Origin: Arthrobacter sp. UNC362MFTsu5.1
Lineage (GTDB): Bacteria; Actinomycetota; Actinomycetes; Actinomycetales; Micrococcaceae
Length of the DNA stretch: 64,000 nucleotides
Assembly: GCF_000685965.1 (NCBI RefSeq)
Contig: NZ_JMLE01000005.1
Location: forward strand, 1 to 64,000
Direction: 5' to 3'
Position numbers and translations under genes: made by a program. Under the pieces are notes generated by a model. That model was not told where the DNA came from and did no database searches. It saw nothing but the letters and a program-made list of their open reading frames with translations. Position 1 is the stretch's first letter. Each line of letters opens with the position of its first letter. Of this stretch, positions 1 to 64,000 are shown piece after piece.

Positions 1-2
1 TG

Positions 3-80
3 ATTCCCGGCCGCAACCACAGCAATGTGATCACCAGCAGGACGTTCAAGCAGGCTGCAACGGAGTTCCTGGGGGTTTAG
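3..80 (+). CDS. C-terminal fragment of a gene cut by the window edge, possibly an alpha/beta hydrolase
   Basis: An open frame runs in from the left edge and stops at TAG 78-80, leaving 25 codons that end in ...SRTFKQAATEFLGV. The piece H-S-N-V-I-T-S-R-T-F-K resembles the C-terminus of actinobacterial alpha/beta hydrolases, where a His is followed by a T-S-R-x-F-K helix, so the His may be the catalytic one. The fragment is too short to prove the family. It converges on the minus-strand transporter downstream. Confidence 0.45.
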   Translation: MPGRNHSNVITSRTFKQAATEFLGV

Positions 81-95
81 TTCCTGGCACAAAAA

Positions 96-116
96 CGCGG
101 ACCGAAGTGGTCCGCG
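96..116 (-). terminator. Rho-independent terminator of the MHS transporter, possibly bidirectional
   Basis: A perfect 8-bp stem (CGCGGACC / GGTCCGCG) closes a 5-nt loop. On the minus strand it is followed by five T residues (AAAAA at 91-95 on the plus strand). It lies between two convergent genes and best serves the minus-strand transporter. Confidence 0.75.
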
Positions 117-161
117 CCCGCCGTCGTGCTTGTCAGGAAGGCTGCACTGTCAGCCTGCCGT

Positions 162-1496
162 CTAGTGGTGGCTGCTGACGCCCAGCGGGCGGCCCTTGGT
201 TTCGCCGGCCAGGAGAACACCGACTGCGGAAATCACGCACAGGATCATGATGTAGATGCCGATGGAGCCGGTCCACTTGGTGCTCTGCATCAGCGACTCG
301 GCGATGGTGGCCGCGAACGCACCGCCCAGGATGGCACCGAATGCGTAGCCGATGGAAATGCCCGAATAGCGCACGTTGGCGGGGAACATTTCGGCGTACA
401 TGGCGGACATCGGACCGTAGGACAGCCCGAGGCCGACGGTGAGCACAAAGAGCGCCACGCCGTACAGCATGATGTTCTTCGTGTCGATCAGGGCAAACAT
501 CGGGATCATCCAGGCGAACACAATGCCGTAGCCGATCAGGAACGTCTTGACCCGGCCGATCTTGTCGGAGAGCCAGCCGCCCACGAGCGTGAAGATCAGC
601 CAGCCGAACGAAGCCAGGGTGGTGGCCAGCAGGATCTCGGCGACCGGCATCTTCAGGGTCTTTGTGGCGTAGGAGATGAAGAAGGCGATCAGCAGGTAGC
701 CTGCCGCGTTGTTGCCGATGAAGATCATAGTGGAGTAGAGCACGGACTTCTTGTGGGACTTGATCAGCTGTCCCAGCGGAGCCTTGGCCTTTTCCTTGCG
801 CTCGATCATTTCCTTGAAGACCGGGCTTTCGGCCACCGCGCGGCGGATCAGGTAGCCCACCACGATCAGCACGATGGACAGCAGGAACGGCACACGCCAG
901 CCCCAGGCCGCGAAGTCTTCCTTGGACATGCTGGTGTTCAGGAAGTACAGCAGGCCCGTGGCCAGGATCATGCCGACGGGAACGCCGATCTGCGGGTAGG
1001 CGCCAAACAGGCCGCGCTTGCTCTTGGGAGCGTGCTCCACGGCCATCAGCGCCGCGCCGCCCCATTCGCCACCGGCGGAGAAGCCCTGGATGATGCGGAG
1101 GGTGATCAGGAGGATCGGAGCCCAGACACCGATCTGGGCATACGTCGGCAGCATACCGATCAGGGCGGTGGCCGCACCCATCATGATGAGGGTGAAGACC
1201 AGCATGGCCTTGCGGCCCAGGCGGTCGCCCAGGTGGCCCGCGATAACGGCGCCGAGCGGACGGAACAGGAAGCTGATGCCGATCAGCGCGAAGGAAAGAA
1301 TCTGCGCAAGGCCGGGGTTGGACTGCTGCAGCGGGGTCAGGAACAGCGGGGACAGCAGCGTTGCCGTCAGCTGGGCGAAGATGAAGAAGTCGTACCACTC
1401 GATGGTGGTACCGACCAGCGTCCCTGCGAGGACTTTGCGTTCCTCATGCTTGCTGCTGGGACCCGCCTCTGAATCGACGTGTGAAGTTGCGGTCAT
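162..1496 (-). CDS. MFS transporter, metabolite:H+ symporter (MHS) family
   Basis: This is a 444-aa, 12-helix permease that probably imports an organic or aromatic acid with protons. The N-terminus TIEWYDFFIF (residues 31-40) and the loop 2-3 signature GHLGDRLGRK (87-96) are typical of the MHS group (shikimate, proline/betaine and dicarboxylate symporters). I start it at ATG 1496, preceded by GGAG at 8-bp spacing; a 41-codon upstream extension has no ribosome site. It lies downstream of and codirectional with the HpaB-like monooxygenase, separated by 193 bp, so uptake of that enzyme's substrate is a reasonable inference. The exact substrate cannot be read from the sequence. Confidence 0.9.
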   Translation of the reverse strand: MTATSHVDSEAGPSSKHEERKVLAGTLVGTTIEWYDFFIFAQLTATLLSPLFLTPLQQSNPGLAQILSFALIGISFLFRPLGAVIAGHLGDRLGRKAMLVFTLIMMGAATALIGMLPTYAQIGVWAPILLITLRIIQGFSAGGEWGGAALMAVEHAPKSKRGLFGAYPQIGVPVGMILATGLLYFLNTSMSKEDFAAWGWRVPFLLSIVLIVVGYLIRRAVAESPVFKEMIERKEKAKAPLGQLIKSHKKSVLYSTMIFIGNNAAGYLLIAFFISYATKTLKMPVAEILLATTLASFGWLIFTLVGGWLSDKIGRVKTFLIGYGIVFAWMIPMFALIDTKNIMLYGVALFVLTVGLGLSYGPMSAMYAEMFPANVRYSGISIGYAFGAILGGAFAATIAESLMQSTKWTGSIGIYIMILCVISAVGVLLAGETKGRPLGVSSHH

Positions 1497-1565
1497 TGGA
1501 ACTCCGTGGCTGTGGGCAGTGCCTGGTAGTGCTACTGCCGAATGTGGATTGACGCCGAGCGAATT

Positions 1566-1579
1566 ACCGATCGAACGGT
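1566..1579. promoter_or_regulatory. Candidate operator palindrome upstream of the MHS transporter
   Basis: ACCGATCGAACGGT is a near-perfect 14-bp palindrome (12 of 14 positions) lying 70 bp upstream of the transporter start. The CGGT/ACCG half-sites resemble targets of TetR-like regulators, but no such regulator is encoded nearby. Confidence 0.35.
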
Positions 1580-1689
1580 CAGTTGGTATGAGGATACTCG
1601 AATGTGTGACAAAGCGCACTAGGACTTTTGGGCCAACATGGACGCCGGGCTCGTGGGCGGCGGCAACATGGACCCGGCGGGCCGGACGG

Positions 1690-3144
1690 TCAGTCCGGCC
1701 TGCTCAGGAATTCACGGACCCTGGCCCGGACCGGTTCGCGGTCATAGCTGTTGACGAGGGCACCGGCCATCCGGACGGGATCACCGAAGAAAAAGTACTC
1801 ATAGAGGGACTGCCGGCCCGAGAACCCTGAGATGGAGGCATCAAAGGCCAGCTTGAACAGGCGGACCCGCTCGGGGCCGGTGAGGGTCTTGCCCTGCAGG
1901 TACATGTCGATGTCCGCCCTGGCCCCGCTGTTGACATCGGCCTCGCCCGGCAGCGCCATCAGCCCGGATGCGGAGAACTTCCGGATGATCTGCGGGAAGC
2001 GCTGGGCGATTTTGGGGTACCAATTCCTGGCGGCATTGAGCGTGGTCCACTTGGGCAGCATCACGCCCGCGTCGTTGAGGCCGGCGTCAGCTTCCGATGC
2101 GCGAACCAGGGCCTTGCCGATTTCGACGTCGATGATCAGTTCGGCGATGTCCTCCTGGATGTGCTGGAAGCCGTCGATCCCGATGGACTCGGCCAGCTCC
2201 GACGCCAGGCCGAGGAAGAACTCGCTCTTGGCGATGGTCCGGGTGACCACCTGGTGTGTCATGAGGGCGCCCGCACCGGTCTCCGTGTAGAAGCTGTTGC
2301 AGAGCTCCGGGTGGCCGAGCATGAAGATCCGTTCGCCCGGCACGAATACGTTGTCGAAGATGGCCACCGCATCCATTTCCTCGTAGCGCGAGGCCAGGGG
2401 CTCGTCATGGGTACTGCCGCCGTTGTACAGCGAGGTGCGGCAGAGGTACCGCAGGCCCGGAGCATCGTTGGGGATGGCGAACGCGTAGGAATACGGGGCG
2501 TCCTCCGGGGTGCCCCGCAGCACTGTGGACGGGAACACCAGGAGTTCGTCGGCAATGGGGGCGATCGTGGCCAGCATCCGGGCACCGCTGATCACAATGC
2601 CGCCGTCCCGTTCCTCGACGATGTGGGCCGACAACTGTCCGCCCATCTGCTCGGAGCCCGAGACGGAGCGGTTGACCTGCGGCGGGATGAGCGTGTGCGT
2701 GGCCAGGACGTCATTCTCCCGCGCCCACTCGTAGTAGTTGCGGATGTTTTCGCCGAACTTGGGGTCGGCCTGCGAGAACCATTTCTCCGCGGTACTGAGC
2801 GCCGTCAGGGATGAGTTCATATAGTCCCCCGAGCGGCCCAGGAAGCCGTTGGAGGACTCGGCCCAGGTGGAAATGGCCCGGCGCCGGCGCTGCAGGTCCT
2901 CGATGGTCCGGGGAACCAGGAAGGACGCGTTCACCAGGTCGCCGGTGGAGGGCGAGGTGTATGTCAGCGCTTCCTGGTACGCGGGGTCGTGCTGCATGTC
3001 GAAGAGCTTCGCGTAGGACCTGGCCACGTTGCGGAACGCCGGATGCTCAGCGACTTTTTCACTGACCACCTCCCCGTCGATCACCACATGGGGCTTCATG
3101 GCGTTGAGCTTGTCCAGGTACTGCCGGCCGGTGCGGATACCCAT
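1690..3144 (-). CDS. 4-hydroxyphenylacetate 3-monooxygenase family oxygenase component (HpaB-like)
   Basis: This 484-aa protein belongs to the two-component FADH2-dependent monooxygenase family, which ortho-hydroxylates phenols such as 4-hydroxyphenylacetate. The N-terminus MGIRTGRQYLDKL matches the family's RTGxxYLexL opening, and the length fits (about 480-520 aa). The acyl-CoA-dehydrogenase-like fold is seen in the central GGQLSAHIVEERDGGIVISGARM region and the helical C-terminal half. ATG 3144 is preceded by GGAGG at 9-bp spacing; an in-frame extension overlapping hpaC has no such support. The flavin reductase gene lies 58 bp upstream, giving a hpaC-hpaB order. No ring-cleavage genes are in the window, so the substrate is open. 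Confidence 0.88.
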   Translation of the reverse strand: MGIRTGRQYLDKLNAMKPHVVIDGEVVSEKVAEHPAFRNVARSYAKLFDMQHDPAYQEALTYTSPSTGDLVNASFLVPRTIEDLQRRRRAISTWAESSNGFLGRSGDYMNSSLTALSTAEKWFSQADPKFGENIRNYYEWARENDVLATHTLIPPQVNRSVSGSEQMGGQLSAHIVEERDGGIVISGARMLATIAPIADELLVFPSTVLRGTPEDAPYSYAFAIPNDAPGLRYLCRTSLYNGGSTHDEPLASRYEEMDAVAIFDNVFVPGERIFMLGHPELCNSFYTETGAGALMTHQVVTRTIAKSEFFLGLASELAESIGIDGFQHIQEDIAELIIDVEIGKALVRASEADAGLNDAGVMLPKWTTLNAARNWYPKIAQRFPQIIRKFSASGLMALPGEADVNSGARADIDMYLQGKTLTGPERVRLFKLAFDASISGFSGRQSLYEYFFFGDPVRMAGALVNSYDREPVRARVREFLSRPD

Positions 3145-3202
3145 TGTTCTTCCTCCAGTCCTCGTTGAGCTGCAGCGGGTTTGTTCGGATAGGGGTGCCG
3201 GA

Positions 3203-3739
3203 TTAGAGGAGGTCCTCCATGCCCAGCTCCCGGTCCGGGATGGTGGTGTAGGTGCCGTTGGCAAACGCCAGGGCGTCGCCGTGGCGGTAGTCGAAGTCCG
3301 CCACCTCGCCGAGATACAGGGTGTGGTCGCCGCCGTCGTAGGCAGCCCAGGGCCTGCACTCGAAGTACGCCAGGACCCCGGCGAGGCGCGGCGCCGTGGC
3401 ACCCTCCACCCACCGGGGTTCGTACCCGGGGCGGCCGGCGAAATGCGTGGCGAGGTGCCGCTGCTCGGCCCCCAGGATGTTCACCGTGAACGGACGGCCG
3501 GCAAGCTCATCGTGCGCCTTGGCGGTCCGGGCAATGCTGACCAGGACCAGGGGCGGCTCCATGGACACGGACGTAAACGAGTTCACGGTGATGCCGTGGC
3601 GCTTGGTGGCGCCGTCGAAGGTCACGATCGCGACGCCGGTGGCAAACCTGCCGAGGCTCCCGCGGAAATGGTGGTCCTTCGGCGTAGACGTCCTGCCCGC
3701 AACTTCGGAGGCCTCTCCCGGACGTGGTGTGGAAATCAT
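3203..3739 (-). CDS. Flavin reductase component (HpaC-like) of the two-component monooxygenase
   Basis: This protein of about 178 aa belongs to the flavin_reduct family of NAD(P)H:flavin oxidoreductases, which supply FADH2 to HpaB-type oxygenases. Diagnostic pieces are FRGSLGRFATGVAIVT near the N-terminus, the GITVNSFTSVSMEPPLVLVS flavin-binding strand-loop, and FTVNILGAEQRHLATHFAG. Two adjacent ATG codons end at 3742 and 3739. AAGGG is 4 bp from the first and 7 bp from the second, so 3739 is favoured. It is the first gene of the hpaC-hpaB unit and is transcribed from the palindrome-rich spacer shared with the IclR regulator. Confidence 0.88.
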   Translation of the reverse strand: MISTPRPGEASEVAGRTSTPKDHHFRGSLGRFATGVAIVTFDGATKRHGITVNSFTSVSMEPPLVLVSIARTAKAHDELAGRPFTVNILGAEQRHLATHFAGRPGYEPRWVEGATAPRLAGVLAYFECRPWAAYDGGDHTLYLGEVADFDYRHGDALAFANGTYTTIPDRELGMEDLL

Positions 3740-3768
3740 CATTGATCCCTTGGATTGTCTGCTCTATA

Positions 3769-3780
3769 GTCGATCTCGAC
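3769..3780. promoter_or_regulatory. 12-bp inverted repeat GTCGA-N2-TCGAC in the hpaC/iclR spacer
   Basis: GTCGATCTCGAC is a perfect 5-bp inverted repeat around a 2-bp centre. It is flanked by a TATAGA-like -10 (minus strand, 3763-3768) that could serve hpaC, so a bound protein could block that promoter. Confidence 0.35.
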
Positions 3781-3789
3781 GACCCAACT

Positions 3790-3804
3790 GTTCTATAGTT
3801 GAAC
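3790..3804. promoter_or_regulatory. Putative IclR operator 1 (GTTC-N7-GAAC)
   Basis: An inverted repeat GTTC/GAAC surrounds TATAGTT in the spacer between hpaC and the divergent iclR gene. With the next palindrome it forms two GTTC...GAAC sites, 20 bp apart start to start (about two helical turns), a typical arrangement for a tetrameric IclR regulator. Confidence 0.5.
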
Positions 3805-3809
3805 ATATA

Positions 3810-3824
3810 GTTCCCATATGGAAC
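3810..3824. promoter_or_regulatory. Putative IclR operator 2 (GTTCC-N5-GGAAC)
   Basis: GTTCCCATATGGAAC has perfect 5-bp arms. It shares the GTTC/GAAC half-sites with the neighbouring repeat at 3790-3804, supporting a common binding protein, most simply the adjacent IclR gene product. Confidence 0.55.
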
Positions 3825-3884
3825 GCTAACCCAAAGTGGGGCGCAACACAAGACCCTCCGGGTGGAGCGCCCCGGAACCCGGCC

Positions 3885-3890
3885 TAGGAT
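3885..3890 (+). promoter_or_regulatory. -10 element of iclR-type regulator (leaderless arrangement)
   Basis: TAGGAT lies 7 bp before ATG 3898, placing the predicted transcription start at the start codon. Confidence 0.45.
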
Positions 3891-3897
3891 GGACAGC

Positions 3898-4632
3898 ATG
3901 ACTCAGACTGCCGGCGCCGGCACACAGGCCGCGACCGCCCAGGCTTCCCCGTCGCAGACCCTCTCGCGCGGGATCCGCGCGCTGGAGATTCTCGCGGAAG
4001 CAGAGCAGCCGCTCACCATTGCCGAACTTGCCGATGCGATGGGGGTCCACCGTTCCGTGGCCTACCGCATCCTGCGCACACTGGAGGATCACTCCCTGCT
4101 GGTCCGGGACGACTCCGGCAAGGTCCAGCCCGGCCCCGGACTGGCCGTCCTGGCGCGCGGCGTCTCGCGCAATCTGCAGTCGGCCGCATTGCCTGAGCTC
4201 ACGCAGCTTGCCAACACCCTGAACATGACGGCCTTCGTCGCGGTGTGGGACCACCAGGACTGCATCACCCTGGTGACGGTGGAGCCCCGGCACTCGGCGG
4301 CCACCGTGGTCCAGCACCCCGGTTCACGGCACCCGATCAGCGCCGGCGCCCCGGGGATCGCCATCCAGTCCGCCCTCACGGAGCAGGGCTGGAACCTGCT
4401 GGCGCCGGACATCCCCTACCGGCCCGAGGCGGCCGAGGCCCGGAAACGCGGCTATGCGGCCAGCCACGATGAAGTCATTGCGGGGGTTTCCTCGCTGGCG
4501 GCCCCCATCAACGTGCCGGGCGGCCGCCCGGCCTCGGTCGCCGTCGTCTACATCCGCTCAACGCAGGACCCGGCTGAAGTGGCGGCCGCCCTGATCTCCA
4601 GCGCCGCGCGCATCGAAAAGCAGCTGCTCTAA
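3898..4632 (+). CDS. IclR-family transcriptional regulator
   Basis: A 244-aa protein with an N-terminal winged helix-turn-helix (about residues 21-75, including TIAELADAMGVHRSVAYRIL) and a C-terminal GAF-like effector domain containing HPISAGAPGIAIQSAL, the usual IclR motif. It is divergent from the hpaC-hpaB unit and faces two GTTC...GAAC palindromes, so it probably controls that aromatic hydroxylation unit and perhaps its own gene. ATG 3898 is chosen because AGGA stands 8 bp before it and a TAGGAT -10 hexamer ends 7 bp before it. An ATG at 3889 and a GTG at 3862 are in frame but less well placed. The effector is unknown; the monooxygenase substrate is the natural candidate. Confidence 0.88.
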   Translation: MTQTAGAGTQAATAQASPSQTLSRGIRALEILAEAEQPLTIAELADAMGVHRSVAYRILRTLEDHSLLVRDDSGKVQPGPGLAVLARGVSRNLQSAALPELTQLANTLNMTAFVAVWDHQDCITLVTVEPRHSAATVVQHPGSRHPISAGAPGIAIQSALTEQGWNLLAPDIPYRPEAAEARKRGYAASHDEVIAGVSSLAAPINVPGGRPASVAVVYIRSTQDPAEVAAALISSAARIEKQLL

Positions 4633-4651
4633 GGCGCCGGCGTGCCGCTGG

Positions 4652-6118
4652 TTAGCGGCTGCCGGCCAGTTGGGTTCCGCGGCGGGCCTTGCCGTTTCGG
4701 AGGACGACGGCGGCGGCCGCCCCCAGCAGGAACAGCGCCGCTGCGGCGCAGACCGGCACGAGGAATGCCGCCGAATACCCCTGGTGCTGCGCCAGCTGAC
4801 CGGCAACGGAGGACCCCAGCGCCGTGCCGGCGACAATACCGCTGGCGAGGGCTGTCATGACGGTTCCCAGCCGCCCGGCCGGGGCCACAACGCCGCCGAT
4901 AGCGAATACGGTGACCATCAGCGGGCCCACCGGCAGTCCGAGGACGAGCAGCACCAGCACCATGGAGAACGCCGAAGCAGGCACCAGTAGGAGCACCGCG
5001 AGGCAGGCCATGAGCACGGCACTCACCATCCACCGTGCCGACAGGGTAAAGCGCGTCGGCCAGTAGGCAACGCTCAGCGCCGCGGCAGCCGAGCTCAGCC
5101 CCATGACCGCGTACAGCAGCCCGGCAAGTTCGGCCGTGGCAAAGCTTGCGGAGAAGGAGCTCAGGCCCGTCTGGGTGGAACCAAAGAAAGTTCCCATGCA
5201 CACCATGGCCAGGAATGGCAGGGCAACGGCTGCCATTCCGTTCCCGCGGACGCCGGCTGTCCCTGGGCCGGCTGTGGCGGAGCCTGCGGTGGTGGGGCCG
5301 GCTGCGTCGGGGCCGGCGGTGGCGGGGCCTGCGACGGGACGGCGCCGGCGCACGCTCAGCGGCACGGCCAGATGGGTGCGGTGGACGGCGAATGCGGGCA
5401 CCAAGGTGAGTGTCAGGGCCGCGGCGAGGGCAAGCGGAAGCCACGGAGCGACCAGGCTCGCAAGGATGCCCACCAACGCGGGGCCGAGCACAAACGTCAG
5501 TTCATCCGCGGTGCTTTCGTAGGACAGTGCCGCGTCCAGGTCCTTTGCATTCCCGGCCGTGCTGCCCCGGGCGGTCAGGGCCATCCAGCGGACCCGGGCC
5601 AGCGGGCCCACCTGGGGGCAGCTGGCTCCAGCAACGAAAGCCGCGACGAGGACCGGTACAGCCGCGGCCAGATCTTGGCCGGACGGAACCAGGTATGCGG
5701 TAAGGATCAGGGCCACCACGGCGGCCGTGTTAAAGACTGCAGCAACCAGCAGCACCGGCCGCTGGCCGAGCCTGTCTGCCCAGGCCCCGAGCACTGGTGC
5801 TCCCAGTGCGGATCCGATTCCCACGGCCCCGGCTGCCGCTCCGCCGACCGCGTACGAGCCCGTGACGGCCGTAACCAGGGTCAGGGCGCCAACGGTCAGC
5901 ATGGCCAGGGGAAGTCGGGCGAAGAGTCCCAGCGGGATGAAGCCCTTGCCGGCCAGCAGCGGAAGCCGGGCGTACCGGCCACCCCGGCTCGAATGGGCGC
6001 GCGGGAGATCCTGCTCGGCGTGGGGTGCGGGGTGCGCTGCGGCTTCGGCTGCACTGGCAGCTGCAGCGGCAGCAGGGGAAGGTGCGGTGGATGCCTGCGA
6101 AAACATTGAAGTGGTCAT
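4652..6118 (-). CDS. MFS transporter of the drug/sugar-exporter type
   Basis: An approximately 488-aa, 12-helix major facilitator protein. The loop 2-3 motif GAWADRLGQRPVLL is present, and the helices are Ala/Val/Leu rich. Between the two six-helix halves lies a cytoplasmic linker of degenerate AGPATAGPDAAGPTTAG-like repeats (about plus-strand 5260-5345). The substrate cannot be named. The start is doubtful: ATG 6118 has only a weak CGGAA upstream, TTG 6136 has no Shine-Dalgarno, and the best ribosome site (GGGAGGAGGG, 6150-6159) stands before ATG 6146, which is out of frame. It converges on the IclR gene with a 19-bp gap. Confidence 0.8.
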   Translation of the reverse strand: MTTSMFSQASTAPSPAAAAAASAAEAAAHPAPHAEQDLPRAHSSRGGRYARLPLLAGKGFIPLGLFARLPLAMLTVGALTLVTAVTGSYAVGGAAAGAVGIGSALGAPVLGAWADRLGQRPVLLVAAVFNTAAVVALILTAYLVPSGQDLAAAVPVLVAAFVAGASCPQVGPLARVRWMALTARGSTAGNAKDLDAALSYESTADELTFVLGPALVGILASLVAPWLPLALAAALTLTLVPAFAVHRTHLAVPLSVRRRRPVAGPATAGPDAAGPTTAGSATAGPGTAGVRGNGMAAVALPFLAMVCMGTFFGSTQTGLSSFSASFATAELAGLLYAVMGLSSAAAALSVAYWPTRFTLSARWMVSAVLMACLAVLLLVPASAFSMVLVLLVLGLPVGPLMVTVFAIGGVVAPAGRLGTVMTALASGIVAGTALGSSVAGQLAQHQGYSAAFLVPVCAAAALFLLGAAAAVVLRNGKARRGTQLAGSR

Positions 6119-6285
6119 TATTCCGGGTTCGCTCAAAGATGCGCATCGTCCCTCCTCCCGATGCGCGCGACCCGGTAACCCTTAAAGTGTAGCCGAGGCT
6201 CCGGAACGCCGGGCCCGGCCGGTGGAGCGTGGACTGGTGGAGCATGGAACCGCCGCGCCGGGCCCGAGACTCAGGCCACTGGGGC

Positions 6286-9200
6286 TCAGACCAGGGCGTC
6301 GTCGGAAATGTGCAGCGTGGAGCCGTTCCGCCCCTTGACCACCTGGAGCTGGGTGCTGATGCGCTGCTTCATTTCCGGCACGTGGCTCACCAGGCCGACC
6401 ACCCGGCCGCCGTCGCGCAATCCCTCCAAAGCGTCCATGACCTGTTCCAGTGCCTGCTCGTCCAGGCTGCCGAAGCCCTCGTCCACGAAGAGTGTCTCGA
6501 TGTCGACTCCGCCGGACTCCTGCTGCACCACGTCGGCGAGGCCAAGCGCCAGGGCCAGCGAGGCCATGAACGATTCACCGCCGGAGAGCGTGGACGTATC
6601 CCTGCGGTGCCCGGTCCACTGGTCCACCACCTCGAGGCCAAGGCCGGACTTGGCTCCCCGGGCAGCCTTGGCGTCCGTGTGCTGCAGGGTGTACCGGCCA
6701 TCGCTCATTCCGACCAGCCGCTCGGACGCGGCGACGGCCACCTGCTCCAGCCTGGCCGCGAGCACGTAGCTGTTCAGGCTCATCCGGTAGGAGTTGTCGC
6801 CCGCCCCGCGGGCGGCGTCGGCCACCGCGGTGAGCAGCTCCGCGCGTTCCCGCGGACCCTGGCCTGAGGCTGCCAGCCGGGTGTAGTCCCCTGCAATCCG
6901 CCGGATGGACTGCACGGATTTGTCCGCGAGTCCGGCCGCGATGACGGCTTGCCGGGCGGCATGTTCCGCAGCGGTGTCTTCCGCGCGGAGCTCTTCGAGC
7001 ACGGCTGGCTCAATCGGGCCGTCGGACGCCAGCTCGCGGGCGGCCTGTGTGAGTTCCTCACCGGCGAAGAGTTCGCCGACGCGGGCTGCTTCATCCTGCC
7101 CCGCCCGGATGGCGGCCTCTAGCGTGGCGGCGTGAGGGGCCGGGAGCAGGACTGATCGGGCCGCCTCTGCGGAGGCGAATCCGGACTCCGGAAGCGCCTG
7201 GTCCAGCTGCTGGCGGGCCTCCGTGGTCCGCAGCATGGCCTGTTCGAGACCGGTCCGGGCGGCGTCTGTTCGTTCCAGGAGGGCCGTGGACTGATCCAGT
7301 GAGGTGAGCCGGCTGCCAAGGGTCGGGTAGCCGGCACGCAGCTTCTGCAGCGTAGCCTCCAGCGCAGCTGCCTGTTCGAGGACCGCCGTGCGGGTGGACT
7401 CCGTCGTCGCAATGCTGGACTCAGCGGCCGCCTGCTTGGATTCGGCGGCTGCGACCTGTTCGTCCAGATCCGCCAGCCGCTCACGGCTGGCCACGAGTTC
7501 CGCTGCCGCCTGGACGGCCTCGCGCGCACGTTCTTTCGCCAGGACGGCTTCGGTGCGGGCATCCTCCGGCGGGGTGTCGCCGCCCTGTGCCGCCAGGATT
7601 GCGACCTGCTGCCGGGCTTCGGCAAGCTCCTGGTCCAGCGTTGCGAGGACAGCTTCTGCCGCCTCACAAGCGTCCTGGGCTGCCTGTTCCGCTTCAGCGA
7701 TGGCCAGCGCGGCCGTGGCTGCGGGCGCCGGCGAGGGGTGCTCAGGGCTGCCGCACACCGGGCACGGTGCGTCCGGCCTGAGCTGGGAAGCGAGCTCGGC
7801 AGCCGCGTTGGCGAGCCGCTCTTCCCGCAGATCCAGCCACCGCTGGCGGTGGTTTTGCTGGTCGTCCCGGGCAACACGGTGCCGTTCGTCAACGCCCGAA
7901 CATAGCCGCGCCGCCGTGGCGTACCGGCCGACGACGGCCACGAGTTCCTCTGCGGCGGCGGCTTCCTTGGTCCGCAGCTGGGCTTCGGCAGCCAGCTCCT
8001 CGAGGGGCGCCACACCAGCCAGCAGCCCGGCTGTTTCCGCGCGCAGCGCCTCAAGGGCCACGGCGCCGGCGCGCCGTCCCTCCCTCAACTGTTCCAGGGT
8101 GCTGCGAAGCTCTGTGCTACGGGCTGCCAGCCCGGACAGCCTGGCTTCGTCCGGCAGCCGTTCCTCGAGCACGGCGCGGAGGGAGCGCAGGCGGCTGAGT
8201 TCGCTGCGCAGGACTGCGGTTTCGAAGTAGGGTCCGCCTTCACTGCCGCCGGCGTGGCGGCTTGTGGTGGCGCCCGCTCCGTCGGCCAAGGCGGCAAGCT
8301 CGGGGTCCACGAGAACCGCGGCGTTCAATTCGGTGGCGGCGGCGGCCATGGCGCGGGATGCACGCTCTTCGGCGTCCCTCGCTTTGTCGACGGCCTGCAG
8401 TTGGCCGCCGAGCACTTCGGCCTTGCGGTGGAGGCCAAGCTGCCGGGCCTTCTCACCGAGTTCAGGGGCTGCGGCGTCTGCGGCCGATTTCCGCAGTTCC
8501 GCGGCGGCGAGTTTTGCCTGTCGGGCAGCACGTGCGGCCGCGGACTCAAGGCGCCGGGCGGCGCCGGCGCGCGCTGCCGCGGCCTGGTCCGCTTCGGCCT
8601 GCAATGTCCCGGCCCTGGCGGCGGCGGTGTCCTGCAGCCAGGCAAGAAGGTGGTCGGCGCCGTCCGGCACAGGCGGGGCGTCCTGCAGATCCTCGTCGGA
8701 CGGGGCCGCCTCAGCCCGGGCCTGTGCCAGCAGCAGGTCCAACTGGGTGTTGAGGCCGGCCACCTCCGTGCGGGCCTCTGCCGCCTGACGCACCAGTTCC
8801 TGTTCGACAGCTTCGAACCGCTGCGTGCCGAAGAGGCTTTGAAGCAGCTCCAGCCGGTCGGAGGGCTTTGACCGGAGGAATGCAGCGAAGTCCCCCTGGG
8901 GCAGCATGACCACCCGGGTGAACTGCTCCCGGTCCATGCCCAGCACTGAACTGATTTCCGCTCCGGCCTCATCGTTCCGGCCGGACTTTTCGATCCATTG
9001 CCCGTCAACGCGTTCCCGCAGCAGCGTGTTGGCCTTCTGCTCCGTAAATCCGTTTTTTCCCCTGGCGCTGGGCCGGTTCCATGCAGGGATCCTGGAGACT
9101 TCAAAGCGCCGGCCTTTGGCAGAAAACTCGCAGGTGACCCGCGGTTCGGCGGCGGCATCCGCGTGATCGCTGCGGAGCCGCTTTCCGTCCTGGCGTGCGC

Positions 9201-9372
9201 CCGGCACCGACCCGTACAAGGCAAAGCAGATGGCATCCAGCACGCTGGTCTTGCCGGCGCCGGTTGCGCCGTTCAGCAGGAAAAGTCCATGAGTGCTGAG
9301 CCGGTCAAAGTCGATGTGCTCCGTGCCGGCGAAGGGGCCGAAGGCGGAGATTTCCAGGCGGTGGATCCTCAT
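6286..9372 (-). CDS. sbcC: Exonuclease subunit SbcC (Rad50-like SMC ATPase)
   Basis: A 1028-aa ATPase that with SbcD forms the Mre11-Rad50-like nuclease, which opens hairpins and processes DNA ends. The Walker A is GATGAGKTS (residues 35-43). Long Ala/Glu/Arg-rich coiled-coil arms follow and meet at a zinc hook CPVC (Cys537 and Cys540). The C-terminal head carries the ABC signature LSGGESFMASLALALGLADV and the Walker B LFVDEGFGSLDE (Asp964, Glu965). The length is normal for actinobacteria. Its start overlaps the sbcD stop by 4 bp, so the two are translationally coupled, with SbcD first. Many long open frames on the opposite strand are codon-bias shadows. Confidence 0.95.
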   Translation of the reverse strand: MRIHRLEISAFGPFAGTEHIDFDRLSTHGLFLLNGATGAGKTSVLDAICFALYGSVPGARQDGKRLRSDHADAAAEPRVTCEFSAKGRRFEVSRIPAWNRPSARGKNGFTEQKANTLLRERVDGQWIEKSGRNDEAGAEISSVLGMDREQFTRVVMLPQGDFAAFLRSKPSDRLELLQSLFGTQRFEAVEQELVRQAAEARTEVAGLNTQLDLLLAQARAEAAPSDEDLQDAPPVPDGADHLLAWLQDTAAARAGTLQAEADQAAAARAGAARRLESAAARAARQAKLAAAELRKSAADAAAPELGEKARQLGLHRKAEVLGGQLQAVDKARDAEERASRAMAAAATELNAAVLVDPELAALADGAGATTSRHAGGSEGGPYFETAVLRSELSRLRSLRAVLEERLPDEARLSGLAARSTELRSTLEQLREGRRAGAVALEALRAETAGLLAGVAPLEELAAEAQLRTKEAAAAEELVAVVGRYATAARLCSGVDERHRVARDDQQNHRQRWLDLREERLANAAAELASQLRPDAPCPVCGSPEHPSPAPAATAALAIAEAEQAAQDACEAAEAVLATLDQELAEARQQVAILAAQGGDTPPEDARTEAVLAKERAREAVQAAAELVASRERLADLDEQVAAAESKQAAAESSIATTESTRTAVLEQAAALEATLQKLRAGYPTLGSRLTSLDQSTALLERTDAARTGLEQAMLRTTEARQQLDQALPESGFASAEAARSVLLPAPHAATLEAAIRAGQDEAARVGELFAGEELTQAARELASDGPIEPAVLEELRAEDTAAEHAARQAVIAAGLADKSVQSIRRIAGDYTRLAASGQGPRERAELLTAVADAARGAGDNSYRMSLNSYVLAARLEQVAVAASERLVGMSDGRYTLQHTDAKAARGAKSGLGLEVVDQWTGHRRDTSTLSGGESFMASLALALGLADVVQQESGGVDIETLFVDEGFGSLDEQALEQVMDALEGLRDGGRVVGLVSHVPEMKQRISTQLQVVKGRNGSTLHISDDALV

Positions 9373-10541
9373 CGTGACATCTCCCCCAGACGCACGGCTT
9401 CGAGCGCTTCCGCGAGGACAGCCGCTTCTGACTCATCGGTGCTGCGGCCCCGAACATGCTCCAGGAACCCGCAGCAGATGGACAGATCGTCATCCGCCGC
9501 GGCGAGCCTGGAGCTGTAACTGGTCGTAGTGGCGGCGGCGGCGCCTTCGGGATCGAAACCGAGGACCAGGGTGTCCGGAAAGCGGGCGCGCAGTTTGTCC
9601 ATGGCCTGGGCGGGGCGCTGGGAATCCGTCAAGGTGATCTGGCAATACGCGGTCTCGGCCCAGGCGTGCTCCTCGGCCGTGAGGAGGTGGTCCAGCGTGC
9701 CCCGCAGCACCGCGAGCGCGCGCGGCGCGTCCCATCGGACCTCCCTGACGTCGGTGATACCGGTGGCATCCACTTCGACCAGCCAGCCGCCTTTTCGGTG
9801 CTTCGCCTCTGAGAAGGAATAGGCAAGGGGTGAACCGGAGTAGCGCACGGTCGGCGACAGCGACTGCCTGCCGTGCAGGTGCCCGAGCGCGGTGTAGCCA
9901 AAACCGTCGAAGAGATCCAGGGGGACCGCCCCGACTCCACCGATGCTCAGGTCCCGTTCACTGTCCGAGCTGATCCCGCCGCTCGCGAACGTATGGGCCA
10001 GCACGACGGAATGCACGGTCCTTCCGCTGGCACGGGTGGCCACATCGGCCCGGATCTTTGCCGTGGCCGCGCGCGTCACTTCGAAGTGGCTGGCGGGCTC
10101 AACGCCCAGCTGCTCGGCGACCAGCCTCGGCTCCAGCCACGGAATGCCGTAAATGGCCAGCAGCGGACCGTCCTCCGCCGTATCCAGCGGAAACAGCACC
10201 GGCACGTCGAGTTCGGCGAGCCGTGTACGCAGGTGCACTCCCCCGCGTTCCAGGAGCCGCGACGCGAAGCCCAGGCGGATGGCGGAATCGTGGTTTCCGC
10301 TGGTGAGAACCACCTGCGCTCCGGCGTCCGTCAGGCGGACCAGGGCATCATCCAGGAGCCGGACCACGTCGACGCCGGGCAGGGCGCGATCGTAGACATC
10401 TCCGGCAATCAGGACGACGTCCACTTTCTCCGTGCTGACGAATTCGACCAGCTGGTCAATGAAGTCCTGCTGGGCGTCCAGCATGCCGACGCCGTGGAAG
10501 GACCGGCCCAGGTGCCAATCGGAAGTGTGCAATAACCGCAT
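9369..10541 (-). CDS. sbcD: Exonuclease subunit SbcD (Mre11-like nuclease)
   Basis: A 390-aa calcineurin-like metallophosphoesterase, the nuclease half of SbcCD. All five phosphoesterase motifs are visible: SDWHLG (residues 7-12), GDVYDR, TSGNHDS, AHTF and ALGHLHG. These supply the Asp, His and Asn ligands for two Mn ions. It is the first gene of the sbcD-sbcC operon. A TAGCTT -10 hexamer ends 6 bp before ATG 10541 and there is no Shine-Dalgarno, which suggests a leaderless mRNA. Confidence 0.95.
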   Translation of the reverse strand: MRLLHTSDWHLGRSFHGVGMLDAQQDFIDQLVEFVSTEKVDVVLIAGDVYDRALPGVDVVRLLDDALVRLTDAGAQVVLTSGNHDSAIRLGFASRLLERGGVHLRTRLAELDVPVLFPLDTAEDGPLLAIYGIPWLEPRLVAEQLGVEPASHFEVTRAATAKIRADVATRASGRTVHSVVLAHTFASGGISSDSERDLSIGGVGAVPLDLFDGFGYTALGHLHGRQSLSPTVRYSGSPLAYSFSEAKHRKGGWLVEVDATGITDVREVRWDAPRALAVLRGTLDHLLTAEEHAWAETAYCQITLTDSQRPAQAMDKLRARFPDTLVLGFDPEGAAAATTTSYSSRLAAADDDLSICCGFLEHVRGRSTDESEAAVLAEALEAVRLGEMSR

Positions 10542-10547
10542 GTTCTT

Positions 10548-10553
10548 AAGCTA
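10548..10553 (-). promoter_or_regulatory. -10 element of sbcD (leaderless arrangement)
   Basis: TAGCTT on the minus strand, 6 bp before ATG 10541. Confidence 0.45.
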
Positions 10554-10602
10554 TCCGCGGGTACCGACAGTTTTGCGGCACAGACACGGCTTGGCCGGGC
10601 AA

Positions 10603-11562
10603 CTACCGTCCGCGCTTGCCGTCAAAGAAGTCGCGGGCGTCGTCGTCAACGGCGCCGGCTGCACTGTCTGAAGCACTGCCTGAAGCACTGTCAGCGGCAC
10701 CGCCGGTGGCATCGTCGTCGTCGAGATCGTCGTCGTTGGTGACCAGTTCGTCGTCGTCCACATCGTCGCCAGCGTCGTGCGCGCGGGCCGGCGCAGCAGC
10801 AGGGGCCTCGGCAAACCCGCGGAACACGAGCCCTGCGATGGCGGCGCCCACCAGCGGGGCTACCCAGAAGAGCCACAGCTGTTCAAGGGACCAGGAGTTG
10901 CTGAAAATGGCCGAGGCGGTTGCCCGTGCCGGGTTGAACGGCGTGTTGCCCACTGCCTGGCCCAGCTGCAGCAGGACGGCGAGCGTAAGGCCCACGGCGA
11001 AGGGCGCGGCGGCCTTGCTGGTGTTGCGTGCAGCCGTGGTGCCCAGGAAGACGGCCACCAGGATGGCGGCGCCCAGGACCTCCACGAGCAGGACGCCGGC
11101 CATGGGCGCCTGGATGATGGAATGCTCGCCAAAGCCGGCGGTCACGGTGTCAAAGGCGGCCCGGGTGTCTTCGATCTTGGGAACAGTCCGCAGGATTCCG
11201 AACAGTGCGAGCGCTCCGGCCACGGCGCCGACCAGCTGCGCTCCGAGGTAGGCCGCGGCTTCCGGCAGGCGGATGCGGCCGGCGATGGCGTTGCCCAGGG
11301 TTACTGCCGGGTTGAAATGTCCGCCGGAAATGTACGCGAAGGCGAGCATGGCCGCGGTGACGGCAAGGCCGGCGGCCAGCGAGGCGGACAGCGGGTTCGA
11401 CTGCGGAATCGTGAACAGCGGAACTCCCAGGCCTGCGATCACCAGGAACAGGGTGCCAAAGGCCTCCGCTGACAGGCGTGCAACCAGGCCCGGTTTGAAA
11501 GCCTCCGGAGCGGCAGGCAAATCGGAACTTGGAGTCGGGCGTGCAGGCACAGGGGCGGTCAT
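10603..11562 (-). CDS. MIP-family channel (aquaporin/glycerol facilitator) with acidic C-terminal tail
   Basis: A 319-aa membrane channel with six helices and both half-helix NPA motifs (SGGHFNPAVTLG and NTPFNPARATA). The second NPA is followed by Arg, as in the selectivity filter. It probably conducts water or small neutral solutes. Beyond the last helix it has a roughly 65-residue hydrophilic tail extremely rich in Asp (DDVDDDELV, then NDDDLDDDD), ending in a basic GKRGR. Standard AqpZ proteins of about 230 aa lack this. ATG 11562 is chosen over a 73-codon low-quality extension because AAAGGA lies about 10 bp upstream. The MIP assignment is firm; the role of the tail is unknown. Confidence 0.88.
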   Translation of the reverse strand: MTAPVPARPTPSSDLPAAPEAFKPGLVARLSAEAFGTLFLVIAGLGVPLFTIPQSNPLSASLAAGLAVTAAMLAFAYISGGHFNPAVTLGNAIAGRIRLPEAAAYLGAQLVGAVAGALALFGILRTVPKIEDTRAAFDTVTAGFGEHSIIQAPMAGVLLVEVLGAAILVAVFLGTTAARNTSKAAAPFAVGLTLAVLLQLGQAVGNTPFNPARATASAIFSNSWSLEQLWLFWVAPLVGAAIAGLVFRGFAEAPAAAPARAHDAGDDVDDDELVTNDDDLDDDDATGGAADSASGSASDSAAGAVDDDARDFFDGKRGR

Positions 11563-11760
11563 GGTGTGGAAATCCTTTGCTTCGATGCGCGGCCGGTGAT
11601 CCCGGTGCGCGTGCGGGCGGCGGTGCGCCCGGCAATGTACTGTCCGACGTATTCTGCCAACCGAGTCTGGACGCTTGCTGGATTCGAGCTTAGCGGTCGA
11701 CGCACCGCCGCGGCGACTGCGCGACGTGCTTCGCGGGGAATCCGGATGCCGTCCCCGGGG

Positions 11761-11766
11761 TAAATT
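11761..11766 (+). promoter_or_regulatory. -10 element of the ADP-ribosylglycohydrolase gene (leaderless arrangement)
   Basis: TAAATT, 7 bp before ATG 11774; no Shine-Dalgarno is present in the short interval. Confidence 0.45.
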
Positions 11767-11773
11767 TACAGAT

Positions 11774-12919
11774 ATGAGCACTGAACATTCCCGCCTGACG
11801 GCGCCGACGCCCCAGTCCCGGATCCATGGCTGCCTGCTGGGCGGCGCACTGGGCGATTCCCTCGGCTACGCCGTGGAATTCGATGATATTTCCACCATCC
11901 GGAGCCGCTTCGGTCCGGCGGGACTCCAGGATTTTTCAGCGCTCGACGCCGGCAGCCACTTCTCGGACGACACGCAGATGACGCTGTACACGGTTGACGG
12001 CCTCGTCGAGGCACTGGAGTGGGCAAATGAGGGCACAGCCGCCGATGCCAACGCCTGCGTGTGGCTCGCCTACCTTCGCTGGCTGGCAACGCAAGGGGTG
12101 CCGGTGGCGTCCTCGGCTCCAGCCCCGCAGCCGCGCTGGATCGACGGACAGGCAGCCCTGAAGCACCGTCGGGCGCCCGGGAATGCCTGCCTCAGCGGCC
12201 TGGCCTCCGGCGAAATGGGGACCATTTACCGCCCGGTCAATCCCGATTCGAAGGGATGCGGCACGGTGATGCGCTCTGCGCCGTTCGGCCTCATCCCGCA
12301 CATTCCGGCGGAGGCGGTGTACAAGCTGAGCTCCGACGCGGCGTCGTTGACCCACGGCCACCGTTCGGCGCGGCAGAGTGCTGGAACTTTCAGCCTCCTG
12401 ATCCACGCCCTCATGGGTGGCCAAAGTCTCACGGAAGCGGCCGACTACGTGCTCGAAGATGCCCGTGGACGGGACGACGCCGAGCCGGCCCTCGTTGACC
12501 GGCTGGAACGGTCCGTCCACCTCGCGGCGGTTTCCCGGCAGGAGCCGGCCGCCGCAGACCGCCTCGGCCCCGAAGACCTGGTCCGTGAGCTCGGGGAAGG
12601 CTGGGTGGCCGAGGAAGCCCTCGCCGTCGCCCTGTATGCGGTGCTGGCCACAGCCCCGGCAGGGGATATTGACGGCGACACCGCAGCGGGGACTGCCGGC
12701 GGCGTGTCCCGTGCAGGCATCGAGGCGCACTTCCGTGAGGCCATTGCGCTGGCCGTGAACCACAGCGGAGACAGCGACTCCACCGGCTCCATCGCCGGCA
12801 ACATCCTGGGCGCCTTCTACGGCGAGGAGTGCCTGCCTGCCGCTTGGCTGGAGTCGCTGGAGGCCCCGGAGGTCATCCGCGGGATGGCCGGGCAGCTGGT
12901 CTCGGTGACCATCGCCTGA
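11774..12919 (+). CDS. ADP-ribosylglycohydrolase family protein (DraG-like)
   Basis: A 381-aa all-helical hydrolase that removes ADP-ribose from protein or small-molecule targets using two metal ions. The metal-ligand motifs are present: GALGDSLGYAVEF near the N-terminus, HFSDDTQMTLYTVDGL, and HSGDSDSTGSIAGNILGAFYG near the C-terminus. The start is ATG 11774; a longer in-frame extension to 11675 has no ribosome site. No DraT-like transferase is in the window, so the substrate is unknown. It ends one base from the convergent DUF4395 gene. Confidence 0.88.
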   Translation: MSTEHSRLTAPTPQSRIHGCLLGGALGDSLGYAVEFDDISTIRSRFGPAGLQDFSALDAGSHFSDDTQMTLYTVDGLVEALEWANEGTAADANACVWLAYLRWLATQGVPVASSAPAPQPRWIDGQAALKHRRAPGNACLSGLASGEMGTIYRPVNPDSKGCGTVMRSAPFGLIPHIPAEAVYKLSSDAASLTHGHRSARQSAGTFSLLIHALMGGQSLTEAADYVLEDARGRDDAEPALVDRLERSVHLAAVSRQEPAAADRLGPEDLVRELGEGWVAEEALAVALYAVLATAPAGDIDGDTAAGTAGGVSRAGIEAHFREAIALAVNHSGDSDSTGSIAGNILGAFYGEECLPAAWLESLEAPEVIRGMAGQLVSVTIA

Positions 12920-12920
12920 G

Positions 12921-13481
12921 TCAGGGCCGCTTCAGGGAGATGTTGTTGCAGGCTTCGCAGATGTCCGCCGGAATGAGTCCCCGGCGCTGCAGGAAGCCGA
13001 AGATCGCGCAGCCCAGGCAGAACCCTGCGAATGCTTCCAGCGAGGCTGCCACGATAAGGACGGCCAGGAGCGTCCAGGCGGCGGGAGCCAGGCCGGCCGC
13101 GAGCAGCAGGGCTGCGGCGGTTGACATGCCTGCACCAATGCCTTGGGCGAAGCGCTTGGGCGGACCGGGCACCAGCTTGGCCCGGCCCAGACGCGGCGCC
13201 AGGACCTTGACGGAGAGCTGGGCCAGCGGTGAAATCCTGGGACCGAACAGCACGCGCAGCCAGAAGCCGGCGGCGATGAGGGCAAGTCCCCAGCCCCAGC
13301 CGGTCAACAGCGTGGCGGCCGCAACCACGACCACCAAAGCTGCGGTGATCCTGGCCGCATACTCGTTGACCGGGTTCGGGAATGCGAACACCGTGCGCCA
13401 GTCGAGGCCGGTGCGCCCGCCTGCCGCCGCGGCAGTGGTAGGAACGGCGTCGGCCGGAGAGTCGATCTGGAGTTTGCCCAT
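12921..13481 (-). CDS. DUF4395 membrane protein
   Basis: A 186-aa membrane protein matching DUF4395: a short hydrophilic N-terminus, the conserved DWRTVFAFPNPVNEYAARI segment, then about four hydrophobic helices and a C-terminal CEACNNISLKRP. The Cys pair near the helix ends (FCLGCAIFG) is typical of the family, which often sits beside thioredoxin or sulfurtransferase genes, though none is here. The molecular function is unknown. A TAGCCT hexamer ends 6 bp before ATG 13481. Confidence 0.8.
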   Translation of the reverse strand: MGKLQIDSPADAVPTTAAAAGGRTGLDWRTVFAFPNPVNEYAARITAALVVVVAAATLLTGWGWGLALIAAGFWLRVLFGPRISPLAQLSVKVLAPRLGRAKLVPGPPKRFAQGIGAGMSTAAALLLAAGLAPAAWTLLAVLIVAASLEAFAGFCLGCAIFGFLQRRGLIPADICEACNNISLKRP

Positions 13482-13487
13482 GGTGCA

Positions 13488-13493
13488 AGGCTA
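13488..13493 (-). promoter_or_regulatory. -10 element of the DUF4395 gene (leaderless arrangement)
   Basis: TAGCCT on the minus strand, 6 bp before ATG 13481. Confidence 0.45.
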
Positions 13494-13542
13494 GGAGCCC
13501 GCCTCCGGCACCGGAAGGATTGTTGCGCCGTATGACCGCCGG

Positions 13543-14559
13543 CTAGATCAAGGCGGCGGCTGCCGGAACCTGCCCGCCCACCATCTGCAGGAACTCACCT
13601 TCGGACAGCACCTCGATGGCCTGCCCGCGCTCGTGGAGTTCCAGGACCCGCCGGGCTTTGCCGGTCAGGCGGCCGGAGCGGAGATCCGAGGCCACAAAGC
13701 CGTCGCCAACCACCAGCACCGTGGTCCGTCCGGTCACCCTGCTTTCGGGCTGCGCGCCGTATTCGGCCGACAGGACCTTGGCCTCGGGCCGGGGCATGGC
13801 AAGCTCCCCCGTGAACACGACCGTCTGCCCGAACAGCGGGTGGCCGGGTTCGGCGTCGGAATTCGGCACGGGGTTGGCCCCTTCCTCGGGCCAGCCGGAT
13901 TTGAACGGCCGCGCCGCGGCTGTTCCGGTGCCGCCGGCTGCCCCGAGGGCAGTCAGCGTGGCCTTGGACAGGCCGTCACGGGCGGGATCGAAGGCCTGTT
14001 GATGCGGGAGCTCAAGTCCCAGGGACAGGAAGAGTTCCGCAATGCTGCCGGCGCCGTTGCGCCGGGCAATGTCAATGAGGATTCCCGCGCACGCCCTGGC
14101 ATCTTCAGCTGCGTCGTGGTGGTTGACCAGCGGAACGCCGGCTTCCTCCGCCGCATAGGGCAGCGAGTTGGATACCAGGGAATAGCACCGGCGGGAAAGC
14201 ATGACCGTACACACGTAGTCGTAGGCAGGGCCAGGCAGCCCGGACACTTCCAGCCCGGACCGGATGACGCCCAGGTCGAAGGCCGCGTTGTGGGCAGCCA
14301 GGACATCGCCGCCAATGAAGGCACCGATCTCCGGGAAGAGTTCGCCGAAGCGCGGCAGGCCGGCCACATCCTCGGCCCTGATGCCGTGGATCCGCACATT
14401 GTGGTAATCGAAACGGTCGTGGTTTTCGGGCGGGCGCATGAGCCAGGACGCTTCCTCCACCACCACGCCGCCGCGGACCTTGCTGAGCCCAACGGCGCAC
14501 GGCGAACCGCGGAAGCCGTTGGCTGTCTCGAAGTCGATCGCCGTAAAGTCCAAACCCAC
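13543..14559 (-). CDS. DnaQ-type 3'-5' exonuclease with C-terminal BRCT domain
   Basis: A 338-aa DEDDh exonuclease. ExoI is FTAIDFET (Asp9, Glu11), ExoII is AHNAAFDLGV and ExoIII is HDAAEDARA, supplying the four acidic residues and the His general base. The C-terminal 90 or so residues (LFGQTVVFTGELAMPR onward) form a BRCT domain, as in DNA ligase and some DnaP-epsilon-like proteins. It is probably a DNA repair or proofreading accessory nuclease. GTG 14559 is preceded at 7 bp by TAAAGT and lacks a Shine-Dalgarno. The domain assignments are solid; the specific pathway is unknown. Confidence 0.88.
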   Translation of the reverse strand: MGLDFTAIDFETANGFRGSPCAVGLSKVRGGVVVEEASWLMRPPENHDRFDYHNVRIHGIRAEDVAGLPRFGELFPEIGAFIGGDVLAAHNAAFDLGVIRSGLEVSGLPGPAYDYVCTVMLSRRCYSLVSNSLPYAAEEAGVPLVNHHDAAEDARACAGILIDIARRNGAGSIAELFLSLGLELPHQQAFDPARDGLSKATLTALGAAGGTGTAAARPFKSGWPEEGANPVPNSDAEPGHPLFGQTVVFTGELAMPRPEAKVLSAEYGAQPESRVTGRTTVLVVGDGFVASDLRSGRLTGKARRVLELHERGQAIEVLSEGEFLQMVGGQVPAAAALI

Positions 14560-14566
14560 GGCTCAA

Positions 14567-14572
14567 ACTTTA
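14567..14572 (-). promoter_or_regulatory. -10 element of the exonuclease-BRCT gene (leaderless arrangement)
   Basis: TAAAGT on the minus strand, 7 bp before GTG 14559. Confidence 0.5.
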
Positions 14573-14672
14573 CCGCCGGCCGGCCCGCGCCCCGGCACGC
14601 CGGCCCGGTTTGTCGCGGGTGTCGATGGTCACGCAACGTCCCTGCGGGGAAGGCCCGGCACCGGGGGTCCAG

Positions 14673-14678
14673 TAACCT
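14673..14678 (+). promoter_or_regulatory. -10 element of dedA-like gene (leaderless arrangement)
   Basis: TAACCT, 6 bp before GTG 14685; the GGAGG in the interval directly abuts the GTG and is too close to act as a ribosome site for it. Confidence 0.4.
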
Positions 14679-14684
14679 TGGAGG

Positions 14685-15470
14685 GTGAACCTACATGCGA
14701 TGAGTGACTTTGCCGTGTCCACCCTCGGGGGTGCGGGACCGGTGCAGCCGCACCTGGCCTCGTTCCTCCCCGACTGGCTCAACCCCCAGATCTTCCTGGC
14801 AGATCCGGCGCTGGCCCCCTGGGTGGTGCTGCTGGTCTGCGGCATCATCTTCGCCGAGACGGGCCTGCTGATCGGCTTCTTCCTCCCCGGCGACTCCATG
14901 CTGTTCACAGCCGGCCTCCTGGTGGCCACGGACACCATCAAATTCAACATCTGGCTGTTCGCGGCCCTGATCATCGTTGCGGCCATCGTCGGCAACCAGA
15001 CCGGCTATTTCATCGGTTCCAAGGCCGGCCCGGCCATCTTCAACAAGCCGGACTCCAAGCTGTTCAAGCGTGAAAACGTCGAAAGTGCGCACGCCTTCTT
15101 CGAAAAGCACGGCGGCAAGGCGCTGATCCTGGCCCGTTTCGTTCCCATCATCCGCACGTTCGTGCCGGTGATCGTGGGCGTCGCGCAGATGAGCAAACGC
15201 AAGTTCTTCCTCTTCAACGTCATCGGCGCCGTGCTCTGGGGCGGCGGCGTCACGCTGCTCGGCTACCTGCTGGGCGACCGCGTGCCGTGGGTCCGCGACA
15301 ACCTGGACATCATCTTCATCATCATCGTGCTGGTCTCCGTGATCCCCATCGGCATCGAAGTACTCCGCGGGCTGTCCGCCAAGCGCCAGGCGGCGCACTT
15401 CGGCACGGACGCGGTGGATGAGTTCATCGAAGAACACGAACCCCAGGACGAGCGCAAGACGAACATGTAG
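14685..15470 (+). CDS. DedA-family (SNARE-associated/VTT) membrane protein
   Basis: A 261-aa DedA protein, a family implicated in undecaprenyl-phosphate and phospholipid recycling and in membrane potential homeostasis. Family motifs are present: FAETGLLIGFFLPGDSMLF with its acidic residue, GNQTGYFIGSKAGP, and the re-entrant FVPIIRTFVPVIVGVAQM containing the essential Arg. Two start choices exist: GTG 14685, which fits a leaderless mRNA (TAACCT 6 bp upstream), and ATG 14700, whose nearest GGAGGG is 14 bp away. I give the longer one. A strong hairpin terminator follows the stop codon. Confidence 0.9.
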   Translation: MNLHAMSDFAVSTLGGAGPVQPHLASFLPDWLNPQIFLADPALAPWVVLLVCGIIFAETGLLIGFFLPGDSMLFTAGLLVATDTIKFNIWLFAALIIVAAIVGNQTGYFIGSKAGPAIFNKPDSKLFKRENVESAHAFFEKHGGKALILARFVPIIRTFVPVIVGVAQMSKRKFFLFNVIGAVLWGGGVTLLGYLLGDRVPWVRDNLDIIFIIIVLVSVIPIGIEVLRGLSAKRQAAHFGTDAVDEFIEEHEPQDERKTNM

Positions 15471-15482
15471 CACGGAACGAGC

Positions 15483-15511
15483 GAAGGCGCCCCGCACTGC
15501 GGGGCGCCTTC
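15483..15511. terminator. Bidirectional terminator hairpin between dedA and rdgB
   Basis: A perfect 14-bp GC-rich inverted repeat around a single central base (GAAGGCGCCCCGCA and its complement; the real loop will be 3-5 nt) separates two convergent genes. The plus strand continues into CTGTCGTT, only a weak T-tract. Confidence 0.75.
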
Positions 15512-15528
15512 TGTCGTTAATCTGACGG

Positions 15529-16215
15529 CTAGGACCGGCTCCGCGGGCGGTGATCGGCCAACGCCTCAACGATGGCCGGCAGCAAGGCCCTGAACGCCTG
15601 GCCCCGGTGGCTGATGGCATTCTTTTCCTCGGGGCTCAATTCAGCGCAGCTGCGGTCCAGGCCGCTTGGCTGAAGCACCGGATCATAGCCGAAGCCGCCT
15701 TGGCCCCGCGGTTCGCGCAGCAGCGATCCTTCGAGCTGGCCGTACTCCACCACTTCGCGTCCGCCGTCCGCTGCCGCCCCCGGCACCGCGAGCGCGGCGG
15801 CGCAGACGAAAGCGGCGCCGCGGTACTCGTCGGGGACGTCGGACAGCTGGTCCAGCAGGAGCCGAAGGTTGGCGGCGTCGTCACCGTGGCGGCCGCTCCA
15901 CCGGGCCGAAAAGATCCCCGGCGCCCCGCCGAGGACGTCCACCGACAGGCCCGAATCATCGGCAATGGCCACCAGGCCGGTGGCCTCGGCCACGGCCCGG
16001 GCCTTCAGCAGGGAGTTCTCCGCGTACGTCACGCCGGTCTCGACAACGTCCGGGGCACCGACGGCGCCGGCGTCCACCACCTGGGTGTCGACGTCGAGCC
16101 CCGGCACCTGCCCGCGCAGCAGCTCACGCAGTTCGCGGAGCTTGCCCTTGTTGTGGGTCGCGAGCACCAGCACCGGACCGGCGGGGTCCGCCAGTTGCCC
16201 GGCGGAGTCCGTCAC
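15529..16215 (-). CDS. rdgB: XTP/dITP diphosphatase (RdgB/HAM1)
   Basis: A 228-aa pyrophosphatase that cleanses deaminated purine nucleotides (dITP, XTP) from the pool. Motifs are [12 protein letters not shown] near the N-terminus, [29 protein letters not shown] and SHRGQAF. GTG 16215 overlaps the rph stop by 4 bp (GTGA), so it is translationally coupled as the second gene of an rph-rdgB operon, the usual arrangement in actinobacteria. Confidence 0.95.
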
Positions 16216-16970
16216 GGGGCCTCCGCCAGCGTTTCGCGCTGGATGGCCGCGAGCTGCTCCGTACCCAGCAGGGCAAGGTCCAGGAGCTGGTTCAACTCGT
16301 CGCGGTCGAACGGGGCGCCCTCGGCCGTGCCCTGGACTTCCACGAATTTGCCTGACCCGGTGACCACGACGTTCATGTCGGTCTCGGCGCGGACATCTTC
16401 GACGTACGGCAGGTCCAGCATGGGGATGCCGTCGATGATGCCGACGGACACGGCAGCGATCGTGTCGATGAGGGGCTGTGCATTCTTGGAGATGATCTTG
16501 TTTTCGCGCGCAAAGCGGATGGCTTCGGCAAGCGCCACATAGGCGCCGGTGATGGCGGCGGTGCGGGTTCCGCCGTCGGCCTGCAAAACATCGCAGTCCA
16601 GCACAATGGTGTTCTCGCCCAGCGCCTTGGTGTCGATGATCGACCTCAGCGAACGGCCGATCAGCCGGGAAATCTCATGGGTGCGGCCGCCGATCTTGCC
16701 CTTGACCGACTCGCGGTCGGAGCGGGTGTTCGTGGCGCGCGGAAGCATGGCATATTCGGCCGTGACCCAGCCGCGGCCCTCGCCCTTGAGCCAGCGCGGC
16801 ACGCCTTCGGTCAGGGAAGCCGTGCACAGCACCCGGGTGTTGCCGAACTCGATCAGGGCCGAGCCTTCGGCCTGCTTGGACCAGCCGCGGGTGATGCTGA
16901 TCGGGCGGAGCTGATCAGGGGTACGGCCGTCGGCACGAATGACGGGGGTTGCAATTGCTTCAGAAGTCAT
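16212..16970 (-). CDS. rph: Ribonuclease PH
   Basis: A 252-aa phosphorolytic 3'-5' exoribonuclease that trims tRNA 3' ends. Characteristic sequences are RPISITRGW near the N-terminus, [17 protein letters not shown] with the phosphate-binding region, [16 protein letters not shown] and [15 protein letters not shown]. The length is standard. A TAAGCT -10 hexamer ends 6 bp before ATG 16970. It is first in the rph-rdgB pair. Confidence 0.96.
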
Positions 16971-16976
16971 GTTGCA

Positions 16977-16982
16977 AGCTTA
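16977..16982 (-). promoter_or_regulatory. -10 element of rph (leaderless arrangement)
   Basis: TAAGCT on the minus strand, 6 bp before ATG 16970. Confidence 0.45.
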
Positions 16983-17015
16983 GCGATCGCACAGCCCCGG
17001 CCAGGACCCGTTCCA

Positions 17016-17081
17016 CCCAAGTAGGTAGCAGCAGGTGTCGTTCTGAGCCTTCAAAACGACACCTGCTGCTACTTAGTTGGG
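17016..17081. repeat. 66-bp REP-like palindrome between the MBL hydrolase gene and rph
   Basis: Two 27-nt arms (17016-17042 and 17055-17081) are complementary at 25 of 27 positions around a 12-nt loop. The core is GTAGCAGCAGGTGTCGTT. There is no T-tract on either side. It could terminate transcription of the MBL hydrolase gene, but its length, symmetry and core look like a dispersed intergenic palindromic element. No second copy lies in this window. Confidence 0.7.
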
Positions 17082-17083
17082 CC

Positions 17084-17881
17084 TCAGACGGTGTAATGGA
17101 CTCCGGCCACGGCCACGGCGACGTCGCCGCTGAACACGGGCTTGGCCTCGGCCATGACTTTGGTCTGCGACGTCCATACCGGAATGTGGGTCAGGAGCAG
17201 CCGGCGCGCCCCTGCCGCGGCGGCAGCCTCGCCGGCTCGTTTACCCGTCAGGTGCACGTCCTTGATGTCGTCGTCGCGGCCTTCCTCGAAGGCGGCCTCG
17301 CACAGGAAGAGGTCGGCGTCCTTTGCGGCTTCCTCCAGCCCGGCACACGAGTCGGTGTCCCCCGAGTACGTCAGAACGCGGGTGACCGGCACGCCGCCTG
17401 CGGACGGTTCCGTCACCTCGACGCGGAGGGCGTAGGCCTCCTCCACGGGGTGGTTCACCGCGAACGGCGTCACGGTGTACGGTCCCACCGTGACGGACTG
17501 CCGTTCGGTCCAGTTGGTGAAGTCGAATTCCTCGTGCATGCCCGGGTCCAGCTCCAGCCCGTACGCCGTGGCCATCCGGTCCGCCGTCGCCGCCGGGCCC
17601 CAGACCTTAATCCGGTCCCGGCCCCAGCCGCCCGGCTTCCAGCGCACGGCCACATGGAGGCCGCACAGGTCCATGCAATGGTCCGGGTGCAGGTGGGTGA
17701 GGAAGATCGCGTCAATGTCCTCAAGGTCCGTGTACCGCTGGATCGCCCCGAGGGCCCCGCTGCCGAGGTCCATCACGATCTTCCAGGTCCGCTCGCCGTC
17801 ATGCGCGGTCAGCAGATAGCACGACGCCGGGGAACCCGGCCCCGGGAAGGAACCGGTGCAGCCAACAATGGTCAGTTTCAC
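17084..17881 (-). CDS. MBL-fold metallo-hydrolase (RNase Z-like)
   Basis: A 265-aa metallo-beta-lactamase-fold protein with the metal motif [11 protein letters not shown], a glycine-rich start [18 protein letters not shown], the GDTD aspartate and a distal LLLTHIP histidine. This subgroup of small RNase Z-like hydrolases is often encoded next to murI and rph in actinobacteria and mycobacteria; its substrate is not established. Its start overlaps the murI stop by 4 bp, indicating one murI-mbl transcript. Confidence 0.88.
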
Positions 17882-18894
17882 AGCCGTGTTCCCCCGGCCG
17901 CGGATCCGCCGACGAAGTTGGAAATCCGCGGCCGGGCGGCGCCGGCCCGGGCTGCCGCGATCATTTCCGGCGTTATCTTCGCCAGGCTGCCGGTGGGGTA
18001 CTGCGCGGCAACGTGGTCCACGTGCTTCACGCTGAGCACTTCGGGACCGAGGAAGCGCCTGGCCAGGGTTTCGAACTGTCTGGCTTCGCCGGTGGCGATG
18101 AAGTGGTGCTGGGGCGGCGCCTCGACGGTCCGCTGAAGATCGTGTGAAACGAGTGCCCGGTAAACATCCTTGGCGGTTTCCTCGGCACTGGAGACGAGGG
18201 TGACGTCCTCCCCCATGACATAGGAGATCACACCGGTGAGCAGCGGGTAGTGCGTGCAGCCGAGCACAACGGTATCCACGCCGGCGGTGCGCAGCGGCTC
18301 AAGGTACTCCCGGGCAACGGCAAGGAGTTCCGGACCCGTGGTGATGCCGGCCTCCACGTAGCTGACGAATGCCGGGCAGGCCACGGACGTGATGTGCAGG
18401 TCCGGGGCTGCGGCGAAGGTGTCCTCGTACGCCCGGGAACCCACGGTCGCGGAGGTCCCGATGACGCCCACCCGGCCGCTCCTGGTGGCGGCCACAGCCC
18501 GACGCACCGCAGGCTGGATCACTTCGATCACGGGAATCCCGTAGCGGGCCGTGTACCTCTCGCGGGCGTCCCGGAGGACAGCGGCGGAGGCGGAGTTGCA
18601 CGCGATGGTCAGCAGCTTGACGCCGGAATCCACCAGCTCATCCATTACGCCAAGGGCGTTGGCGCGGACCTCGGCGATGGGCAGCGGGCCGTAGGGGCCG
18701 TTCGCGGTATCGCCCACATAGAGGATCGATTCGTTGGGCAGCTGGTCGATGATGGACCGCGCCACGGTCAGTCCGCCGACTCCGGAGTCGAAGATGCCGA
18801 TGGGCCGCGAGCCCATGGGGCTGTCGTCCGCGCTGCTCGCTGGGGAATCCGCCACAGCGTCCGCTGCCGGATCCATGCTCGATGCTGAAGTCAT
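17878..18894 (-). CDS. murI: Glutamate racemase
   Basis: An approximately 338-aa enzyme that makes D-glutamate for peptidoglycan. The PLP-independent racemase motifs are clear: [12 protein letters not shown], the first catalytic Cys in TIACNSASA, and the second in LGCTHYPLL. The start is uncertain. ATG 18894 gives a roughly 28-residue polar extension before the conserved start of the domain. A longer frame begins at 18936, and ATG 18816 ([12 protein letters not shown]) would match the usual length. A TATCCT hexamer 9 bp before 18894 supports that choice weakly. Confidence 0.93.
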
Positions 18895-19009
18895 GATTAT
18901 TCGAGGATAGGGCTTCCCTGTTGGTGCGGCCATCACATTGTGTCGTCCGACTCATGTTGGATAAGTCACACAATTTGGCGTCAGGCCCGCCCCACGCACG
19001 CCGAAGCGC

Positions 19010-19576
19010 TCAGGCCCGCGGTTCCATGGACTGGAGCATGGCCTGCACCAGCGATTCCTGCAGCCACGTGGTGAAGTTGTACACCAGCGCCAGGTAGCTT
19101 TCCACGTCTTCGGCCTGGGACCAGTCCTGCATGGTGTGGACGTGTTCGGCGTCGGCGTCGTCCCGGATGTCAAGCCGTTCAGCCAGGACCAGCCGGACGT
19201 CGTTCAGCGCCTGCGACCAGTGCCGGGCGTCGGCGGGCGAAAGGACCACGTCGTTGGTGTCCAGGCCCAGCGCCGCCGCCCGCAGGGCGCCGATCTTGTT
19301 TTCCCGCAGTGAGCGTTCGGTGAGCTGGCGGAACTCCAGGGCGGCGGCGTCGTCGGTCCGGGTGACGTTGGGCAGCAACCGCCGCAGCGCACGGTCCGAT
19401 GGTTCCTTGACATTCATGTCCAGCCCGATCAGGGCTGTCAGCGGGTCTTCGCTGGCGCTTTCGGCCGGTTCGAGCATCGAGATGACGTCGTCGATCAGGC
19501 TCCGCAGCAGTTCCCGTTCCGCCGGTTCGAGGTATCCGGTAATGCCTTTGAGTCCGTATTTGAATGCCTTAGCCAC
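19010..19576 (-). CDS. DUF2017 family protein
   Basis: A 188-aa soluble protein of the actinobacterial DUF2017 family, rich in Leu, Asp and Arg and predicted mostly helical (YLEPAERELLRSLIDDVISML, LRRLLPNVTRTDDAAALEFR). The clpS-DUF2017-murI neighbourhood is conserved in actinobacteria, which hints at a link to ClpS-dependent proteolysis, but no function is established. Its start overlaps the end of clpS by 8 bp. Confidence 0.85.
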   Translation of the reverse strand: MAKAFKYGLKGITGYLEPAERELLRSLIDDVISMLEPAESASEDPLTALIGLDMNVKEPSDRALRRLLPNVTRTDDAAALEFRQLTERSLRENKIGALRAAALGLDTNDVVLSPADARHWSQALNDVRLVLAERLDIRDDADAEHVHTMQDWSQAEDVESYLALVYNFTTWLQESLVQAMLQSMEPRA

Positions 19577-19937
19577 GTTTGCCTTTGCCCTTGCCGGATC
19601 CGCCGTCTTTGCCGCCGCCGGTGGCCTTTTCCACCGTGGCCCACAGGCCGAAGCCGTGCATGGCGACGGCGTGCTGCTCCACCTGTTCCTTGCTGCCGTG
19701 CGCCACGATGGAACGTCCCTTCTTATGGACCTCCATCATGAGCTTGTTGGCCTTCGGCTCCGAGTAGCCGAAATAGCTCTGGAAAACGTAGCTCACGTAG
19801 CTCATCAGGTTGACGGGATCGTTCCAGATCACCAGGTTCCAGGGAATGTCCGGGGCCGTCAGGGCGTCGGTGGACGTCACTGTTCCGGTCTGGGTGCTCT
19901 CCTGGGTGTCAGGGCCGAGCGCAACGCTTAAGGTCAT
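19569..19937 (-). CDS. clpS: ATP-dependent Clp protease adaptor ClpS
   Basis: A 122-aa adaptor that delivers N-degron substrates to the ClpAP/ClpCP protease. The core WNLVIWNDPVNLMSYVSYVF contains the Asn-Asp pair that binds the N-terminal residue, followed by KANKLMMEVHKKGRSIV and an acidic/hydrophobic AVAMHGFGLWATVEK strand. A Gly/Lys tail (GGGKDGGSGKGKGKRG) is unusual but harmless. The promoter lies within the 37-bp spacer shared with pncB; TAGAAT ends 6 bp before ATG 19937. Confidence 0.94.
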   Translation of the reverse strand: MTLSVALGPDTQESTQTGTVTSTDALTAPDIPWNLVIWNDPVNLMSYVSYVFQSYFGYSEPKANKLMMEVHKKGRSIVAHGSKEQVEQHAVAMHGFGLWATVEKATGGGKDGGSGKGKGKRG

Positions 19938-19943
19938 CTGTCC

Positions 19944-19949
19944 ATTCTA
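19944..19949 (-). promoter_or_regulatory. -10 element of clpS (leaderless arrangement)
   Basis: TAGAAT on the minus strand, 6 bp before ATG 19937. Confidence 0.55.
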
Positions 19950-19962
19950 GGGCGATGCGCAC

Positions 19963-19968
19963 TAGAGT
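19963..19968 (+). promoter_or_regulatory. -10 element of pncB (leaderless arrangement)
   Basis: TAGAGT, 6 bp before GTG 19975, divergent from and only 13 bp away from the clpS -10. Confidence 0.55.
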
Positions 19969-19974
19969 GAATTC

Positions 19975-21303
19975 GTGAGTACCCCTGCTGGCTGGGATCA
20001 TCCCCGCACGTCCTTGTACACCGACCACTACGAGCTGACCATGCTCCAGGCGTCGCTGCATTCAGGTGCCGCACACCGGAAGTCGGTGTTTGAGGCGTTC
20101 GCCCGCAGGCTTCCCGACGGCCGCCGCTACGGGATTGTGGCCGGAACGGGCAGGCTGCTGGAGGGCATCGCGGACTTCCGGTTCGGCGGACCCGAGCTCG
20201 ATTTCCTCCGCCGCACGCACGTGGTCAACGACGAAACCCTGGACTACCTGGCCGGGTTCCGTTTCACCGGGGACATCTGGGGCTACGCCGAGGGCGAAGC
20301 CTATTTCCCCAACTCCCCCATCCTGATTGTGGAGTCCACGTTCGCCGAGGCCTGCATCCTGGAGACCTACATCCTTTCGGTGCTCAACCACGACAGCGCC
20401 ATCGCCTCCGCTGCGTCGCGCATGATCACCGCTGCGGGCAACCGGCCCTGCATCGAAATGGGTTCCCGGCGGACCCAGGAGGAATCCGCGGCCGCCGCCG
20501 CCCGTGCGGCCGTCATCGCCGGCTTTGACAGCACGTCCAACCTCGAAGCCGGGCGCCGGTACGGCATCAAGACGGTGGGCACCGCCGCCCACTCGTTCAC
20601 CCTCCTGCACGACACTGAACGGGAAGCCTTTGAGGCGCAGATCGCCTCGTTCGGCGCCGGAACGTCGCTGCTGGTGGACACGTACGACGTCGAAACGGCC
20701 GTCCGTACGGCCGTGGACCTTGCGGGTCCCAAATTGGGGGCAGTCCGGCTCGACTCCGGAGACCTCGTGGCGCAGGCCCAGTGGGTCCGCCGGCTGCTGG
20801 ACGACCTCGGCAACGAAAACACCAAGATCGTCGTCACCTCGGACCTGGATGAATACGCCATCGCGGCTCTGCAGTCCGCACCGGTTGACTCCTACGGCGT
20901 GGGCACCTCGCTGGTCACCGGCTCCGGCGCCCCCACCGCGAGCATGGTCTACAAACTCGTCAGCCGCACCGACGACTCCGGCGAATTCGTGTCCGTTGCC
21001 AAAGCAGCCAAGAACAAGACGAGCAAGGGCGGCAGGAAGTACGCGCTCCGCAGGCTCAACGAACGGGGCGTCGCCACCCACGAGATGGTGGGAGTAGGGC
21101 ACCGGCCCGAAGACGACGGCAATGACCGCCAGTTGCTGCAGCAGTTCATCAAGAACGGCGAACTGCTCCCCGGCTGGACCGGGACCGAGGGCGTGTTCCG
21201 TGCCCGCCAGCGGCACATTGACTCCATGGCGGAACTTCCGGCAGTCGTCAACCGCCTGCAGCGCGGCGAGCCGGCCATCCCCACCGTCTACGAGGAGAAC
21301 TGA
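19975..21303 (+). CDS. pncB: Nicotinate phosphoribosyltransferase
   Basis: A 442-aa enzyme of the Preiss-Handler NAD salvage pathway that joins nicotinate and PRPP. Motifs are YTDHYELTMLQASL at the N-terminus, FEAFARRLPDGRRYGIVAG, the RRTQEESAAAAARAAVIAGF phosphate-binding segment (with GSRR before it), AVRLDSGDL, and YGVGTSLVTGSGAPTASMVYKLV. It starts at GTG 19975. It is followed with a 1-bp stop/start overlap by pncA, so nicotinamide is deamidated and the nicotinate re-used by adjacent gene products. Confidence 0.95.
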   Translation: MSTPAGWDHPRTSLYTDHYELTMLQASLHSGAAHRKSVFEAFARRLPDGRRYGIVAGTGRLLEGIADFRFGGPELDFLRRTHVVNDETLDYLAGFRFTGDIWGYAEGEAYFPNSPILIVESTFAEACILETYILSVLNHDSAIASAASRMITAAGNRPCIEMGSRRTQEESAAAAARAAVIAGFDSTSNLEAGRRYGIKTVGTAAHSFTLLHDTEREAFEAQIASFGAGTSLLVDTYDVETAVRTAVDLAGPKLGAVRLDSGDLVAQAQWVRRLLDDLGNENTKIVVTSDLDEYAIAALQSAPVDSYGVGTSLVTGSGAPTASMVYKLVSRTDDSGEFVSVAKAAKNKTSKGGRKYALRRLNERGVATHEMVGVGHRPEDDGNDRQLLQQFIKNGELLPGWTGTEGVFRARQRHIDSMAELPAVVNRLQRGEPAIPTVYEEN

Positions 21304-21950
21304 TGTCACGCGCTCTGATCATTGTCGACGTGCAGAACGATTTCTGCGAAGGCGGCTCCCTGGCCGTCAAAGGCGGAGCGGACGTGGCCGGGGCCATCAG
21401 CGAATACGTGGACGCCCATCACGGCCAGTTCGACCACATCGTGGCCACCCAGGACTGGCACATCGAGCCCGGCGCCCACTTCGCGGAGAACCCCGACTTC
21501 ATCGACTCGTGGCCGCCGCACTGCGTCGCCGGCACCCGCGGGGCGGAACTGCACCCGGACCTGGACACGGAGTACATCCAGGCCTATTTCCGCAAAGGCC
21601 AGTTCACCGCCGCCTACTCCGGTTTTGAAGGCATCCTTGCTCCCGAGGACGCGGTGCCCACAGGCGACCGGAAGCCCGGCGCCCTGCCGTTGGAGGACGC
21701 GGAGGCATTGACTGCCAGTTCGTTTGCCGACGAGGACGCCATCGGCCTGGACGACTGGCTGCAAAGCCACGATGTGGAGGACGTGGTGATTGTGGGAATC
21801 GCCACCGACTACTGCGTCATGGCCACCGCCCTGGACGCCGTCCAGGCCGGCTATTCGGTGACGGTGGTCCGGAACCTCACGGCCGGAATCGCAGCCGACC
21901 TCGACGACGCCTACGCCGAGATGGAACTCGGCGGAGTGGACCTTGCCTAG
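21303..21950 (+). CDS. pncA: Nicotinamidase (isochorismatase-family amidohydrolase)
   Basis: A 215-aa cysteine hydrolase that converts nicotinamide to nicotinate. The catalytic triad is visible as Asp9 (IIVDVQNDF), Lys in the FRKGQF segment and Cys in ATDYCVMATALDAV. The metal ligands lie in TQDWHIEPGAHF. ATG overlaps the pncB stop (TGATG), so expression is coupled. It is slightly longer than the 186-aa M. tuberculosis PncA because of an insert around GILAPEDAVPTGDRKPG. Confidence 0.94.
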   Translation: MSRALIIVDVQNDFCEGGSLAVKGGADVAGAISEYVDAHHGQFDHIVATQDWHIEPGAHFAENPDFIDSWPPHCVAGTRGAELHPDLDTEYIQAYFRKGQFTAAYSGFEGILAPEDAVPTGDRKPGALPLEDAEALTASSFADEDAIGLDDWLQSHDVEDVVIVGIATDYCVMATALDAVQAGYSVTVVRNLTAGIAADLDDAYAEMELGGVDLA

Positions 21951-22016
21951 CCTGGATCTGACCTAAGCCTCGCCGCCCGCGTTGCCGGCGGGCTCCGGGC
22001 CTGGCGGTCCGGGCGC

Positions 22017-23801
22017 CTATTTCCGGCCGATGAACCAGTCCTGAAGCTTCCGCAGCCTGGCCTGCAGCTGTTCCTCGTTGGCCTGCGCCACCGGCGGGCC
22101 GCCGCAGACGGTGCGGAGTTTCGTATGCACCACCCCGTGCGGGGTTCCCGTCCGCGCGGACCACGCGGCCACGTTCTTGGCCAGTTCGTTGCGCAGGTCC
22201 ATGAGCATCCGGTGATCGGGAACAGCGGGGGCAGCCTGCGAGGCGGCAGATTCACCCGCCCGGAGCTTCTTCCGGCTCTGCTGTTCATGCTGGCGCTGGC
22301 GCAGCAGCGTGCCCACCTGTTCGGCGTCCAGGAGTCCCGGAATGCCGAGGAAGTCCAGTTCGTCGTCGGATCCGATGTCGCCGCCGGTGCCGAACTCGCC
22401 GCCGTCGAACAGCACGCGGTCGAATGATGCCTGCGAGTCGAGGGCCTCAAATTTGCCCTTGGTGAGGCTGTCGGACGCCTTGTCCTCCCGGTTGGCCTCG
22501 TCCATGAGCGAGTCTTCGGGATTGAACAGGCCGTCCGGGTCTTCTTTCTCCGGCCGGTCCAGGGCGTGGTCGCGTTCAGCTTCCATCGAGTTCGCCAGCG
22601 CGGTCAGCTGCGGAACCGACGGCAGGAACACCGACGCTGTTTCGCCGCGCTTCCGGGCGCGGACAAAACGGCCGACGGCCTGGGCGAAGAACAGCGGCGT
22701 GGACGTGGACGTGGCATAGACGCCCACCGACAGCCGGGGAACGTCCACGCCTTCGGACACCATCCGGACCGCCACCATCCAGCGTTTGTCGCTGGCGGTG
22801 AATTCCTCGATCTTGCTGGATGCCTTGACGTCATCGGAAAGGATCACGGTGGGTGATTCACCGGTGATCTTCTTCAGCTGGCCGGCGTAGGCGCGGGCAT
22901 CCTCGTGGTCGGTCGCAATCACCAGGCCGCCGGCGTCGGGTACGGTCCGGCGGACCTCGCTCAGGCGTTTGTCCGCTCCGGCCAGCACAGCCGGGATCCA
23001 TTCGCCGGCCGGGTTGAGGGCGGTCCGCCAGGCCTGCGAAATGATGTCCTTGGTGACGGCCGACTCGCCGAGGGACGCCGCCATCTCCTCGCCGCCGCTG
23101 GTGCGCCAGCGCATCTGGCCCGAGTACGCCATGAACATGACCGGACGGACCACGTGGTCACGCAGGGCGTTCCCGTAGCCGTAGGTGTAGTCGGCCTTGG
23201 AGCGGCGGATGCCGTCCCGGTCCTCGGCGTACTCCACAAAGGGAATGGGTGACGTGTCGGAGCGGAAGGGCGTGCCCGTGAGTGAAAGCCGGCGTGCGGC
23301 CGGGTCGAAAGCCTCGCGGAGTCCGTCACCCCAGGACAGAGCTTCGCCGCCGTGGTGGATCTCGTCGAGGATCACCAGGGTGCGGGCTGCTTCCGTCTTG
23401 GCGCGGTGCAGCATGGGCTTGCTGGCAACCTGGGCATAGGTCACGGCGACGCCGATGAAGCCGCGGCCGTGCTGCCCGTCCGCATTCTTGAAGTTGGGGT
23501 CGATCGCGATCCCCACGCGGGCCGCGGCGTCAGCCCACTGCCGTTTCAGGTGGTCCGTGGGCGCCACGATGGTCACACGGTTAACGGTGCCCGCCTCGAT
23601 CAGCATCGACGCCACACGCAGCGCGAAGGTGGTCTTGCCTGCGCCGGGCGTTGCCACCGCGAGGAAGTCCCTGGGGCCGGTGGCAAAGTAGCGGTCGAGC
23701 GCTTCCTGCTGCCACGCACGGAGCTTCTGCGCGGTTCCCCACGCTGCCCGCTCGGGATAGGCCGGCGGCAGCGTTGGCCCGCCAAAGAGTGTCTCGGTCA
23801 C
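22017..23801 (-). CDS. Superfamily 2 DEAD/DEAH-box helicase
   Basis: A 594-aa helicase-like ATPase. Motif I is ATPGAGKTTFALRV, motif II is ILDEIHHG, motif III is LTGTPFRSD, and the C-terminal RecA lobe has MVSEGVDVPRLSVGVYAT and motif VI AQAVGRFVRARKRGE. After residue 430 there is an acidic/basic region without a recognised domain, ending in a short RLRKLQDWFIGRK. It resembles the type III restriction/ERCC3-like ResIII group but no nuclease or methylase lies nearby, so it is probably a housekeeping helicase of this genus. It starts at GTG 23801 and converges on pncA. Confidence 0.85.
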   Translation of the reverse strand: MTETLFGGPTLPPAYPERAAWGTAQKLRAWQQEALDRYFATGPRDFLAVATPGAGKTTFALRVASMLIEAGTVNRVTIVAPTDHLKRQWADAAARVGIAIDPNFKNADGQHGRGFIGVAVTYAQVASKPMLHRAKTEAARTLVILDEIHHGGEALSWGDGLREAFDPAARRLSLTGTPFRSDTSPIPFVEYAEDRDGIRRSKADYTYGYGNALRDHVVRPVMFMAYSGQMRWRTSGGEEMAASLGESAVTKDIISQAWRTALNPAGEWIPAVLAGADKRLSEVRRTVPDAGGLVIATDHEDARAYAGQLKKITGESPTVILSDDVKASSKIEEFTASDKRWMVAVRMVSEGVDVPRLSVGVYATSTSTPLFFAQAVGRFVRARKRGETASVFLPSVPQLTALANSMEAERDHALDRPEKEDPDGLFNPEDSLMDEANREDKASDSLTKGKFEALDSQASFDRVLFDGGEFGTGGDIGSDDELDFLGIPGLLDAEQVGTLLRQRQHEQQSRKKLRAGESAASQAAPAVPDHRMLMDLRNELAKNVAAWSARTGTPHGVVHTKLRTVCGGPPVAQANEEQLQARLRKLQDWFIGRK

Positions 23802-23979
23802 GCAGAGCCCTCAATTCCCCGCATTGCGGCAGCCGTGAGCGAAAGACACATAAACATAAACACCAATCTGTTCCGGAGGAGCCGCACTGCTCCGGTCATC
23901 AAAAATCATCGTGGTCACGGGACGTGCGCAGCAGGGATTGCGCCCCCGTGGTTGTCTTGCCCCGCCCTGGCCGGGCGGG

Positions 23980-24008
23980 CCGGTCACCGACTTAAGCCAG
24001 GTGACCGG
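23980..24008 (-). terminator. Hairpin downstream of the DUF3039 gene
   Basis: Perfect 9-bp arms CCGGTCACC/GGTGACCGG with an 11-nt loop lie just after the DUF3039 stop. A second GC-rich hairpin (around 23961-23979) follows in the minus direction. No T-tract is present, so Rho-independent function is uncertain. The remaining spacer up to the helicase start (23802-23960) shows no gene. Confidence 0.4.
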
Positions 24009-24017
24009 TGAACGGCC

Positions 24018-24344
24018 CTATTTGCCGGAATCGCCGTCGGAGCCCTTGCCGCCGTCGTTCCCGGGACGCAGGCCTTCGTAGACCTCTTTGCATTCCGGGC
24101 AGACCGGGAACTTCTGCGGATCGCGGCCGGGAGTCCACACCTTGCCGCACAGAGCGATGACCGGCTCGCCCGTCATGGCTGACTCCATGATCTTCTCTTT
24201 GCGCACGTAGTGGGAGAACCGTTCCCGGTCACCGGGTTCCACTTCCTCGCGCACTTCCTCGCGCTCGATAGTGGCCGTGGACGTTCCTGGTCCGGAAAGC
24301 TCGCGCATCGGGTCGTTTTCGAGGGGGTCCGTCATGCTAGTCAT
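24018..24344 (-). CDS. DUF3039 small zinc-ribbon-like protein
   Basis: A protein of about 108 aa matching DUF3039: an acidic N-terminal half, the conserved RERFSHYVRKEKI and GEPVIALCGKVWTPGRDP, then a VCPECKEVYEGL knuckle. One His and three Cys (ALCGK, CPEC) could bind zinc. The function is unknown; the family is widespread in actinobacteria next to helicase genes. I choose ATG 24344 because a TAAGAT hexamer ends 7 bp upstream; ATG codons at 24353, 24374 and 24335 are alternatives. Confidence 0.82.
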   Translation of the reverse strand: MTSMTDPLENDPMRELSGPGTSTATIEREEVREEVEPGDRERFSHYVRKEKIMESAMTGEPVIALCGKVWTPGRDPQKFPVCPECKEVYEGLRPGNDGGKGSDGDSGK

Positions 24345-24351
24345 GGCATCC

Positions 24352-24357
24352 ATCTTA
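24352..24357 (-). promoter_or_regulatory. -10 element of the DUF3039 gene (leaderless arrangement)
   Basis: TAAGAT on the minus strand, 7 bp before ATG 24344; it also helps choose among four in-frame ATG codons. Confidence 0.45.
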
Positions 24358-24391
24358 GCCGTTGTGCCGGACAAAAAACCGGACCTCTGAA

Positions 24392-25174
24392 CTACAGGCC
24401 CTGCCAGGCGGGCTTGTTGTCATACGTGTGGCGGTAGTAATCGGCCAGCCTGAGCGACGACGCGGCGGCCTCGTCCACCAGCACGGTGACGTGGGGGTGC
24501 ATTTGCAGGACGGACGCGGCGCAGATGGCAGCCACCGGTCCTTCCACTAAGTCCCGGACAGCCTGGGCCTTTTGGGCGCCGGTGGCAATCAAGATCACAT
24601 GGCGGGCCTCCATGATGGTGCCCAGCCCCTGGGTGATCACGTGGTGGGGAACATCATGGATGCTTTTGAAGAACCGGGCGTTGTCCCGGCGTGTCTGCTC
24701 GATGAGGCTCTTGATCCTCGTCCTGGACGCCAGGGACGAGCCGGGCTCGTTGAAGCCGATGTGGCCGTCGGTGCCTACGCCCAGCAGCTGGAGGTCCACC
24801 CCGCCGGCAGCCCTGATGGCGTCCTCGTAGGCCTGGCAGGCCGCGGGGATGTCCGCCGCCTGGCCGTCGGGAGTATGCACGTTTTCGGGTGCGATGTTCA
24901 CCCGGTCGGTGAACTCCCGGCGGATGACCTCCCGGTAGGACTGGGGGTGGCCCTGCTCCAGGCCCACGTATTCGTCCAGGGCAAACCCGCGCGCACGGCT
25001 GAAGTCGAGTCCGCCGTCATTATGACGCCGGGCGAGTTCGTCATAGACCGGCAACGGGGACGCTCCCGTCGCCAGGCCGAGCACAGCGTCGGGCTTACGG
25101 CGCAGCAGGGCCTCGACGGCGTCGGCTGCGAGGGACCCGATCTGTTTGCTCCCCGGAAGAATAACCACTTCCAT
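24392..25174 (-). CDS. nagB: Glucosamine-6-phosphate deaminase
   Basis: A 260-aa enzyme converting glucosamine-6-phosphate to fructose-6-phosphate and ammonia in amino-sugar catabolism. Hallmarks are LGLATGASPLPVYDEL, ARGFALDEYVGL with the catalytic Asp, LQLLGVGTDGHIGFNEPGSS with the catalytic Asp/His pair, and ILIATGAQKAQAV. The start has AAAGGCGG 7 bp upstream. It is not linked to nagA here and may be monocistronic. Confidence 0.95.
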   Translation of the reverse strand: MEVVILPGSKQIGSLAADAVEALLRRKPDAVLGLATGASPLPVYDELARRHNDGGLDFSRARGFALDEYVGLEQGHPQSYREVIRREFTDRVNIAPENVHTPDGQAADIPAACQAYEDAIRAAGGVDLQLLGVGTDGHIGFNEPGSSLASRTRIKSLIEQTRRDNARFFKSIHDVPHHVITQGLGTIMEARHVILIATGAQKAQAVRDLVEGPVAAICAASVLQMHPHVTVLVDEAAASSLRLADYYRHTYDNKPAWQGL

Positions 25175-25223
25175 GGCGTACCGCCTTTCCGCATCCAGTA
25201 CTACTAATCATGGCCCCACCGGC

Positions 25224-26795
25224 CTATCGGTTGACTGAAAGCTGTGCCAGAAGTTCGGGGCCCCGGGCGTCGAGCCATTTCCCGCCCAGGCGGACCCCTG
25301 CCGTAAAGAGGACCAGGCCCAGCACCGGGCCGAGCGCCAGGTTGATCCAGCCGGGCGCCGTGCTGCCCGTGACGGACTGCGCAATGACCAGGGCTGCTTC
25401 CGGCAGCACGAGCACCAGCAGGACGCCCATCCCGCCGAACTGGACCGCCATGGTCTGCGCGACGTTCCCGGGCGGCTTCTTGAACGGGCTGTCGCCGGGC
25501 AGGGGCACCGCCACCGTATACCGGGCCGAGACCACGGATGCCAGGCCGAGTCCGGTGAACAGTATTCCCAGGGACAGTCCCAGCAGCGCCGGCAGCCAGT
25601 CCCAGTTTCCGGTGAAGAAGAACGGCCCGACGCTAAAGACCAGCACGATGGGAAGTGCAAACGCCAGGCAGGCCAGGGCGCGCCCCAGCCTGTCGTGGAC
25701 GCCGCGGACGCCGCTGGACAGATGGAGGGCAAACGCCGTGTTGTCGTAGGACACGTCCGCTGAAATCGACCATGCCAGCAGGAAGGCCGCCAGCGGACCG
25801 ATGATCGCCAGCACGCCGTAATCACCCGTCTGCCCCGCCTGGAAGAACATGAGGACGGGCAGCAGCGGAATGACCACCAGGGAACCCGAGTAACGGGGGT
25901 CCCTGATCCAGTAAGTGAGGGCCCTGGCCGTAATGGCGCCGACAGGCGTGGCCGGCAGGACACCGAAGAGGCCCATCCGGCCGCCGCGCTTCCTGCCGCC
26001 TGCCGCGAACGGCGGAGTGACCAGGGCACGCTGCAGGAGCACCTTCCAGCACCAGGCGAGGCCCGCCAGTGTTGCCACCGCGATCAGGAACTTTAGCCCG
26101 GCCGGTGCGTACCGGGCCGCCGCCGCGTCGCCGCCGAGTGACCATGCGGCACCGGCCGGCGTCCACGCCACGATGCGGGCCAGGTCAGCCAGGAATCCGG
26201 CGGAGCCCGCGGCACCCTGGGCAACGAAAGCCACGATCGGTCCCATGAGCATCAGCGGCACCATAAAGGCGAGCGCGCTGACATCCTTGAATCGCCGGGA
26301 GGAAGCCAGGCCGGCAGTCGCCGTCGTCACCACTTTGGACAGGACAATGCACGTCAGCACGCCCAGGACGGCTCCCGCCACGGCGGCCGCGACAGCCGGC
26401 GCTCCCCTGCTCCACGTGCCCACCGTGGCAAGCGCCACGAGCGCCGTGGCGATGCCGGGAATCCCGATCAGTCCGCCGAGGGCCAGTCCGGTCAACAGTT
26501 GCGGCATGGGGACTGCCGCCGTGGTGAACCGGGCCGGGTCCAGGGTCATGTCCGCCGAGGACGCAATGACGGGGACCACTCCCCAGCCCAGGACCGCTGC
26601 CGATCCGCCCAGCACCACCACGGTCTGGGCGAGCTCCAGGTCGGCCGTCCGGAGCAGGACGAGCGCCACCCCAAGGAACCCGGCAATCCCGACGGCGTAC
26701 AGCCCGCCGATGATCAGGCCCAGAAGCTGCCACGGGCTGCGCCGGAGGCTGTTCCGCAGGAGCGTCAGCTTGAGCCTTAGAAGGTGCGCAACCAT
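25224..26795 (-). CDS. ABC transporter permease, probable exporter
   Basis: An approximately 523-aa integral membrane protein with about 12 hydrophobic segments, for example LLGLIIGGLYAVGIAGFLGV and LTGLALGGLIGIPGIATALV. ATG 26795 overlaps the end of the ATPase gene by 19 bp. The frame can be extended to 26930 but only through a Gly/Arg-rich shadow. With its ATPase it forms a two-gene exporter of the ABC-2-like group; the substrate is unknown. Confidence 0.82.
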   Translation of the reverse strand: MVAHLLRLKLTLLRNSLRRSPWQLLGLIIGGLYAVGIAGFLGVALVLLRTADLELAQTVVVLGGSAAVLGWGVVPVIASSADMTLDPARFTTAAVPMPQLLTGLALGGLIGIPGIATALVALATVGTWSRGAPAVAAAVAGAVLGVLTCIVLSKVVTTATAGLASSRRFKDVSALAFMVPLMLMGPIVAFVAQGAAGSAGFLADLARIVAWTPAGAAWSLGGDAAAARYAPAGLKFLIAVATLAGLAWCWKVLLQRALVTPPFAAGGRKRGGRMGLFGVLPATPVGAITARALTYWIRDPRYSGSLVVIPLLPVLMFFQAGQTGDYGVLAIIGPLAAFLLAWSISADVSYDNTAFALHLSSGVRGVHDRLGRALACLAFALPIVLVFSVGPFFFTGNWDWLPALLGLSLGILFTGLGLASVVSARYTVAVPLPGDSPFKKPPGNVAQTMAVQFGGMGVLLVLVLPEAALVIAQSVTGSTAPGWINLALGPVLGLVLFTAGVRLGGKWLDARGPELLAQLSVNR

Positions 26796-27619
26796 TCCAG
26801 GCCCTCCGTCTGGCTCCGGCCCCCGACGAGCTGGACGAACCGGTCCTCCAGCGAGGCGCCGGCCCGGACCTCCTCCACGGTGCCGGCGGCCAGCAGCCTG
26901 CCCGCGGCAACCACCGCCACGTGGTCGCACATTCTCTGCACGAGGTCCATGACATGGCTCGAGACAATCACTGTTCCGCCGGAAGCGACATAGCGGTCCA
27001 GGATGTCCCTGATATTCGCAGCGGAAACCGGGTCCACCGATTCAAAGGGTTCATCCAGCACCAGCAGCCTGGGCGCGTGGATGAGGGCCGAGGCGAGGGC
27101 GATCTTCTTGGTCATGCCGGCCGAATAGTCCACCACGAGCGTTCCGGCGTCGGCACTGAGATCAAACGCCGCCAGGAGTTCCGCCACCCTGGCGGACACC
27201 ACGTCCTTGTCCATCCCCCGCAACAGGCCCGCGTAGCTCACCAGCTGTTCACCGGTCAGCCGGTCAAACAACCGCACGCCGTCGGTGAGGATTCCCATCA
27301 GCTTCTTGGCTTCGAGCGGCCGCGTCCAGACATCGGTGCCGTGCACCAGGGCCGTGCCGAAGTCCGGCCGGAGCAGCCCCGTGGCCATGGACAGCGTGGT
27401 GGTTTTCCCTGCGCCGTTGGGACCCACGATCCCGTAGAAGGACCCTGCCGGCACGTCCAGGCTGATGCCGTCCACGGCGATCTTCCCGCCGAAGCGCTTG
27501 GCGAGGCCGCGGATGGACAGGGCAGGAACGGCTAGCGGGGCCGGAACAGCGAGCGGGGCCGGAACAGGGTGGTCCTGGCGGCCGGCAGCCGGATGCGGAC
27601 CGGGTTGCGGTTCAGTCAT
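26777..27619 (-). CDS. ABC transporter ATP-binding protein
   Basis: A 280-aa ATPase with Walker A GPNGAGKTTT, Walker B LLVLDEPFESVDP and H-loop SSHVMD. The signature motif is unusual, YSAGMTKKIALA instead of LSGGQ, a variant known in ABC-2 exporters of the CcmA/NatA type. The N-terminus has a tandem PAPLAVPAPLAVPAL repeat before the nucleotide-binding domain begins. It is the first gene of the exporter pair. TACGCT ends 6 bp before ATG 27619. Confidence 0.9.
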   Translation of the reverse strand: MTEPQPGPHPAAGRQDHPVPAPLAVPAPLAVPALSIRGLAKRFGGKIAVDGISLDVPAGSFYGIVGPNGAGKTTTLSMATGLLRPDFGTALVHGTDVWTRPLEAKKLMGILTDGVRLFDRLTGEQLVSYAGLLRGMDKDVVSARVAELLAAFDLSADAGTLVVDYSAGMTKKIALASALIHAPRLLVLDEPFESVDPVSAANIRDILDRYVASGGTVIVSSHVMDLVQRMCDHVAVVAAGRLLAAGTVEEVRAGASLEDRFVQLVGGRSQTEGLEWLRTF

Positions 27620-27625
27620 GGTGCC

Positions 27626-27631
27626 AGCGTA
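27626..27631 (-). promoter_or_regulatory. -10 element of the ABC exporter pair (leaderless arrangement)
   Basis: TACGCT on the minus strand, 6 bp before ATG 27619. Confidence 0.4.
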
Positions 27632-27674
27632 GCCTCACCTCCGCGGTGGGAGGATCGTCCCAAAGGGTTACTTC

Positions 27675-28775
27675 CTAGAACGAGTGGCGGGGAACCGCAC
27701 GCTCGTACTGCGGCACCCACGGCATCTCGTGGCCGAGCTCGAAGGCCGCGCGCAGCCACCAATGCGGGTCGCGGAGCGCGGCACGCGCGATGAAGACAGC
27801 GTCGGCCTGGCCCGTGGCGACGGCGTGTTCGGCCTGCCCGGCCGAGGTCAGGAGTCCCACTGTGCCGGTGCTGATGCCCGCCTCGCGCTTGATCCGGGCT
27901 GCGAACCCGGTCTGGTAGCCGGGACCGGCCGGAATCTGCTGGTGCGCCACGGCGCCCCCGCTAGAGACGTCGACCAGGTCCACGCCGTGCTCGGCGGCGG
28001 CACTGGCCAGCCTGACGGAGGCGGCGGCGTCGATGCCGCCCTCTGCCCAGTCCGAGGCGGAGATCCGCAATAGCAGCGGCATGGAGTCGGGAATGACGTT
28101 GCGAACGGCGTCCACCACGGCCAGGGTGAGCCGGTTCCGTCCGGTTTCGTCCCCTCCCCAGGCGTCCGTCCGGTCGTTGATGAGCGGGCTCTGGAACTGG
28201 TGGAGCAGGTAGCCGTGCGCGCCGTGGATTTCGATGGTGTCGAACCCTGCCTCGACCGCCCGGACGGCGGCCGCTGCGAAGTCGGCTATCACGCCGTCAA
28301 TCTCTGCCGCGGTCATGGCGGCCGGTGCCGCATAGCCGTCGAATGCGCCGGTGCCGGGACCCACGGTCTGCCAGCCGCCGTCGGACGCCGGCACTGACCC
28401 GCGTTTCCCCGAGAAGGGCCAGTACGTCGAAGCCTTCCGGCCGGCGTGCGCCAGTTGGGTGCCGATCTTTGTGTCAGCGGCGCCGTAGCGGTGCACGAAC
28501 GCCGTGATCCGCTGCCACGCCGCGGCCTGCTCGTCGTTGTAGAGGCCGGCGTCAAGCGGGCTGATCCGGCCCGCCGCATTCACTGCCGCCGCCTCGGTGA
28601 GGATCAGCGCGGCCCCGCCGGTTGCGAAGGAACCCAGGTGCATGAGGTGCCAGTCGTGCGGAACGCCCTCACCGGTGTCCGGCCCGCAGCTGTACTGGCA
28701 CATGGGGGAAACCCAACCGCGGTGGCGGAGCGTCAGTGAGCGCAGCGCCAGCGGCGAAAAAAGTGCCGACGACAT
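27675..28775 (-). CDS. NADH:flavin oxidoreductase / Old Yellow Enzyme (YqjM-like)
   Basis: A 366-aa FMN-dependent ene-reductase. It shows SPMCQYSC near the N-terminus (the YqjM-type Cys), GTQLAHAGRKAS, the substrate-binding HGAHGYLLHQFQSPLINDR (His-x-x-His), and a C-terminal FMN phosphate region GQADAVFIARAALRDP. The native substrate is unknown; the family reduces alpha,beta-unsaturated carbonyls, often as detoxification. ATG 28775 shares one base with the stop of the upstream chaperone gene (TAATG), so they are coupled. Confidence 0.92.
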   Translation of the reverse strand: MSSALFSPLALRSLTLRHRGWVSPMCQYSCGPDTGEGVPHDWHLMHLGSFATGGAALILTEAAAVNAAGRISPLDAGLYNDEQAAAWQRITAFVHRYGAADTKIGTQLAHAGRKASTYWPFSGKRGSVPASDGGWQTVGPGTGAFDGYAAPAAMTAAEIDGVIADFAAAAVRAVEAGFDTIEIHGAHGYLLHQFQSPLINDRTDAWGGDETGRNRLTLAVVDAVRNVIPDSMPLLLRISASDWAEGGIDAAASVRLASAAAEHGVDLVDVSSGGAVAHQQIPAGPGYQTGFAARIKREAGISTGTVGLLTSAGQAEHAVATGQADAVFIARAALRDPHWWLRAAFELGHEMPWVPQYERAVPRHSF

Positions 28776-29764
28776 TAAAACAGCACCCGTGCCAGCCCCT
28801 GCCGCGCCTTGGCGACGCGTTCATCGGACGGGCCCACCACTTCGAAGAGCTCCAGCAGCCGCACCCGGGCAGTCTCCCGTTCCGGGCCGAAGTTCCGGCC
28901 GATGAAGCCGACGATCCGGCCCAGCGCATCCTCAATGTGGCCGCCGGCGATGTCCAGGTCCGCCACGCCCAGCTGGGCATCAAGGTTGTCCGGCTGGTCG
29001 GCGGCGAGCTGGCGCAGCGCTTCACCGTCGGGACCGGTCAGGGACTGCAGCCGATCCATCAGCTCCACCTGGGCGAGTCCGGCCTTGGCCTCGGCATCCG
29101 CGGGCATCTCCAGCAGGGCCTGCCGGTAGGCGGCGGCCGCGGCGGCGAAGTCTCCGGCTTCAATGGCGTCGTAGGCCGCCTGGTGCAGCGGCGGCAGCGG
29201 GGCCGGCTCGGCCTCGGCAGGGGCGGCTCCGGCGCCCAGGCTGCCGGTAACTCCGTTGGCTGCGGCCACCTTCAGCAGTTCATCCAGCAGGCTGCGGACC
29301 TGGTGTTCGTCGGCTCCGCCCTGGAACAGGGGAACGGGCTGGCCCTTCACCACTGCCACCGCGGTGGGCACGGCCTGTACCTGGAAAGCCTGCGCAAGCT
29401 GCGGGAAGGCGTCGATGTCCGCGGCACCCAGGACCAGGCGCCCGCCGTAGCTGTTGATGATGTCTTCGAGGACGTTGAGCAGCTCGCCTGAAGCGGGCGA
29501 GTAGCCGGCCCACAGGCCGAAAACCACGGGCACCTGCGCCGAGAGCTCAACGAGCTGCTGGAAGTTGGCCTCGGTGACCTCGACCCGAAGCGGCTGGCCG
29601 CCGGTGTCCGGCGCGCCCGGGGCCGTTGCTGACGGCGGCGCTGCGGCCGGCTGCCCGGCCGGCGGCGCGGTGCGCTGCTTAAGGCTGGAAAGGTCGACGG
29701 CGCCGCGCAGGTTAAGCTGGCTGGCAGCGGCCGGAGGGACTGGACGGGAGGCTGGCGAACTCAT
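28775..29764 (-). CDS. Tetratricopeptide thioredoxin-like protein (CnoX/YbbN family)
   Basis: An approximately 329-aa protein with an N-terminal thioredoxin fold and C-terminal TPR-like helices, as in the chaperedoxin CnoX/YbbN. The thioredoxin region reads VVFGLWAGYSPASGELLNVL, so the CxxC active site is replaced (no Cys) while the AVPTAVAVVKGQPV cis-Pro loop is kept. It therefore probably acts as a holdase chaperone rather than a reductase. The helical repeats AAYDAIEAGDFAAAAAAYRQ and GVADLDIAGGHIEDALGRI follow. ATG 29764 has TAGAGT 7 bp upstream; ATG 29782 is an alternative. Confidence 0.85.
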   Translation of the reverse strand: MSSPASRPVPPAAASQLNLRGAVDLSSLKQRTAPPAGQPAAAPPSATAPGAPDTGGQPLRVEVTEANFQQLVELSAQVPVVFGLWAGYSPASGELLNVLEDIINSYGGRLVLGAADIDAFPQLAQAFQVQAVPTAVAVVKGQPVPLFQGGADEHQVRSLLDELLKVAAANGVTGSLGAGAAPAEAEPAPLPPLHQAAYDAIEAGDFAAAAAAYRQALLEMPADAEAKAGLAQVELMDRLQSLTGPDGEALRQLAADQPDNLDAQLGVADLDIAGGHIEDALGRIVGFIGRNFGPERETARVRLLELFEVVGPSDERVAKARQGLARVLF

Positions 29765-29771
29765 AGCCTCC

Positions 29772-29777
29772 ACTCTA
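29772..29777 (-). promoter_or_regulatory. -10 element of cnoX-like gene (leaderless arrangement)
   Basis: TAGAGT on the minus strand, 7 bp before ATG 29764; the GGAGG inside the interval is only 2 bp from the ATG, too close to act as a ribosome site. Confidence 0.5.
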
Positions 29778-29813
29778 GCCACTCAGGCCGCTGCCGGTCA
29801 TACGCGGAGCCGG

Positions 29814-31625
29814 CTACTTGAAGCTGGCCCCCACGAGTCCGCGGGTGGCGGCCACGAGCTTCATCGGATCCTTCGAGCCGGTCGGCGGGATGTAGACCGC
29901 CATGGACTCGGCGAAGTTGAGCACCATGCCCGTGCTCGTTTCCTTGCCGCCGGCCAGCACGGCTGCGTCGTCCCCGATCGCCAGCTTGTCGCCCTCGGCC
30001 TTGGGCGTGCCGTCGAAGGCGAAGTTCAACTTGCCCATGACCAGCGCGCCGCCGTCGGCAGTGCGGAACACCACGGTGTCCTCCGGGGACACTTTGTGCG
30101 TGAAGCTGAAGTTGCCGTTCACCCCGGTCTTGGCCACATCTGCCTGGTAGGCCAGCGTGTCGGCGATGTACGGCGACGACTGGCCCTCCACGAGCTTGTC
30201 CTTGAAGGTCGAGTCGGCCTTCGTCAGGCGGTCCCCCAGCCCGGCAAGGGCTTCAGCACCGCTGTACAGCAGGCCCGACTTGTCGTCCGCGGCCAGGGTT
30301 TCCGTTCCGGTGCGTCCGATGGCCGGGAACGTGGTGCCCGGCTGCAGCGGCGTGGTCTGCACCAGCTTGTAGTTCTCGCGCGGCGACTTCTGCACGAGGG
30401 TCAGCAGCTGGGGCACAACATTGCCTTCGCCCTGGGTCACGGCCATCACCGAACGCGGCCAGGCGCGCTTGCTGGTGACAACGGTGGTCAGCAGCTTGGT
30501 GGCGCGGACCGGCATGCGCGCCTCGTAGGCGCCCACCTGTGAGCGGATCTTGTAGTTCTGTGTGCGGACTTCAAGTTCGGTGCGGTCCACCCGGGACTTG
30601 AGCTTCGCGGCATCCTTGGCGGCGTCGCCGGCGTCCACCGTGCTGGAAACCTGTTCCAGGATCCGGCGGAACTGGGCGTCCAGGAGCACCGGTGAGTCGG
30701 GTGCGGTGTCGGCCCCGGCGGTCTCGCTGCTTGACGGCGACGGAGCGGGGGTGGCCGCCTGCGCAGCCACACCGGTTCCGGCCACGATCGTGGCGGCGAG
30801 CGCAACCATGGCCACGCCGGCCCGCTTTGCGGTGAACGTCGCGGTGAAGGCGGATGTCCCGGGCTGCTTTTCAGCCGGCGGCTCGACGGGCGCAGGAGCG
30901 GCGGGCCCCGGCTTGCCGGCCGGACGGACCGCACGTGCACGGCGGACCAGCTTGTCCTTCATGGATTCGTCCGCGACGGACTCGCCGGCATCGTCCCCGC
31001 CCGCTCCGGGCTTGCCGGCCTTGGGCTTGAGCACCAGCAGGGCCAGTCCGGCCAGCATGAGCAGGCCGCCCAGCACCATCAACGGCACGGCCCACGGTGT
31101 GGACGTGTCGTTGGGGAAGGTCATCGAGATGGACGACGGCGCCGGCTTGGTCCCGTCCGAGGCCAGCAGCAGCGACCATTCGCCGTCTGCCGGGGCGCTC
31201 CAGGTGTAGTTCAGTTCCCCGCTGGCGTTCTCGGTGGTGACCCAGAGATCGGAACCTGCCGGCGAGGGAGCGGCGGCTTCGCCCTCCGTGTGCGCAAGCT
31301 GCAGCGACTTGCTGTCTTCGGAAACTCCGGAGACCGTGTTGTGGGCCGTCTTGCCAACCCAGGCCTCCACGTCATCGGGGCGTCCTGCTGCCAGCATGAA
31401 GCTGCCTTCGCCCTTGACGTTGATCTTGACCGTACCCCCGTGAAGGGTCCGCAACTTTTGGTCGATAACGGTCAGTGGTGCGGCGGTGCCGTCGGCGGGA
31501 GCCGTGGCCGTAACTGTCTCGGCCGGGGCCCAGATGGTCTTCTGTCCTACGCCGGCCAGCAGTGTCAGGAGGCCGAGCAGCACTAGTGCAACTGCAGTCT
31601 TGAAACGCAAAGGGATACCTATCAT
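29814..31625 (-). CDS. Large conserved membrane protein of unknown function
   Basis: 603 aa. An N-terminal helix (VALVLLGLLTLLAGVG) is followed by an extracytoplasmic domain of about 150 residues. A second helix (LMVLGGLLMLAGLALLVL) leads to a Pro/Lys-rich cytoplasmic loop, then a third helix (VAMVALAATIVAGTGVAAQA), a Ser/Pro/Thr linker and a C-terminal external domain of about 290 residues (LLDAQFRRILEQVSSTVDAG to the end). I recognise no enzymatic motif. The layout suggests an envelope-anchored protein. It is monocistronic, ends 49 bp from the cnoX-like gene, and has an inverted repeat upstream at 31648-31663. Confidence 0.75.
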   Translation of the reverse strand: MIGIPLRFKTAVALVLLGLLTLLAGVGQKTIWAPAETVTATAPADGTAAPLTVIDQKLRTLHGGTVKINVKGEGSFMLAAGRPDDVEAWVGKTAHNTVSGVSEDSKSLQLAHTEGEAAAPSPAGSDLWVTTENASGELNYTWSAPADGEWSLLLASDGTKPAPSSISMTFPNDTSTPWAVPLMVLGGLLMLAGLALLVLKPKAGKPGAGGDDAGESVADESMKDKLVRRARAVRPAGKPGPAAPAPVEPPAEKQPGTSAFTATFTAKRAGVAMVALAATIVAGTGVAAQAATPAPSPSSSETAGADTAPDSPVLLDAQFRRILEQVSSTVDAGDAAKDAAKLKSRVDRTELEVRTQNYKIRSQVGAYEARMPVRATKLLTTVVTSKRAWPRSVMAVTQGEGNVVPQLLTLVQKSPRENYKLVQTTPLQPGTTFPAIGRTGTETLAADDKSGLLYSGAEALAGLGDRLTKADSTFKDKLVEGQSSPYIADTLAYQADVAKTGVNGNFSFTHKVSPEDTVVFRTADGGALVMGKLNFAFDGTPKAEGDKLAIGDDAAVLAGGKETSTGMVLNFAESMAVYIPPTGSKDPMKLVAATRGLVGASFK

Positions 31626-31647
31626 CAGCGGGGGTTTACTTTCAATA

Positions 31648-31663
31648 GTAACCGTTTTGTTAC
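31648..31663. promoter_or_regulatory. Inverted repeat GTAAC-N6-GTTAC upstream of the 603-aa membrane protein
   Basis: Perfect 5-bp arms around CGTTTT, 23 bp upstream of the ATG at 31625 and overlapping a possible minus-strand -10 (TACTAT). It is a possible operator. The rest of the spacer to 31769 shows nothing else except a GATGATCATC palindrome at 31758-31767. Confidence 0.35.
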
Positions 31664-31769
31664 CAATGAGTCAGGTCGGGACCCGGATCACAGCCTAGGA
31701 CAGCGGGCCGCGCCGGGAGTAAACCCGGGCACTGACAAGCCTGCTGATAGTGTTTGCGATGATCATCAC

Positions 31770-33116
31770 ATGGGCCGCAGCAGCGGCGCCACAGAAGGTA
31801 AAGGGCCCCCACAAGCAGTGACTGAACACACGGATTCGTCCACCCCAGGACATGACGACTCGACCGGATCCGGTGCCCAGGAAAGTCTACCGGCCGGTAC
31901 CCGGCACGAGCACAAACCGCTGTTGCCGGGCCTGGCCGCGGCGGTGGTGCGCAGGCTCCGGACGCCTCTTCCCGGCGCCCAGCCCCGGCTCCGCTTCGAG
32001 ATGCCTCCCGAATCCGCCGAGGACTCCGCCGAACCTGCGACCGAGACCAGCACCCGCTTTGGACATCCCGGCCCGCGCATGTCGTCCCAGCATCCCTTAT
32101 ATATGGGCTTCATGGGCACCGTGGGCGTGGGCCTTGCCCTGCTCGTCTACTGGATCGGCTCCAACACCACGCAGCTCCTGCTCTGGATCGTGACCGCGCT
32201 CTTCATCGCCCTGGGCCTGGACCCGGTGGTGCGCTGGCTGGAAGGACGCAAGCTTCCGCGGCCCATCGGCATCCTGGTCTCCGTCACGGTCCTCGTCTCC
32301 GCTGTTGCCGGTTTCTTCGCCACACTGATCCCCACCATCGTCCAGCAGGTCACCCAGATCGTGCAGGAAGCACCCCGCTGGATCCAGGACTTCATCGATT
32401 CGGACTTCTTCCGCAGCGTGGACGACCAGTTCGGTGTCCGGGAGCGCATTACCCAGGAACTGGAAAAGTTCGTCAACAATCCGGACGCCATGGGCGGCAT
32501 CTTCGGAGGCGTCGTTGGCTTCGGATCCACGGTGGCCAACGGGCTCTTCGGAACCCTGATTGTCCTCGTGCTCAGCCTGTACTTCCTGGCCGCCCTTCCC
32601 GCCATGAAGAAGTGGGGCTACCGGCTGGCACCGCGTTCGCGCCGTGTCCGGGTCGAAGCGCTCTCTGAAGAGATCACCGGCTCCGTGGGCAACTATGTCA
32701 TCGGCCAGGCCTGCGTGGCCCTGCTCAACGCGACCTTTGCGTTTATCGTGATGTCGATTGTCGGAGTCCCGTTTGCCGTCCTGCTGGCGTTCGTCGTGGC
32801 GCTCCTCGCCTTCATCCCCCTGGTCGGGGGCATGATCGCGGGTGTGCTGGTCACGCTGATCGCCCTCACCGCGGGCTGGCAGACCGCCCTGGCGTACGGC
32901 ATTTGCTACTTTGCCTACCTGCAGTTCGAGGCGTACTTCATCTCGCCACGCATCATGCAGAAGGCGGTGGCCGTGCCCGGTGCCGTGGCCGTCATCTCCG
33001 TGATCGCAGGCGGCAGCCTCCTGGGCGTCCTCGGAGCGCTCATCGCCATTCCCACCGCGGCGGCGGTCATGCTGCTGGTGAAGGAAATCTTCATCGTCCG
33101 CCAGGACAAGCACTAG
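31770..33116 (+). CDS. AI-2E family transporter (permease, PerM/TqsA superfamily)
   Basis: A 448-aa protein with a hydrophilic, Pro/Glu-rich N-terminal region of about 105 residues and then the eight-helix AI-2E transporter domain. Conserved segments include LFIALGLDPVVRWLEGRKLPRP, a long amphipathic stretch with QVTQIVQEAPRWIQDFIDSD, VIGQACVALLNATFAFIVMS, FIPLVGGMIAGVLVTLIA and QFEAYFISPRIMQ. Members transport varied small molecules or act in ion exchange; AI-2 itself should not be assumed. The ATG at 31770 is uncertain, since nearby GTG codons exist. Confidence 0.88.
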   Translation: MGRSSGATEGKGPPQAVTEHTDSSTPGHDDSTGSGAQESLPAGTRHEHKPLLPGLAAAVVRRLRTPLPGAQPRLRFEMPPESAEDSAEPATETSTRFGHPGPRMSSQHPLYMGFMGTVGVGLALLVYWIGSNTTQLLLWIVTALFIALGLDPVVRWLEGRKLPRPIGILVSVTVLVSAVAGFFATLIPTIVQQVTQIVQEAPRWIQDFIDSDFFRSVDDQFGVRERITQELEKFVNNPDAMGGIFGGVVGFGSTVANGLFGTLIVLVLSLYFLAALPAMKKWGYRLAPRSRRVRVEALSEEITGSVGNYVIGQACVALLNATFAFIVMSIVGVPFAVLLAFVVALLAFIPLVGGMIAGVLVTLIALTAGWQTALAYGICYFAYLQFEAYFISPRIMQKAVAVPGAVAVISVIAGGSLLGVLGALIAIPTAAAVMLLVKEIFIVRQDKH

Positions 33117-33117
33117 G

Positions 33118-33143
33118 AAGGCTGCCGCCTGCGCGGCAGGCTT
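33118..33143. terminator. Hairpin between convergent AI-2E transporter and alpha/beta hydrolase genes
   Basis: AAGGCTGCCGC-CTGC-GCGGCAGGCTT pairs at 10 of 11 positions directly after the transporter stop codon. It is GC-rich with no T-tract, and could act in both directions. Confidence 0.45.
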
Positions 33144-33942
33144 AGGCGGCTGCGGAGGCCACGGGTCCGTTCCAGTCCTGGGGCAGGCCCTCGGGCCCCG
33201 CTCCCTGCGCCGTGACCTCGTCCACGATTTCGTTGAGCACCCGGGCGGCGTACTTCTCGCCCACCCACAGGTGCTTGGCGCCGTCGACGCCCACAACGTC
33301 AGCCTGCGGCACCAGGCTGAAGCGCTCGGCGGCGGCCTCCGGCCGGAGGTAGTCGTCGTGTTCGGGAACCAGCACCTTCAACGGCTTTCCTGAGGCAGCC
33401 CATGCCAGCAGGTGCTCATCCGTGGCCCGGTGCAGCGGCGGGGACAGCAGGATGGCGCCCTCCACTGCGGAGGCGACCGGCTCCGCAGCCCCGTACATGA
33501 GCGCCAGTTCCGTGCCGAACGACCACCCCACCAGCCAGCGGTTGGGAAGGTTCCGGGATTCCGCGAAGCGCACGGCCGCCTCGACGTCCAGCCGTTCGCC
33601 GATGCCCTCTTCGAAACGGCCGCCGCTGGTGCCGCGGGGCGAGGTGGTCCCCCTGGTGTTGAACCTGAGGACGGCGACGCCGGCGAGTGCAGGCAAGCGG
33701 AAGGATGCCTTGCGGTACACATGCGAATCCATGAAACCGCCGTGGGTGGGCAGCGGGTGGAGGGTGATCAGCGTGGCGGTGATGTCGCCCGATTCCGGGA
33801 CGGCGAGTTCGCCGACGAGGACGCAGCCGTCCTCCGTTTGGATTTCCACGTTCTCCCGGCGGGCCGGCAGGACTGTTGAAGCCCGGATAGCTGTTGCTTC
33901 GGAAGGCTGGCTGAAAACGAACGACGCCGGGTCAAAAGTCAT
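33142..33942 (-). CDS. Alpha/beta hydrolase (dienelactone hydrolase-like)
   Basis: A 266-aa cytoplasmic alpha/beta hydrolase with an oxyanion-hole region TLHPLPTHGGFMDSHVYRK, nucleophile elbow GWSFGTE (Ser), an acid residue near PEHDDYLRP and a catalytic-type His in DGAKHLWVG. It resembles the COG2945 group of predicted hydrolases. The substrate is unknown. ATG 33942 is preceded at 7 bp by TAAGCT, which includes the stop codon of the upstream zinc-protein gene, so it may have its own promoter or simply be the second gene of that unit. Confidence 0.85.
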   Translation of the reverse strand: MTFDPASFVFSQPSEATAIRASTVLPARRENVEIQTEDGCVLVGELAVPESGDITATLITLHPLPTHGGFMDSHVYRKASFRLPALAGVAVLRFNTRGTTSPRGTSGGRFEEGIGERLDVEAAVRFAESRNLPNRWLVGWSFGTELALMYGAAEPVASAVEGAILLSPPLHRATDEHLLAWAASGKPLKVLVPEHDDYLRPEAAAERFSLVPQADVVGVDGAKHLWVGEKYAARVLNEIVDEVTAQGAGPEGLPQDWNGPVASAAA

Positions 33943-33949
33943 GACTAAC

Positions 33950-33955
33950 AGCTTA
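33950..33955 (-). promoter_or_regulatory. -10-like hexamer upstream of alpha/beta hydrolase gene
   Basis: TAAGCT on the minus strand, 7 bp before ATG 33942. Three of its bases are the TAA stop of the upstream gene, so chance is more likely here than at the other sites. Confidence 0.3.
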
Positions 33956-34297
33956 GCGATAGCGGTACGTGCGTGACGTCCAGCAGTTGGAGTGCCAGTG
34001 CCGCCGTTCCGACAGCCCCGCGGCCGCACCGAACAGATGGTCCTCGGACCAGACCACCAGGTGTTCGACGCCGGGCAGGACCGCGGTGGAGCAGCCCGGG
34101 CAGATGTAGGACTTTTCGGCCCGTTTGGCCGTCATGGTGCGCACCATCCACTCGCCGTCGGGGGCGCTCTCCCGCCGTGAGATCCCCGACCTTGCCCGCT
34201 CCAGGTCCAGTTCCGGCACGGGGCCGCCGGCGTGCTTGCGGCTGGCCTGTCCCAGTTTTCCGGAGGCGGCACGGCGGGGGCGGTTGGAACGGGGCAT
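33953..34297 (-). CDS. Small conserved zinc-binding protein of actinobacteria
   Basis: 114 aa. A very basic N-terminus ([22 protein letters not shown]) is followed by a treble-clef-like arrangement CPGC (in [15 protein letters not shown]), a histidine (VEHLVVW) and RRHWHSNCW, which could bind one zinc. Homologues beside nucS or DNA metabolism genes are known in Streptomyces under names such as ATP/GTP-binding protein, without experimental support. It is divergent from nucS across 70 bp. A CAGAAT hexamer 6 bp before ATG 34297 is a weaker version of the leaderless arrangement. Confidence 0.75.
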
Positions 34298-34354
34298 GCC
34301 TCCATTCTGCCCCAGGCCCGGGCGCCGCGCTGTTCCTGCCTTGCACCCAGACGG

Positions 34355-34360
34355 TAGTGT
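34355..34360 (+). promoter_or_regulatory. -10 element of nucS (leaderless arrangement)
   Basis: TAGTGT, 7 bp before GTG 34368; no Shine-Dalgarno. Confidence 0.55.
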
Positions 34361-34367
34361 TTACCGG

Positions 34368-35063
34368 GTGCGTTTAGTCATAGCCCGATGTTCTGTTGAT
34401 TATGTAGGCCGGCTCAAGGCCCATCTCCCCCTTGCCACCAGGCTCCTGCTGGTCAAGGCTGACGGGTCCGTCCTGGTGCACTCCGACGGCGGCTCCTACA
34501 AGCCGCTGAACTGGATGAGCCCCCCGGCCAGCCTTCGGGTTTCCCTGCCGGATGAAGTGGACCTGGAGCTCGGTGTCACCGAGCAGTGGACCGTCCAGTC
34601 CGCCAAGACCGATGACCGGCTCATCATCAATATCCATGAGCAGCTGCACGACACTTCCCATGAGCTGGGCCAGGATCCCGGACTCATCAAGGACGGTGTC
34701 GAAGCCGACCTGCAGCGGCTGCTGGCCGACCAGATCGAACGGCTCGGCACCGGCTTTTCCCTGATCCGCCGGGAGTACTTCACCGCCATCGGCCCGGTGG
34801 ACATCCTGGCCAGGGATGCAGACGGCGCCACAGTCGCCATCGAGCTCAAAAGGCGGGGCGACATCGACGGCGTCGAACAGCTGACCCGCTACCTTGAGCT
34901 GCTCAACCGGGATCCCCTGCTGGCACCCGTCCGGGGCATCTTTGCCGCGCAGCAGATCAAACCGCAGGCCAAGGTTCTGGCTAACGACCGCGGGATCGAC
35001 TGCGTCACCCTGGACTACGACGCCATGCGCGGCGTTGACGACAGCGAATCCCGCCTCTTCTGA
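34368..35063 (+). CDS. nucS: Endonuclease NucS, mismatch-repair nuclease
   Basis: A 231-aa member of the NucS/EndoMS family, which replaces MutSL in actinobacteria by cutting both strands at mismatches. The start [16 protein letters not shown] and [16 protein letters not shown] are diagnostic of the DNA-binding N-terminal domain. The RecB-like nuclease core contains [12 protein letters not shown] and [21 protein letters not shown] (Asp, Glu and Lys catalytic residues). The C-terminus SESRLF resembles the beta-clamp-binding tail described for the family. GTG 34368 is used; a longer in-frame extension into the divergent gene is a shadow. Confidence 0.95.
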
Positions 35064-35371
35064 CGGGCCCTCCCCAATAGGCAGTGCGTCAATAGCCGGG
35101 TGCTCTGCATAACGAAGCGGTTCACGTCGGCTTTACGCAAAATTTATCGAATTCCCCCTTTTACCCGTTGACCTGACGCACCCCACATGAAATTCTTATC
35201 TAAGTCTTTGTGTAGGTGTTTTTCATGCTCGCAAGACATGTTGCGAGCGCGAAGCTTCGTCAGCTAGTGTCCGGTTCCACCGGGCGGCAAGCCAGGATTC
35301 TTCTCGCGGAGTGACCAAGTGCGGCACGAAGTGTGCCGGACTTAAGCAAGTTCCATAATGAGGAGATATAC
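35064..35371 (+). promoter_or_regulatory. Promoter and long structured leader of the cold-shock gene
   Basis: This 308-bp gene-free stretch is AT-richer than its surroundings. A TTGACC (35168-35173) with AATTCT 17 bp downstream, or TATCTA at 35197, could be the promoter, giving a leader of about 150-170 nt. In the leader a perfect 8-bp hairpin (GCTCGCAA/TTGCGAGC, 35227-35248) and a second one (CGGCAC/GTGCCG, 35322-35338) are visible. The second ends 22 bp before the AGGAG ribosome site (35361-35365). Long structured 5' UTRs are typical of cold-shock mRNAs, where folding changes with temperature. Confidence 0.55.
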
Positions 35372-35575
35372 ATGGCACAGGGAACCGTCAAGTGGTTCAA
35401 CGCTGAAAAGGGCTTCGGCTTCATCACCCCGGACGACTCCGATGGCGATGTCTTCGTTCACTACTCGGAGATCCAGACCGGTGGGTTCAAGACCCTCGAC
35501 GAGAACCAGCGCGTTCAGTTCGAAATCGGCCAGGGCGCCAAGGGCCCCCAGGCTACCGGCGTAACTCTGGTCTAG
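35372..35575 (+). CDS. Cold-shock protein (CspA family)
   Basis: A 67-aa nucleic-acid-binding OB-fold protein. RNP1 is KGFGFITP and RNP2 is DVFVHYSEI; the start [14 protein letters not shown] is canonical. It melts or chaperones RNA at low temperature, or constitutively in some paralogues. The start is fixed by AGGAG 6 bp upstream of ATG 35372. It is monocistronic with a strong terminator. Confidence 0.96.
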
Positions 35576-35612
35576 TCCCGCTTCGGATCGCCGCCTTCGG
35601 CGGCGTCCTGCG

Positions 35613-35652
35613 AAAAAATGATCCCCGGCACAAGTGCCGGGGATCATTTTTT
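35613..35652 (+). terminator. Strong Rho-independent terminator of the cold-shock gene
   Basis: A perfect 19-bp stem (35613-35631 with 35634-35652) with a tiny AA loop ends in seven T residues on the plus strand. A 5' A-tract also makes it functional in the opposite direction. A smaller GCCGCC/GGCGGC hairpin (about 35590-35604) precedes it. Confidence 0.93.
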
Positions 35653-35697
35653 TGCGCTTTATCCATTCATCTGCCGCCGTATTGTTTCTTGTCACAA

Positions 35698-35720
35698 ATG
35701 TTTTCGGATTCTGAAAACAT
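35698..35720. repeat. AT-rich inverted repeat downstream of the rhomboid-like/LPG-synthase gene
   Basis: ATGTTTTC and GAAAACAT form perfect 8-bp arms around a 7-nt loop, in an AT-rich island of an otherwise GC-rich region. It could be a terminator for the minus-strand gene that ends at 35753 or a protein-binding site. Confidence 0.5.
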
Positions 35721-35752
35721 GGCTCCGATAATCGTTACCCCGCCGTGCGCAA

Positions 35753-38374
35753 TTAGCCCACCAAGGTCCTCAGCAGCCGGGCGCTCTGGCGGACCGAGAG
35801 TCCGGGCAGGTAGGCGCGGCTCAGCGCCCGCCCAATGGCGGGCAGCTGCAGGGGATCCTGGTAGTAGAGGTAGAGCGTGCGGTAATCGGGTTTGAACCGT
35901 GATTTGAAGGTGGCCAGGGAGCGGAATCCGTACACCGGTTCCAGTGCCCGTCCCACCACGTCCAGGATTGCCGTGAGGGCGTCGGGCTCCCCCACTGACT
36001 CCCGTTCGGCTTCACTGCCCGGGTCCGGCCCAGGGTCCTGCGCCGCGCCGCCCGCCGCCTCGTCGGCAGGCTCCTTGGCCAGCGGTGAGCCGGACAGGGA
36101 AATAACTTCAACCGAGCTGCGCAGCTCCAGCACGGCGGAGGCAATGAGGAACTCCATGGCGCCGGGGAGGCCGTTCTCCCGCCGGCGCATGAAATCGAGC
36201 GTCCAGCTGACCACGCGCCCCTCATCGAATACCGGGAGCCAGCTGGTGACGCCGTGCACCAGGCCCTCGGCGTCGACGGCGACGCAGCACAGCACGTCGT
36301 CGTCCATCAGTTCGTCCATGCCGCCGAGCGTAAAGCCCATCTCCGGAACGGACTTCTGCGCAGCCCATTCCTCGGATACTTCCAGCAGCTGGGCGCGCAG
36401 GACCGCCGGGAAGTCGCTGTACCGTCCCCAGACCGCCGTGACGCCGGTCTTCCGGGCACGGTTGAGGGCAGTCCGGACGTTCTGCCACTCCTTGCCCTTG
36501 AATTCAAGCTCCCTGACCGCCAGCCGGGTTTCCTGGGCCACAGCCACGCGACTAAACCCGCGGGACTGGAGCAGGGGCCACAGCCCGTCAGTGCAGGAAT
36601 AGAAGCAGGGCACCATCGCATGTTCGGCGCAGTACCGCATGAAACCGGCCGCGGCTTCCTCCCGCAACGCGGCATCACCGAAGGGGCCGCCCAGCGTCAG
36701 GGCCACGCTGCCGTGCTGCTGGTAGGCAACCCCGGCATCCAGGCCGGGCGTGAACCAGTATTTGTTCGGTTCCCAGAGCGCCATCCAGGACAGGGAGTCA
36801 CCGCCCCGCCGCACCAGGCGGCGGGCCACGTCCCGCTCCTCAACGCCGGCACCGGCACCGTGGTGCTGCCCCAGGAGCACCACCCAAACTCCGGCCAGTG
36901 CGACGGCCCAGAACACGATGCCCGAGTAGGCAAACAGGAAGGCCTCAACCGATTGCCGGTCCTGGAAGATCCGGTTGTACAGGCTGGGGATGGGCACCGG
37001 AAGATACTGGCGTGCCAGCTCGGCCGCCAGACCGGAGGGTCCGCCGTCGCGCGCCATTCCACCGGCTCCCAGCCAGGCAACGGTATAACTGCCGGCAAGT
37101 GCCACCCAGGTCCCTGCCAGCACCCTGGTCAGGTTGCGCCTTGCCACCGCCGAGGTTTCCACCCTGAACTGGCGCCTGTTGATCCACAGCAGCATCACGA
37201 GCAGCAGCGGAACCGCCACGAGCGGGAGCACGTGGACGAACCCTGAGCCCATGACGGCCGTGTGCGGCCGCTGCGGGTAGTGCGGGATCCGGGCAAAGAG
37301 GGTGAGGTACACGGCGGACAGCGCGGTGACGGCCAGCTGGACTCCGATCGTGATCCGCCAGGCAAGCCGGCGTCCGCGGCGCAGCCCGTCGGAGCAGATC
37401 AGCAGGAGCAGCACCGGCACCACCGCCAGGGCAAGGCCCAGCGGTCCGGCGAATCCCGTCCGCCCGATCTCCAGGCAGTTCACGTCTACCGTGCCGCCGC
37501 AGTTTTGCTCCAGTTGGCTGAGGGTGGGCAACGGGTTCAGGACGACGTCCCGCAGAAGCGCCAGTGGCCCGGTGGGGCTGCGGACGGCGGCCGTCAGTAT
37601 GGGCCCAACGGCGAAAATTCCGACAATCAGGGCCAGCAGGTTGCGCGTCTCGCGGCCGGTGGAACGGTGCCGGTGGAGGGTTCCCTGGTCGCTCTGGATC
37701 CACCAGCCGGCGGCAAGCCCGGCCAGTGCCCCCAGGAATCCCACCACGGTCTCCGGATGCCCCACGTAGAGGACAAGCAGCAGCGACGCCGAGACAATGC
37801 CCGTGCGAAGGCGCCGTTGCCAGAGGGTGGGCACGAGCCCGCTGGCCCCAAGGACGGCGGCGAGGACAGCGGCATACGGCCCGATGAGCCGGGCGTCCAC
37901 CATGAGCCCCAGCCATCCGTCGCCGGCATAGCGGGCCAGCTGTGTGAGCAGCAGGAACAGCGAGACGGCCGCGAACTGCCCGCCGAAGAAGAACCCTGCC
38001 GTCCGCAGCGTGCCAAGCCTGCGCTCGGCGAGTCCCAGCAACAACAGAATCATAAGTCCGGCAGTGAGATAGGCAGCAGGGTTCGTGGCGAAAAACAGTG
38101 AGGTGAACATGGACCACCAGCGGCCGTCCTTCAACGCGCCGGCGTGCACGGATGCGACGTCAAGGAGGGCCTCCGGCGGACCGGACAGGAAGCTGTTGGT
38201 GGCCGCGCCCGCACCCAGGAACAGGCCCAGGACGACGAGGGTGAACGGCACGGCCTTGAAATGATGCCGGATACGGCGCAGCGCTCCCAGCATGACATCG
38301 GCCCAGGTCACGCTGGCGGCAGCCGTTGACGCCTTCCTGCCTGGTTCCGCAACGGACTCCCGCTGGTTCGTCAT
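35753..38374 (-). CDS. Rhomboid-like membrane domain fused to a DUF2156 (MprF/LPG-synthase C-terminal) domain
   Basis: 873 aa. Residues about 40-230 look like a rhomboid fold: GRWWSMFTSLFF, then GLMILLLLGLAERRLG, a GASG motif in VLAAVLGASGLVPTL, and VGFLGALAGLAAGWW. The Ser motif is kept, but the usual AHxxG histidine position reads VGFLG, so protease activity is doubtful. More helices follow, to about residue 500. The C-terminal roughly 330 residues (LWEPNKYWFTPGLDAGVAYQ through LATFKSRFKPDYRTLYLYYQ) match the GNAT-like aminoacyl-tRNA:phosphatidylglycerol transferase domain of MprF. It probably aminoacylates PG or diacylglycerol. The start overlaps the esterase stop by 4 bp. Confidence 0.85.
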   Translation of the reverse strand: MTNQRESVAEPGRKASTAAASVTWADVMLGALRRIRHHFKAVPFTLVVLGLFLGAGAATNSFLSGPPEALLDVASVHAGALKDGRWWSMFTSLFFATNPAAYLTAGLMILLLLGLAERRLGTLRTAGFFFGGQFAAVSLFLLLTQLARYAGDGWLGLMVDARLIGPYAAVLAAVLGASGLVPTLWQRRLRTGIVSASLLLVLYVGHPETVVGFLGALAGLAAGWWIQSDQGTLHRHRSTGRETRNLLALIVGIFAVGPILTAAVRSPTGPLALLRDVVLNPLPTLSQLEQNCGGTVDVNCLEIGRTGFAGPLGLALAVVPVLLLLICSDGLRRGRRLAWRITIGVQLAVTALSAVYLTLFARIPHYPQRPHTAVMGSGFVHVLPLVAVPLLLVMLLWINRRQFRVETSAVARRNLTRVLAGTWVALAGSYTVAWLGAGGMARDGGPSGLAAELARQYLPVPIPSLYNRIFQDRQSVEAFLFAYSGIVFWAVALAGVWVVLLGQHHGAGAGVEERDVARRLVRRGGDSLSWMALWEPNKYWFTPGLDAGVAYQQHGSVALTLGGPFGDAALREEAAAGFMRYCAEHAMVPCFYSCTDGLWPLLQSRGFSRVAVAQETRLAVRELEFKGKEWQNVRTALNRARKTGVTAVWGRYSDFPAVLRAQLLEVSEEWAAQKSVPEMGFTLGGMDELMDDDVLCCVAVDAEGLVHGVTSWLPVFDEGRVVSWTLDFMRRRENGLPGAMEFLIASAVLELRSSVEVISLSGSPLAKEPADEAAGGAAQDPGPDPGSEAERESVGEPDALTAILDVVGRALEPVYGFRSLATFKSRFKPDYRTLYLYYQDPLQLPAIGRALSRAYLPGLSVRQSARLLRTLVG

Positions 38375-39699
38375 GGCCGGATTCCCCAGCGGGCCGCCAC
38401 GAAGTCGAGGGCGGCAGGAAGGCCCTTGGAAGCGGCCTCCCAGGAATGGCCGGTGTTGACCACCGGTTGCGCCTCAACGGTGAAGCCGGCACGGCTGGCC
38501 GCAGCCGACAGTTCATCCATGTAGGCAAGGAATTCCGGATCCCTGGAACCTGCCCCGAAATAAATGGCATGACCCTCGAAACGCGTATTCTGCATGATGC
38601 TCAAGGGAGTCAGGCGGTCGAAGGCTGCCACGTCGCCCCCGAACGCCGCGTCGACAGTCTTCTGCCGTTCCTTGGCAAGCGCCGGCTCACGCTCGCTGGA
38701 AAATGCGAGCACCGAGGCGTAGACGTCGGGATGGCGCGTGCCCATCTGCAGGGCGCAGGTGGCTCCGAAGGAAAAGCCGCCGGCGGCCCATTGCCGGTGG
38801 TCCGGATCAACGTCAAGGGTCTGCTCGATCCACCGGGGAACATCCCGGGCAAGAAAAGTGTCCGCGTTGGCAATGCGGCTGTCCATGCAGAGGGTGTTGG
38901 CCGACGCGGTACCGTTCGGATCCACCACCACGGCAACCGGGGCCACGCCGTCGTGATCCTCTGCGAAGCGGTCCATCCTGCTGCGCAGGGCCCCGCCGGT
39001 GAGCCAGTCCGACGGCCCGCCGGGCTGGCCGGAAAAGAGGACCAGCACGGGAAGGGCGGGACGGGGTGTGGCTTGGTAGGCGGGAGGCAGGTAGACGTAG
39101 GCCTCGCGGCTGCTGAAGCCCGAATCAGTGCCAGGGATGACGGCCTTCCTCACCACACCGTCCGAGGGCATGCCTTCCGGCGGCCGCCAGGCGTTGAGGG
39201 CGACGGGGGCAGCGGCCGCAGCCTGGCGCTTGAGTCCGGCTTCGAGCGGCTGGATCCTGGCCACGGCGGTGCCCATGAGGTCGCTGACCGTATGGTTGAG
39301 GCCGAAGTAGGCGTTGATCTGGACAGCGCCGAGCAGGCACACCCCGAGCATGGCTCCCGTTGCGGCTCCCCTTCCCCGCCATGCACCACGGCTTTTCGCA
39401 GGGGAAGCACGCCGGAGATTCCAGAGCCGGAGCACCCACAGGAATAAGCCAAAAACCATCGCCACGAACCACGCGAGCACTTCGCGCGGGAGACTCTCGG
39501 GCAGGGTCGAAAACGTGTACAGCAGAAGCAAGTGCACCGCGGCGACGGCGCCTGCGGCCAGCAGGAGGGCGGCTCCGGCGCTTAGGAGCCAGCGGCGTCC
39601 GCGGCCCCATAACAGCCAGCCGAGGCCGGCAGCGCCGGCGGCCCAGGCAAACCAGAGCAGGGGTCCATCGGTGAGATGGACGTCAGCGATAAGGTCCAC
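38371..39699 (-). CDS. Membrane-anchored esterase (alpha/beta hydrolase, esterase D/antigen 85-like fold)
   Basis: 442 aa. Four hydrophobic helices (for example LWFAWAAGAAGLGWLL and VLAWFVAMVFGLFLWVLRLW, then GAMLGVCLLGAVQINAYFGL) precede an external hydrolase domain. That domain has YLPPAYQ, LVLFSGQPGGPSDWL, the nucleophile elbow GGFSFGAT and a late GHSWEAASKGLP histidine. GTG 39699 lies 5 bp after the DUF2550 stop, and its own stop overlaps the lipid-aminoacylation gene. Pairing of an esterase with an aminoacyl-PG synthase is known (PA0919 with PA0920; AhyD in enterococci), so it may hydrolyse aminoacyl lipids. That role is inferred. Confidence 0.82.
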   Translation of the reverse strand: MDLIADVHLTDGPLLWFAWAAGAAGLGWLLWGRGRRWLLSAGAALLLAAGAVAAVHLLLLYTFSTLPESLPREVLAWFVAMVFGLFLWVLRLWNLRRASPAKSRGAWRGRGAATGAMLGVCLLGAVQINAYFGLNHTVSDLMGTAVARIQPLEAGLKRQAAAAAPVALNAWRPPEGMPSDGVVRKAVIPGTDSGFSSREAYVYLPPAYQATPRPALPVLVLFSGQPGGPSDWLTGGALRSRMDRFAEDHDGVAPVAVVVDPNGTASANTLCMDSRIANADTFLARDVPRWIEQTLDVDPDHRQWAAGGFSFGATCALQMGTRHPDVYASVLAFSSEREPALAKERQKTVDAAFGGDVAAFDRLTPLSIMQNTRFEGHAIYFGAGSRDPEFLAYMDELSAAASRAGFTVEAQPVVNTGHSWEAASKGLPAALDFVAARWGIRP

Positions 39700-39704
39700 C
39701 GGCG

Positions 39705-40136
39705 TTAACGCCAGGTGCCCACACCGATGACCGGCCCGGCTTCAAGCCACGAGGACAGTCCGGTATAGGCATCGAACTTCATGGCCAGCAGGACTTCCTG
39801 GCCTTCGTAGTGGAGTTCCACGATGACGGAGTCGGGCTGGACTTTCACGAGTTCCGCCTCGGTGGGCTGGCGGCGGCCCACCAGTTCCAGCGAACTGCGC
39901 CGGAAAGTGTATTTGGGGCGGACACTGAGCGAGAGCAGCTTGAACCACTCAAGGTCGTTGTCCTGATAACGACAAACCCCCATCTGCCAGCTTTTTCCAG
40001 CCGTGCAAATGGAGGCGTCCACTGTGCCCAGGGCACGCCGCAGGTTAAAGCGGCGTACCCCGGACAGGCACAGTGCAAAAATCAGCAACGCAAAGACTGT
40101 TGCCAATGCGATGAACGGAAAACCAGGATCGTTCAT
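39705..40136 (-). CDS. DUF2550 membrane-anchored protein
   Basis: A 143-aa protein with one N-terminal helix (FIALATVFALLIFALCLSG) and a small external domain (GKSWQMGVCRYQDNDLEWFKLLSLSVRPKYTFRR). It corresponds to the DUF2550 gene that follows atpC in mycobacteria (Rv1312), so the synteny is conserved. Its function is unknown. ATG 40136 is preferred over a 20-codon extension into atpC because the helix then begins near the N-terminus. It lies 10 bp after the atpC stop. Confidence 0.85.
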   Translation of the reverse strand: MNDPGFPFIALATVFALLIFALCLSGVRRFNLRRALGTVDASICTAGKSWQMGVCRYQDNDLEWFKLLSLSVRPKYTFRRSSLELVGRRQPTEAELVKVQPDSVIVELHYEGQEVLLAMKFDAYTGLSSWLEAGPVIGVGTWR

Positions 40137-40146
40137 CAAGGTCGTG

Positions 40147-40431
40147 CTAGCGGATCCCCGCGGTAGCCGCTTCACCCATTTGGGCGTTGTCAGCAACTAT
40201 GACCACCCTGTTGTTGTCGACGGAGAAGAATCCGCCATCGACAACCACAGCAATGCGCTCACCGGAAACAGGCTCAATGGCCAGTTCACCTTCGGCCAGA
40301 ATCGCCAGCAGGGGCGAGTGGCCGGGCAGGATTCCGATTTCACCATCGCTGGTGCGGGCCTTGACCATCTTGGCCGCTCCGGACCACACGAAGTGATCCG
40401 CTGCGACAATCTCAACCTCAAGCTCAGCCAT
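40147..40431 (-). CDS. atpC: F1Fo ATP synthase subunit epsilon
   Basis: 94 aa: the beta-sandwich of subunit epsilon (MAELEVEIVAADHFVWSGAA, GEIGILPGHSPLLAIL, IAVVVDGGFFSVDNNRVVIV). It lacks the C-terminal helical hairpin that inhibits ATP hydrolysis in E. coli, which is normal for short actinobacterial forms. It begins one base after the atpD stop and has no leader of its own. A longer upstream frame is the out-of-frame overlap with atpD. Confidence 0.95.
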   Translation of the reverse strand: MAELEVEIVAADHFVWSGAAKMVKARTSDGEIGILPGHSPLLAILAEGELAIEPVSGERIAVVVDGGFFSVDNNRVVIVADNAQMGEAATAGIR

Positions 40432-40432
40432 A

Positions 40433-41920
<1,488 letters not shown>

Positions 41921-41969
41921 TTAAGTTTATCTTTTGGTGCAGGTACAGCTGGATCCGCAACCGTGCTGG

Positions 41970-42863
41970 CTAGGACGCGCTCAAAGCGTCGGCGCCGGCC
42001 ACGATTTCGGAAAGCTCCTGCGTAATTTCAGCCTGGCGGGCAGTGTTGCGCAGACGCGTGTACTTCTTGATGAGGTCCGTGGCGTTGTCACCGGCAGACT
42101 TCATCGCCCGCTGACGGGCTGCGAGCTCGGAAGCTGCTGCCTGCAACATTGCGGCGAAGATACGTGATTCGATGTAGCGCGGCAGCAGTGCGTCAAGCAC
42201 CTGCTCCGTTTCCGGTTCGAACTCGTAGAGCGGCAGGAGGTCCGATTCGGACTGTGCCTGCTCTTCGACGACCTCGAGGGGAAGCAGTCGGATGACCGTA
42301 GGTTCCTGCGTCACCATGGACTTGAAGCGGGTGTACACGACGTGGATCTCGTCCACGCCGTCCTCTTCGTACGCGGTGGCAAAATCCTCCAGCAGCGCTG
42401 CGCCGATTTCCTGCGCGGTCGCAAACTCCGGTGAATCCGTGTTGCCGGTCCATACCCGTGCGTAAGGACGGTTGCGGAAATCGAAGTACGCCTGTGCCTT
42501 GCGGCCGACAACGTACGTTTTGACTTCCTTGCCTTCCTCGTGAAGCAGCTCGGTGAGGCCTTCCGCCTGCTTGAGCACACTTGCCGAGTAGGAACCTGCA
42601 AGGCCACGGTCCGAGGTGATGACCAGGACGGCGGCACGGCGGATCTGCTCGGGCTCGGTGACCAGCGGGTGGTCGATTTCACTCTGGCTAGCGACAGCAG
42701 AAACGGCACGCGTAATCGCGTTTGCGTAAGGCAGTGAAGCCGCTACGCGTGCGCGGGCCTTGCCGATGCGCGAGGTAGCGATCAGTTCCATCGCCTTGAA
42801 GATCTTGCGCATCGACGTCGTCGAGCTGATCTTCTGGCGGTAGACCCGAATCTGGGCTCCCAT
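41970..42863 (-). CDS. atpG: F1Fo ATP synthase subunit gamma
   Basis: 297 aa, the rotating central stalk. The N-terminal helix [20 protein letters not shown] and the C-terminal [20 protein letters not shown] form the coiled coil. The conserved [10 protein letters not shown] region is present. An actinobacterial insert ([20 protein letters not shown]) makes it slightly longer than E. coli gamma. Confidence 0.97.
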
Positions 42864-42892
42864 ACTTATCCTTTCCTAAGATCCCGGTGGCC

Positions 42893-42928
42893 GGGACTGC
42901 CGGAACCCGTCGGGGTCCCGGCAGTCCC
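42893..42928 (-). other. Strong intercistronic hairpin between atpA and atpG
   Basis: A perfect 11-bp stem (GGGACTGCCGG with CCGGCAGTCCC) closes a 14-nt GC-rich inner loop that can pair further. It is located in the 76-bp atpA-atpG gap with no T-tract. It could stabilise the upstream mRNA or lower downstream expression. Confidence 0.7.
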
Positions 42929-42939
42929 TGCCAGCGAAA

Positions 42940-44577
42940 CTAGCGCTTCTGCTTGACGATTTTTTCCTGGTCGACCTGCGCCTCGTCGATGGGGGCATGT
43001 TCCTCGTGCCCCGCACCAACCAGGAGGTTGTCGCCCTCGCCGAAGAAGCCCTTCTTGAAGGCCACGATCGAGGTCTTCAGTGCTTCTGCGGTGTCATCGT
43101 CCATGACGTTGGTCTGTGCCAGCGTCGTCAGGATGGAGGACTTGTGCTTCAGGTGCTCCAGGAACTCGGTCTCGAAGCGGTTGATGTCCTCAACCGGAAC
43201 GTCGTCCAGGTAGCCGTTGGTACCGGCCCAGATGGACACAACCTGGTTCTCGACCGGGAACGGCGAGTACTGGCCCTGCTTGAGCAGTTCCATCAGGCGT
43301 GCGCCACGGGTCAGCTGCTGGCGCGATGCGGCGTCGAGGTCCGACGCGAACATTGCGAATGCCTGCATGTCGCGGTACTGGGCCAATTCCAGCTTCAAGG
43401 TACCGGAGACCTTCTTCATGGACTTGACCTGTGCTGCGCCACCCACGCGGGAAACCGAGACACCCACGTCGACTGCGGGACGCTGGTTGGCGTTGAAGAG
43501 GTCCGACTGCAGGAAGATCTGGCCATCGGTAATGGAGATCACGTTGGTCGGGATGTAAGCGGAGACGTCGTTTGCCTTGGTCTCGATGAGCGGCAGGCCG
43601 GTCATCGAGCCGGCGCCCAGCTCGTCGGAGAGCTTGGCACAACGCTCCAGCAGGCGGGAGTGCAAGTAGAAGACGTCGCCCGGGTAGGCTTCGCGTCCCG
43701 GCGGGCGGCGGAGCAGCAGTGACACTGCACGGTAGGCCTCGGCCTGCTTGGAAAGGTCATCGAACACGATGAGGACGTGCTTGCCGCCGTACATCCAGTG
43801 CTGGCCAATGGCCGAACCGGCGTAAGGGGCCAGGTACTTGAAGCCTGCGGGGTCGGACGCGGGGGAAGCCACAATGGTGGTGTATTCCAGTGCGCCGTTG
43901 TCCTCGAGCGTCTGGCGAACAGCCGCGATGGTGGACGCCTTCTGGCCGATGGCCACGTAGATGCAGCGCACCTGCTTGGTGACATCTCCGGAAGCCCAGT
44001 TGGCCTTCTGGTTGATGATCGTGTCGATGGCGATTGCCGACTTGCCGGTCTGGCGGTCGCCAATGATCAGCTGACGCTGGCCGCGGCCGATCGGGATCAT
44101 GGCGTCGATAGCCTTCAGACCGGTCTGCATCGGCTCGTGCACCGACTTGCGCTGGGTCACGCCGGGCGCCTGGAGTTCCAGTGCACGGGTGGTTTCAGCC
44201 TTGATCTCGCCGAGGTCGTCGATCGGCTGGCCCAGCGGGTCAACCACGCGGCCGAGGAAGGCATCGCCAACCGGCACGGACAGAACCTGACCCGTACGGT
44301 GGACTTCCTGGCCCTCTTCGATTCCGGTGAAGTCACCGAGGATGATGACACCGATTTCGCGGACGTCGAGGTTCTGGGCCAGGCCCAGCGTGCCGTCTTC
44401 GAAACGAAGCAACTCGTTCGCCATGACCGAGGGAAGGCCCTCAACACGGGCGATGCCGTCACCTGCGGTGGTCACACGGCCGACCTCTACGCGCTCTGCG
44501 TTTCCGGGTTCGTAGGACGCCGCGAACTCGTTCAACGCAATACGGACGTCGTCGGCGTTGATGGTCAATTCGGCCAT
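42940..44577 (-). CDS. atpA: F1Fo ATP synthase subunit alpha
   Basis: 545 aa, the non-catalytic nucleotide-binding subunit. The P-loop [15 protein letters not shown], the arginine finger region [34 protein letters not shown] and a C-terminal acidic tail are present. ATG 44577 ([18 protein letters not shown]) is chosen because AGGAGAGCAGGGA precedes it; a 14-codon longer frame is possible. Confidence 0.98.
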
Positions 44578-44659
44578 CTGCAGTCCCTGCTCTCCTGTTT
44601 TCGTGATCATCGTTGTCACGATGACCGGGGTTTCTATCAGTTAAGTTGTGCTTGTCCGG

Positions 44660-45486
44660 TTAGCCGGCAAGCTGACGCTGGAGCTGGCCCAGGCGGTTCA
44701 GTACAGAAGCGTCTACCACTTCATCACCGACCTGGATCCGGATGCCACCGATCAGTGCCGGGTCAACGTTCATGTTGATCTTGAGCTCGCGCCCGTACAG
44801 CGCATTCAGCGCTGCCTGCAACCGGCTGGTCTGCGTTTCCGTCAGCGGACGGGTGACGCTGACCGTTGCGATCCAGCGCTGCTGGCGCTTGGCTGCAAGC
44901 TCGGCGAAACGGCGTACCAGGTTTGTCACCTTGAGGCCGCGCGGCTGCGAAACTGCCTGTCCGATAAGGACTTTCGCTTCCTCGCTTGCGTGGGGAACGA
45001 GCTTCTCGGCGAGGGCAGTCTTGGCAGCCGGGCTCGCCTGCGGCTCGGACAGAGCACGCTGTACCTCGTGGCTGGAACCGACGGCCTGGTTGAAGGAGAA
45101 CAGATCGTTCTCCAGCGTTTCCAGTCCGGTGATCCCTGAGGCAGAGACGGCCGACTTGTTCTCAGCAACGGCAATTACCACCGAAGCGGCAAGAGTCTCG
45201 AGTGCATCGCCGATATCCCGAGCCGACGCCCAGCGTGAACCGGCCAGTCCGCTCGCGATTTCCGCAGCATCAGTGGAGACTTTCCCACTGAAGAGCTGCT
45301 TGACCAGTGCCGACTTTTCGTCACCGCTGCGGGACGGGTCAGTCAGGGCACGGCGCAAACCAGCCGAGCTGTCCACCGTTCCCAGGATTCCGAAGAGTTC
45401 CTTTGCCAACTGCAGCGAAGCGAAGGGAAGCTTGGCTTCCAATGCCACCAGCGCCGCGGTCAGCGATTCGCTCGATACACCTGCCA

Positions 45487-45487
<1 letters not shown>
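44660..45487 (-). CDS. atpH: F1Fo ATP synthase subunit delta
   Basis: 275 aa, the peripheral stalk cap joining b to alpha. The helical N-domain and the C-terminal KVTNLVRRFAELAAKRQQRWIATV and DPALIGGIRIQVGDEVVDASV are typical. It is longer than E. coli delta (177 aa), as in other actinobacteria, but lacks the extra b-like membrane part seen in mycobacteria. Its ATG shares one base with the atpF stop. Confidence 0.96.
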
Positions 45488-46038
<551 letters not shown>

Positions 46039-46088
46039 TCACCCGTCCTTATCTACTCGGTTTCTGGATGTTCGCTAAGTTCTAACGC

Positions 46089-46307
46089 TTAGGAGAGAAC
46101 GAAAGCGAAGACCAGGCCGAGGATGGCGAGTGCTTCAGTCAGCGCAAGGCCGAGGAATGCGATCGGCTGCAGGACGCGCTGGGCTTCCGGCTGACGTGCC
46201 ACACCATTGATGTAAGCCGCGAACACGAGACCCACACCGATACCACCGCCGATAGCGGAGAGGCCGTAGCCGATGAGGTTGAGGGAGCCGTTGATGGAGC
46301 CTTCCAT
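46089..46307 (-). CDS. atpE: F1Fo ATP synthase subunit c
   Basis: 72 aa: two hydrophobic helices with the RQPE loop ([11 protein letters not shown]) and the proton-binding Glu in [14 protein letters not shown]. The residues around this Glu lack the usual sodium-ligand set, so proton coupling is expected. AGGAAG 4 bp before ATG 46307 gives a strong start, fitting the high copy number of c. Confidence 0.98.
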
Positions 46308-46324
46308 TTTTCTTCCTTTCAAGA

Positions 46325-46374
46325 TGCCACCCGTGTGGCAGGTTGTTTGGGTTGCTTCATCCCCGCGAAGGGGA
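46325..46374 (-). other. Two small hairpins in the atpB-atpE gap
   Basis: TGCCAC/GTGGCA with a CCGT loop (46325-46340) and TCCCC/GGGGA with a GCGAA loop (46360-46374) lie upstream of atpE. They may act as processing or stabilising elements that favour c-subunit synthesis. Confidence 0.5.
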
Positions 46375-46387
46375 AGTTTGTGGGTGC

Positions 46388-47188
46388 CTAGTGGCTGTCC
46401 GCGTGCAGTGCGCCTTCAATGTAGATGGCAGTCAGCAGCGTGAAAACGTAAGCCTGCAGCGCCATGATCAGCGCTTCCAGCATGTACATGGCGATGGCGC
46501 CGACGAGAACCAGTACCGAGGTGCCCTTCAGGAGGATGTTCTCCTGCATGACCAGGTACTCGATGCCGGATCCGGCGATCATCACAATCAGGTGTCCGGC
46601 CAGCATGGTGGCGAACAGACGGAGGCTGTGCGTGACAGGGCGGACCAGGAAGTTGGAAATGATCTCGATCGGAATAACGATCGGGAGGATGTACACCGGC
46701 ACGCCCGAGGGAACAGTGGCCAGCTTGAAGTACTTGAGACCGTTCTTCTTGACGCCGATGCCGATCCAGGTCAGGTAGACGATGGCTGCCAGCACATAGG
46801 CGCCGCCGACGTGCGAGAAGCTCGGAAGCTGGATCAGCGGGATGGCGCCGTAGATGTTGTTCACCAGAATGAAGAAGAAGAGGCTGAACAACAGCGGGAC
46901 GTACTTAATGAAGTCCTTGCCGCCAATGATGTCCTTGGCGATGCTGTTGCGGACGAAGCCGTAGGCGGCTTCACCTGCAAACTGCAGTTTGCCGGGAACA
47001 AGCTGCTGCTTCCGCGCAGCTAGCAGAAAGAATGTAGCGATAATGACGACCGACAGGATAACCAGCAGCATCTGCTTGGAGAATCCGTCTGCCGCACCCC
47101 ACGGCAGGATTGCCGGCAGGTGCATTTCTTCAATTCCAGGAGGGTTGAACTCTCCTGAATCTTGGGCCGGGAGCGCAAGCGCGATCAA
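46388..47188 (-). CDS. atpB: F1Fo ATP synthase subunit a
   Basis: 266 aa, a membrane subunit forming the proton half-channels. The essential Arg is in the conserved helix [13 protein letters not shown], and the C-terminal helix [19 protein letters not shown] is typical. The start is TTG 47188 with GAGAGG about 7 bp upstream. Confidence 0.96.
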
Positions 47189-47279
47189 CGCGTTTCCTCT
47201 CTGCAGTGTCCATCATTGGGCGTTGGTGAGGGTCCGGCGATCTTCATGTCCGCCCTTCCCCTTGTGAAATTGTTAGGCA

Positions 47280-47612
47280 TTACTGTTCCTCGTCCTTGGA
47301 CGGGCCGCTGGCTGCACTGTCTTCACCAGGTGACGTTCTGTTACTGGTGAGTCCGTGCATATGAGAAAGATAGAACCCTCCCGCAGCTCCAAGCAGAGCG
47401 CCTGCGAGCACAATCCAGCGGGTTCCCCACAGATAATCCAGACCCCACCCTATCAAACTCCAGACGATGATTCCGCCAATTATGTAGCTAAAGACGGCGA
47501 TGCCGGCGTTGTATCCGCCGTCCCCGCCGTCGGAAGATACGCCTGCGGAACCTTGGGTGGTTTTGGGGATTTCCCGCATGTTTTTTCGCTTCGAATTACG
47601 GCTGTTCATCAT
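47280..47612 (-). CDS. AtpZ/AtpI-like small membrane protein
   Basis: 110 aa with two helices (AGIAVFSYIIGGIIVWSLIGWGL and WIVLAGALLGAAGGFYLSHM) and charged ends, like the AtpZ-type proteins encoded ahead of atpB. Such proteins assist assembly of the c-ring or stabilise the complex. It overlaps the upstream AtpI-like gene by 17 bp. Start codons 47612 (two adjacent ATGs) and 47579 are possible; the first is given because AAAGACGG lies upstream. Confidence 0.72.
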   Translation of the reverse strand: MMNSRNSKRKNMREIPKTTQGSAGVSSDGGDGGYNAGIAVFSYIIGGIIVWSLIGWGLDYLWGTRWIVLAGALLGAAGGFYLSHMHGLTSNRTSPGEDSAASGPSKDEEQ

Positions 47613-48087
47613 TGCCGTCTTTCACGGGTTCGGGGTCGTTATAGATGCGGAGGCGGGCCTTGCTGAATCCGTAGATCTCTGCCGCCTGCCAGAACACGAC
47701 GGCTGTGACGGCGCCGATGAGGAACCAGCGGGCGTGGAGCCATTCGGGTGCTCCGATAACGAAGAGCACCACGGCGAAACCCACGACTTTGACGAAGTAG
47801 GTGACAACAAAGACCCCGATGGCGCCCGAGGGATTGTTCCGTCCGACAAAATGGCCCACCAGGAGGCTGATTCCGAAGAACGCCATCACAAGGAGGCCGC
47901 CGAAAGTGCTTGAGAGCACTCCCCCGCCGCCGTTGAGGATCGCGGCCGGTATTCCGGCGAGCACCAGGCCGGCCAGGGCCGCACCTGCGCTCAGCTTCAA
48001 GAGTCCCAGCCAGAGTGATTTTGTGGGGCCGGAGACACCAACGGGTCCGTTACCGGATCTGTGTCCGGGATCGGCGTTGGAGGTCAT
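47596..48087 (-). CDS. atpI: ATP synthase subunit I-like membrane protein
   Basis: 163 aa with four predicted helices (LLKLSAGAALAGLVLAGIPAAI, STFGGLLVMAFFGISLLVGH, GVFVVTYFVKVVGFAVVLFV, ARWFLIGAVTAVVFWQAAEI). Position and topology match AtpI of actinobacteria (Rv1303-like), the first gene of the atp operon. ATG 48087 is preceded by TGGGA. It probably helps assemble the c-ring. Confidence 0.75.
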   Translation of the reverse strand: MTSNADPGHRSGNGPVGVSGPTKSLWLGLLKLSAGAALAGLVLAGIPAAILNGGGGVLSSTFGGLLVMAFFGISLLVGHFVGRNNPSGAIGVFVVTYFVKVVGFAVVLFVIGAPEWLHARWFLIGAVTAVVFWQAAEIYGFSKARLRIYNDPEPVKDGNDEQP

Positions 48088-48150
48088 CAGATCCCAATCG
48101 TCGTGTACTGCGGGCTGGCAAAGGAGGGTGCGGCGAAGAGCTGCACTGAA

Positions 48151-48179
48151 ATTCTACATGAGATAGAAATTATTCGGAA
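48151..48179 (-). promoter_or_regulatory. Promoter of the ATP synthase operon
   Basis: On the minus strand, TAGAAT (48151-48156) with a weak -35 TTCCGA (48174-48179) at 17-bp spacing. This gives a leader of roughly 55-60 nt before atpI. The TTCTA/TAGAA inverted repeat around it (48152-48168) might bind a regulator. Confidence 0.5.
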
Positions 48180-48194
48180 AAGGGTGTCGAAAGC

Positions 48195-49355
48195 TCACTC
48201 CTGCCCCGCTGCTTCCGCTTCGGCCTCGTACTCCCCTTCCGACCGCGGCCCCGGCCCGGGCGCCTTGTCGCGAAGGTACGGCCATGCGGTGACCACGGCC
48301 ATGACCGCGGCCGCCGCGACGTCCGCAGCCAGCACAAGCTGCCACGGGAAGATGGCGAAGGCCAGGCCCCCGAACGCCAGCACGCAGGTCCAGGCGTACA
48401 TCAGGATGACGGATGCGCGATGGGAGTAGCCAATGTCCATCAGCTTGTGGTGCAGGTGTCCGCGGTCCGCGGACCAGGGCGAACGTCCCAGCGCAGTACG
48501 CCGCACCACCGCAAGGCTGAGGTCCAGCAACGGCAGGAACAGCACTGCGAACGGCAGGAGGATGGGGATGATCGTCGGTATACCGTTGGCCCGGTCGTAA
48601 AGCCCGGAGGTGATCTGGCCCGTTGAGACAATGCCGGCGGAGGCCATGAGGAGTCCGATCAGCATGGCGCCGGAGTCCCCCATGAAGATCTTCGAGGGAA
48701 ACCAGTTGTGCGGCAGGAAGCCTGCGCAGCTGCCCACCACCACCGCAGTGAGCAGCGTCGCGAGATCCGAATAGTCGAGCAGGACGGCCGACCTGTGCAC
48801 CCAGTAGGCGGTCAGGAAGAACGCCGCGCCGCCGATGATGGCCACGCCGGCGGCGAGCCCGTCCAGCCCGTCGATGAAGTTGAACGCGTTCATGGTGGTG
48901 ACGATCAGCCCCGCGGTGAGGACGATGCGGACGATCTCATTCTCAAGCAGGATCGGCTCGGGTATCAACGGCAGGATGCTCATCCTCACGCCCCAGATGG
49001 CCACCACCATGGCAGCAGCGCTCTGGCCGATCAGTTTCACCCACCACCGGAGGTCCAGGAGGTCGTCGGCGAGACCCACGATGACGATCAGCGTGGCGCC
49101 GGCCAGCACGCCCCAGGGCGAGGCGTTGCCGCGGAAGATGTCCTTGACGAAGAAGGACTGGCTCGCCACGATCAGCGCCACCAGGAATCCCGCGTAAATG
49201 CCCAGGCCTCCCAGCCGGGAGACTTTATGGGAGTGGGTGTCACGGCTGCGGATCGGCGAGAAAAGCTCAAGCCTGTTGCCGATCAGCCGTGCACCCCAGG
49301 TGGCGGCGAAGGACACGCCTGCGGCCGTCAGCATCATCAGCAGGTACATGATCAT
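48195..49355 (-). CDS. wecA: Polyprenyl-phosphate GlcNAc-1-phosphate transferase (WecA/Rfe/TagO type)
   Basis: 386 aa, a polytopic transferase that starts a cell-wall glycopolymer by adding GlcNAc-1-P to decaprenyl phosphate. Catalytic motifs are GLADDLLDLRW, NAFNFIDGLDGLAAG, FMGDSGAMLIG and DRGHLHHKLMDIG. It is in the position of Rv1302 (rfe) upstream of the atp operon. Two in-frame ATGs (49355, 49349) are possible. A Glu/Ala-rich tail follows the last helix. Confidence 0.93.
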   Translation of the reverse strand: MIMYLLMMLTAAGVSFAATWGARLIGNRLELFSPIRSRDTHSHKVSRLGGLGIYAGFLVALIVASQSFFVKDIFRGNASPWGVLAGATLIVIVGLADDLLDLRWWVKLIGQSAAAMVVAIWGVRMSILPLIPEPILLENEIVRIVLTAGLIVTTMNAFNFIDGLDGLAAGVAIIGGAAFFLTAYWVHRSAVLLDYSDLATLLTAVVVGSCAGFLPHNWFPSKIFMGDSGAMLIGLLMASAGIVSTGQITSGLYDRANGIPTIIPILLPFAVLFLPLLDLSLAVVRRTALGRSPWSADRGHLHHKLMDIGYSHRASVILMYAWTCVLAFGGLAFAIFPWQLVLAADVAAAAVMAVVTAWPYLRDKAPGPGPRSEGEYEAEAEAAGQE

Positions 49356-49651
49356 GGGGAAGCCACCTTCCCCGCGCCGTTGACGGAACCAACCCTCGAC
49401 AGTGTGTATCCCTGCAGACCGGTCAGTGGCCGGCGGCAGGGATAGCTAGGGTTCGATTGCTGTGGAACTGACTTTCGATAAATGAAACTTCTCCGTCGCC
49501 GTGCGCGCGGCAGGCAGTGCTTGGTGCCTGACAGGGCTGTATTACAGTGGACTCTAGTCAAGATACTAATGCCAACGGCTGGCTGGCTTCGCGTCACACG
49601 GCCCATTGCCGGCGGGAAATCCACCGGCGGCCGTGTTGAAAGGAACCAGCG
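49356..49651. promoter_or_regulatory. Divergent spacer between wecA and the GT2 gene
   Basis: About 296 bp without a convincing gene. On the plus strand TTGGTG (49521-49526) with TACAGT (49543-49548), or TTACAG (49542-49547) with TACTAA (49564-49569), are candidate promoters for the GT2 gene; they overlap and cannot be ranked by eye. The ribosome site AAAGGAACC precedes the GT2 ATG. Confidence 0.4.
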
Positions 49652-50548
49652 ATGTCCCCCTCGGTTGCAGTTGCCGCCGTGACGTTTGACCGTCCCCGCG
49701 AGCTCGCCGTCCTGCTGAATGCCATCAACCGGCAGAGCTCTCCGGTCCATTCCATTTGCCTCGTGGACAGCGGCACCGTGCCTGCCAAAGAGGTGGCGGA
49801 CCAGCACGCGAACGTGGACTACGTCCGGTCCGAAGCGAACCTTGGCGGCGCCGGTGGTTTTTCCCTGGCCGTCCTGAAGGCGGTTGCCAGCGGCGCTGAC
49901 TGGATCTGGATGATGGACGACGACGCCGAACCCGGCGACCCGGAATGCCTCGCCACGCTGCTCCGGGAAGCCGAAGCCCGCGGCCTGGATGCTGTGGTCC
50001 CGCTCGTTGCCGCGCCGGGCCACCCGGACCGGCTGTCCTTTTTCTTCCGCCTCGACGGTAAAGTCACCCACGACCGGGCGGAAGTGGAGAAGCTTGGCTT
50101 CCTGCCCGACGACGGCCACTTCTTCAACGGAGCGCTGATCCGGTCGGACGTCTTCTTCAAGGTGGGCCTGCCCGACATGCGGCTTTTCATCCGCGGCGAC
50201 GAGGTGGACTTCACCATCAGGCTCCGGAAGGCGGGCATCCGCTTTGGCACGGTAACCACCACCGCCATCACGCATCCGCACGCCTTTGCCGAAACGCAGC
50301 ACGTATTTGGCGCCAGGTGGCACGTGATCGTTCCCGAGACGGCGTTCAAGCGCTACTACTACTACCGCAACCGCGGCTACCTGATCCGCCGCCACTTCCG
50401 CGTGAAGTCGCTCGTGGCGGACGTTGGCGGCTACCTCGGCTACTTCCTGCGCCGCGGCGACTTCCGCGGCCTGGCGGATTGGTTCCGGGCGTTTTCCACC
50501 GGCCTGCGCGGCAAGGGCTTCGGTCCCCTGAAGGACCAGAAGTTCTAG
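49652..50548 (+). CDS. Glycosyltransferase family 2, GlfT1/rhamnosyltransferase-like
   Basis: 298 aa. A GT-A fold with VAAVTFDRPRELAVLLNAI at the start, NLGGAGGFSLAVLKAV, the metal-binding DDD in WIWMMDDDAEPGDPE, and FFNGALIRSDVFFKVGLPD and the acceptor-site GDEVDF. The region ARWHVIVPETAFKRYYYYRN resembles galactofuranosyl- or rhamnosyltransferases that build lipid-linked linkers in actinobacteria. It is on the opposite strand to wecA, between wecA and the TagA-like gene. Confidence 0.85.
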   Translation: MSPSVAVAAVTFDRPRELAVLLNAINRQSSPVHSICLVDSGTVPAKEVADQHANVDYVRSEANLGGAGGFSLAVLKAVASGADWIWMMDDDAEPGDPECLATLLREAEARGLDAVVPLVAAPGHPDRLSFFFRLDGKVTHDRAEVEKLGFLPDDGHFFNGALIRSDVFFKVGLPDMRLFIRGDEVDFTIRLRKAGIRFGTVTTTAITHPHAFAETQHVFGARWHVIVPETAFKRYYYYRNRGYLIRRHFRVKSLVADVGGYLGYFLRRGDFRGLADWFRAFSTGLRGKGFGPLKDQKF

Positions 50549-50576
50549 CCTGTTCTAGCTTGGAAAACGGCGGATC

Positions 50577-51335
50577 CTAGCCGTTCTGCCTGAGTCGTTT
50601 CCGGACCAGGAGGGCCAGCAGCACCCACGGTTCACCGAAAACACGATAGGCCACCCTGCGGGGATGCAGCATGAGCCGCCAGGCCCATTCCAGGCCCAGG
50701 CGTCCCAACCAGCGCGGAGCAAGCTTCTGGATTCCGGCGATCTGTTCGATCGCACCGCCCACCGCGCAGTAAACGGCAGGGGGAAGTGCGTCCAGCCTCC
50801 GGCGGAGGACCATTTCCTGCAAAGGCATCCCGAGTCCGAGCAGCACCAGCTGCGGACGCAGCTCCTGCAGCCAGGCAACAGCGTCGTTTTCAAGGTCGCT
50901 GTTCCAGCCTTCGCCCGGCATGCCGGCCACTTTGGCATTCGGCACGATCCCGGCCAGGCGCGTCACAGCCCTGGCGTTGGCTTCCGCGCCGGCGCCGAGC
51001 ACGGCAATTCGTTCAAGGCCTTCCACATTGCCGAGGGCAGGGATCCAGTCGGTGGAACCCAGGCGGTAGTCCATGACGGGCCCGTCGGCATCCCCCGACC
51101 GTCCCCACAGCCACAGCACGGGCGCGCCGTCGAGCAGCACGACATCGCTGTTTTCGTAGAGGGCCCGGAATTCCGGATCGGAGTGGAAGAGCGTCACGCT
51201 GTGCAGGTTGTGGCCCACCACCGTGCGGGTGCCGCCTTCTGCGACAAAACGGTCGAGCGTGGCCGTCATCCCCTGCACGGTCAGTGGCGTCGCGTCGACA
51301 CCGAGGACGGGGATGTGCTGCCGGGTGAGAATCAT
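50577..51335 (-). CDS. WecG/TagA/CpsF family glycosyltransferase (GT26)
   Basis: 252 aa. Family motifs are VVGHNLHSVTLFHSDPEFRA, DVVLLDGAPVLWLWG (catalytic Asp) and LVLLGLGMPLQEMVL, then AVGGAIEQIAG and LEWAWRLMLHPRRVAYRV. These enzymes add ManNAc or ManNAcA to the lipid-GlcNAc made by WecA/TagO. With wecA two genes away, a wall glycopolymer pathway is likely. Its ATG overlaps the sua5 stop by 4 bp. Confidence 0.9.
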   Translation of the reverse strand: MILTRQHIPVLGVDATPLTVQGMTATLDRFVAEGGTRTVVGHNLHSVTLFHSDPEFRALYENSDVVLLDGAPVLWLWGRSGDADGPVMDYRLGSTDWIPALGNVEGLERIAVLGAGAEANARAVTRLAGIVPNAKVAGMPGEGWNSDLENDAVAWLQELRPQLVLLGLGMPLQEMVLRRRLDALPPAVYCAVGGAIEQIAGIQKLAPRWLGRLGLEWAWRLMLHPRRVAYRVFGEPWVLLALLVRKRLRQNG

Positions 51336-52039
51336 TCGACGCCGGATCCCGTGACGGATTCGTCGGCGGCATTGCCGTCAATGTCCAGGAGTCCGGGAAC
51401 AACCTCGCGCAGTTTCTCAAGGGCGAGGGCACCCTGGCGCACCACCCTAAGGGGCAGTGCAGTGGCGTCGATAATGGTTGAGGGGAGGGCCTCCGCGTCC
51501 GCGCCGCCCTCCGGACGCAGTCCCCCTTCGAGGTAGACCTCAACGGATTCGGCGAGCTGGGTCAGGGCCTCGGCGGCGGTCCGGGCTGCCGGCTGGCCGG
51601 TGCGGTTTGCTGACGACACTGCGAGGGGTCCGGTCAGCGTCAACAGGTCCTGAGCGACGTCGTCGGCCGGCATCCGCAACGCGACAGTGCCCTTGGTCTC
51701 CCCCAGGTCCCAGTCGAGCGACGGCTGCGCGTGGAAGATCATGGTGAGGCCGCCCGGCCAGAACGCCTCGGCGAGCTTGCGGGCCTCTGCAGGGACGTCC
51801 GTTGCCAGCCCGTCCAGGGCGTTGAGCCGCGGGATGAGGACCGGCGGCGGCATCTTCCGGCTGCGGCCCTTGGACGCCAGCAGCATGTTGACAGCCTGGG
51901 GCGAGAACGCGTCAGCACCGATTCCGTACACCGTGTCGGTAGGGAACACCACGCATTTGTGTTGGCGGATGGCCCGCTGGGCATTCTCCAGCCCTTCGGC
52001 CCGCTGGTCAGCTGCCGTGCAGTCGTAGGTTGTGGTCAC
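51332..52039 (-). CDS. L-threonylcarbamoyladenylate synthase (Sua5/TsaC)
   Basis: 235 aa, the first enzyme of t6A37 tRNA modification (threonine, bicarbonate and ATP to threonylcarbamoyl-AMP). Motifs are VVFPTDTVYGIGADAF, KGRSRKMPPPVLI, TVALRMPAD and PLAVSSANRTGQPA. The C-terminus is of the short TsaC type with about 30 extra residues. It starts at GTG 52039, 36 bp after prmC, in the same order as in mycobacteria (Rv1301). Confidence 0.93.
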   Translation of the reverse strand: MTTTYDCTAADQRAEGLENAQRAIRQHKCVVFPTDTVYGIGADAFSPQAVNMLLASKGRSRKMPPPVLIPRLNALDGLATDVPAEARKLAEAFWPGGLTMIFHAQPSLDWDLGETKGTVALRMPADDVAQDLLTLTGPLAVSSANRTGQPAARTAAEALTQLAESVEVYLEGGLRPEGGADAEALPSTIIDATALPLRVVRQGALALEKLREVVPGLLDIDGNAADESVTGSGVE

Positions 52040-52075
52040 TGGCCTATTCTTTCATCACTTCATGGGCTGATTGGT

Positions 52076-52960
52076 TTATCGGTCCGACGGTGCGGCAAGG
52101 ACTGCACTCGTGGCGCGTTCCTTGCCGTTGAGGTCCAGGTGCGTCATCACGTCTGACCAGAGGCCCGAGGCCTTCAGCATGGCTGCGATCCATGTTGCCT
52201 GGACTTCGGCGTGTTCCATGACGAAGTAGCCGCCGGAAACCAGCAGCCGTGCGGCAGACGCCGCCGCCGCCGTCGGGAGTTCCATCCCGTCCGCTCCCCC
52301 GCCGTACAGCGCTTCGGGCGGATCGTGCAAAGCCACTTCGGGTTCGTTGGGAATCGCCTCGGCGGGAATGTACGGCGGGTTTGAAACCACGACGTCGAAC
52401 GTTCCGTTGTGTTCCGGCAGAGCGTCCCGAAGGTCCCCGCGGAGCAGGGTGACCCCGAGCGGCCGCAGGTTGCGTTCGGCCCAGGCATGGGCAAATTCGC
52501 TGAACTCCACGGCGTAGACGTCCGCGCCCGGCACTTCGAGGGCGATGGAGCCGGCAATGGCTCCGGAGCCCGTGCCCAGGTCCACCACCTTGGGACGGCG
52601 GGTGCCCTGGGCCGGTTTCTTGAGCCGGTCAATGACCAGCTGGACCACGGACTCGGTCTCCGGCCGTGGAATGAAGACCCCGGGCCCCACGGCCAGCTGC
52701 AGGTAGCGGAAGTGGGCCACACCGGTAATGTGCTGCAGCGGCACCCGCTGCGCGCGCTCGGCCACCAGCTCGGCATAGCCGTCGGGCTCCGGGGACGAAT
52801 CCGCCAGGAGCATGGCCCGCAGCCTGCCCAGGCCGACGCCCAGGAGGTGGTCCGCCAGCAGCTCCGCATCCACGCGCGGGCTGGGAACCCCGGCGTCGTG
52901 AAGGATGGCGGTCGCCTCGCGGACGGCTTCCGCCAGGCTCAGCCCAGTTCCGAGTGTCAT
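52076..52960 (-). CDS. prmC: Peptide chain release factor N5-glutamine methyltransferase
   Basis: 294 aa. It methylates the GGQ glutamine of release factors, whose gene prfA lies just upstream. The helical N-domain precedes the SAM-binding VDLGTGSGAIAGSIALE and the substrate motif VVSNPPYIPAEA. It lies 18 bp after prfA. Confidence 0.95.
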   Translation of the reverse strand: MTLGTGLSLAEAVREATAILHDAGVPSPRVDAELLADHLLGVGLGRLRAMLLADSSPEPDGYAELVAERAQRVPLQHITGVAHFRYLQLAVGPGVFIPRPETESVVQLVIDRLKKPAQGTRRPKVVDLGTGSGAIAGSIALEVPGADVYAVEFSEFAHAWAERNLRPLGVTLLRGDLRDALPEHNGTFDVVVSNPPYIPAEAIPNEPEVALHDPPEALYGGGADGMELPTAAAASAARLLVSGGYFVMEHAEVQATWIAAMLKASGLWSDVMTHLDLNGKERATSAVLAAPSDR

Positions 52961-52978
52961 CGTGCGTGCCGCCGGAGA

Positions 52979-54058
52979 CTATTCGCCGATGGCGTCCAGG
53001 CGGGCCTGTTCGTCCATCTCGATGGCCGACTGGATCACGGGTTCCAGGTCGCCATTCATGACCTGGTCCAGGTTGTAGGCCTTGTACCCGGTGCGGTGGT
53101 CCGCGATGCGGTTTTCCGGGTAGTTGTAGGTCCGGATGCGCTCGGAACGGTCCATGGTGCGGATCTGGGACTTGCGCTGGGCCGAGTTCTCGGCGTCGAT
53201 CTGTTCCTGCTGGTGCGCCAGGATGCGGGCGCGCAGCACGCGCATGCCGGCCTCACGGTTCTGCAGCTGGGACTTTTCGTTCTGCATGGCCACCACGATG
53301 CCGGTGGGAAGGTGGGTGATGCGCACCGCGGAGTCGGTGGTGTTAACCGACTGCCCGCCCGGCCCCGACGACCGGTAGACGTCGATCTTGAGGTCGTTCT
53401 GGTTGATCTCAAGCTCTTCAGGCTCGTCCACTTCGGGAAGCACAAGGACGCCGGCGGCCGAGGTGTGGATGCGGCCCTGGGATTCCGTCACGGGGACACG
53501 CTGCACACGGTGCACGCCGCCTTCGAACTTCAGCCGCGCGTAAACGCCTTCGGCGGGGTCGTTCGAGCTGCCCTTGACGGCCATCTGGACGTCCTTGTAG
53601 CCGCCCAGGTCCGATTCGGTGGCCGAAATGAGCTCGGTTTTCCAGCCGCGTGATTCCGCGTAGCGGGTGTACATCCGCAGCAGGTCCGCAGCGAACAGCG
53701 CAGCCTCGTCGCCGCCTTCGCCGCCCTTGACCTCGAGAATCACGTTGCGGGCATCGTCCGGATCGCGCGGGATGAGCAGGCGGCGCAGCTTGGCGGCCGC
53801 CGTCTCCAGCGAAGCCTCCAGCTCAGGCACCTCGGCGGCAAACTCAGGGTCCTCGTCCGCCATTTCCCTGGCCGCCGCGAGGTCGTCCCGAATACCCTCC
53901 CAGCGGTGGTAGGCCTCGACAATGCCGTTCAACTGAGCAGACCGCCGCCCAAGCTTCCGGGCTAGCCGCTGGTCAGCATAAACGGCAGGATCCCCCAGCT
54001 GCGCCTGGATGGCATCATGCTCATCAAGCAGGCCCTGTACGGACTCAAACATTTTCAA
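52979..54058 (-). CDS. prfA: Peptide chain release factor 1
   Basis: 359 aa, recognising UAA and UAG. It carries the GGQ motif in [17 protein letters not shown] and the stop-codon-reading motif [15 protein letters not shown] (PVT, the actinobacterial form of PAT). It follows rho, with no rpmE between them. Confidence 0.97.
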
Positions 54059-54107
54059 AACCTCTTTCGACTCTTACAAGTCTAGTTTCGTGGGACTTAA
54101 CGACGAA

Positions 54108-54151
54108 CCGCCCAAAGTATGCCGGCCACAGGGTCGGCATACTTTGAGCGG
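54108..54151 (-). terminator. Hairpin between rho and prfA
   Basis: Two 17-nt arms (54108-54124 and 54135-54151) match at 16 positions around a 10-nt loop (core CAAAGTATGCCG). It begins 10 bp after the rho stop in the minus direction. No clear T-tract follows, so partial termination or RNA stabilisation are both possible. It occupies the place where rpmE lies in mycobacteria. Confidence 0.6.
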
Positions 54152-54160
54152 TAAGCACAG

Positions 54161-56347
<2,187 letters not shown>

Positions 56348-56688
56348 GAAGGATCCTTCCCCCTCGACGGCGTCCAGACTGGGAGCTGGACGCGATGATT
56401 TGATCTGGGCTGCAGTTCAGATCTGCAGCCGGATTTCGGCCTTGCCGGATGGAATTCGGCCAGCAGGGCCGGATACTGATACGCCTCGAACATTCCAAGA
56501 AGAGAACGGAATGGCGGACTGACGGTTCAGGGGTGCAGAGCGATTCTGCAGATTCCTGCGACAGACCAAAGCAGGCGGCACCGGAGACTGTTGCGCAGTT
56601 GAAGTTCAGAGCAGCAAACGATTAGACAGGCGCCATGGCCAACATCGGATTCGTCGTGACTGCGGGTTTCTTTAAACTGCCTGCGGGA
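56348..56688 (-). promoter_or_regulatory. Long structured leader of rho
   Basis: 341 bp without a gene between thrB and rho. Reading toward rho, it contains a hairpin GGCTGCAG/CTGCAGCC (56408-56430), a hairpin CGTCCAG/CTGGACG (56371-56392) and a 12-bp palindrome GAAGGATCCTTC (56348-56359). The palindrome covers the AAGG ribosome site directly before the GTG. I could not place a confident promoter. The structure suggests post-transcriptional or attenuation control. Confidence 0.5.
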
Positions 56689-57675
56689 TTACCGCCGGTG
56701 CACTCCCACTTTAGCACCTTCAACGTCCACCGCCAGCTTCATCACACGCCAGCCGACATCCGGCGTGTTGGCCCGCGTGTAGGCCTCGATGAAGCCCACC
56801 ACTGCGGCGGCCTCTTCTTCCCCGTTGGCGAGGACCAGGACAGTCGGTCCGGCGCCGGAAACAACGGCAGCGTGTCCTGCATAACGCAGCGCACGGATCA
56901 GGTCCGCGCTGGGGCGCATGGCTTCCGCGCGGTAGCTCTGGTGGAGGTAGTCCTCCGTGCCGGCCAGCAGGAATTCCGGCTTGCTGGTGAGGGCATGGAT
57001 GAGCAGCGCGGCCCGGCCCGAGTTCATGGCGGCAGCATGGTGGCCCACCGATGCCGGCAGCAGTGCGCGTGCCGCTTCGGTGGACAGCTCATAGTCAGGT
57101 ACGGCAACGACCGGGATCACCGAATCCGACACCGTGGCGCAGGTGCTGCTGTACTGGTCACTGTCCTGCCATGACAGCGCCAGCCCGCCGAATATGGCCG
57201 GTGCCACGTTGTCAGGATGGCCTTCCATCTCGCTGGTGAGCTGCAGGATCCAGTCCTTGCCGCGGCGGGACGGCTCCGGCACCAGCGCATTCGCGGCCGT
57301 GACCGCGGCCACCACGGCCGAGGCCGAAGAGCCCAGGCCGCGGCCGTGGGGGTTGACGTTGTCCGCCGTGATCTTCAGGCCCTGGTGCCGGAAGCCCAGC
57401 CGGTGCAGGGCCTCGGTGATGGCCTTGACCACCAGGTGGCTCGCATCGCGCGGAAGCGTCTCCGCACCCTCGCCGCTCAGTTCGAACTCGAGCTCGCCGC
57501 TGCCCAGGGTTTCAACGGTCAGCGTGTCGTGCAGCGAGAGTGCGAGCCCCAGGCTGTCATAGCCGGGGCCAAGGTTGGCGCTGGTGGCGGGCACGCGGAC
57601 GGTTACCAACTGCCCGGCCGGAACTGCCGGCGCCCCGGCAGCTGACTCGGCCGGCACGGTGAGGGTGGTTTCCAA
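56689..57675 (-). CDS. thrB: Homoserine kinase
   Basis: 328 aa, a GHMP kinase phosphorylating homoserine. Motifs are VRVPATSANLGPGYDSLGLAL, the ATP-binding PHGRGLGSSASAVVAA and a C-terminal AAVVSGAGPTVLVLA. I use TTG 57675 (LETTLTVPAES), two bases after the thrC stop; the frame can be extended into thrC but without support. It ends the argS-lysA-hom-thrC-thrB series. Confidence 0.94.
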   Translation of the reverse strand: METTLTVPAESAAGAPAVPAGQLVTVRVPATSANLGPGYDSLGLALSLHDTLTVETLGSGELEFELSGEGAETLPRDASHLVVKAITEALHRLGFRHQGLKITADNVNPHGRGLGSSASAVVAAVTAANALVPEPSRRGKDWILQLTSEMEGHPDNVAPAIFGGLALSWQDSDQYSSTCATVSDSVIPVVAVPDYELSTEAARALLPASVGHHAAAMNSGRAALLIHALTSKPEFLLAGTEDYLHQSYRAEAMRPSADLIRALRYAGHAAVVSGAGPTVLVLANGEEEAAAVVGFIEAYTRANTPDVGWRVMKLAVDVEGAKVGVHRR

Positions 57676-57677
57676 GG

Positions 57678-58784
57678 CTATTTTTCTTCCAGGCCAAGTT
57701 CGGCGGCCACGGTGACCACGTCGTTGGACACCTTGACGGGCTGGACGTCGCTGCCGTCTTCGGTGCGCAGCGCCCACTGCGGGTCCTTCAGGCCATGGCC
57801 GGTCACGGTGATCACGATGGTCTTGCCGGTGGGAACCTGCCCCGCGGCATGCTTCTTGATCAGGCCGGCGACGCCTGCGGCGGAACCGGGTTCCACGAAG
57901 ACGCCTTCCTTGGCGGAAAGCCAGCGGTGCGCGGCGAGGATCTCATCGTCCGTCACGGCGTCGATGAATCCGCCGGACTCGTCACGGGCTGCGATGGCAC
58001 CGTCCCAGGAGGCGGGGTTTCCGATCCGGATTGCCGTGGCGATGGTGTCCGGCTCCGTGATGGGGTGGCCTGCGACGAACGGTGCAGCGCCGGCCGCCTG
58101 GAATCCCCACATCTGCGGGGTCCTGGTGGACACGGCGGGCAGCGTGCCGGCGGTTTCGGACTCGAACGGGGCGGAGTACTCCTTGTAGCCCTTCCAGTAC
58201 GCGGTGATGTTACCGGCATTGCCTACCGGGAGGACGTGGATGTCCGGGGCGTCGCCGAGCGCATCCACCACTTCGAAGGCACCGGTCTTCTGCCCCTGGA
58301 TCCGGGCCGGGTTGACGGAGTTCACCAGGAAAACGGGGTAGGACTCCCCCAGTTTGCGGGCGATGTCCAGGCAGTTGTCGAAGTTCCCGTCCACCTGCAG
58401 GAGGGTGGCGCCGTGGGCGATCGCCTGGCTCAGCTTGCCCATGGAGATCTTGCCCTCCGGCACCAGGACGGCGCACTGGAGGCCGGCTGCCGTGGCGTAG
58501 GCCGCTGCGGACGCTGACGTGTTGCCGGTGGAGGCGCACACCACTGCCTTGGCGCCCGAGGCCACGGCGGCCGTCATGGCCATGGTCATGCCACGGTCCT
58601 TGAAGGAGCCGGTGGGGTTCATGCCTTCGACCTTCAGGTACACAGTGGACCCGGTCAGCTCGGAGAGCTTCTGCGCGTGGACAAGCGGCGTGCCGCCCTC
58701 ACCGAGGGTGATGACCTTGGTGCTTTCCGTTACGGGCAAACGATCAGCGTATTCGCGGATGACACCGCGCCATTGGTGAGCCAC
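57678..58784 (-). CDS. thrC: Threonine synthase
   Basis: 368 aa, a PLP enzyme converting O-phosphohomoserine to threonine. The PLP lysine is in [41 protein letters not shown] and [12 protein letters not shown] are typical. GTG 58784 abuts the hom stop (TAAGTG), with AAGGAG 5 bp upstream. Confidence 0.97.
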
Positions 58785-60101
58785 TTAGACTCCTTCTACC
58801 CGCAGTACGGATGTAACGGAATTGATGACGTCCAGGCCCTTCACGGCCTGGACGGTCGCTGCCAGTGCAGCTTCGGTTGCGCGGTGGGTGACGATCCGCA
58901 GTTCGGCAGATTCCACGTTGGAATCGGCGTCACGGTGGATGGTCTGGCGCATGATCTCGATGGACACGCCGTGCTCCGCGAAGAGCTGGGCGATCTTGGC
59001 CAGAACGCCGGGCTGGTCGGCAACGTCCAGGCCGATGTAATAGCTGGTGTTGACGGCGTCGATGGGCAGGGCCGGCACCTGGCCGTTGGTGGTCTCGATC
59101 TGCGCCGGGCCGCCCAGGACAATCCGTCGGGCCGCGGAGACGAGGTCGCCCAGCACGGCCGACGCGGTGGGGGTGCCGCCGGCGCCCTGGCCGTAGAACA
59201 TGAGTTCGCCGGCGTTTTCCGCTTCCACGAAGACGGCGTTGAAGGCACCGTGGACGGCGGCCAGCGGGTGCTCCCGCGGCAGCAGCGTGGGGTGCACGCG
59301 GACGGAAACGCCTTCGCTGCCGTCGGCCGCAACAAGCTTCTCGGCGATGGCCAGGAGCTTGATGACGAACCCGGCGTCCTTGGCAGCGGCGATGTCCGCG
59401 GCACTGACTTCGGTGATGCCTTCGCAGTGGACGTTCTCGAGGTCGAACCGGGTGTGGAACGACAGCGAGGCCAGGATGGTCGCCTTGGCGGCGGCGTCGA
59501 GGCCGCCGACGTCGGCGGTGGGGTCCGCTTCGGCGTAGCCGAGGCGCTGCGCCTCGGCGAGGGCGTCGGCGAACTGCGCACCGGTGGTGTCCATCTGGTC
59601 AAGGATGAAGTTGGTGGTGCCGTTCACGATGCCCAGGACACGGGTGATGCGGTCGCCGGAGAGGCTGTCACGGATGGGACGCAGGATCGGGATGGCGCCG
59701 GCCACGGCGGCTTCATAGGACAGCTGGACGCCGGCCTTGTCTGCCGCTTCGTACAGCGTGGGGCCGTCCTGGGCCAGCAGGGCCTTGTTGCCGGTGACCA
59801 CGCTGGCGCCGTTCTGGATGGCGCTGAGGATCAGGGAACGGGCCGGCTCGATGCCGCCCATCAGTTCAATGACGAGGTCGGCGTCCTTGACCAGGGTTTC
59901 AGCATCCGTGGTGAACAGCTCCCGCGGCAGCTCGACGTCTCGCGGCGCATCGATGGTGCGAACGGCGATGCCGGTCAGCTCCAGTCGGGCTCCGGTGCGG
60001 GCGGCCAGTGATTCGGCGTCATCAATCAGAATCCGCGCCACCTGAGCCCCAACGTTGCCACAGCCCAGCAGGGCTACTTTCAGGGTTCGCAATTCAGTCA
60101 T
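58785..60101 (-). CDS. hom: Homoserine dehydrogenase with ACT domain
   Basis: 438 aa. The NAD(P)-binding LLGCGNVGAQVARIL is at the N-terminus. The catalytic region has GGIEPARSLILSAIQNGASV, SYEAAVAGAIPILRPIRDSL, GIVNGTTNFIL and AEADPTADVGGLDAAAKATI. The C-terminal ACT domain (YYIGLDVADQPGVLAKIAQL) allows feedback inhibition by threonine. It follows lysA with no gap. Confidence 0.97.
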   Translation of the reverse strand: MTELRTLKVALLGCGNVGAQVARILIDDAESLAARTGARLELTGIAVRTIDAPRDVELPRELFTTDAETLVKDADLVIELMGGIEPARSLILSAIQNGASVVTGNKALLAQDGPTLYEAADKAGVQLSYEAAVAGAIPILRPIRDSLSGDRITRVLGIVNGTTNFILDQMDTTGAQFADALAEAQRLGYAEADPTADVGGLDAAAKATILASLSFHTRFDLENVHCEGITEVSAADIAAAKDAGFVIKLLAIAEKLVAADGSEGVSVRVHPTLLPREHPLAAVHGAFNAVFVEAENAGELMFYGQGAGGTPTASAVLGDLVSAARRIVLGGPAQIETTNGQVPALPIDAVNTSYYIGLDVADQPGVLAKIAQLFAEHGVSIEIMRQTIHRDADSNVESAELRIVTHRATEAALAATVQAVKGLDVINSVTSVLRVEGV

Positions 60102-61595
60102 TCAGACTCCCATGTCGCGGTTCAGCAGATCTTGTTCGGTTTCCCCGCGGACAATCAGCCGGGCAGATCCGTCGCGCACAGCGACAACGCCCGGCCGGGC
60201 CAGATAGTTGTAGTTGCTGGAGAGGGCCCAGCAGTAGGCGCCGGTCCCCGGTACAGCGAGCAGATCACCGGCTGCCACGTCCTCGGGCAGATATACATCT
60301 CTAACAACTATGTCGCCGCTCTCGCAATGTTTGCCCACTACGCGGGACAGCTGCGGCGCGGCCCCGGAGGTGCGCGACGCCACAATCGCCGAATAATCCG
60401 CGTCGTAGAGCACCGGGCGGGCGTTGTCGCTCATGCCGCCGTCCACCGACACATAGCGGCGCGTGTACGTAACGTTTTCCCCGGCATTCCCGGCATTTTC
60501 GGCTGCCGGAGCGTCCACGCGGACGGTCTTGAGGGTTCCCACCTCGTACAGGGTGAACGTGGAGCTGCCTACGATGGCGCGTCCCGGTTCAATCGAGATC
60601 CGGGGCGAGTCGATGCCCAGTTCGGCGCAGGTGGAACGCACGACGGCGGCCATCGCCTGGGCGATCTCTGCCGCCGGGCGCGGTGTGTCCACCGGCGTGT
60701 AGGCGATGCCGTATCCGCCGCCGAGGTCCAGTTCGGGCAGGACGATGGAGTATTTCTCCTGCATCGACGCGAGGAACTTGAGCAGTTTCACTGCGGCCAG
60801 CGCGAAGCCGTCCGGTTCGAAGATCTGCGAGCCGATGTGGCAGTGCAGGCCAAGGAGTTCAATGCTGTGGTAGCTCGTGGCGGCGGCCACGGCTTCCTCG
60901 GCCGCGGACAGGCCCGCCTGGTCCGTGGTGTCTTCAGCCATGGACAGGCCGAACTTCTGGTCCTCATGGGCGGTGGCAATGAACTCGTGGGTGTGGGCGT
61001 GCACTCCGGGCGTGAGCCGCAGCATCACCCTGGCGGTTTCGCCGCGTTCGGACGCGATCTTGGCGACGCGCTCCAGCTCGGCGAGGCTGTCCACCACAAT
61101 CCGGCCCAGCTTCATGTCCAGCGCACGGTGGATCTCGGCGTCGGACTTGTTGTTGCCGTGCAGGGCGACGTCGGCGCCCGGGATGCCTGCGCGGTCCGCG
61201 ACGGCGAGTTCCCCGCCGGAGGCGGTGTCCAGGCGCAGCCCTTCTTCCTCAACCCAGCGGACGACGGCGGTGCACAGGAATGACTTGCCTGCGTAGTAGA
61301 CATCCACTCCCCCGCAGATGTCCGCGAAGGCGTCGTTGAAAGCGTCACTAAAAGCCCGGGCACGTGCCCTGAAGTCGTTCTCGCTCATCACGAACAGCGG
61401 CGTGCCGAACTGGCGCTGGAGCTCACTGACCGGGATGCCGTCAAGGGCGAGTTCACCGGCGTCGTTCCGGGCAACGCCGGCCGCCCAGAGGGGCTCGTGG
61501 AGCCTGTTGAGGTCTGCGGGGACGGCAAGCCACTCCGGGGCGAGCGGGGATGCGTAATCTGAGGATTTCCCGTGCTGTGCTGACATGGGGGTCAC
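60102..61595 (-). CDS. lysA: Diaminopimelate decarboxylase
   Basis: 497 aa, the last step of lysine synthesis. PLP-binding lysine lies in VDVYYAGKSFLCTAVVRWV, with LHGNNKSDAEIHRAL, LLGLHCHIGSQIFEPDGF, LDLGGGYGIAYTP, EPGRAIVGSSTFTLYEVG and the CESGDIVV active-site Cys. GTG 61595 overlaps the argS stop (GTGA); ATG 61586 is an alternative start. Confidence 0.96.
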   Translation of the reverse strand: MTPMSAQHGKSSDYASPLAPEWLAVPADLNRLHEPLWAAGVARNDAGELALDGIPVSELQRQFGTPLFVMSENDFRARARAFSDAFNDAFADICGGVDVYYAGKSFLCTAVVRWVEEEGLRLDTASGGELAVADRAGIPGADVALHGNNKSDAEIHRALDMKLGRIVVDSLAELERVAKIASERGETARVMLRLTPGVHAHTHEFIATAHEDQKFGLSMAEDTTDQAGLSAAEEAVAAATSYHSIELLGLHCHIGSQIFEPDGFALAAVKLLKFLASMQEKYSIVLPELDLGGGYGIAYTPVDTPRPAAEIAQAMAAVVRSTCAELGIDSPRISIEPGRAIVGSSTFTLYEVGTLKTVRVDAPAAENAGNAGENVTYTRRYVSVDGGMSDNARPVLYDADYSAIVASRTSGAAPQLSRVVGKHCESGDIVVRDVYLPEDVAAGDLLAVPGTGAYCWALSSNYNYLARPGVVAVRDGSARLIVRGETEQDLLNRDMGV

Positions 61596-63256
61596 ATCCG
61601 TTCCGGCGCCGAAACGCCAAGCAGTTCCAGTCCGTTGGCCAGCACCTGGCTGGTGGCGTCGTTGAGCCACAGCCGGGTGCGGTTGACGTCGGTGATGGGC
61701 TCGTCGCCCTGCGGCGCCATGCGGCAGGCGTCATACCAGCGGTGGTAGGCGCCGGCGATGAGCTCCAGGTGGCGGGCCACGCGGTGCGGTTCGCGCAGTT
61801 CGGCGGCCTTGGCCACGATGGACGGGTAGCTGCCCAGGTAGGACAGCAGTTCGTTCTCCGTGGGGTGGTCCAGCAAGGACGCGTCGAACACGTCCTTCCC
61901 GTCAACGGTGCGGTCGACGCCGGCCGCCACGGCGTTGCGGGCGGCGCCGCGGGAGCGGGCATGCGCGTACTGGACGTAGAACACCGGGTTCTCGTTGCTG
62001 TGCTTCTTCAGGAGATCGGGGTCCAGGGTGAGCGGGGAGTCTGCGGGGAAACGCGCCAGCGAATAACGGACGGCGTCCTTGCCCAGCCAGGAAATCAGGT
62101 CCTTGAGCTCGATGATGTTGCCCGCGCGCTTGGACAGCTTGGCGCCGTTCACAGACACGAGCTGGCCGATCAGCACCTCGATGTTGGCCTCGGGGTCGTC
62201 GCCTGCCGCTGCGGCGATGGCCTTGAGCCGGTGGATGTAGCCGTGGTGGTCCGCTCCCAGCAGGTAGATCTTCTGGTCGAAGCCGCGGTCCTTCTTGGAA
62301 AGGTAGTAGGCGGCGTCGGCGGCGAAGTAGGTCGGTTCGCCGTTCGCGCGGATCATCACGCGGTCCTTGTCGTCCCCGAAGTCCGTGGTGCGCAGCCAGA
62401 CGGCGCCGCCGTCGTCGAACACGTGGCCCTGCTCGCGAAGGCGGGCAACGGCACTTTCGATGGCGCCGGCGTCGTGCAGTTCCTGCTCGGAAAAGTACAC
62501 GTCGAAGGCGACGCCGAAGTCGGCGAGGGTGTCCTTGATGTCCTTCATCTGCGCTTTGTACGCCGCGCTGCGGATGACCGGCAGCGCCGCGACGTCGGTC
62601 AGTTCCCGGATGTCCGGGTGGTCTGCCAGGACATGGTGGCCGAGATCGGAAATGTACTGGCCGGGGTAGCCGCCCTCCGGCACACCGCGGCCATGCAGCC
62701 GGGACAGCACGGAATGGGCGAAGACGTTCATCTGCGACCCGGCGTCGTTGATGTAGTACTCGGCGGTGACTGTCGCGCCGGAGGCCCGGAGGACGCGGGC
62801 GATCGAGTCGCCCAGCGCGGCCCAGCGGGTGTGGCCGATGTGCAGCGGCCCGGTGGGGTTGGCGGAGACGAATTCCATGTTGACCACGTGGCCGGCGAGC
62901 GCCGAGTTGGTGCCGTACGCCGGGCCCGCTTCGACGATGGCCTTGGCCAGGGTGCCCGCAGCTGCGGCGTCCACCGTGATGTTCAGGAAGCCCGGACCGG
63001 CGATGTCCACGGCCGAAACGCCGTCAATGCCCTTGAGCCGCGTGCTGAGGATGGTGGCGAATTCCCGGGGATTAACACCGGCCTGCTTGGACAGCTGGAG
63101 GGCAATGTTGGTGGCCCAGTCGCCGTGGTCCCGGTTCTTGGGCCGCTCCACGCGCACCTCGTCCGGCACGGCTGATGCGGAAAGCGTAATTTCGCCGGCG
63201 GCGACGGCGTCTTTCAGGCAGGCGGATATGGCGAGGGAGAGTTCTTCGGGAGTCAC
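61592..63256 (-). CDS. argS: Arginyl-tRNA synthetase
   Basis: 554 aa, class I synthetase. The HIGH motif is in NPTGPLHIGHTRWAALGD, a KMSKS-like GAKLSKRAGN lies past the midpoint (about residue 375), and the anticodon-binding DALR domain covers the end. It starts at GTG 63256 with TAGGCT 6 bp upstream and is the first gene of the argS-lysA-hom-thrC-thrB run, an arrangement seen across actinobacteria. Confidence 0.97.
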   Translation of the reverse strand: MTPEELSLAISACLKDAVAAGEITLSASAVPDEVRVERPKNRDHGDWATNIALQLSKQAGVNPREFATILSTRLKGIDGVSAVDIAGPGFLNITVDAAAAGTLAKAIVEAGPAYGTNSALAGHVVNMEFVSANPTGPLHIGHTRWAALGDSIARVLRASGATVTAEYYINDAGSQMNVFAHSVLSRLHGRGVPEGGYPGQYISDLGHHVLADHPDIRELTDVAALPVIRSAAYKAQMKDIKDTLADFGVAFDVYFSEQELHDAGAIESAVARLREQGHVFDDGGAVWLRTTDFGDDKDRVMIRANGEPTYFAADAAYYLSKKDRGFDQKIYLLGADHHGYIHRLKAIAAAAGDDPEANIEVLIGQLVSVNGAKLSKRAGNIIELKDLISWLGKDAVRYSLARFPADSPLTLDPDLLKKHSNENPVFYVQYAHARSRGAARNAVAAGVDRTVDGKDVFDASLLDHPTENELLSYLGSYPSIVAKAAELREPHRVARHLELIAGAYHRWYDACRMAPQGDEPITDVNRTRLWLNDATSQVLANGLELLGVSAPERM

Positions 63257-63262
63257 GCATCT

Positions 63263-63268
63263 AGCCTA
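63263..63268 (-). promoter_or_regulatory. -10 element of argS-lysA-hom-thrCB (leaderless arrangement)
   Basis: TAGGCT on the minus strand, 6 bp before GTG 63256. The remaining spacer to 63495 shows no other gene. Confidence 0.5.
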
Positions 63269-63495
63269 CCGGTGGCCCGCAAAACCCGCGGAATCCCCGG
63301 CGGTGCCATGACGCCGTCTAGAAGGCGCACAGGAGTAAGAAGGCTCACAGAATTGAATCGGGTTCGTCACAGGCTGAACCATTACGCTGATTCCAACGTT
63401 GTCCATCCTGTAACTGCCCGACTGGATCCCGTCCCTGCGGTGCCGGTACCAGCCCGGCACGCATCTGCCCGCAACCCTACGAAACGAGCCCCCGC

Positions 63496-63948
63496 ATGAG
63501 CTTCCCGGTACGTAAGAGCGTCTTCGTCGGCATCGCCGGCATGTCCCTGATCGGAACCGTGGCCGGTTGCGCGCCGTCCGCCCAGGCACCCGCAGCCCAA
63601 TCCGCTCCCGCGTCCAGCGCCCCGGCAGCCGGCACCTCGTCGTCGGCCGCGTCCGGCTACAAGGACGGCACCTACAGCGCCGACGGAAACTACGTCTCCC
63701 CCAACGGCACCGAAACTGTGGGCGTTGAGCTGACGCTGTCCGGCGGCACAGTGTCCGGCGTGAACATCACCCAGCATCCTTCCAACCCCAACACCCGCAA
63801 GTTCCAGGGCGAGTTCGCCGGCGGTATCGCGGCGCAGATCGTGGGCAAGAACCTGGATGAGCTGAATGTTTCGAAAGTAGCCGGTTCATCCCTCACCAGC
63901 GGCGGCTTCAACCAGGCCGTCGAGAAGATCAAATCCGAGGCCCAGTAG
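63496..63948 (+). CDS. FMN-binding domain lipoprotein
   Basis: 150 aa. An N-terminal lipoprotein signal (SVFVGIAGMSLIGTVAGC, Cys25 as lipidation site) precedes an Ala/Ser/Pro linker and an FMN-binding domain: YKDGTYSADGNYVSPNGTE, GTVSGVNITQHPSNP and VAGSSLTSGGFNQAVEKI. In this family FMN is attached to a Thr in a (S/D)GATxT-like motif by ApbE. Here it reads GSSLTS, so the attachment site is atypical but a Thr is present. It may carry electrons outside the membrane. It continues toward the right edge without another complete gene. Confidence 0.85.
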   Translation: MSFPVRKSVFVGIAGMSLIGTVAGCAPSAQAPAAQSAPASSAPAAGTSSSAASGYKDGTYSADGNYVSPNGTETVGVELTLSGGTVSGVNITQHPSNPNTRKFQGEFAGGIAAQIVGKNLDELNVSKVAGSSLTSGGFNQAVEKIKSEAQ

Positions 63949-64000
63949 GCCGCGCCCGTACCAACAGCGCAGCAGCCGCCCCATACCGCGTCAAGAGGAG

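Follow-up and report, generated by a model that had tools for sequence, protein, structure and literature searches.

Conserved hairpins in the leader of rho in Arthrobacter and its relatives probably control how much Rho is made

Introduction

In Escherichia coli and other bacteria, rho is autoregulated by attenuation at its own leader, as outlined in PMC6582626, and attenuation at the rho leader is also described for Bacillus subtilis (PMC12350095). Among the Actinobacteria, Rho is essential in Mycobacterium tuberculosis (PMC10937400), where its N-terminal subdomain binds RNA (PMC4167861). A search of the open-licence literature, with preprints and most subscription journals outside its scope, turned up neither an account of a structured rho leader from Actinobacteria nor anything on how actinobacteria set their Rho level. 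The rho terms sought were absent from PMC12810186 and PMC4046766, and in the sections of PMC4167861 drawn on here the sole occurrence of ‘autoregulat’ is a reference on another operon.

This work describes the rho leader in a 64,000-nt stretch of DNA from Arthrobacter sp. UNC362MFTsu5.1 (contig NZ_JMLE01000005.1, positions 1 to 64,000; hereafter the window) together with its counterparts in related genomes. Based on sequence comparison and predicted folding, we propose that conserved hairpins before rho probably control how much Rho is made.

Methods

Collection of rho leaders

Forty more family loci were collected. A rho start could be placed in 129 loci of the family, 67 from the genus and 62 from other genera, with some genomes represented twice. 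Leaders of the order and the class were taken from the best-scoring loci alone, 30 loci of 59 genomes and 29 new loci of 60 genomes. Both sets were then dereplicated, and their start codons were chosen by script. Order counts exclude three loci belonging to the genus (L157, L158 and L162), and one locus (L204) was not parsed.

Results

The rho locus and its leader

An intergenic leader separates rho from the next open reading frame (ORF) upstream, which we take to be thrB-like (Table 1). The closest named relatives of the encoded Rho protein are found in Arthrobacter sp. Leaf337 (98% identity) and A. oryzae CC159 (93%). A first-pass annotation of this DNA had reported two perfect hairpins in the 341-nt leader and a 12-nt palindrome that contains the Shine-Dalgarno sequence (SD) AAGGA directly before the GTG, and all of these are present in the sequence. 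The limits given for the distal hairpin, here P1, were right (56408-56430), while those given for the second, here P2, were one pair short (56371-56392 instead of 56370-56393). At the DNA level, P1 consists of eight perfect pairs (GGCTGCAG/CTGCAGCC) enclosing the 7-nt loop ATCTGAA, and P2 of eight perfect pairs (GCGTCCAG/CTGGACGC) around a loop of 8 nt. Their predicted pairing probabilities in the window are 0.97-1.0 and 0.98-1.0, respectively. The 3' arm of a third hairpin, P3, ends on the first base of GUG, and the start codon thus begins in the stem. The fold of 56300-56690 has a z score of -2.66, with one of 100 shuffles equally stable.

Table 1. Features of the rho locus in the window
Feature	Position	Strand	Remarks
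rho leader (intergenic)	56348-56688	minus	341 nt between upstream ORF and rho GTG
rho, 728 aa	54161-56347	minus	GTG start at 56345-56347; TIGR00767 family match, 632 bits
ORF upstream of rho leader	56689-57777
Conserved stretch upstream of P1	56431-56480	minus	85-96% per 10-nt bin in genus
P1 hairpin, GGCUGCAG - loop AUCUGAA - CUGCAGCC	56408-56430	minus
P1 loop AUCUGAA, recurring (A)UCUGA motif	56416-56422	minus
P2 hairpin, GCGUCCAG - 8-nt loop - CUGGACGC	56370-56393	minus
P3 hairpin (comparative register), CGAGGG - loop GGAAGGAU with SD - CCUUCG	56347-56366	minus
Palindrome GAAGGATCCTTC	56348-56359	minus	real as sequence, unsupported as hairpin
Shine-Dalgarno AAGGA	56354-56358	minus	6 nt before GTG
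Most C-over-G 80-nt leader stretch, weak rut candidate	56499-56578	minus

No sigma-70-like promoter was found for the leader, and no conserved -10 element could be assigned in the genus alignment. Among 4227 Rfam covariance models, none matched the leader at E ≤ 1. A scan of 20 relatives' loci at the gathering score yielded only L31 leaders (RF03158), located downstream of rho in three of them (L133, L138 and L154); no match to this leader occurs in 54000-60000 of the window.

Two repeats were noted around rho. A 15-bp tandem repeat within its coding sequence (55688-55758; 4.7 copies, 91% match) encodes RVSEQ repeats in the low-complexity N-terminal part of Rho, and its copy number may vary between strains. 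A long terminator-like inverted repeat (54108-54151; core CAAAGTATGCCG / CGGCATACTTTG) lies between rho and the ORF at 52979-54058, presumably prfA-like.

Conservation in the genus and the family

Of 61 genomes of the genus, 60 (the window's source among them) hold a match to the 801-nt region around the rho leader, the exception being a genome that is 68% complete (G027). Over these 60 loci, mean column conservation amounts to 95.1% in the final 133 nt of the leader (56480-56348) versus 86.9% in the first 248 nt of rho, with 10-nt bins ranging over 85-100% and 67-100%, respectively; the part of the leader that adjoins the upstream ORF is poorly conserved. P3 is identical in sequence in all 60 loci. 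P1 is identical in 47, and of its 13 variants 11 retain all eight pairs and one retains seven; a 1-nt insertion occurs in P1 of locus L017. P2 has all eight pairs in 52 loci and seven in the other eight. In the distal leader (56556-56580), much of the genus shares CCTGC...GCAGG around TTGGTCTGTC, which may form a further hairpin.

At the family level, a 301-nt query across the rho start was matched at E ≤ 0.001 by 133 of 149 genomes, some of these matches covering the start region only or lying elsewhere. The pattern CGAGGNNGAAGGN{1,4}CCTTCGTG occurs in 78 of 297 order genomes versus 2 genomes for the reversed pattern, and about 5 of its 79 matches are unlike rho leaders (CGAGGTT..., CGAGGTC..., CGAGGGT...).

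Covariation of P2 and P3

The stem sequence of P2 differs between genera with its pairing kept. When 46 of 52 dereplicated leaders (L113, L115, L126, L128, L129 and L132 being excluded as unclear) were plainly aligned, RNAalifold recovered P3 only, with next to no covariation (-0.18), and neither P1 nor P2, because this alignment left their stems out of register. A P2-P3 model was therefore built from 13 hand-picked family sequences, which by themselves already show the covariation pattern. At E ≤ 0.1 the model matched 87 of 93 chosen loci, with 91 matches in all and none in L113, L136, L143, L154, L160 and L187; four second hits, probably due to chance, were left in the covariation alignment. 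In this alignment all eight P2 pairs show double-sided changes and 93.3% of cells are paired, and 93.5% of P3 cells are paired, counts that lean towards the model since the alignments were fitted to it. P3 is nearly invariant, with few double-sided changes, so its covariation rests on few sequences. The covariation score of the P2-P3 structure is 0.370 versus 0.084 for shuffled and at most 0.060 for slid alignments, and on a cleaned set of 71 of those 93 loci it is 0.346 versus 0.088 shuffled; these scores lean the same way.

A model rebuilt from 71 leaders was run against the class with strict filters, under which weak matches are lost, and matched 18 of 246 genomes at E ≤ 0.1, with at least 10 genomes of the same order lacking a match. 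One match was found in the own genome. All matches below 1e-4 belong to the same order. The match at 3e-4 lies just upstream of rho in a genome of another order (G484). The remaining ones (E 0.009 to 0.07) are probably due to chance, those in G227 and G350 not being tied to rho.

The P2 loops were inspected for motifs. UC occurs in 42 of 63 loops versus 32.7 expected and UCU in 16 versus 6.4, with 11 motifs tried and related rows among them, and YC in general occurs in 53 versus 49 expected (p = 0.10); UC in the P2 loops is a lead only. Kissing between the P2 loop and the SD loop is unsupported, as their complementarity is 6.67 versus 6.70 for shuffled loops and lies above its own shuffle in 28 of 63 cases.

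P1 and its recurring UCUGA loop

In P1, the stem sequence varies from genus to genus and a UCUGA loop recurs. In 75 dereplicated leaders from the genus, family and order, TCTGA is the most enriched 5-mer (29 leaders versus 6.35 expected) and ATCTGA the most enriched 6-mer (18 versus 1.55 expected). Within 135 nt of the start, all 67 genus loci have TCTGA, as do 22 of the 62 loci from the rest of the family and 9 of the 27 order loci; as it is missing in the other 40 and 18 loci of the latter two sets, the motif is by no means universal. The 75 leaders hold 34 TCTGA sites, and a stem of at least 5 bp encloses 18 of these in its loop, versus 4.4 when flanks are swapped between species. In a fixed register with a 7-nt loop, applied to 45 distinct sites chosen without selection for pairing, 65.4% of cells are paired versus 44.6% shuffled and 33-44% slid, and the score is 0.511 versus 0.218 shuffled, figures that overstate independence since several rows are close relatives. 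Conservation and covariation of the stems in relatives had been named in advance as the test of the leader's structure, and its outcome is favorable, with both P2 and P1 covarying. In having a conserved location and a covarying structure, the leader resembles structured cis-regulatory mRNA leaders. The P1-P3 hairpins are real and conserved as RNA, the palindrome being the exception.

In some order leaders (L133, L134, L137 and L138), the UCUGA loop sits in the hairpin directly upstream of P3. Three leaders (L079, L108 and L117) carry UCUGA in both hairpin regions upstream of P3, a hint that a binding site may be repeated.

Recognition sites typically show a loop that recurs while its stems change. 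Together with the duplication of the loop in these three leaders, this would fit the binding of UCUGA loops by a small RNA, or by some protein that is not Rho, by which rho expression is tied to another signal. This explanation is nevertheless quite unlikely. The loop breaks the rule for ANTAR targets, a hexaloop with A1 and G4 as given in PMC8164766, and no pairing partner (UCAGA or CAGAU) is conserved inside the 22 leaders checked. On both strands of 220 kb of the contig, a UCUGA hairpin of at least 6 bp occurs in the rho leader only; about 0.45 such hairpins are expected with permuted loops, and this rarity alone therefore proves nothing.

The start region, P3 and the palindrome

The start region contains a block that is nearly constant across the family, CGAGGG(G/A)GAAGGA(U/A)CCUUCGUGAC. 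The RNAalifold consensus fold has CGAGGG paired with CCUUCG around a loop that holds the SD. Variants at the order level keep the pairing, with CGAAGG/CCUUCG in L154, CGAGA/UCUCG in L160 and CGAGG/CCUCG in L144 and L147, and a genome of another order (L203) has ACUCGG/CCGAGU at the P3 position. For the window alone, RNAfold favors a shifted register, GGGGGA/UCCUUC plus GUCG/UGAC, and gives the comparative P3 a probability of 0.03; in either register, the loop includes AGGA or more of the SD.

Of 26 family leaders, 23 have a hairpin with the SD in its loop, as have 20 of 24 leaders from the order, versus 31-35% of shuffles; for leaders of other orders, 8 of 23 versus 21% of shuffles is not clearly above chance. 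Under a loose definition, 8 of 34 window genes, rho among them, have one as well, so such a hairpin by itself is not rare. Stems of at least 6 bp are restricted to 2 of the 34 window genes (rho and one other) and occur in 14 of 24 order leaders. In two genomes of one family of the order (L152 and L153), the script-selected rho start has a weak SD and lacks P3, so the element may be lost or replaced there.

The SD has a mean predicted unpaired probability of 0.76 in 47 family leaders versus 0.43 in 33 other window genes (p = 3e-8), and the start codon one of 0.29 versus 0.46 (p = 0.007); both p values are indicative only, because the starts of the control genes were called roughly and the leaders are interrelated. 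The corresponding values are 0.67 for the SD and 0.21 for the start codon in 26 order leaders, and 0.60 and 0.34 for rho of the window itself. With the SD predicted to be more exposed and the start codon more paired than in other genes, the arrangement is not one of classic SD masking, in which the SD is paired in the predicted ground state; here it is not.

These values bear on the palindrome, which the first-pass annotation had placed over the ribosome site. That GAAGGATCCTTC acts as a hairpin masking the ribosome site, or as a DNA operator, is highly improbable. The 12 nt over the SD are perfectly palindromic, with both arms kept in much of the family, and a hairpin of the palindrome type is possible in 45 of 58 distinct start regions; yet the predicted probability of this hairpin in the window is 0.00. 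Both hairpin types can form in 44 of the 58 regions and neither in 6. In 7 the palindrome is lost and P3 kept (L113 among them probably by chance, and L142 and L148 with 4 bp only), and the reverse occurs in a single region (L132). Two other families of the order read GAAGGACCTTC, which has ceased to be an even palindrome. As a masking structure the palindrome was accordingly rejected.

The energy needed to open the start region is 10.8 in the family and 10.9 in the order versus 11.0 for other genes, which is no difference, and P3 alone thus shows no sign of strong repression. Its spread is small (sd 1.4 in 47 family leaders versus 4.1 in 33 other genes). An average opening energy with a small spread would suit a fixed strength, with P1-P3 merely stabilizing the 5' end of the mRNA or tuning a constant translation in the absence of any regulation, although kinship also narrows the spread. 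We regard such constant tuning as rather unlikely, since it leaves the recurring UCUGA loop on changing stems unexplained.

Leader peptide, terminator and C-rich stretch

Enterobacterial-type rho leaders carry a leader peptide, rhoL. A 49-codon ATG frame in the window ends in a TGA that overlaps the rho GTG, as would be expected if the conserved block coded for a leader peptide overlapping the rho start. Among 60 genus loci, however, this frame lacks a start, is shifted or is stopped in many, and no conserved short ORF emerges from it; the frame was rejected as a candidate, and a coding origin of the block is extremely improbable.

By consensus scan, no intrinsic terminator was found on the minus strand in 55800-57000, and the sole terminator-like site in this region lies on the plus strand, outside the leader. 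Attenuation at an intrinsic terminator is therefore unsupported. From the earlier suggestion of translational control or attenuation, the structured and probably regulatory leader stands, supported by conservation and covariation, and the palindrome masking the SD and attenuation at an intrinsic terminator do not.

Attenuation by Rho itself is a separate alternative, in which Rho would load on a C-rich part of the leader and stop RNA polymerase before or near the rho start, with the hairpins spacing or protecting the site. C exceeds G by 13 in 56578-56499, a value reached by 2.5% of 3196 background windows, and in three regions compared over 50 dereplicated family leaders, C outnumbers G in 70, 72 and 82% of the leaders, but this stretch is the best of many overlapping windows and its excess is not strong. 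Rho loading sites are usually unstructured, whereas the most conserved parts of this leader are structured. The alternative also leaves the UCUGA loop and P3 unexplained. The precedents of rho autoregulation through the leader, known from E. coli and other bacteria (PMC6582626) and from B. subtilis (PMC12350095), speak for such attenuation; in M. tuberculosis, Rho depletion left the RNA drop-off downstream of transcription starts unchanged, as reported in the relevant part of PMC10937400, which speaks against it. All in all, we consider Rho-dependent attenuation unlikely here.

Discussion

That a functional, conserved leader RNA is located upstream of rho is very likely, and that it acts at the translation initiation of rho is likely. 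The computational analysis finds the leader conserved, P2 and P1 covarying, P3 in a comparative register, and the SD predicted to be exposed with the start codon paired. The reading we favor, at a somewhat better than even probability, is that the last ~130 nt of the leader form a cis-acting RNA that sets the translation initiation of rho and perhaps serves as the receptor of a feedback by Rho.

According to this model, P3 would display the SD in a small loop, with its 3' arm holding the first base or bases of the start codon; P2 would stand a few nt upstream of P3, and P1 would present the UCUGA loop. The 30S subunit might dock on the exposed SD and would then have to open P3 to reach the GUG, and a factor that reads the loop of P1, perhaps also that of P2, could help or hinder this opening. 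The likeliest candidate for this factor would be Rho, because rho controls itself through its leader elsewhere (PMC6582626, PMC12350095) and because RNA binding is described for the N-terminal subdomain of an actinobacterial Rho (PMC4167861). The result would be a translational feedback, in which a failure of translation could lead to premature Rho-dependent termination. That Rho is the ligand of the leader is nonetheless a tentative and somewhat doubtful proposal. A more specific version, an order-level RNA family in which Rho reads the UCUGA loops via its actinobacterial N-terminal insert and blocks the ribosome from opening P3, is very unlikely. If it were true, the reading of UCUGA loops would be a new way of RNA recognition by Rho that does not proceed via an unstructured C-rich site, and the feedback of Rho would be translational rather than purely terminating.

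A conserved leader of defined structure makes the control of the Rho level in actinobacteria directly testable, and in soil species that are harmless. P3, with the SD in its loop and the start codon partly in its stem, offers a clean case for studying how ribosomes start when an exposed SD lies beside a closed start codon.

The rho leader is likewise the place of control in E. coli and B. subtilis (PMC6582626, PMC12350095). Control there proceeds through Rho-dependent termination, and the parts of these sources used here mention neither a UCUGA hairpin nor one with the SD in its loop. Unlike these leaders, that of Arthrobacter has conserved hairpins up to the start codon. A trans-acting factor on the rho leader is likewise known in Salmonella, where SraL, as described in PMC6582626, is a base-pairing sRNA that prevents premature termination; here, a pairing partner was sought inside the leaders. 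The ANTAR-target RNAs of Actinobacteria also comprise tandem stem-loops, some over the ribosome site, but according to the account in PMC8164766 they need two hexaloops with A1 and G4. The loops of the window do not conform to this, P1 having the 7-nt loop AUCUGAA with U at position 4 and P2 a variable 8-nt loop. The L31-Actinobacteria leader (RF03158) is likewise a conserved cis-acting hairpin leader in the neighborhood of rho, from which the rho leader differs in sequence and structure and by its position, the L31 leader being downstream of rho. Structured and probably feedback-controlled mRNA leaders are thus a known kind, and this leader stands out by an unusual start hairpin with the SD in its loop and by a recurring UCUGA loop.
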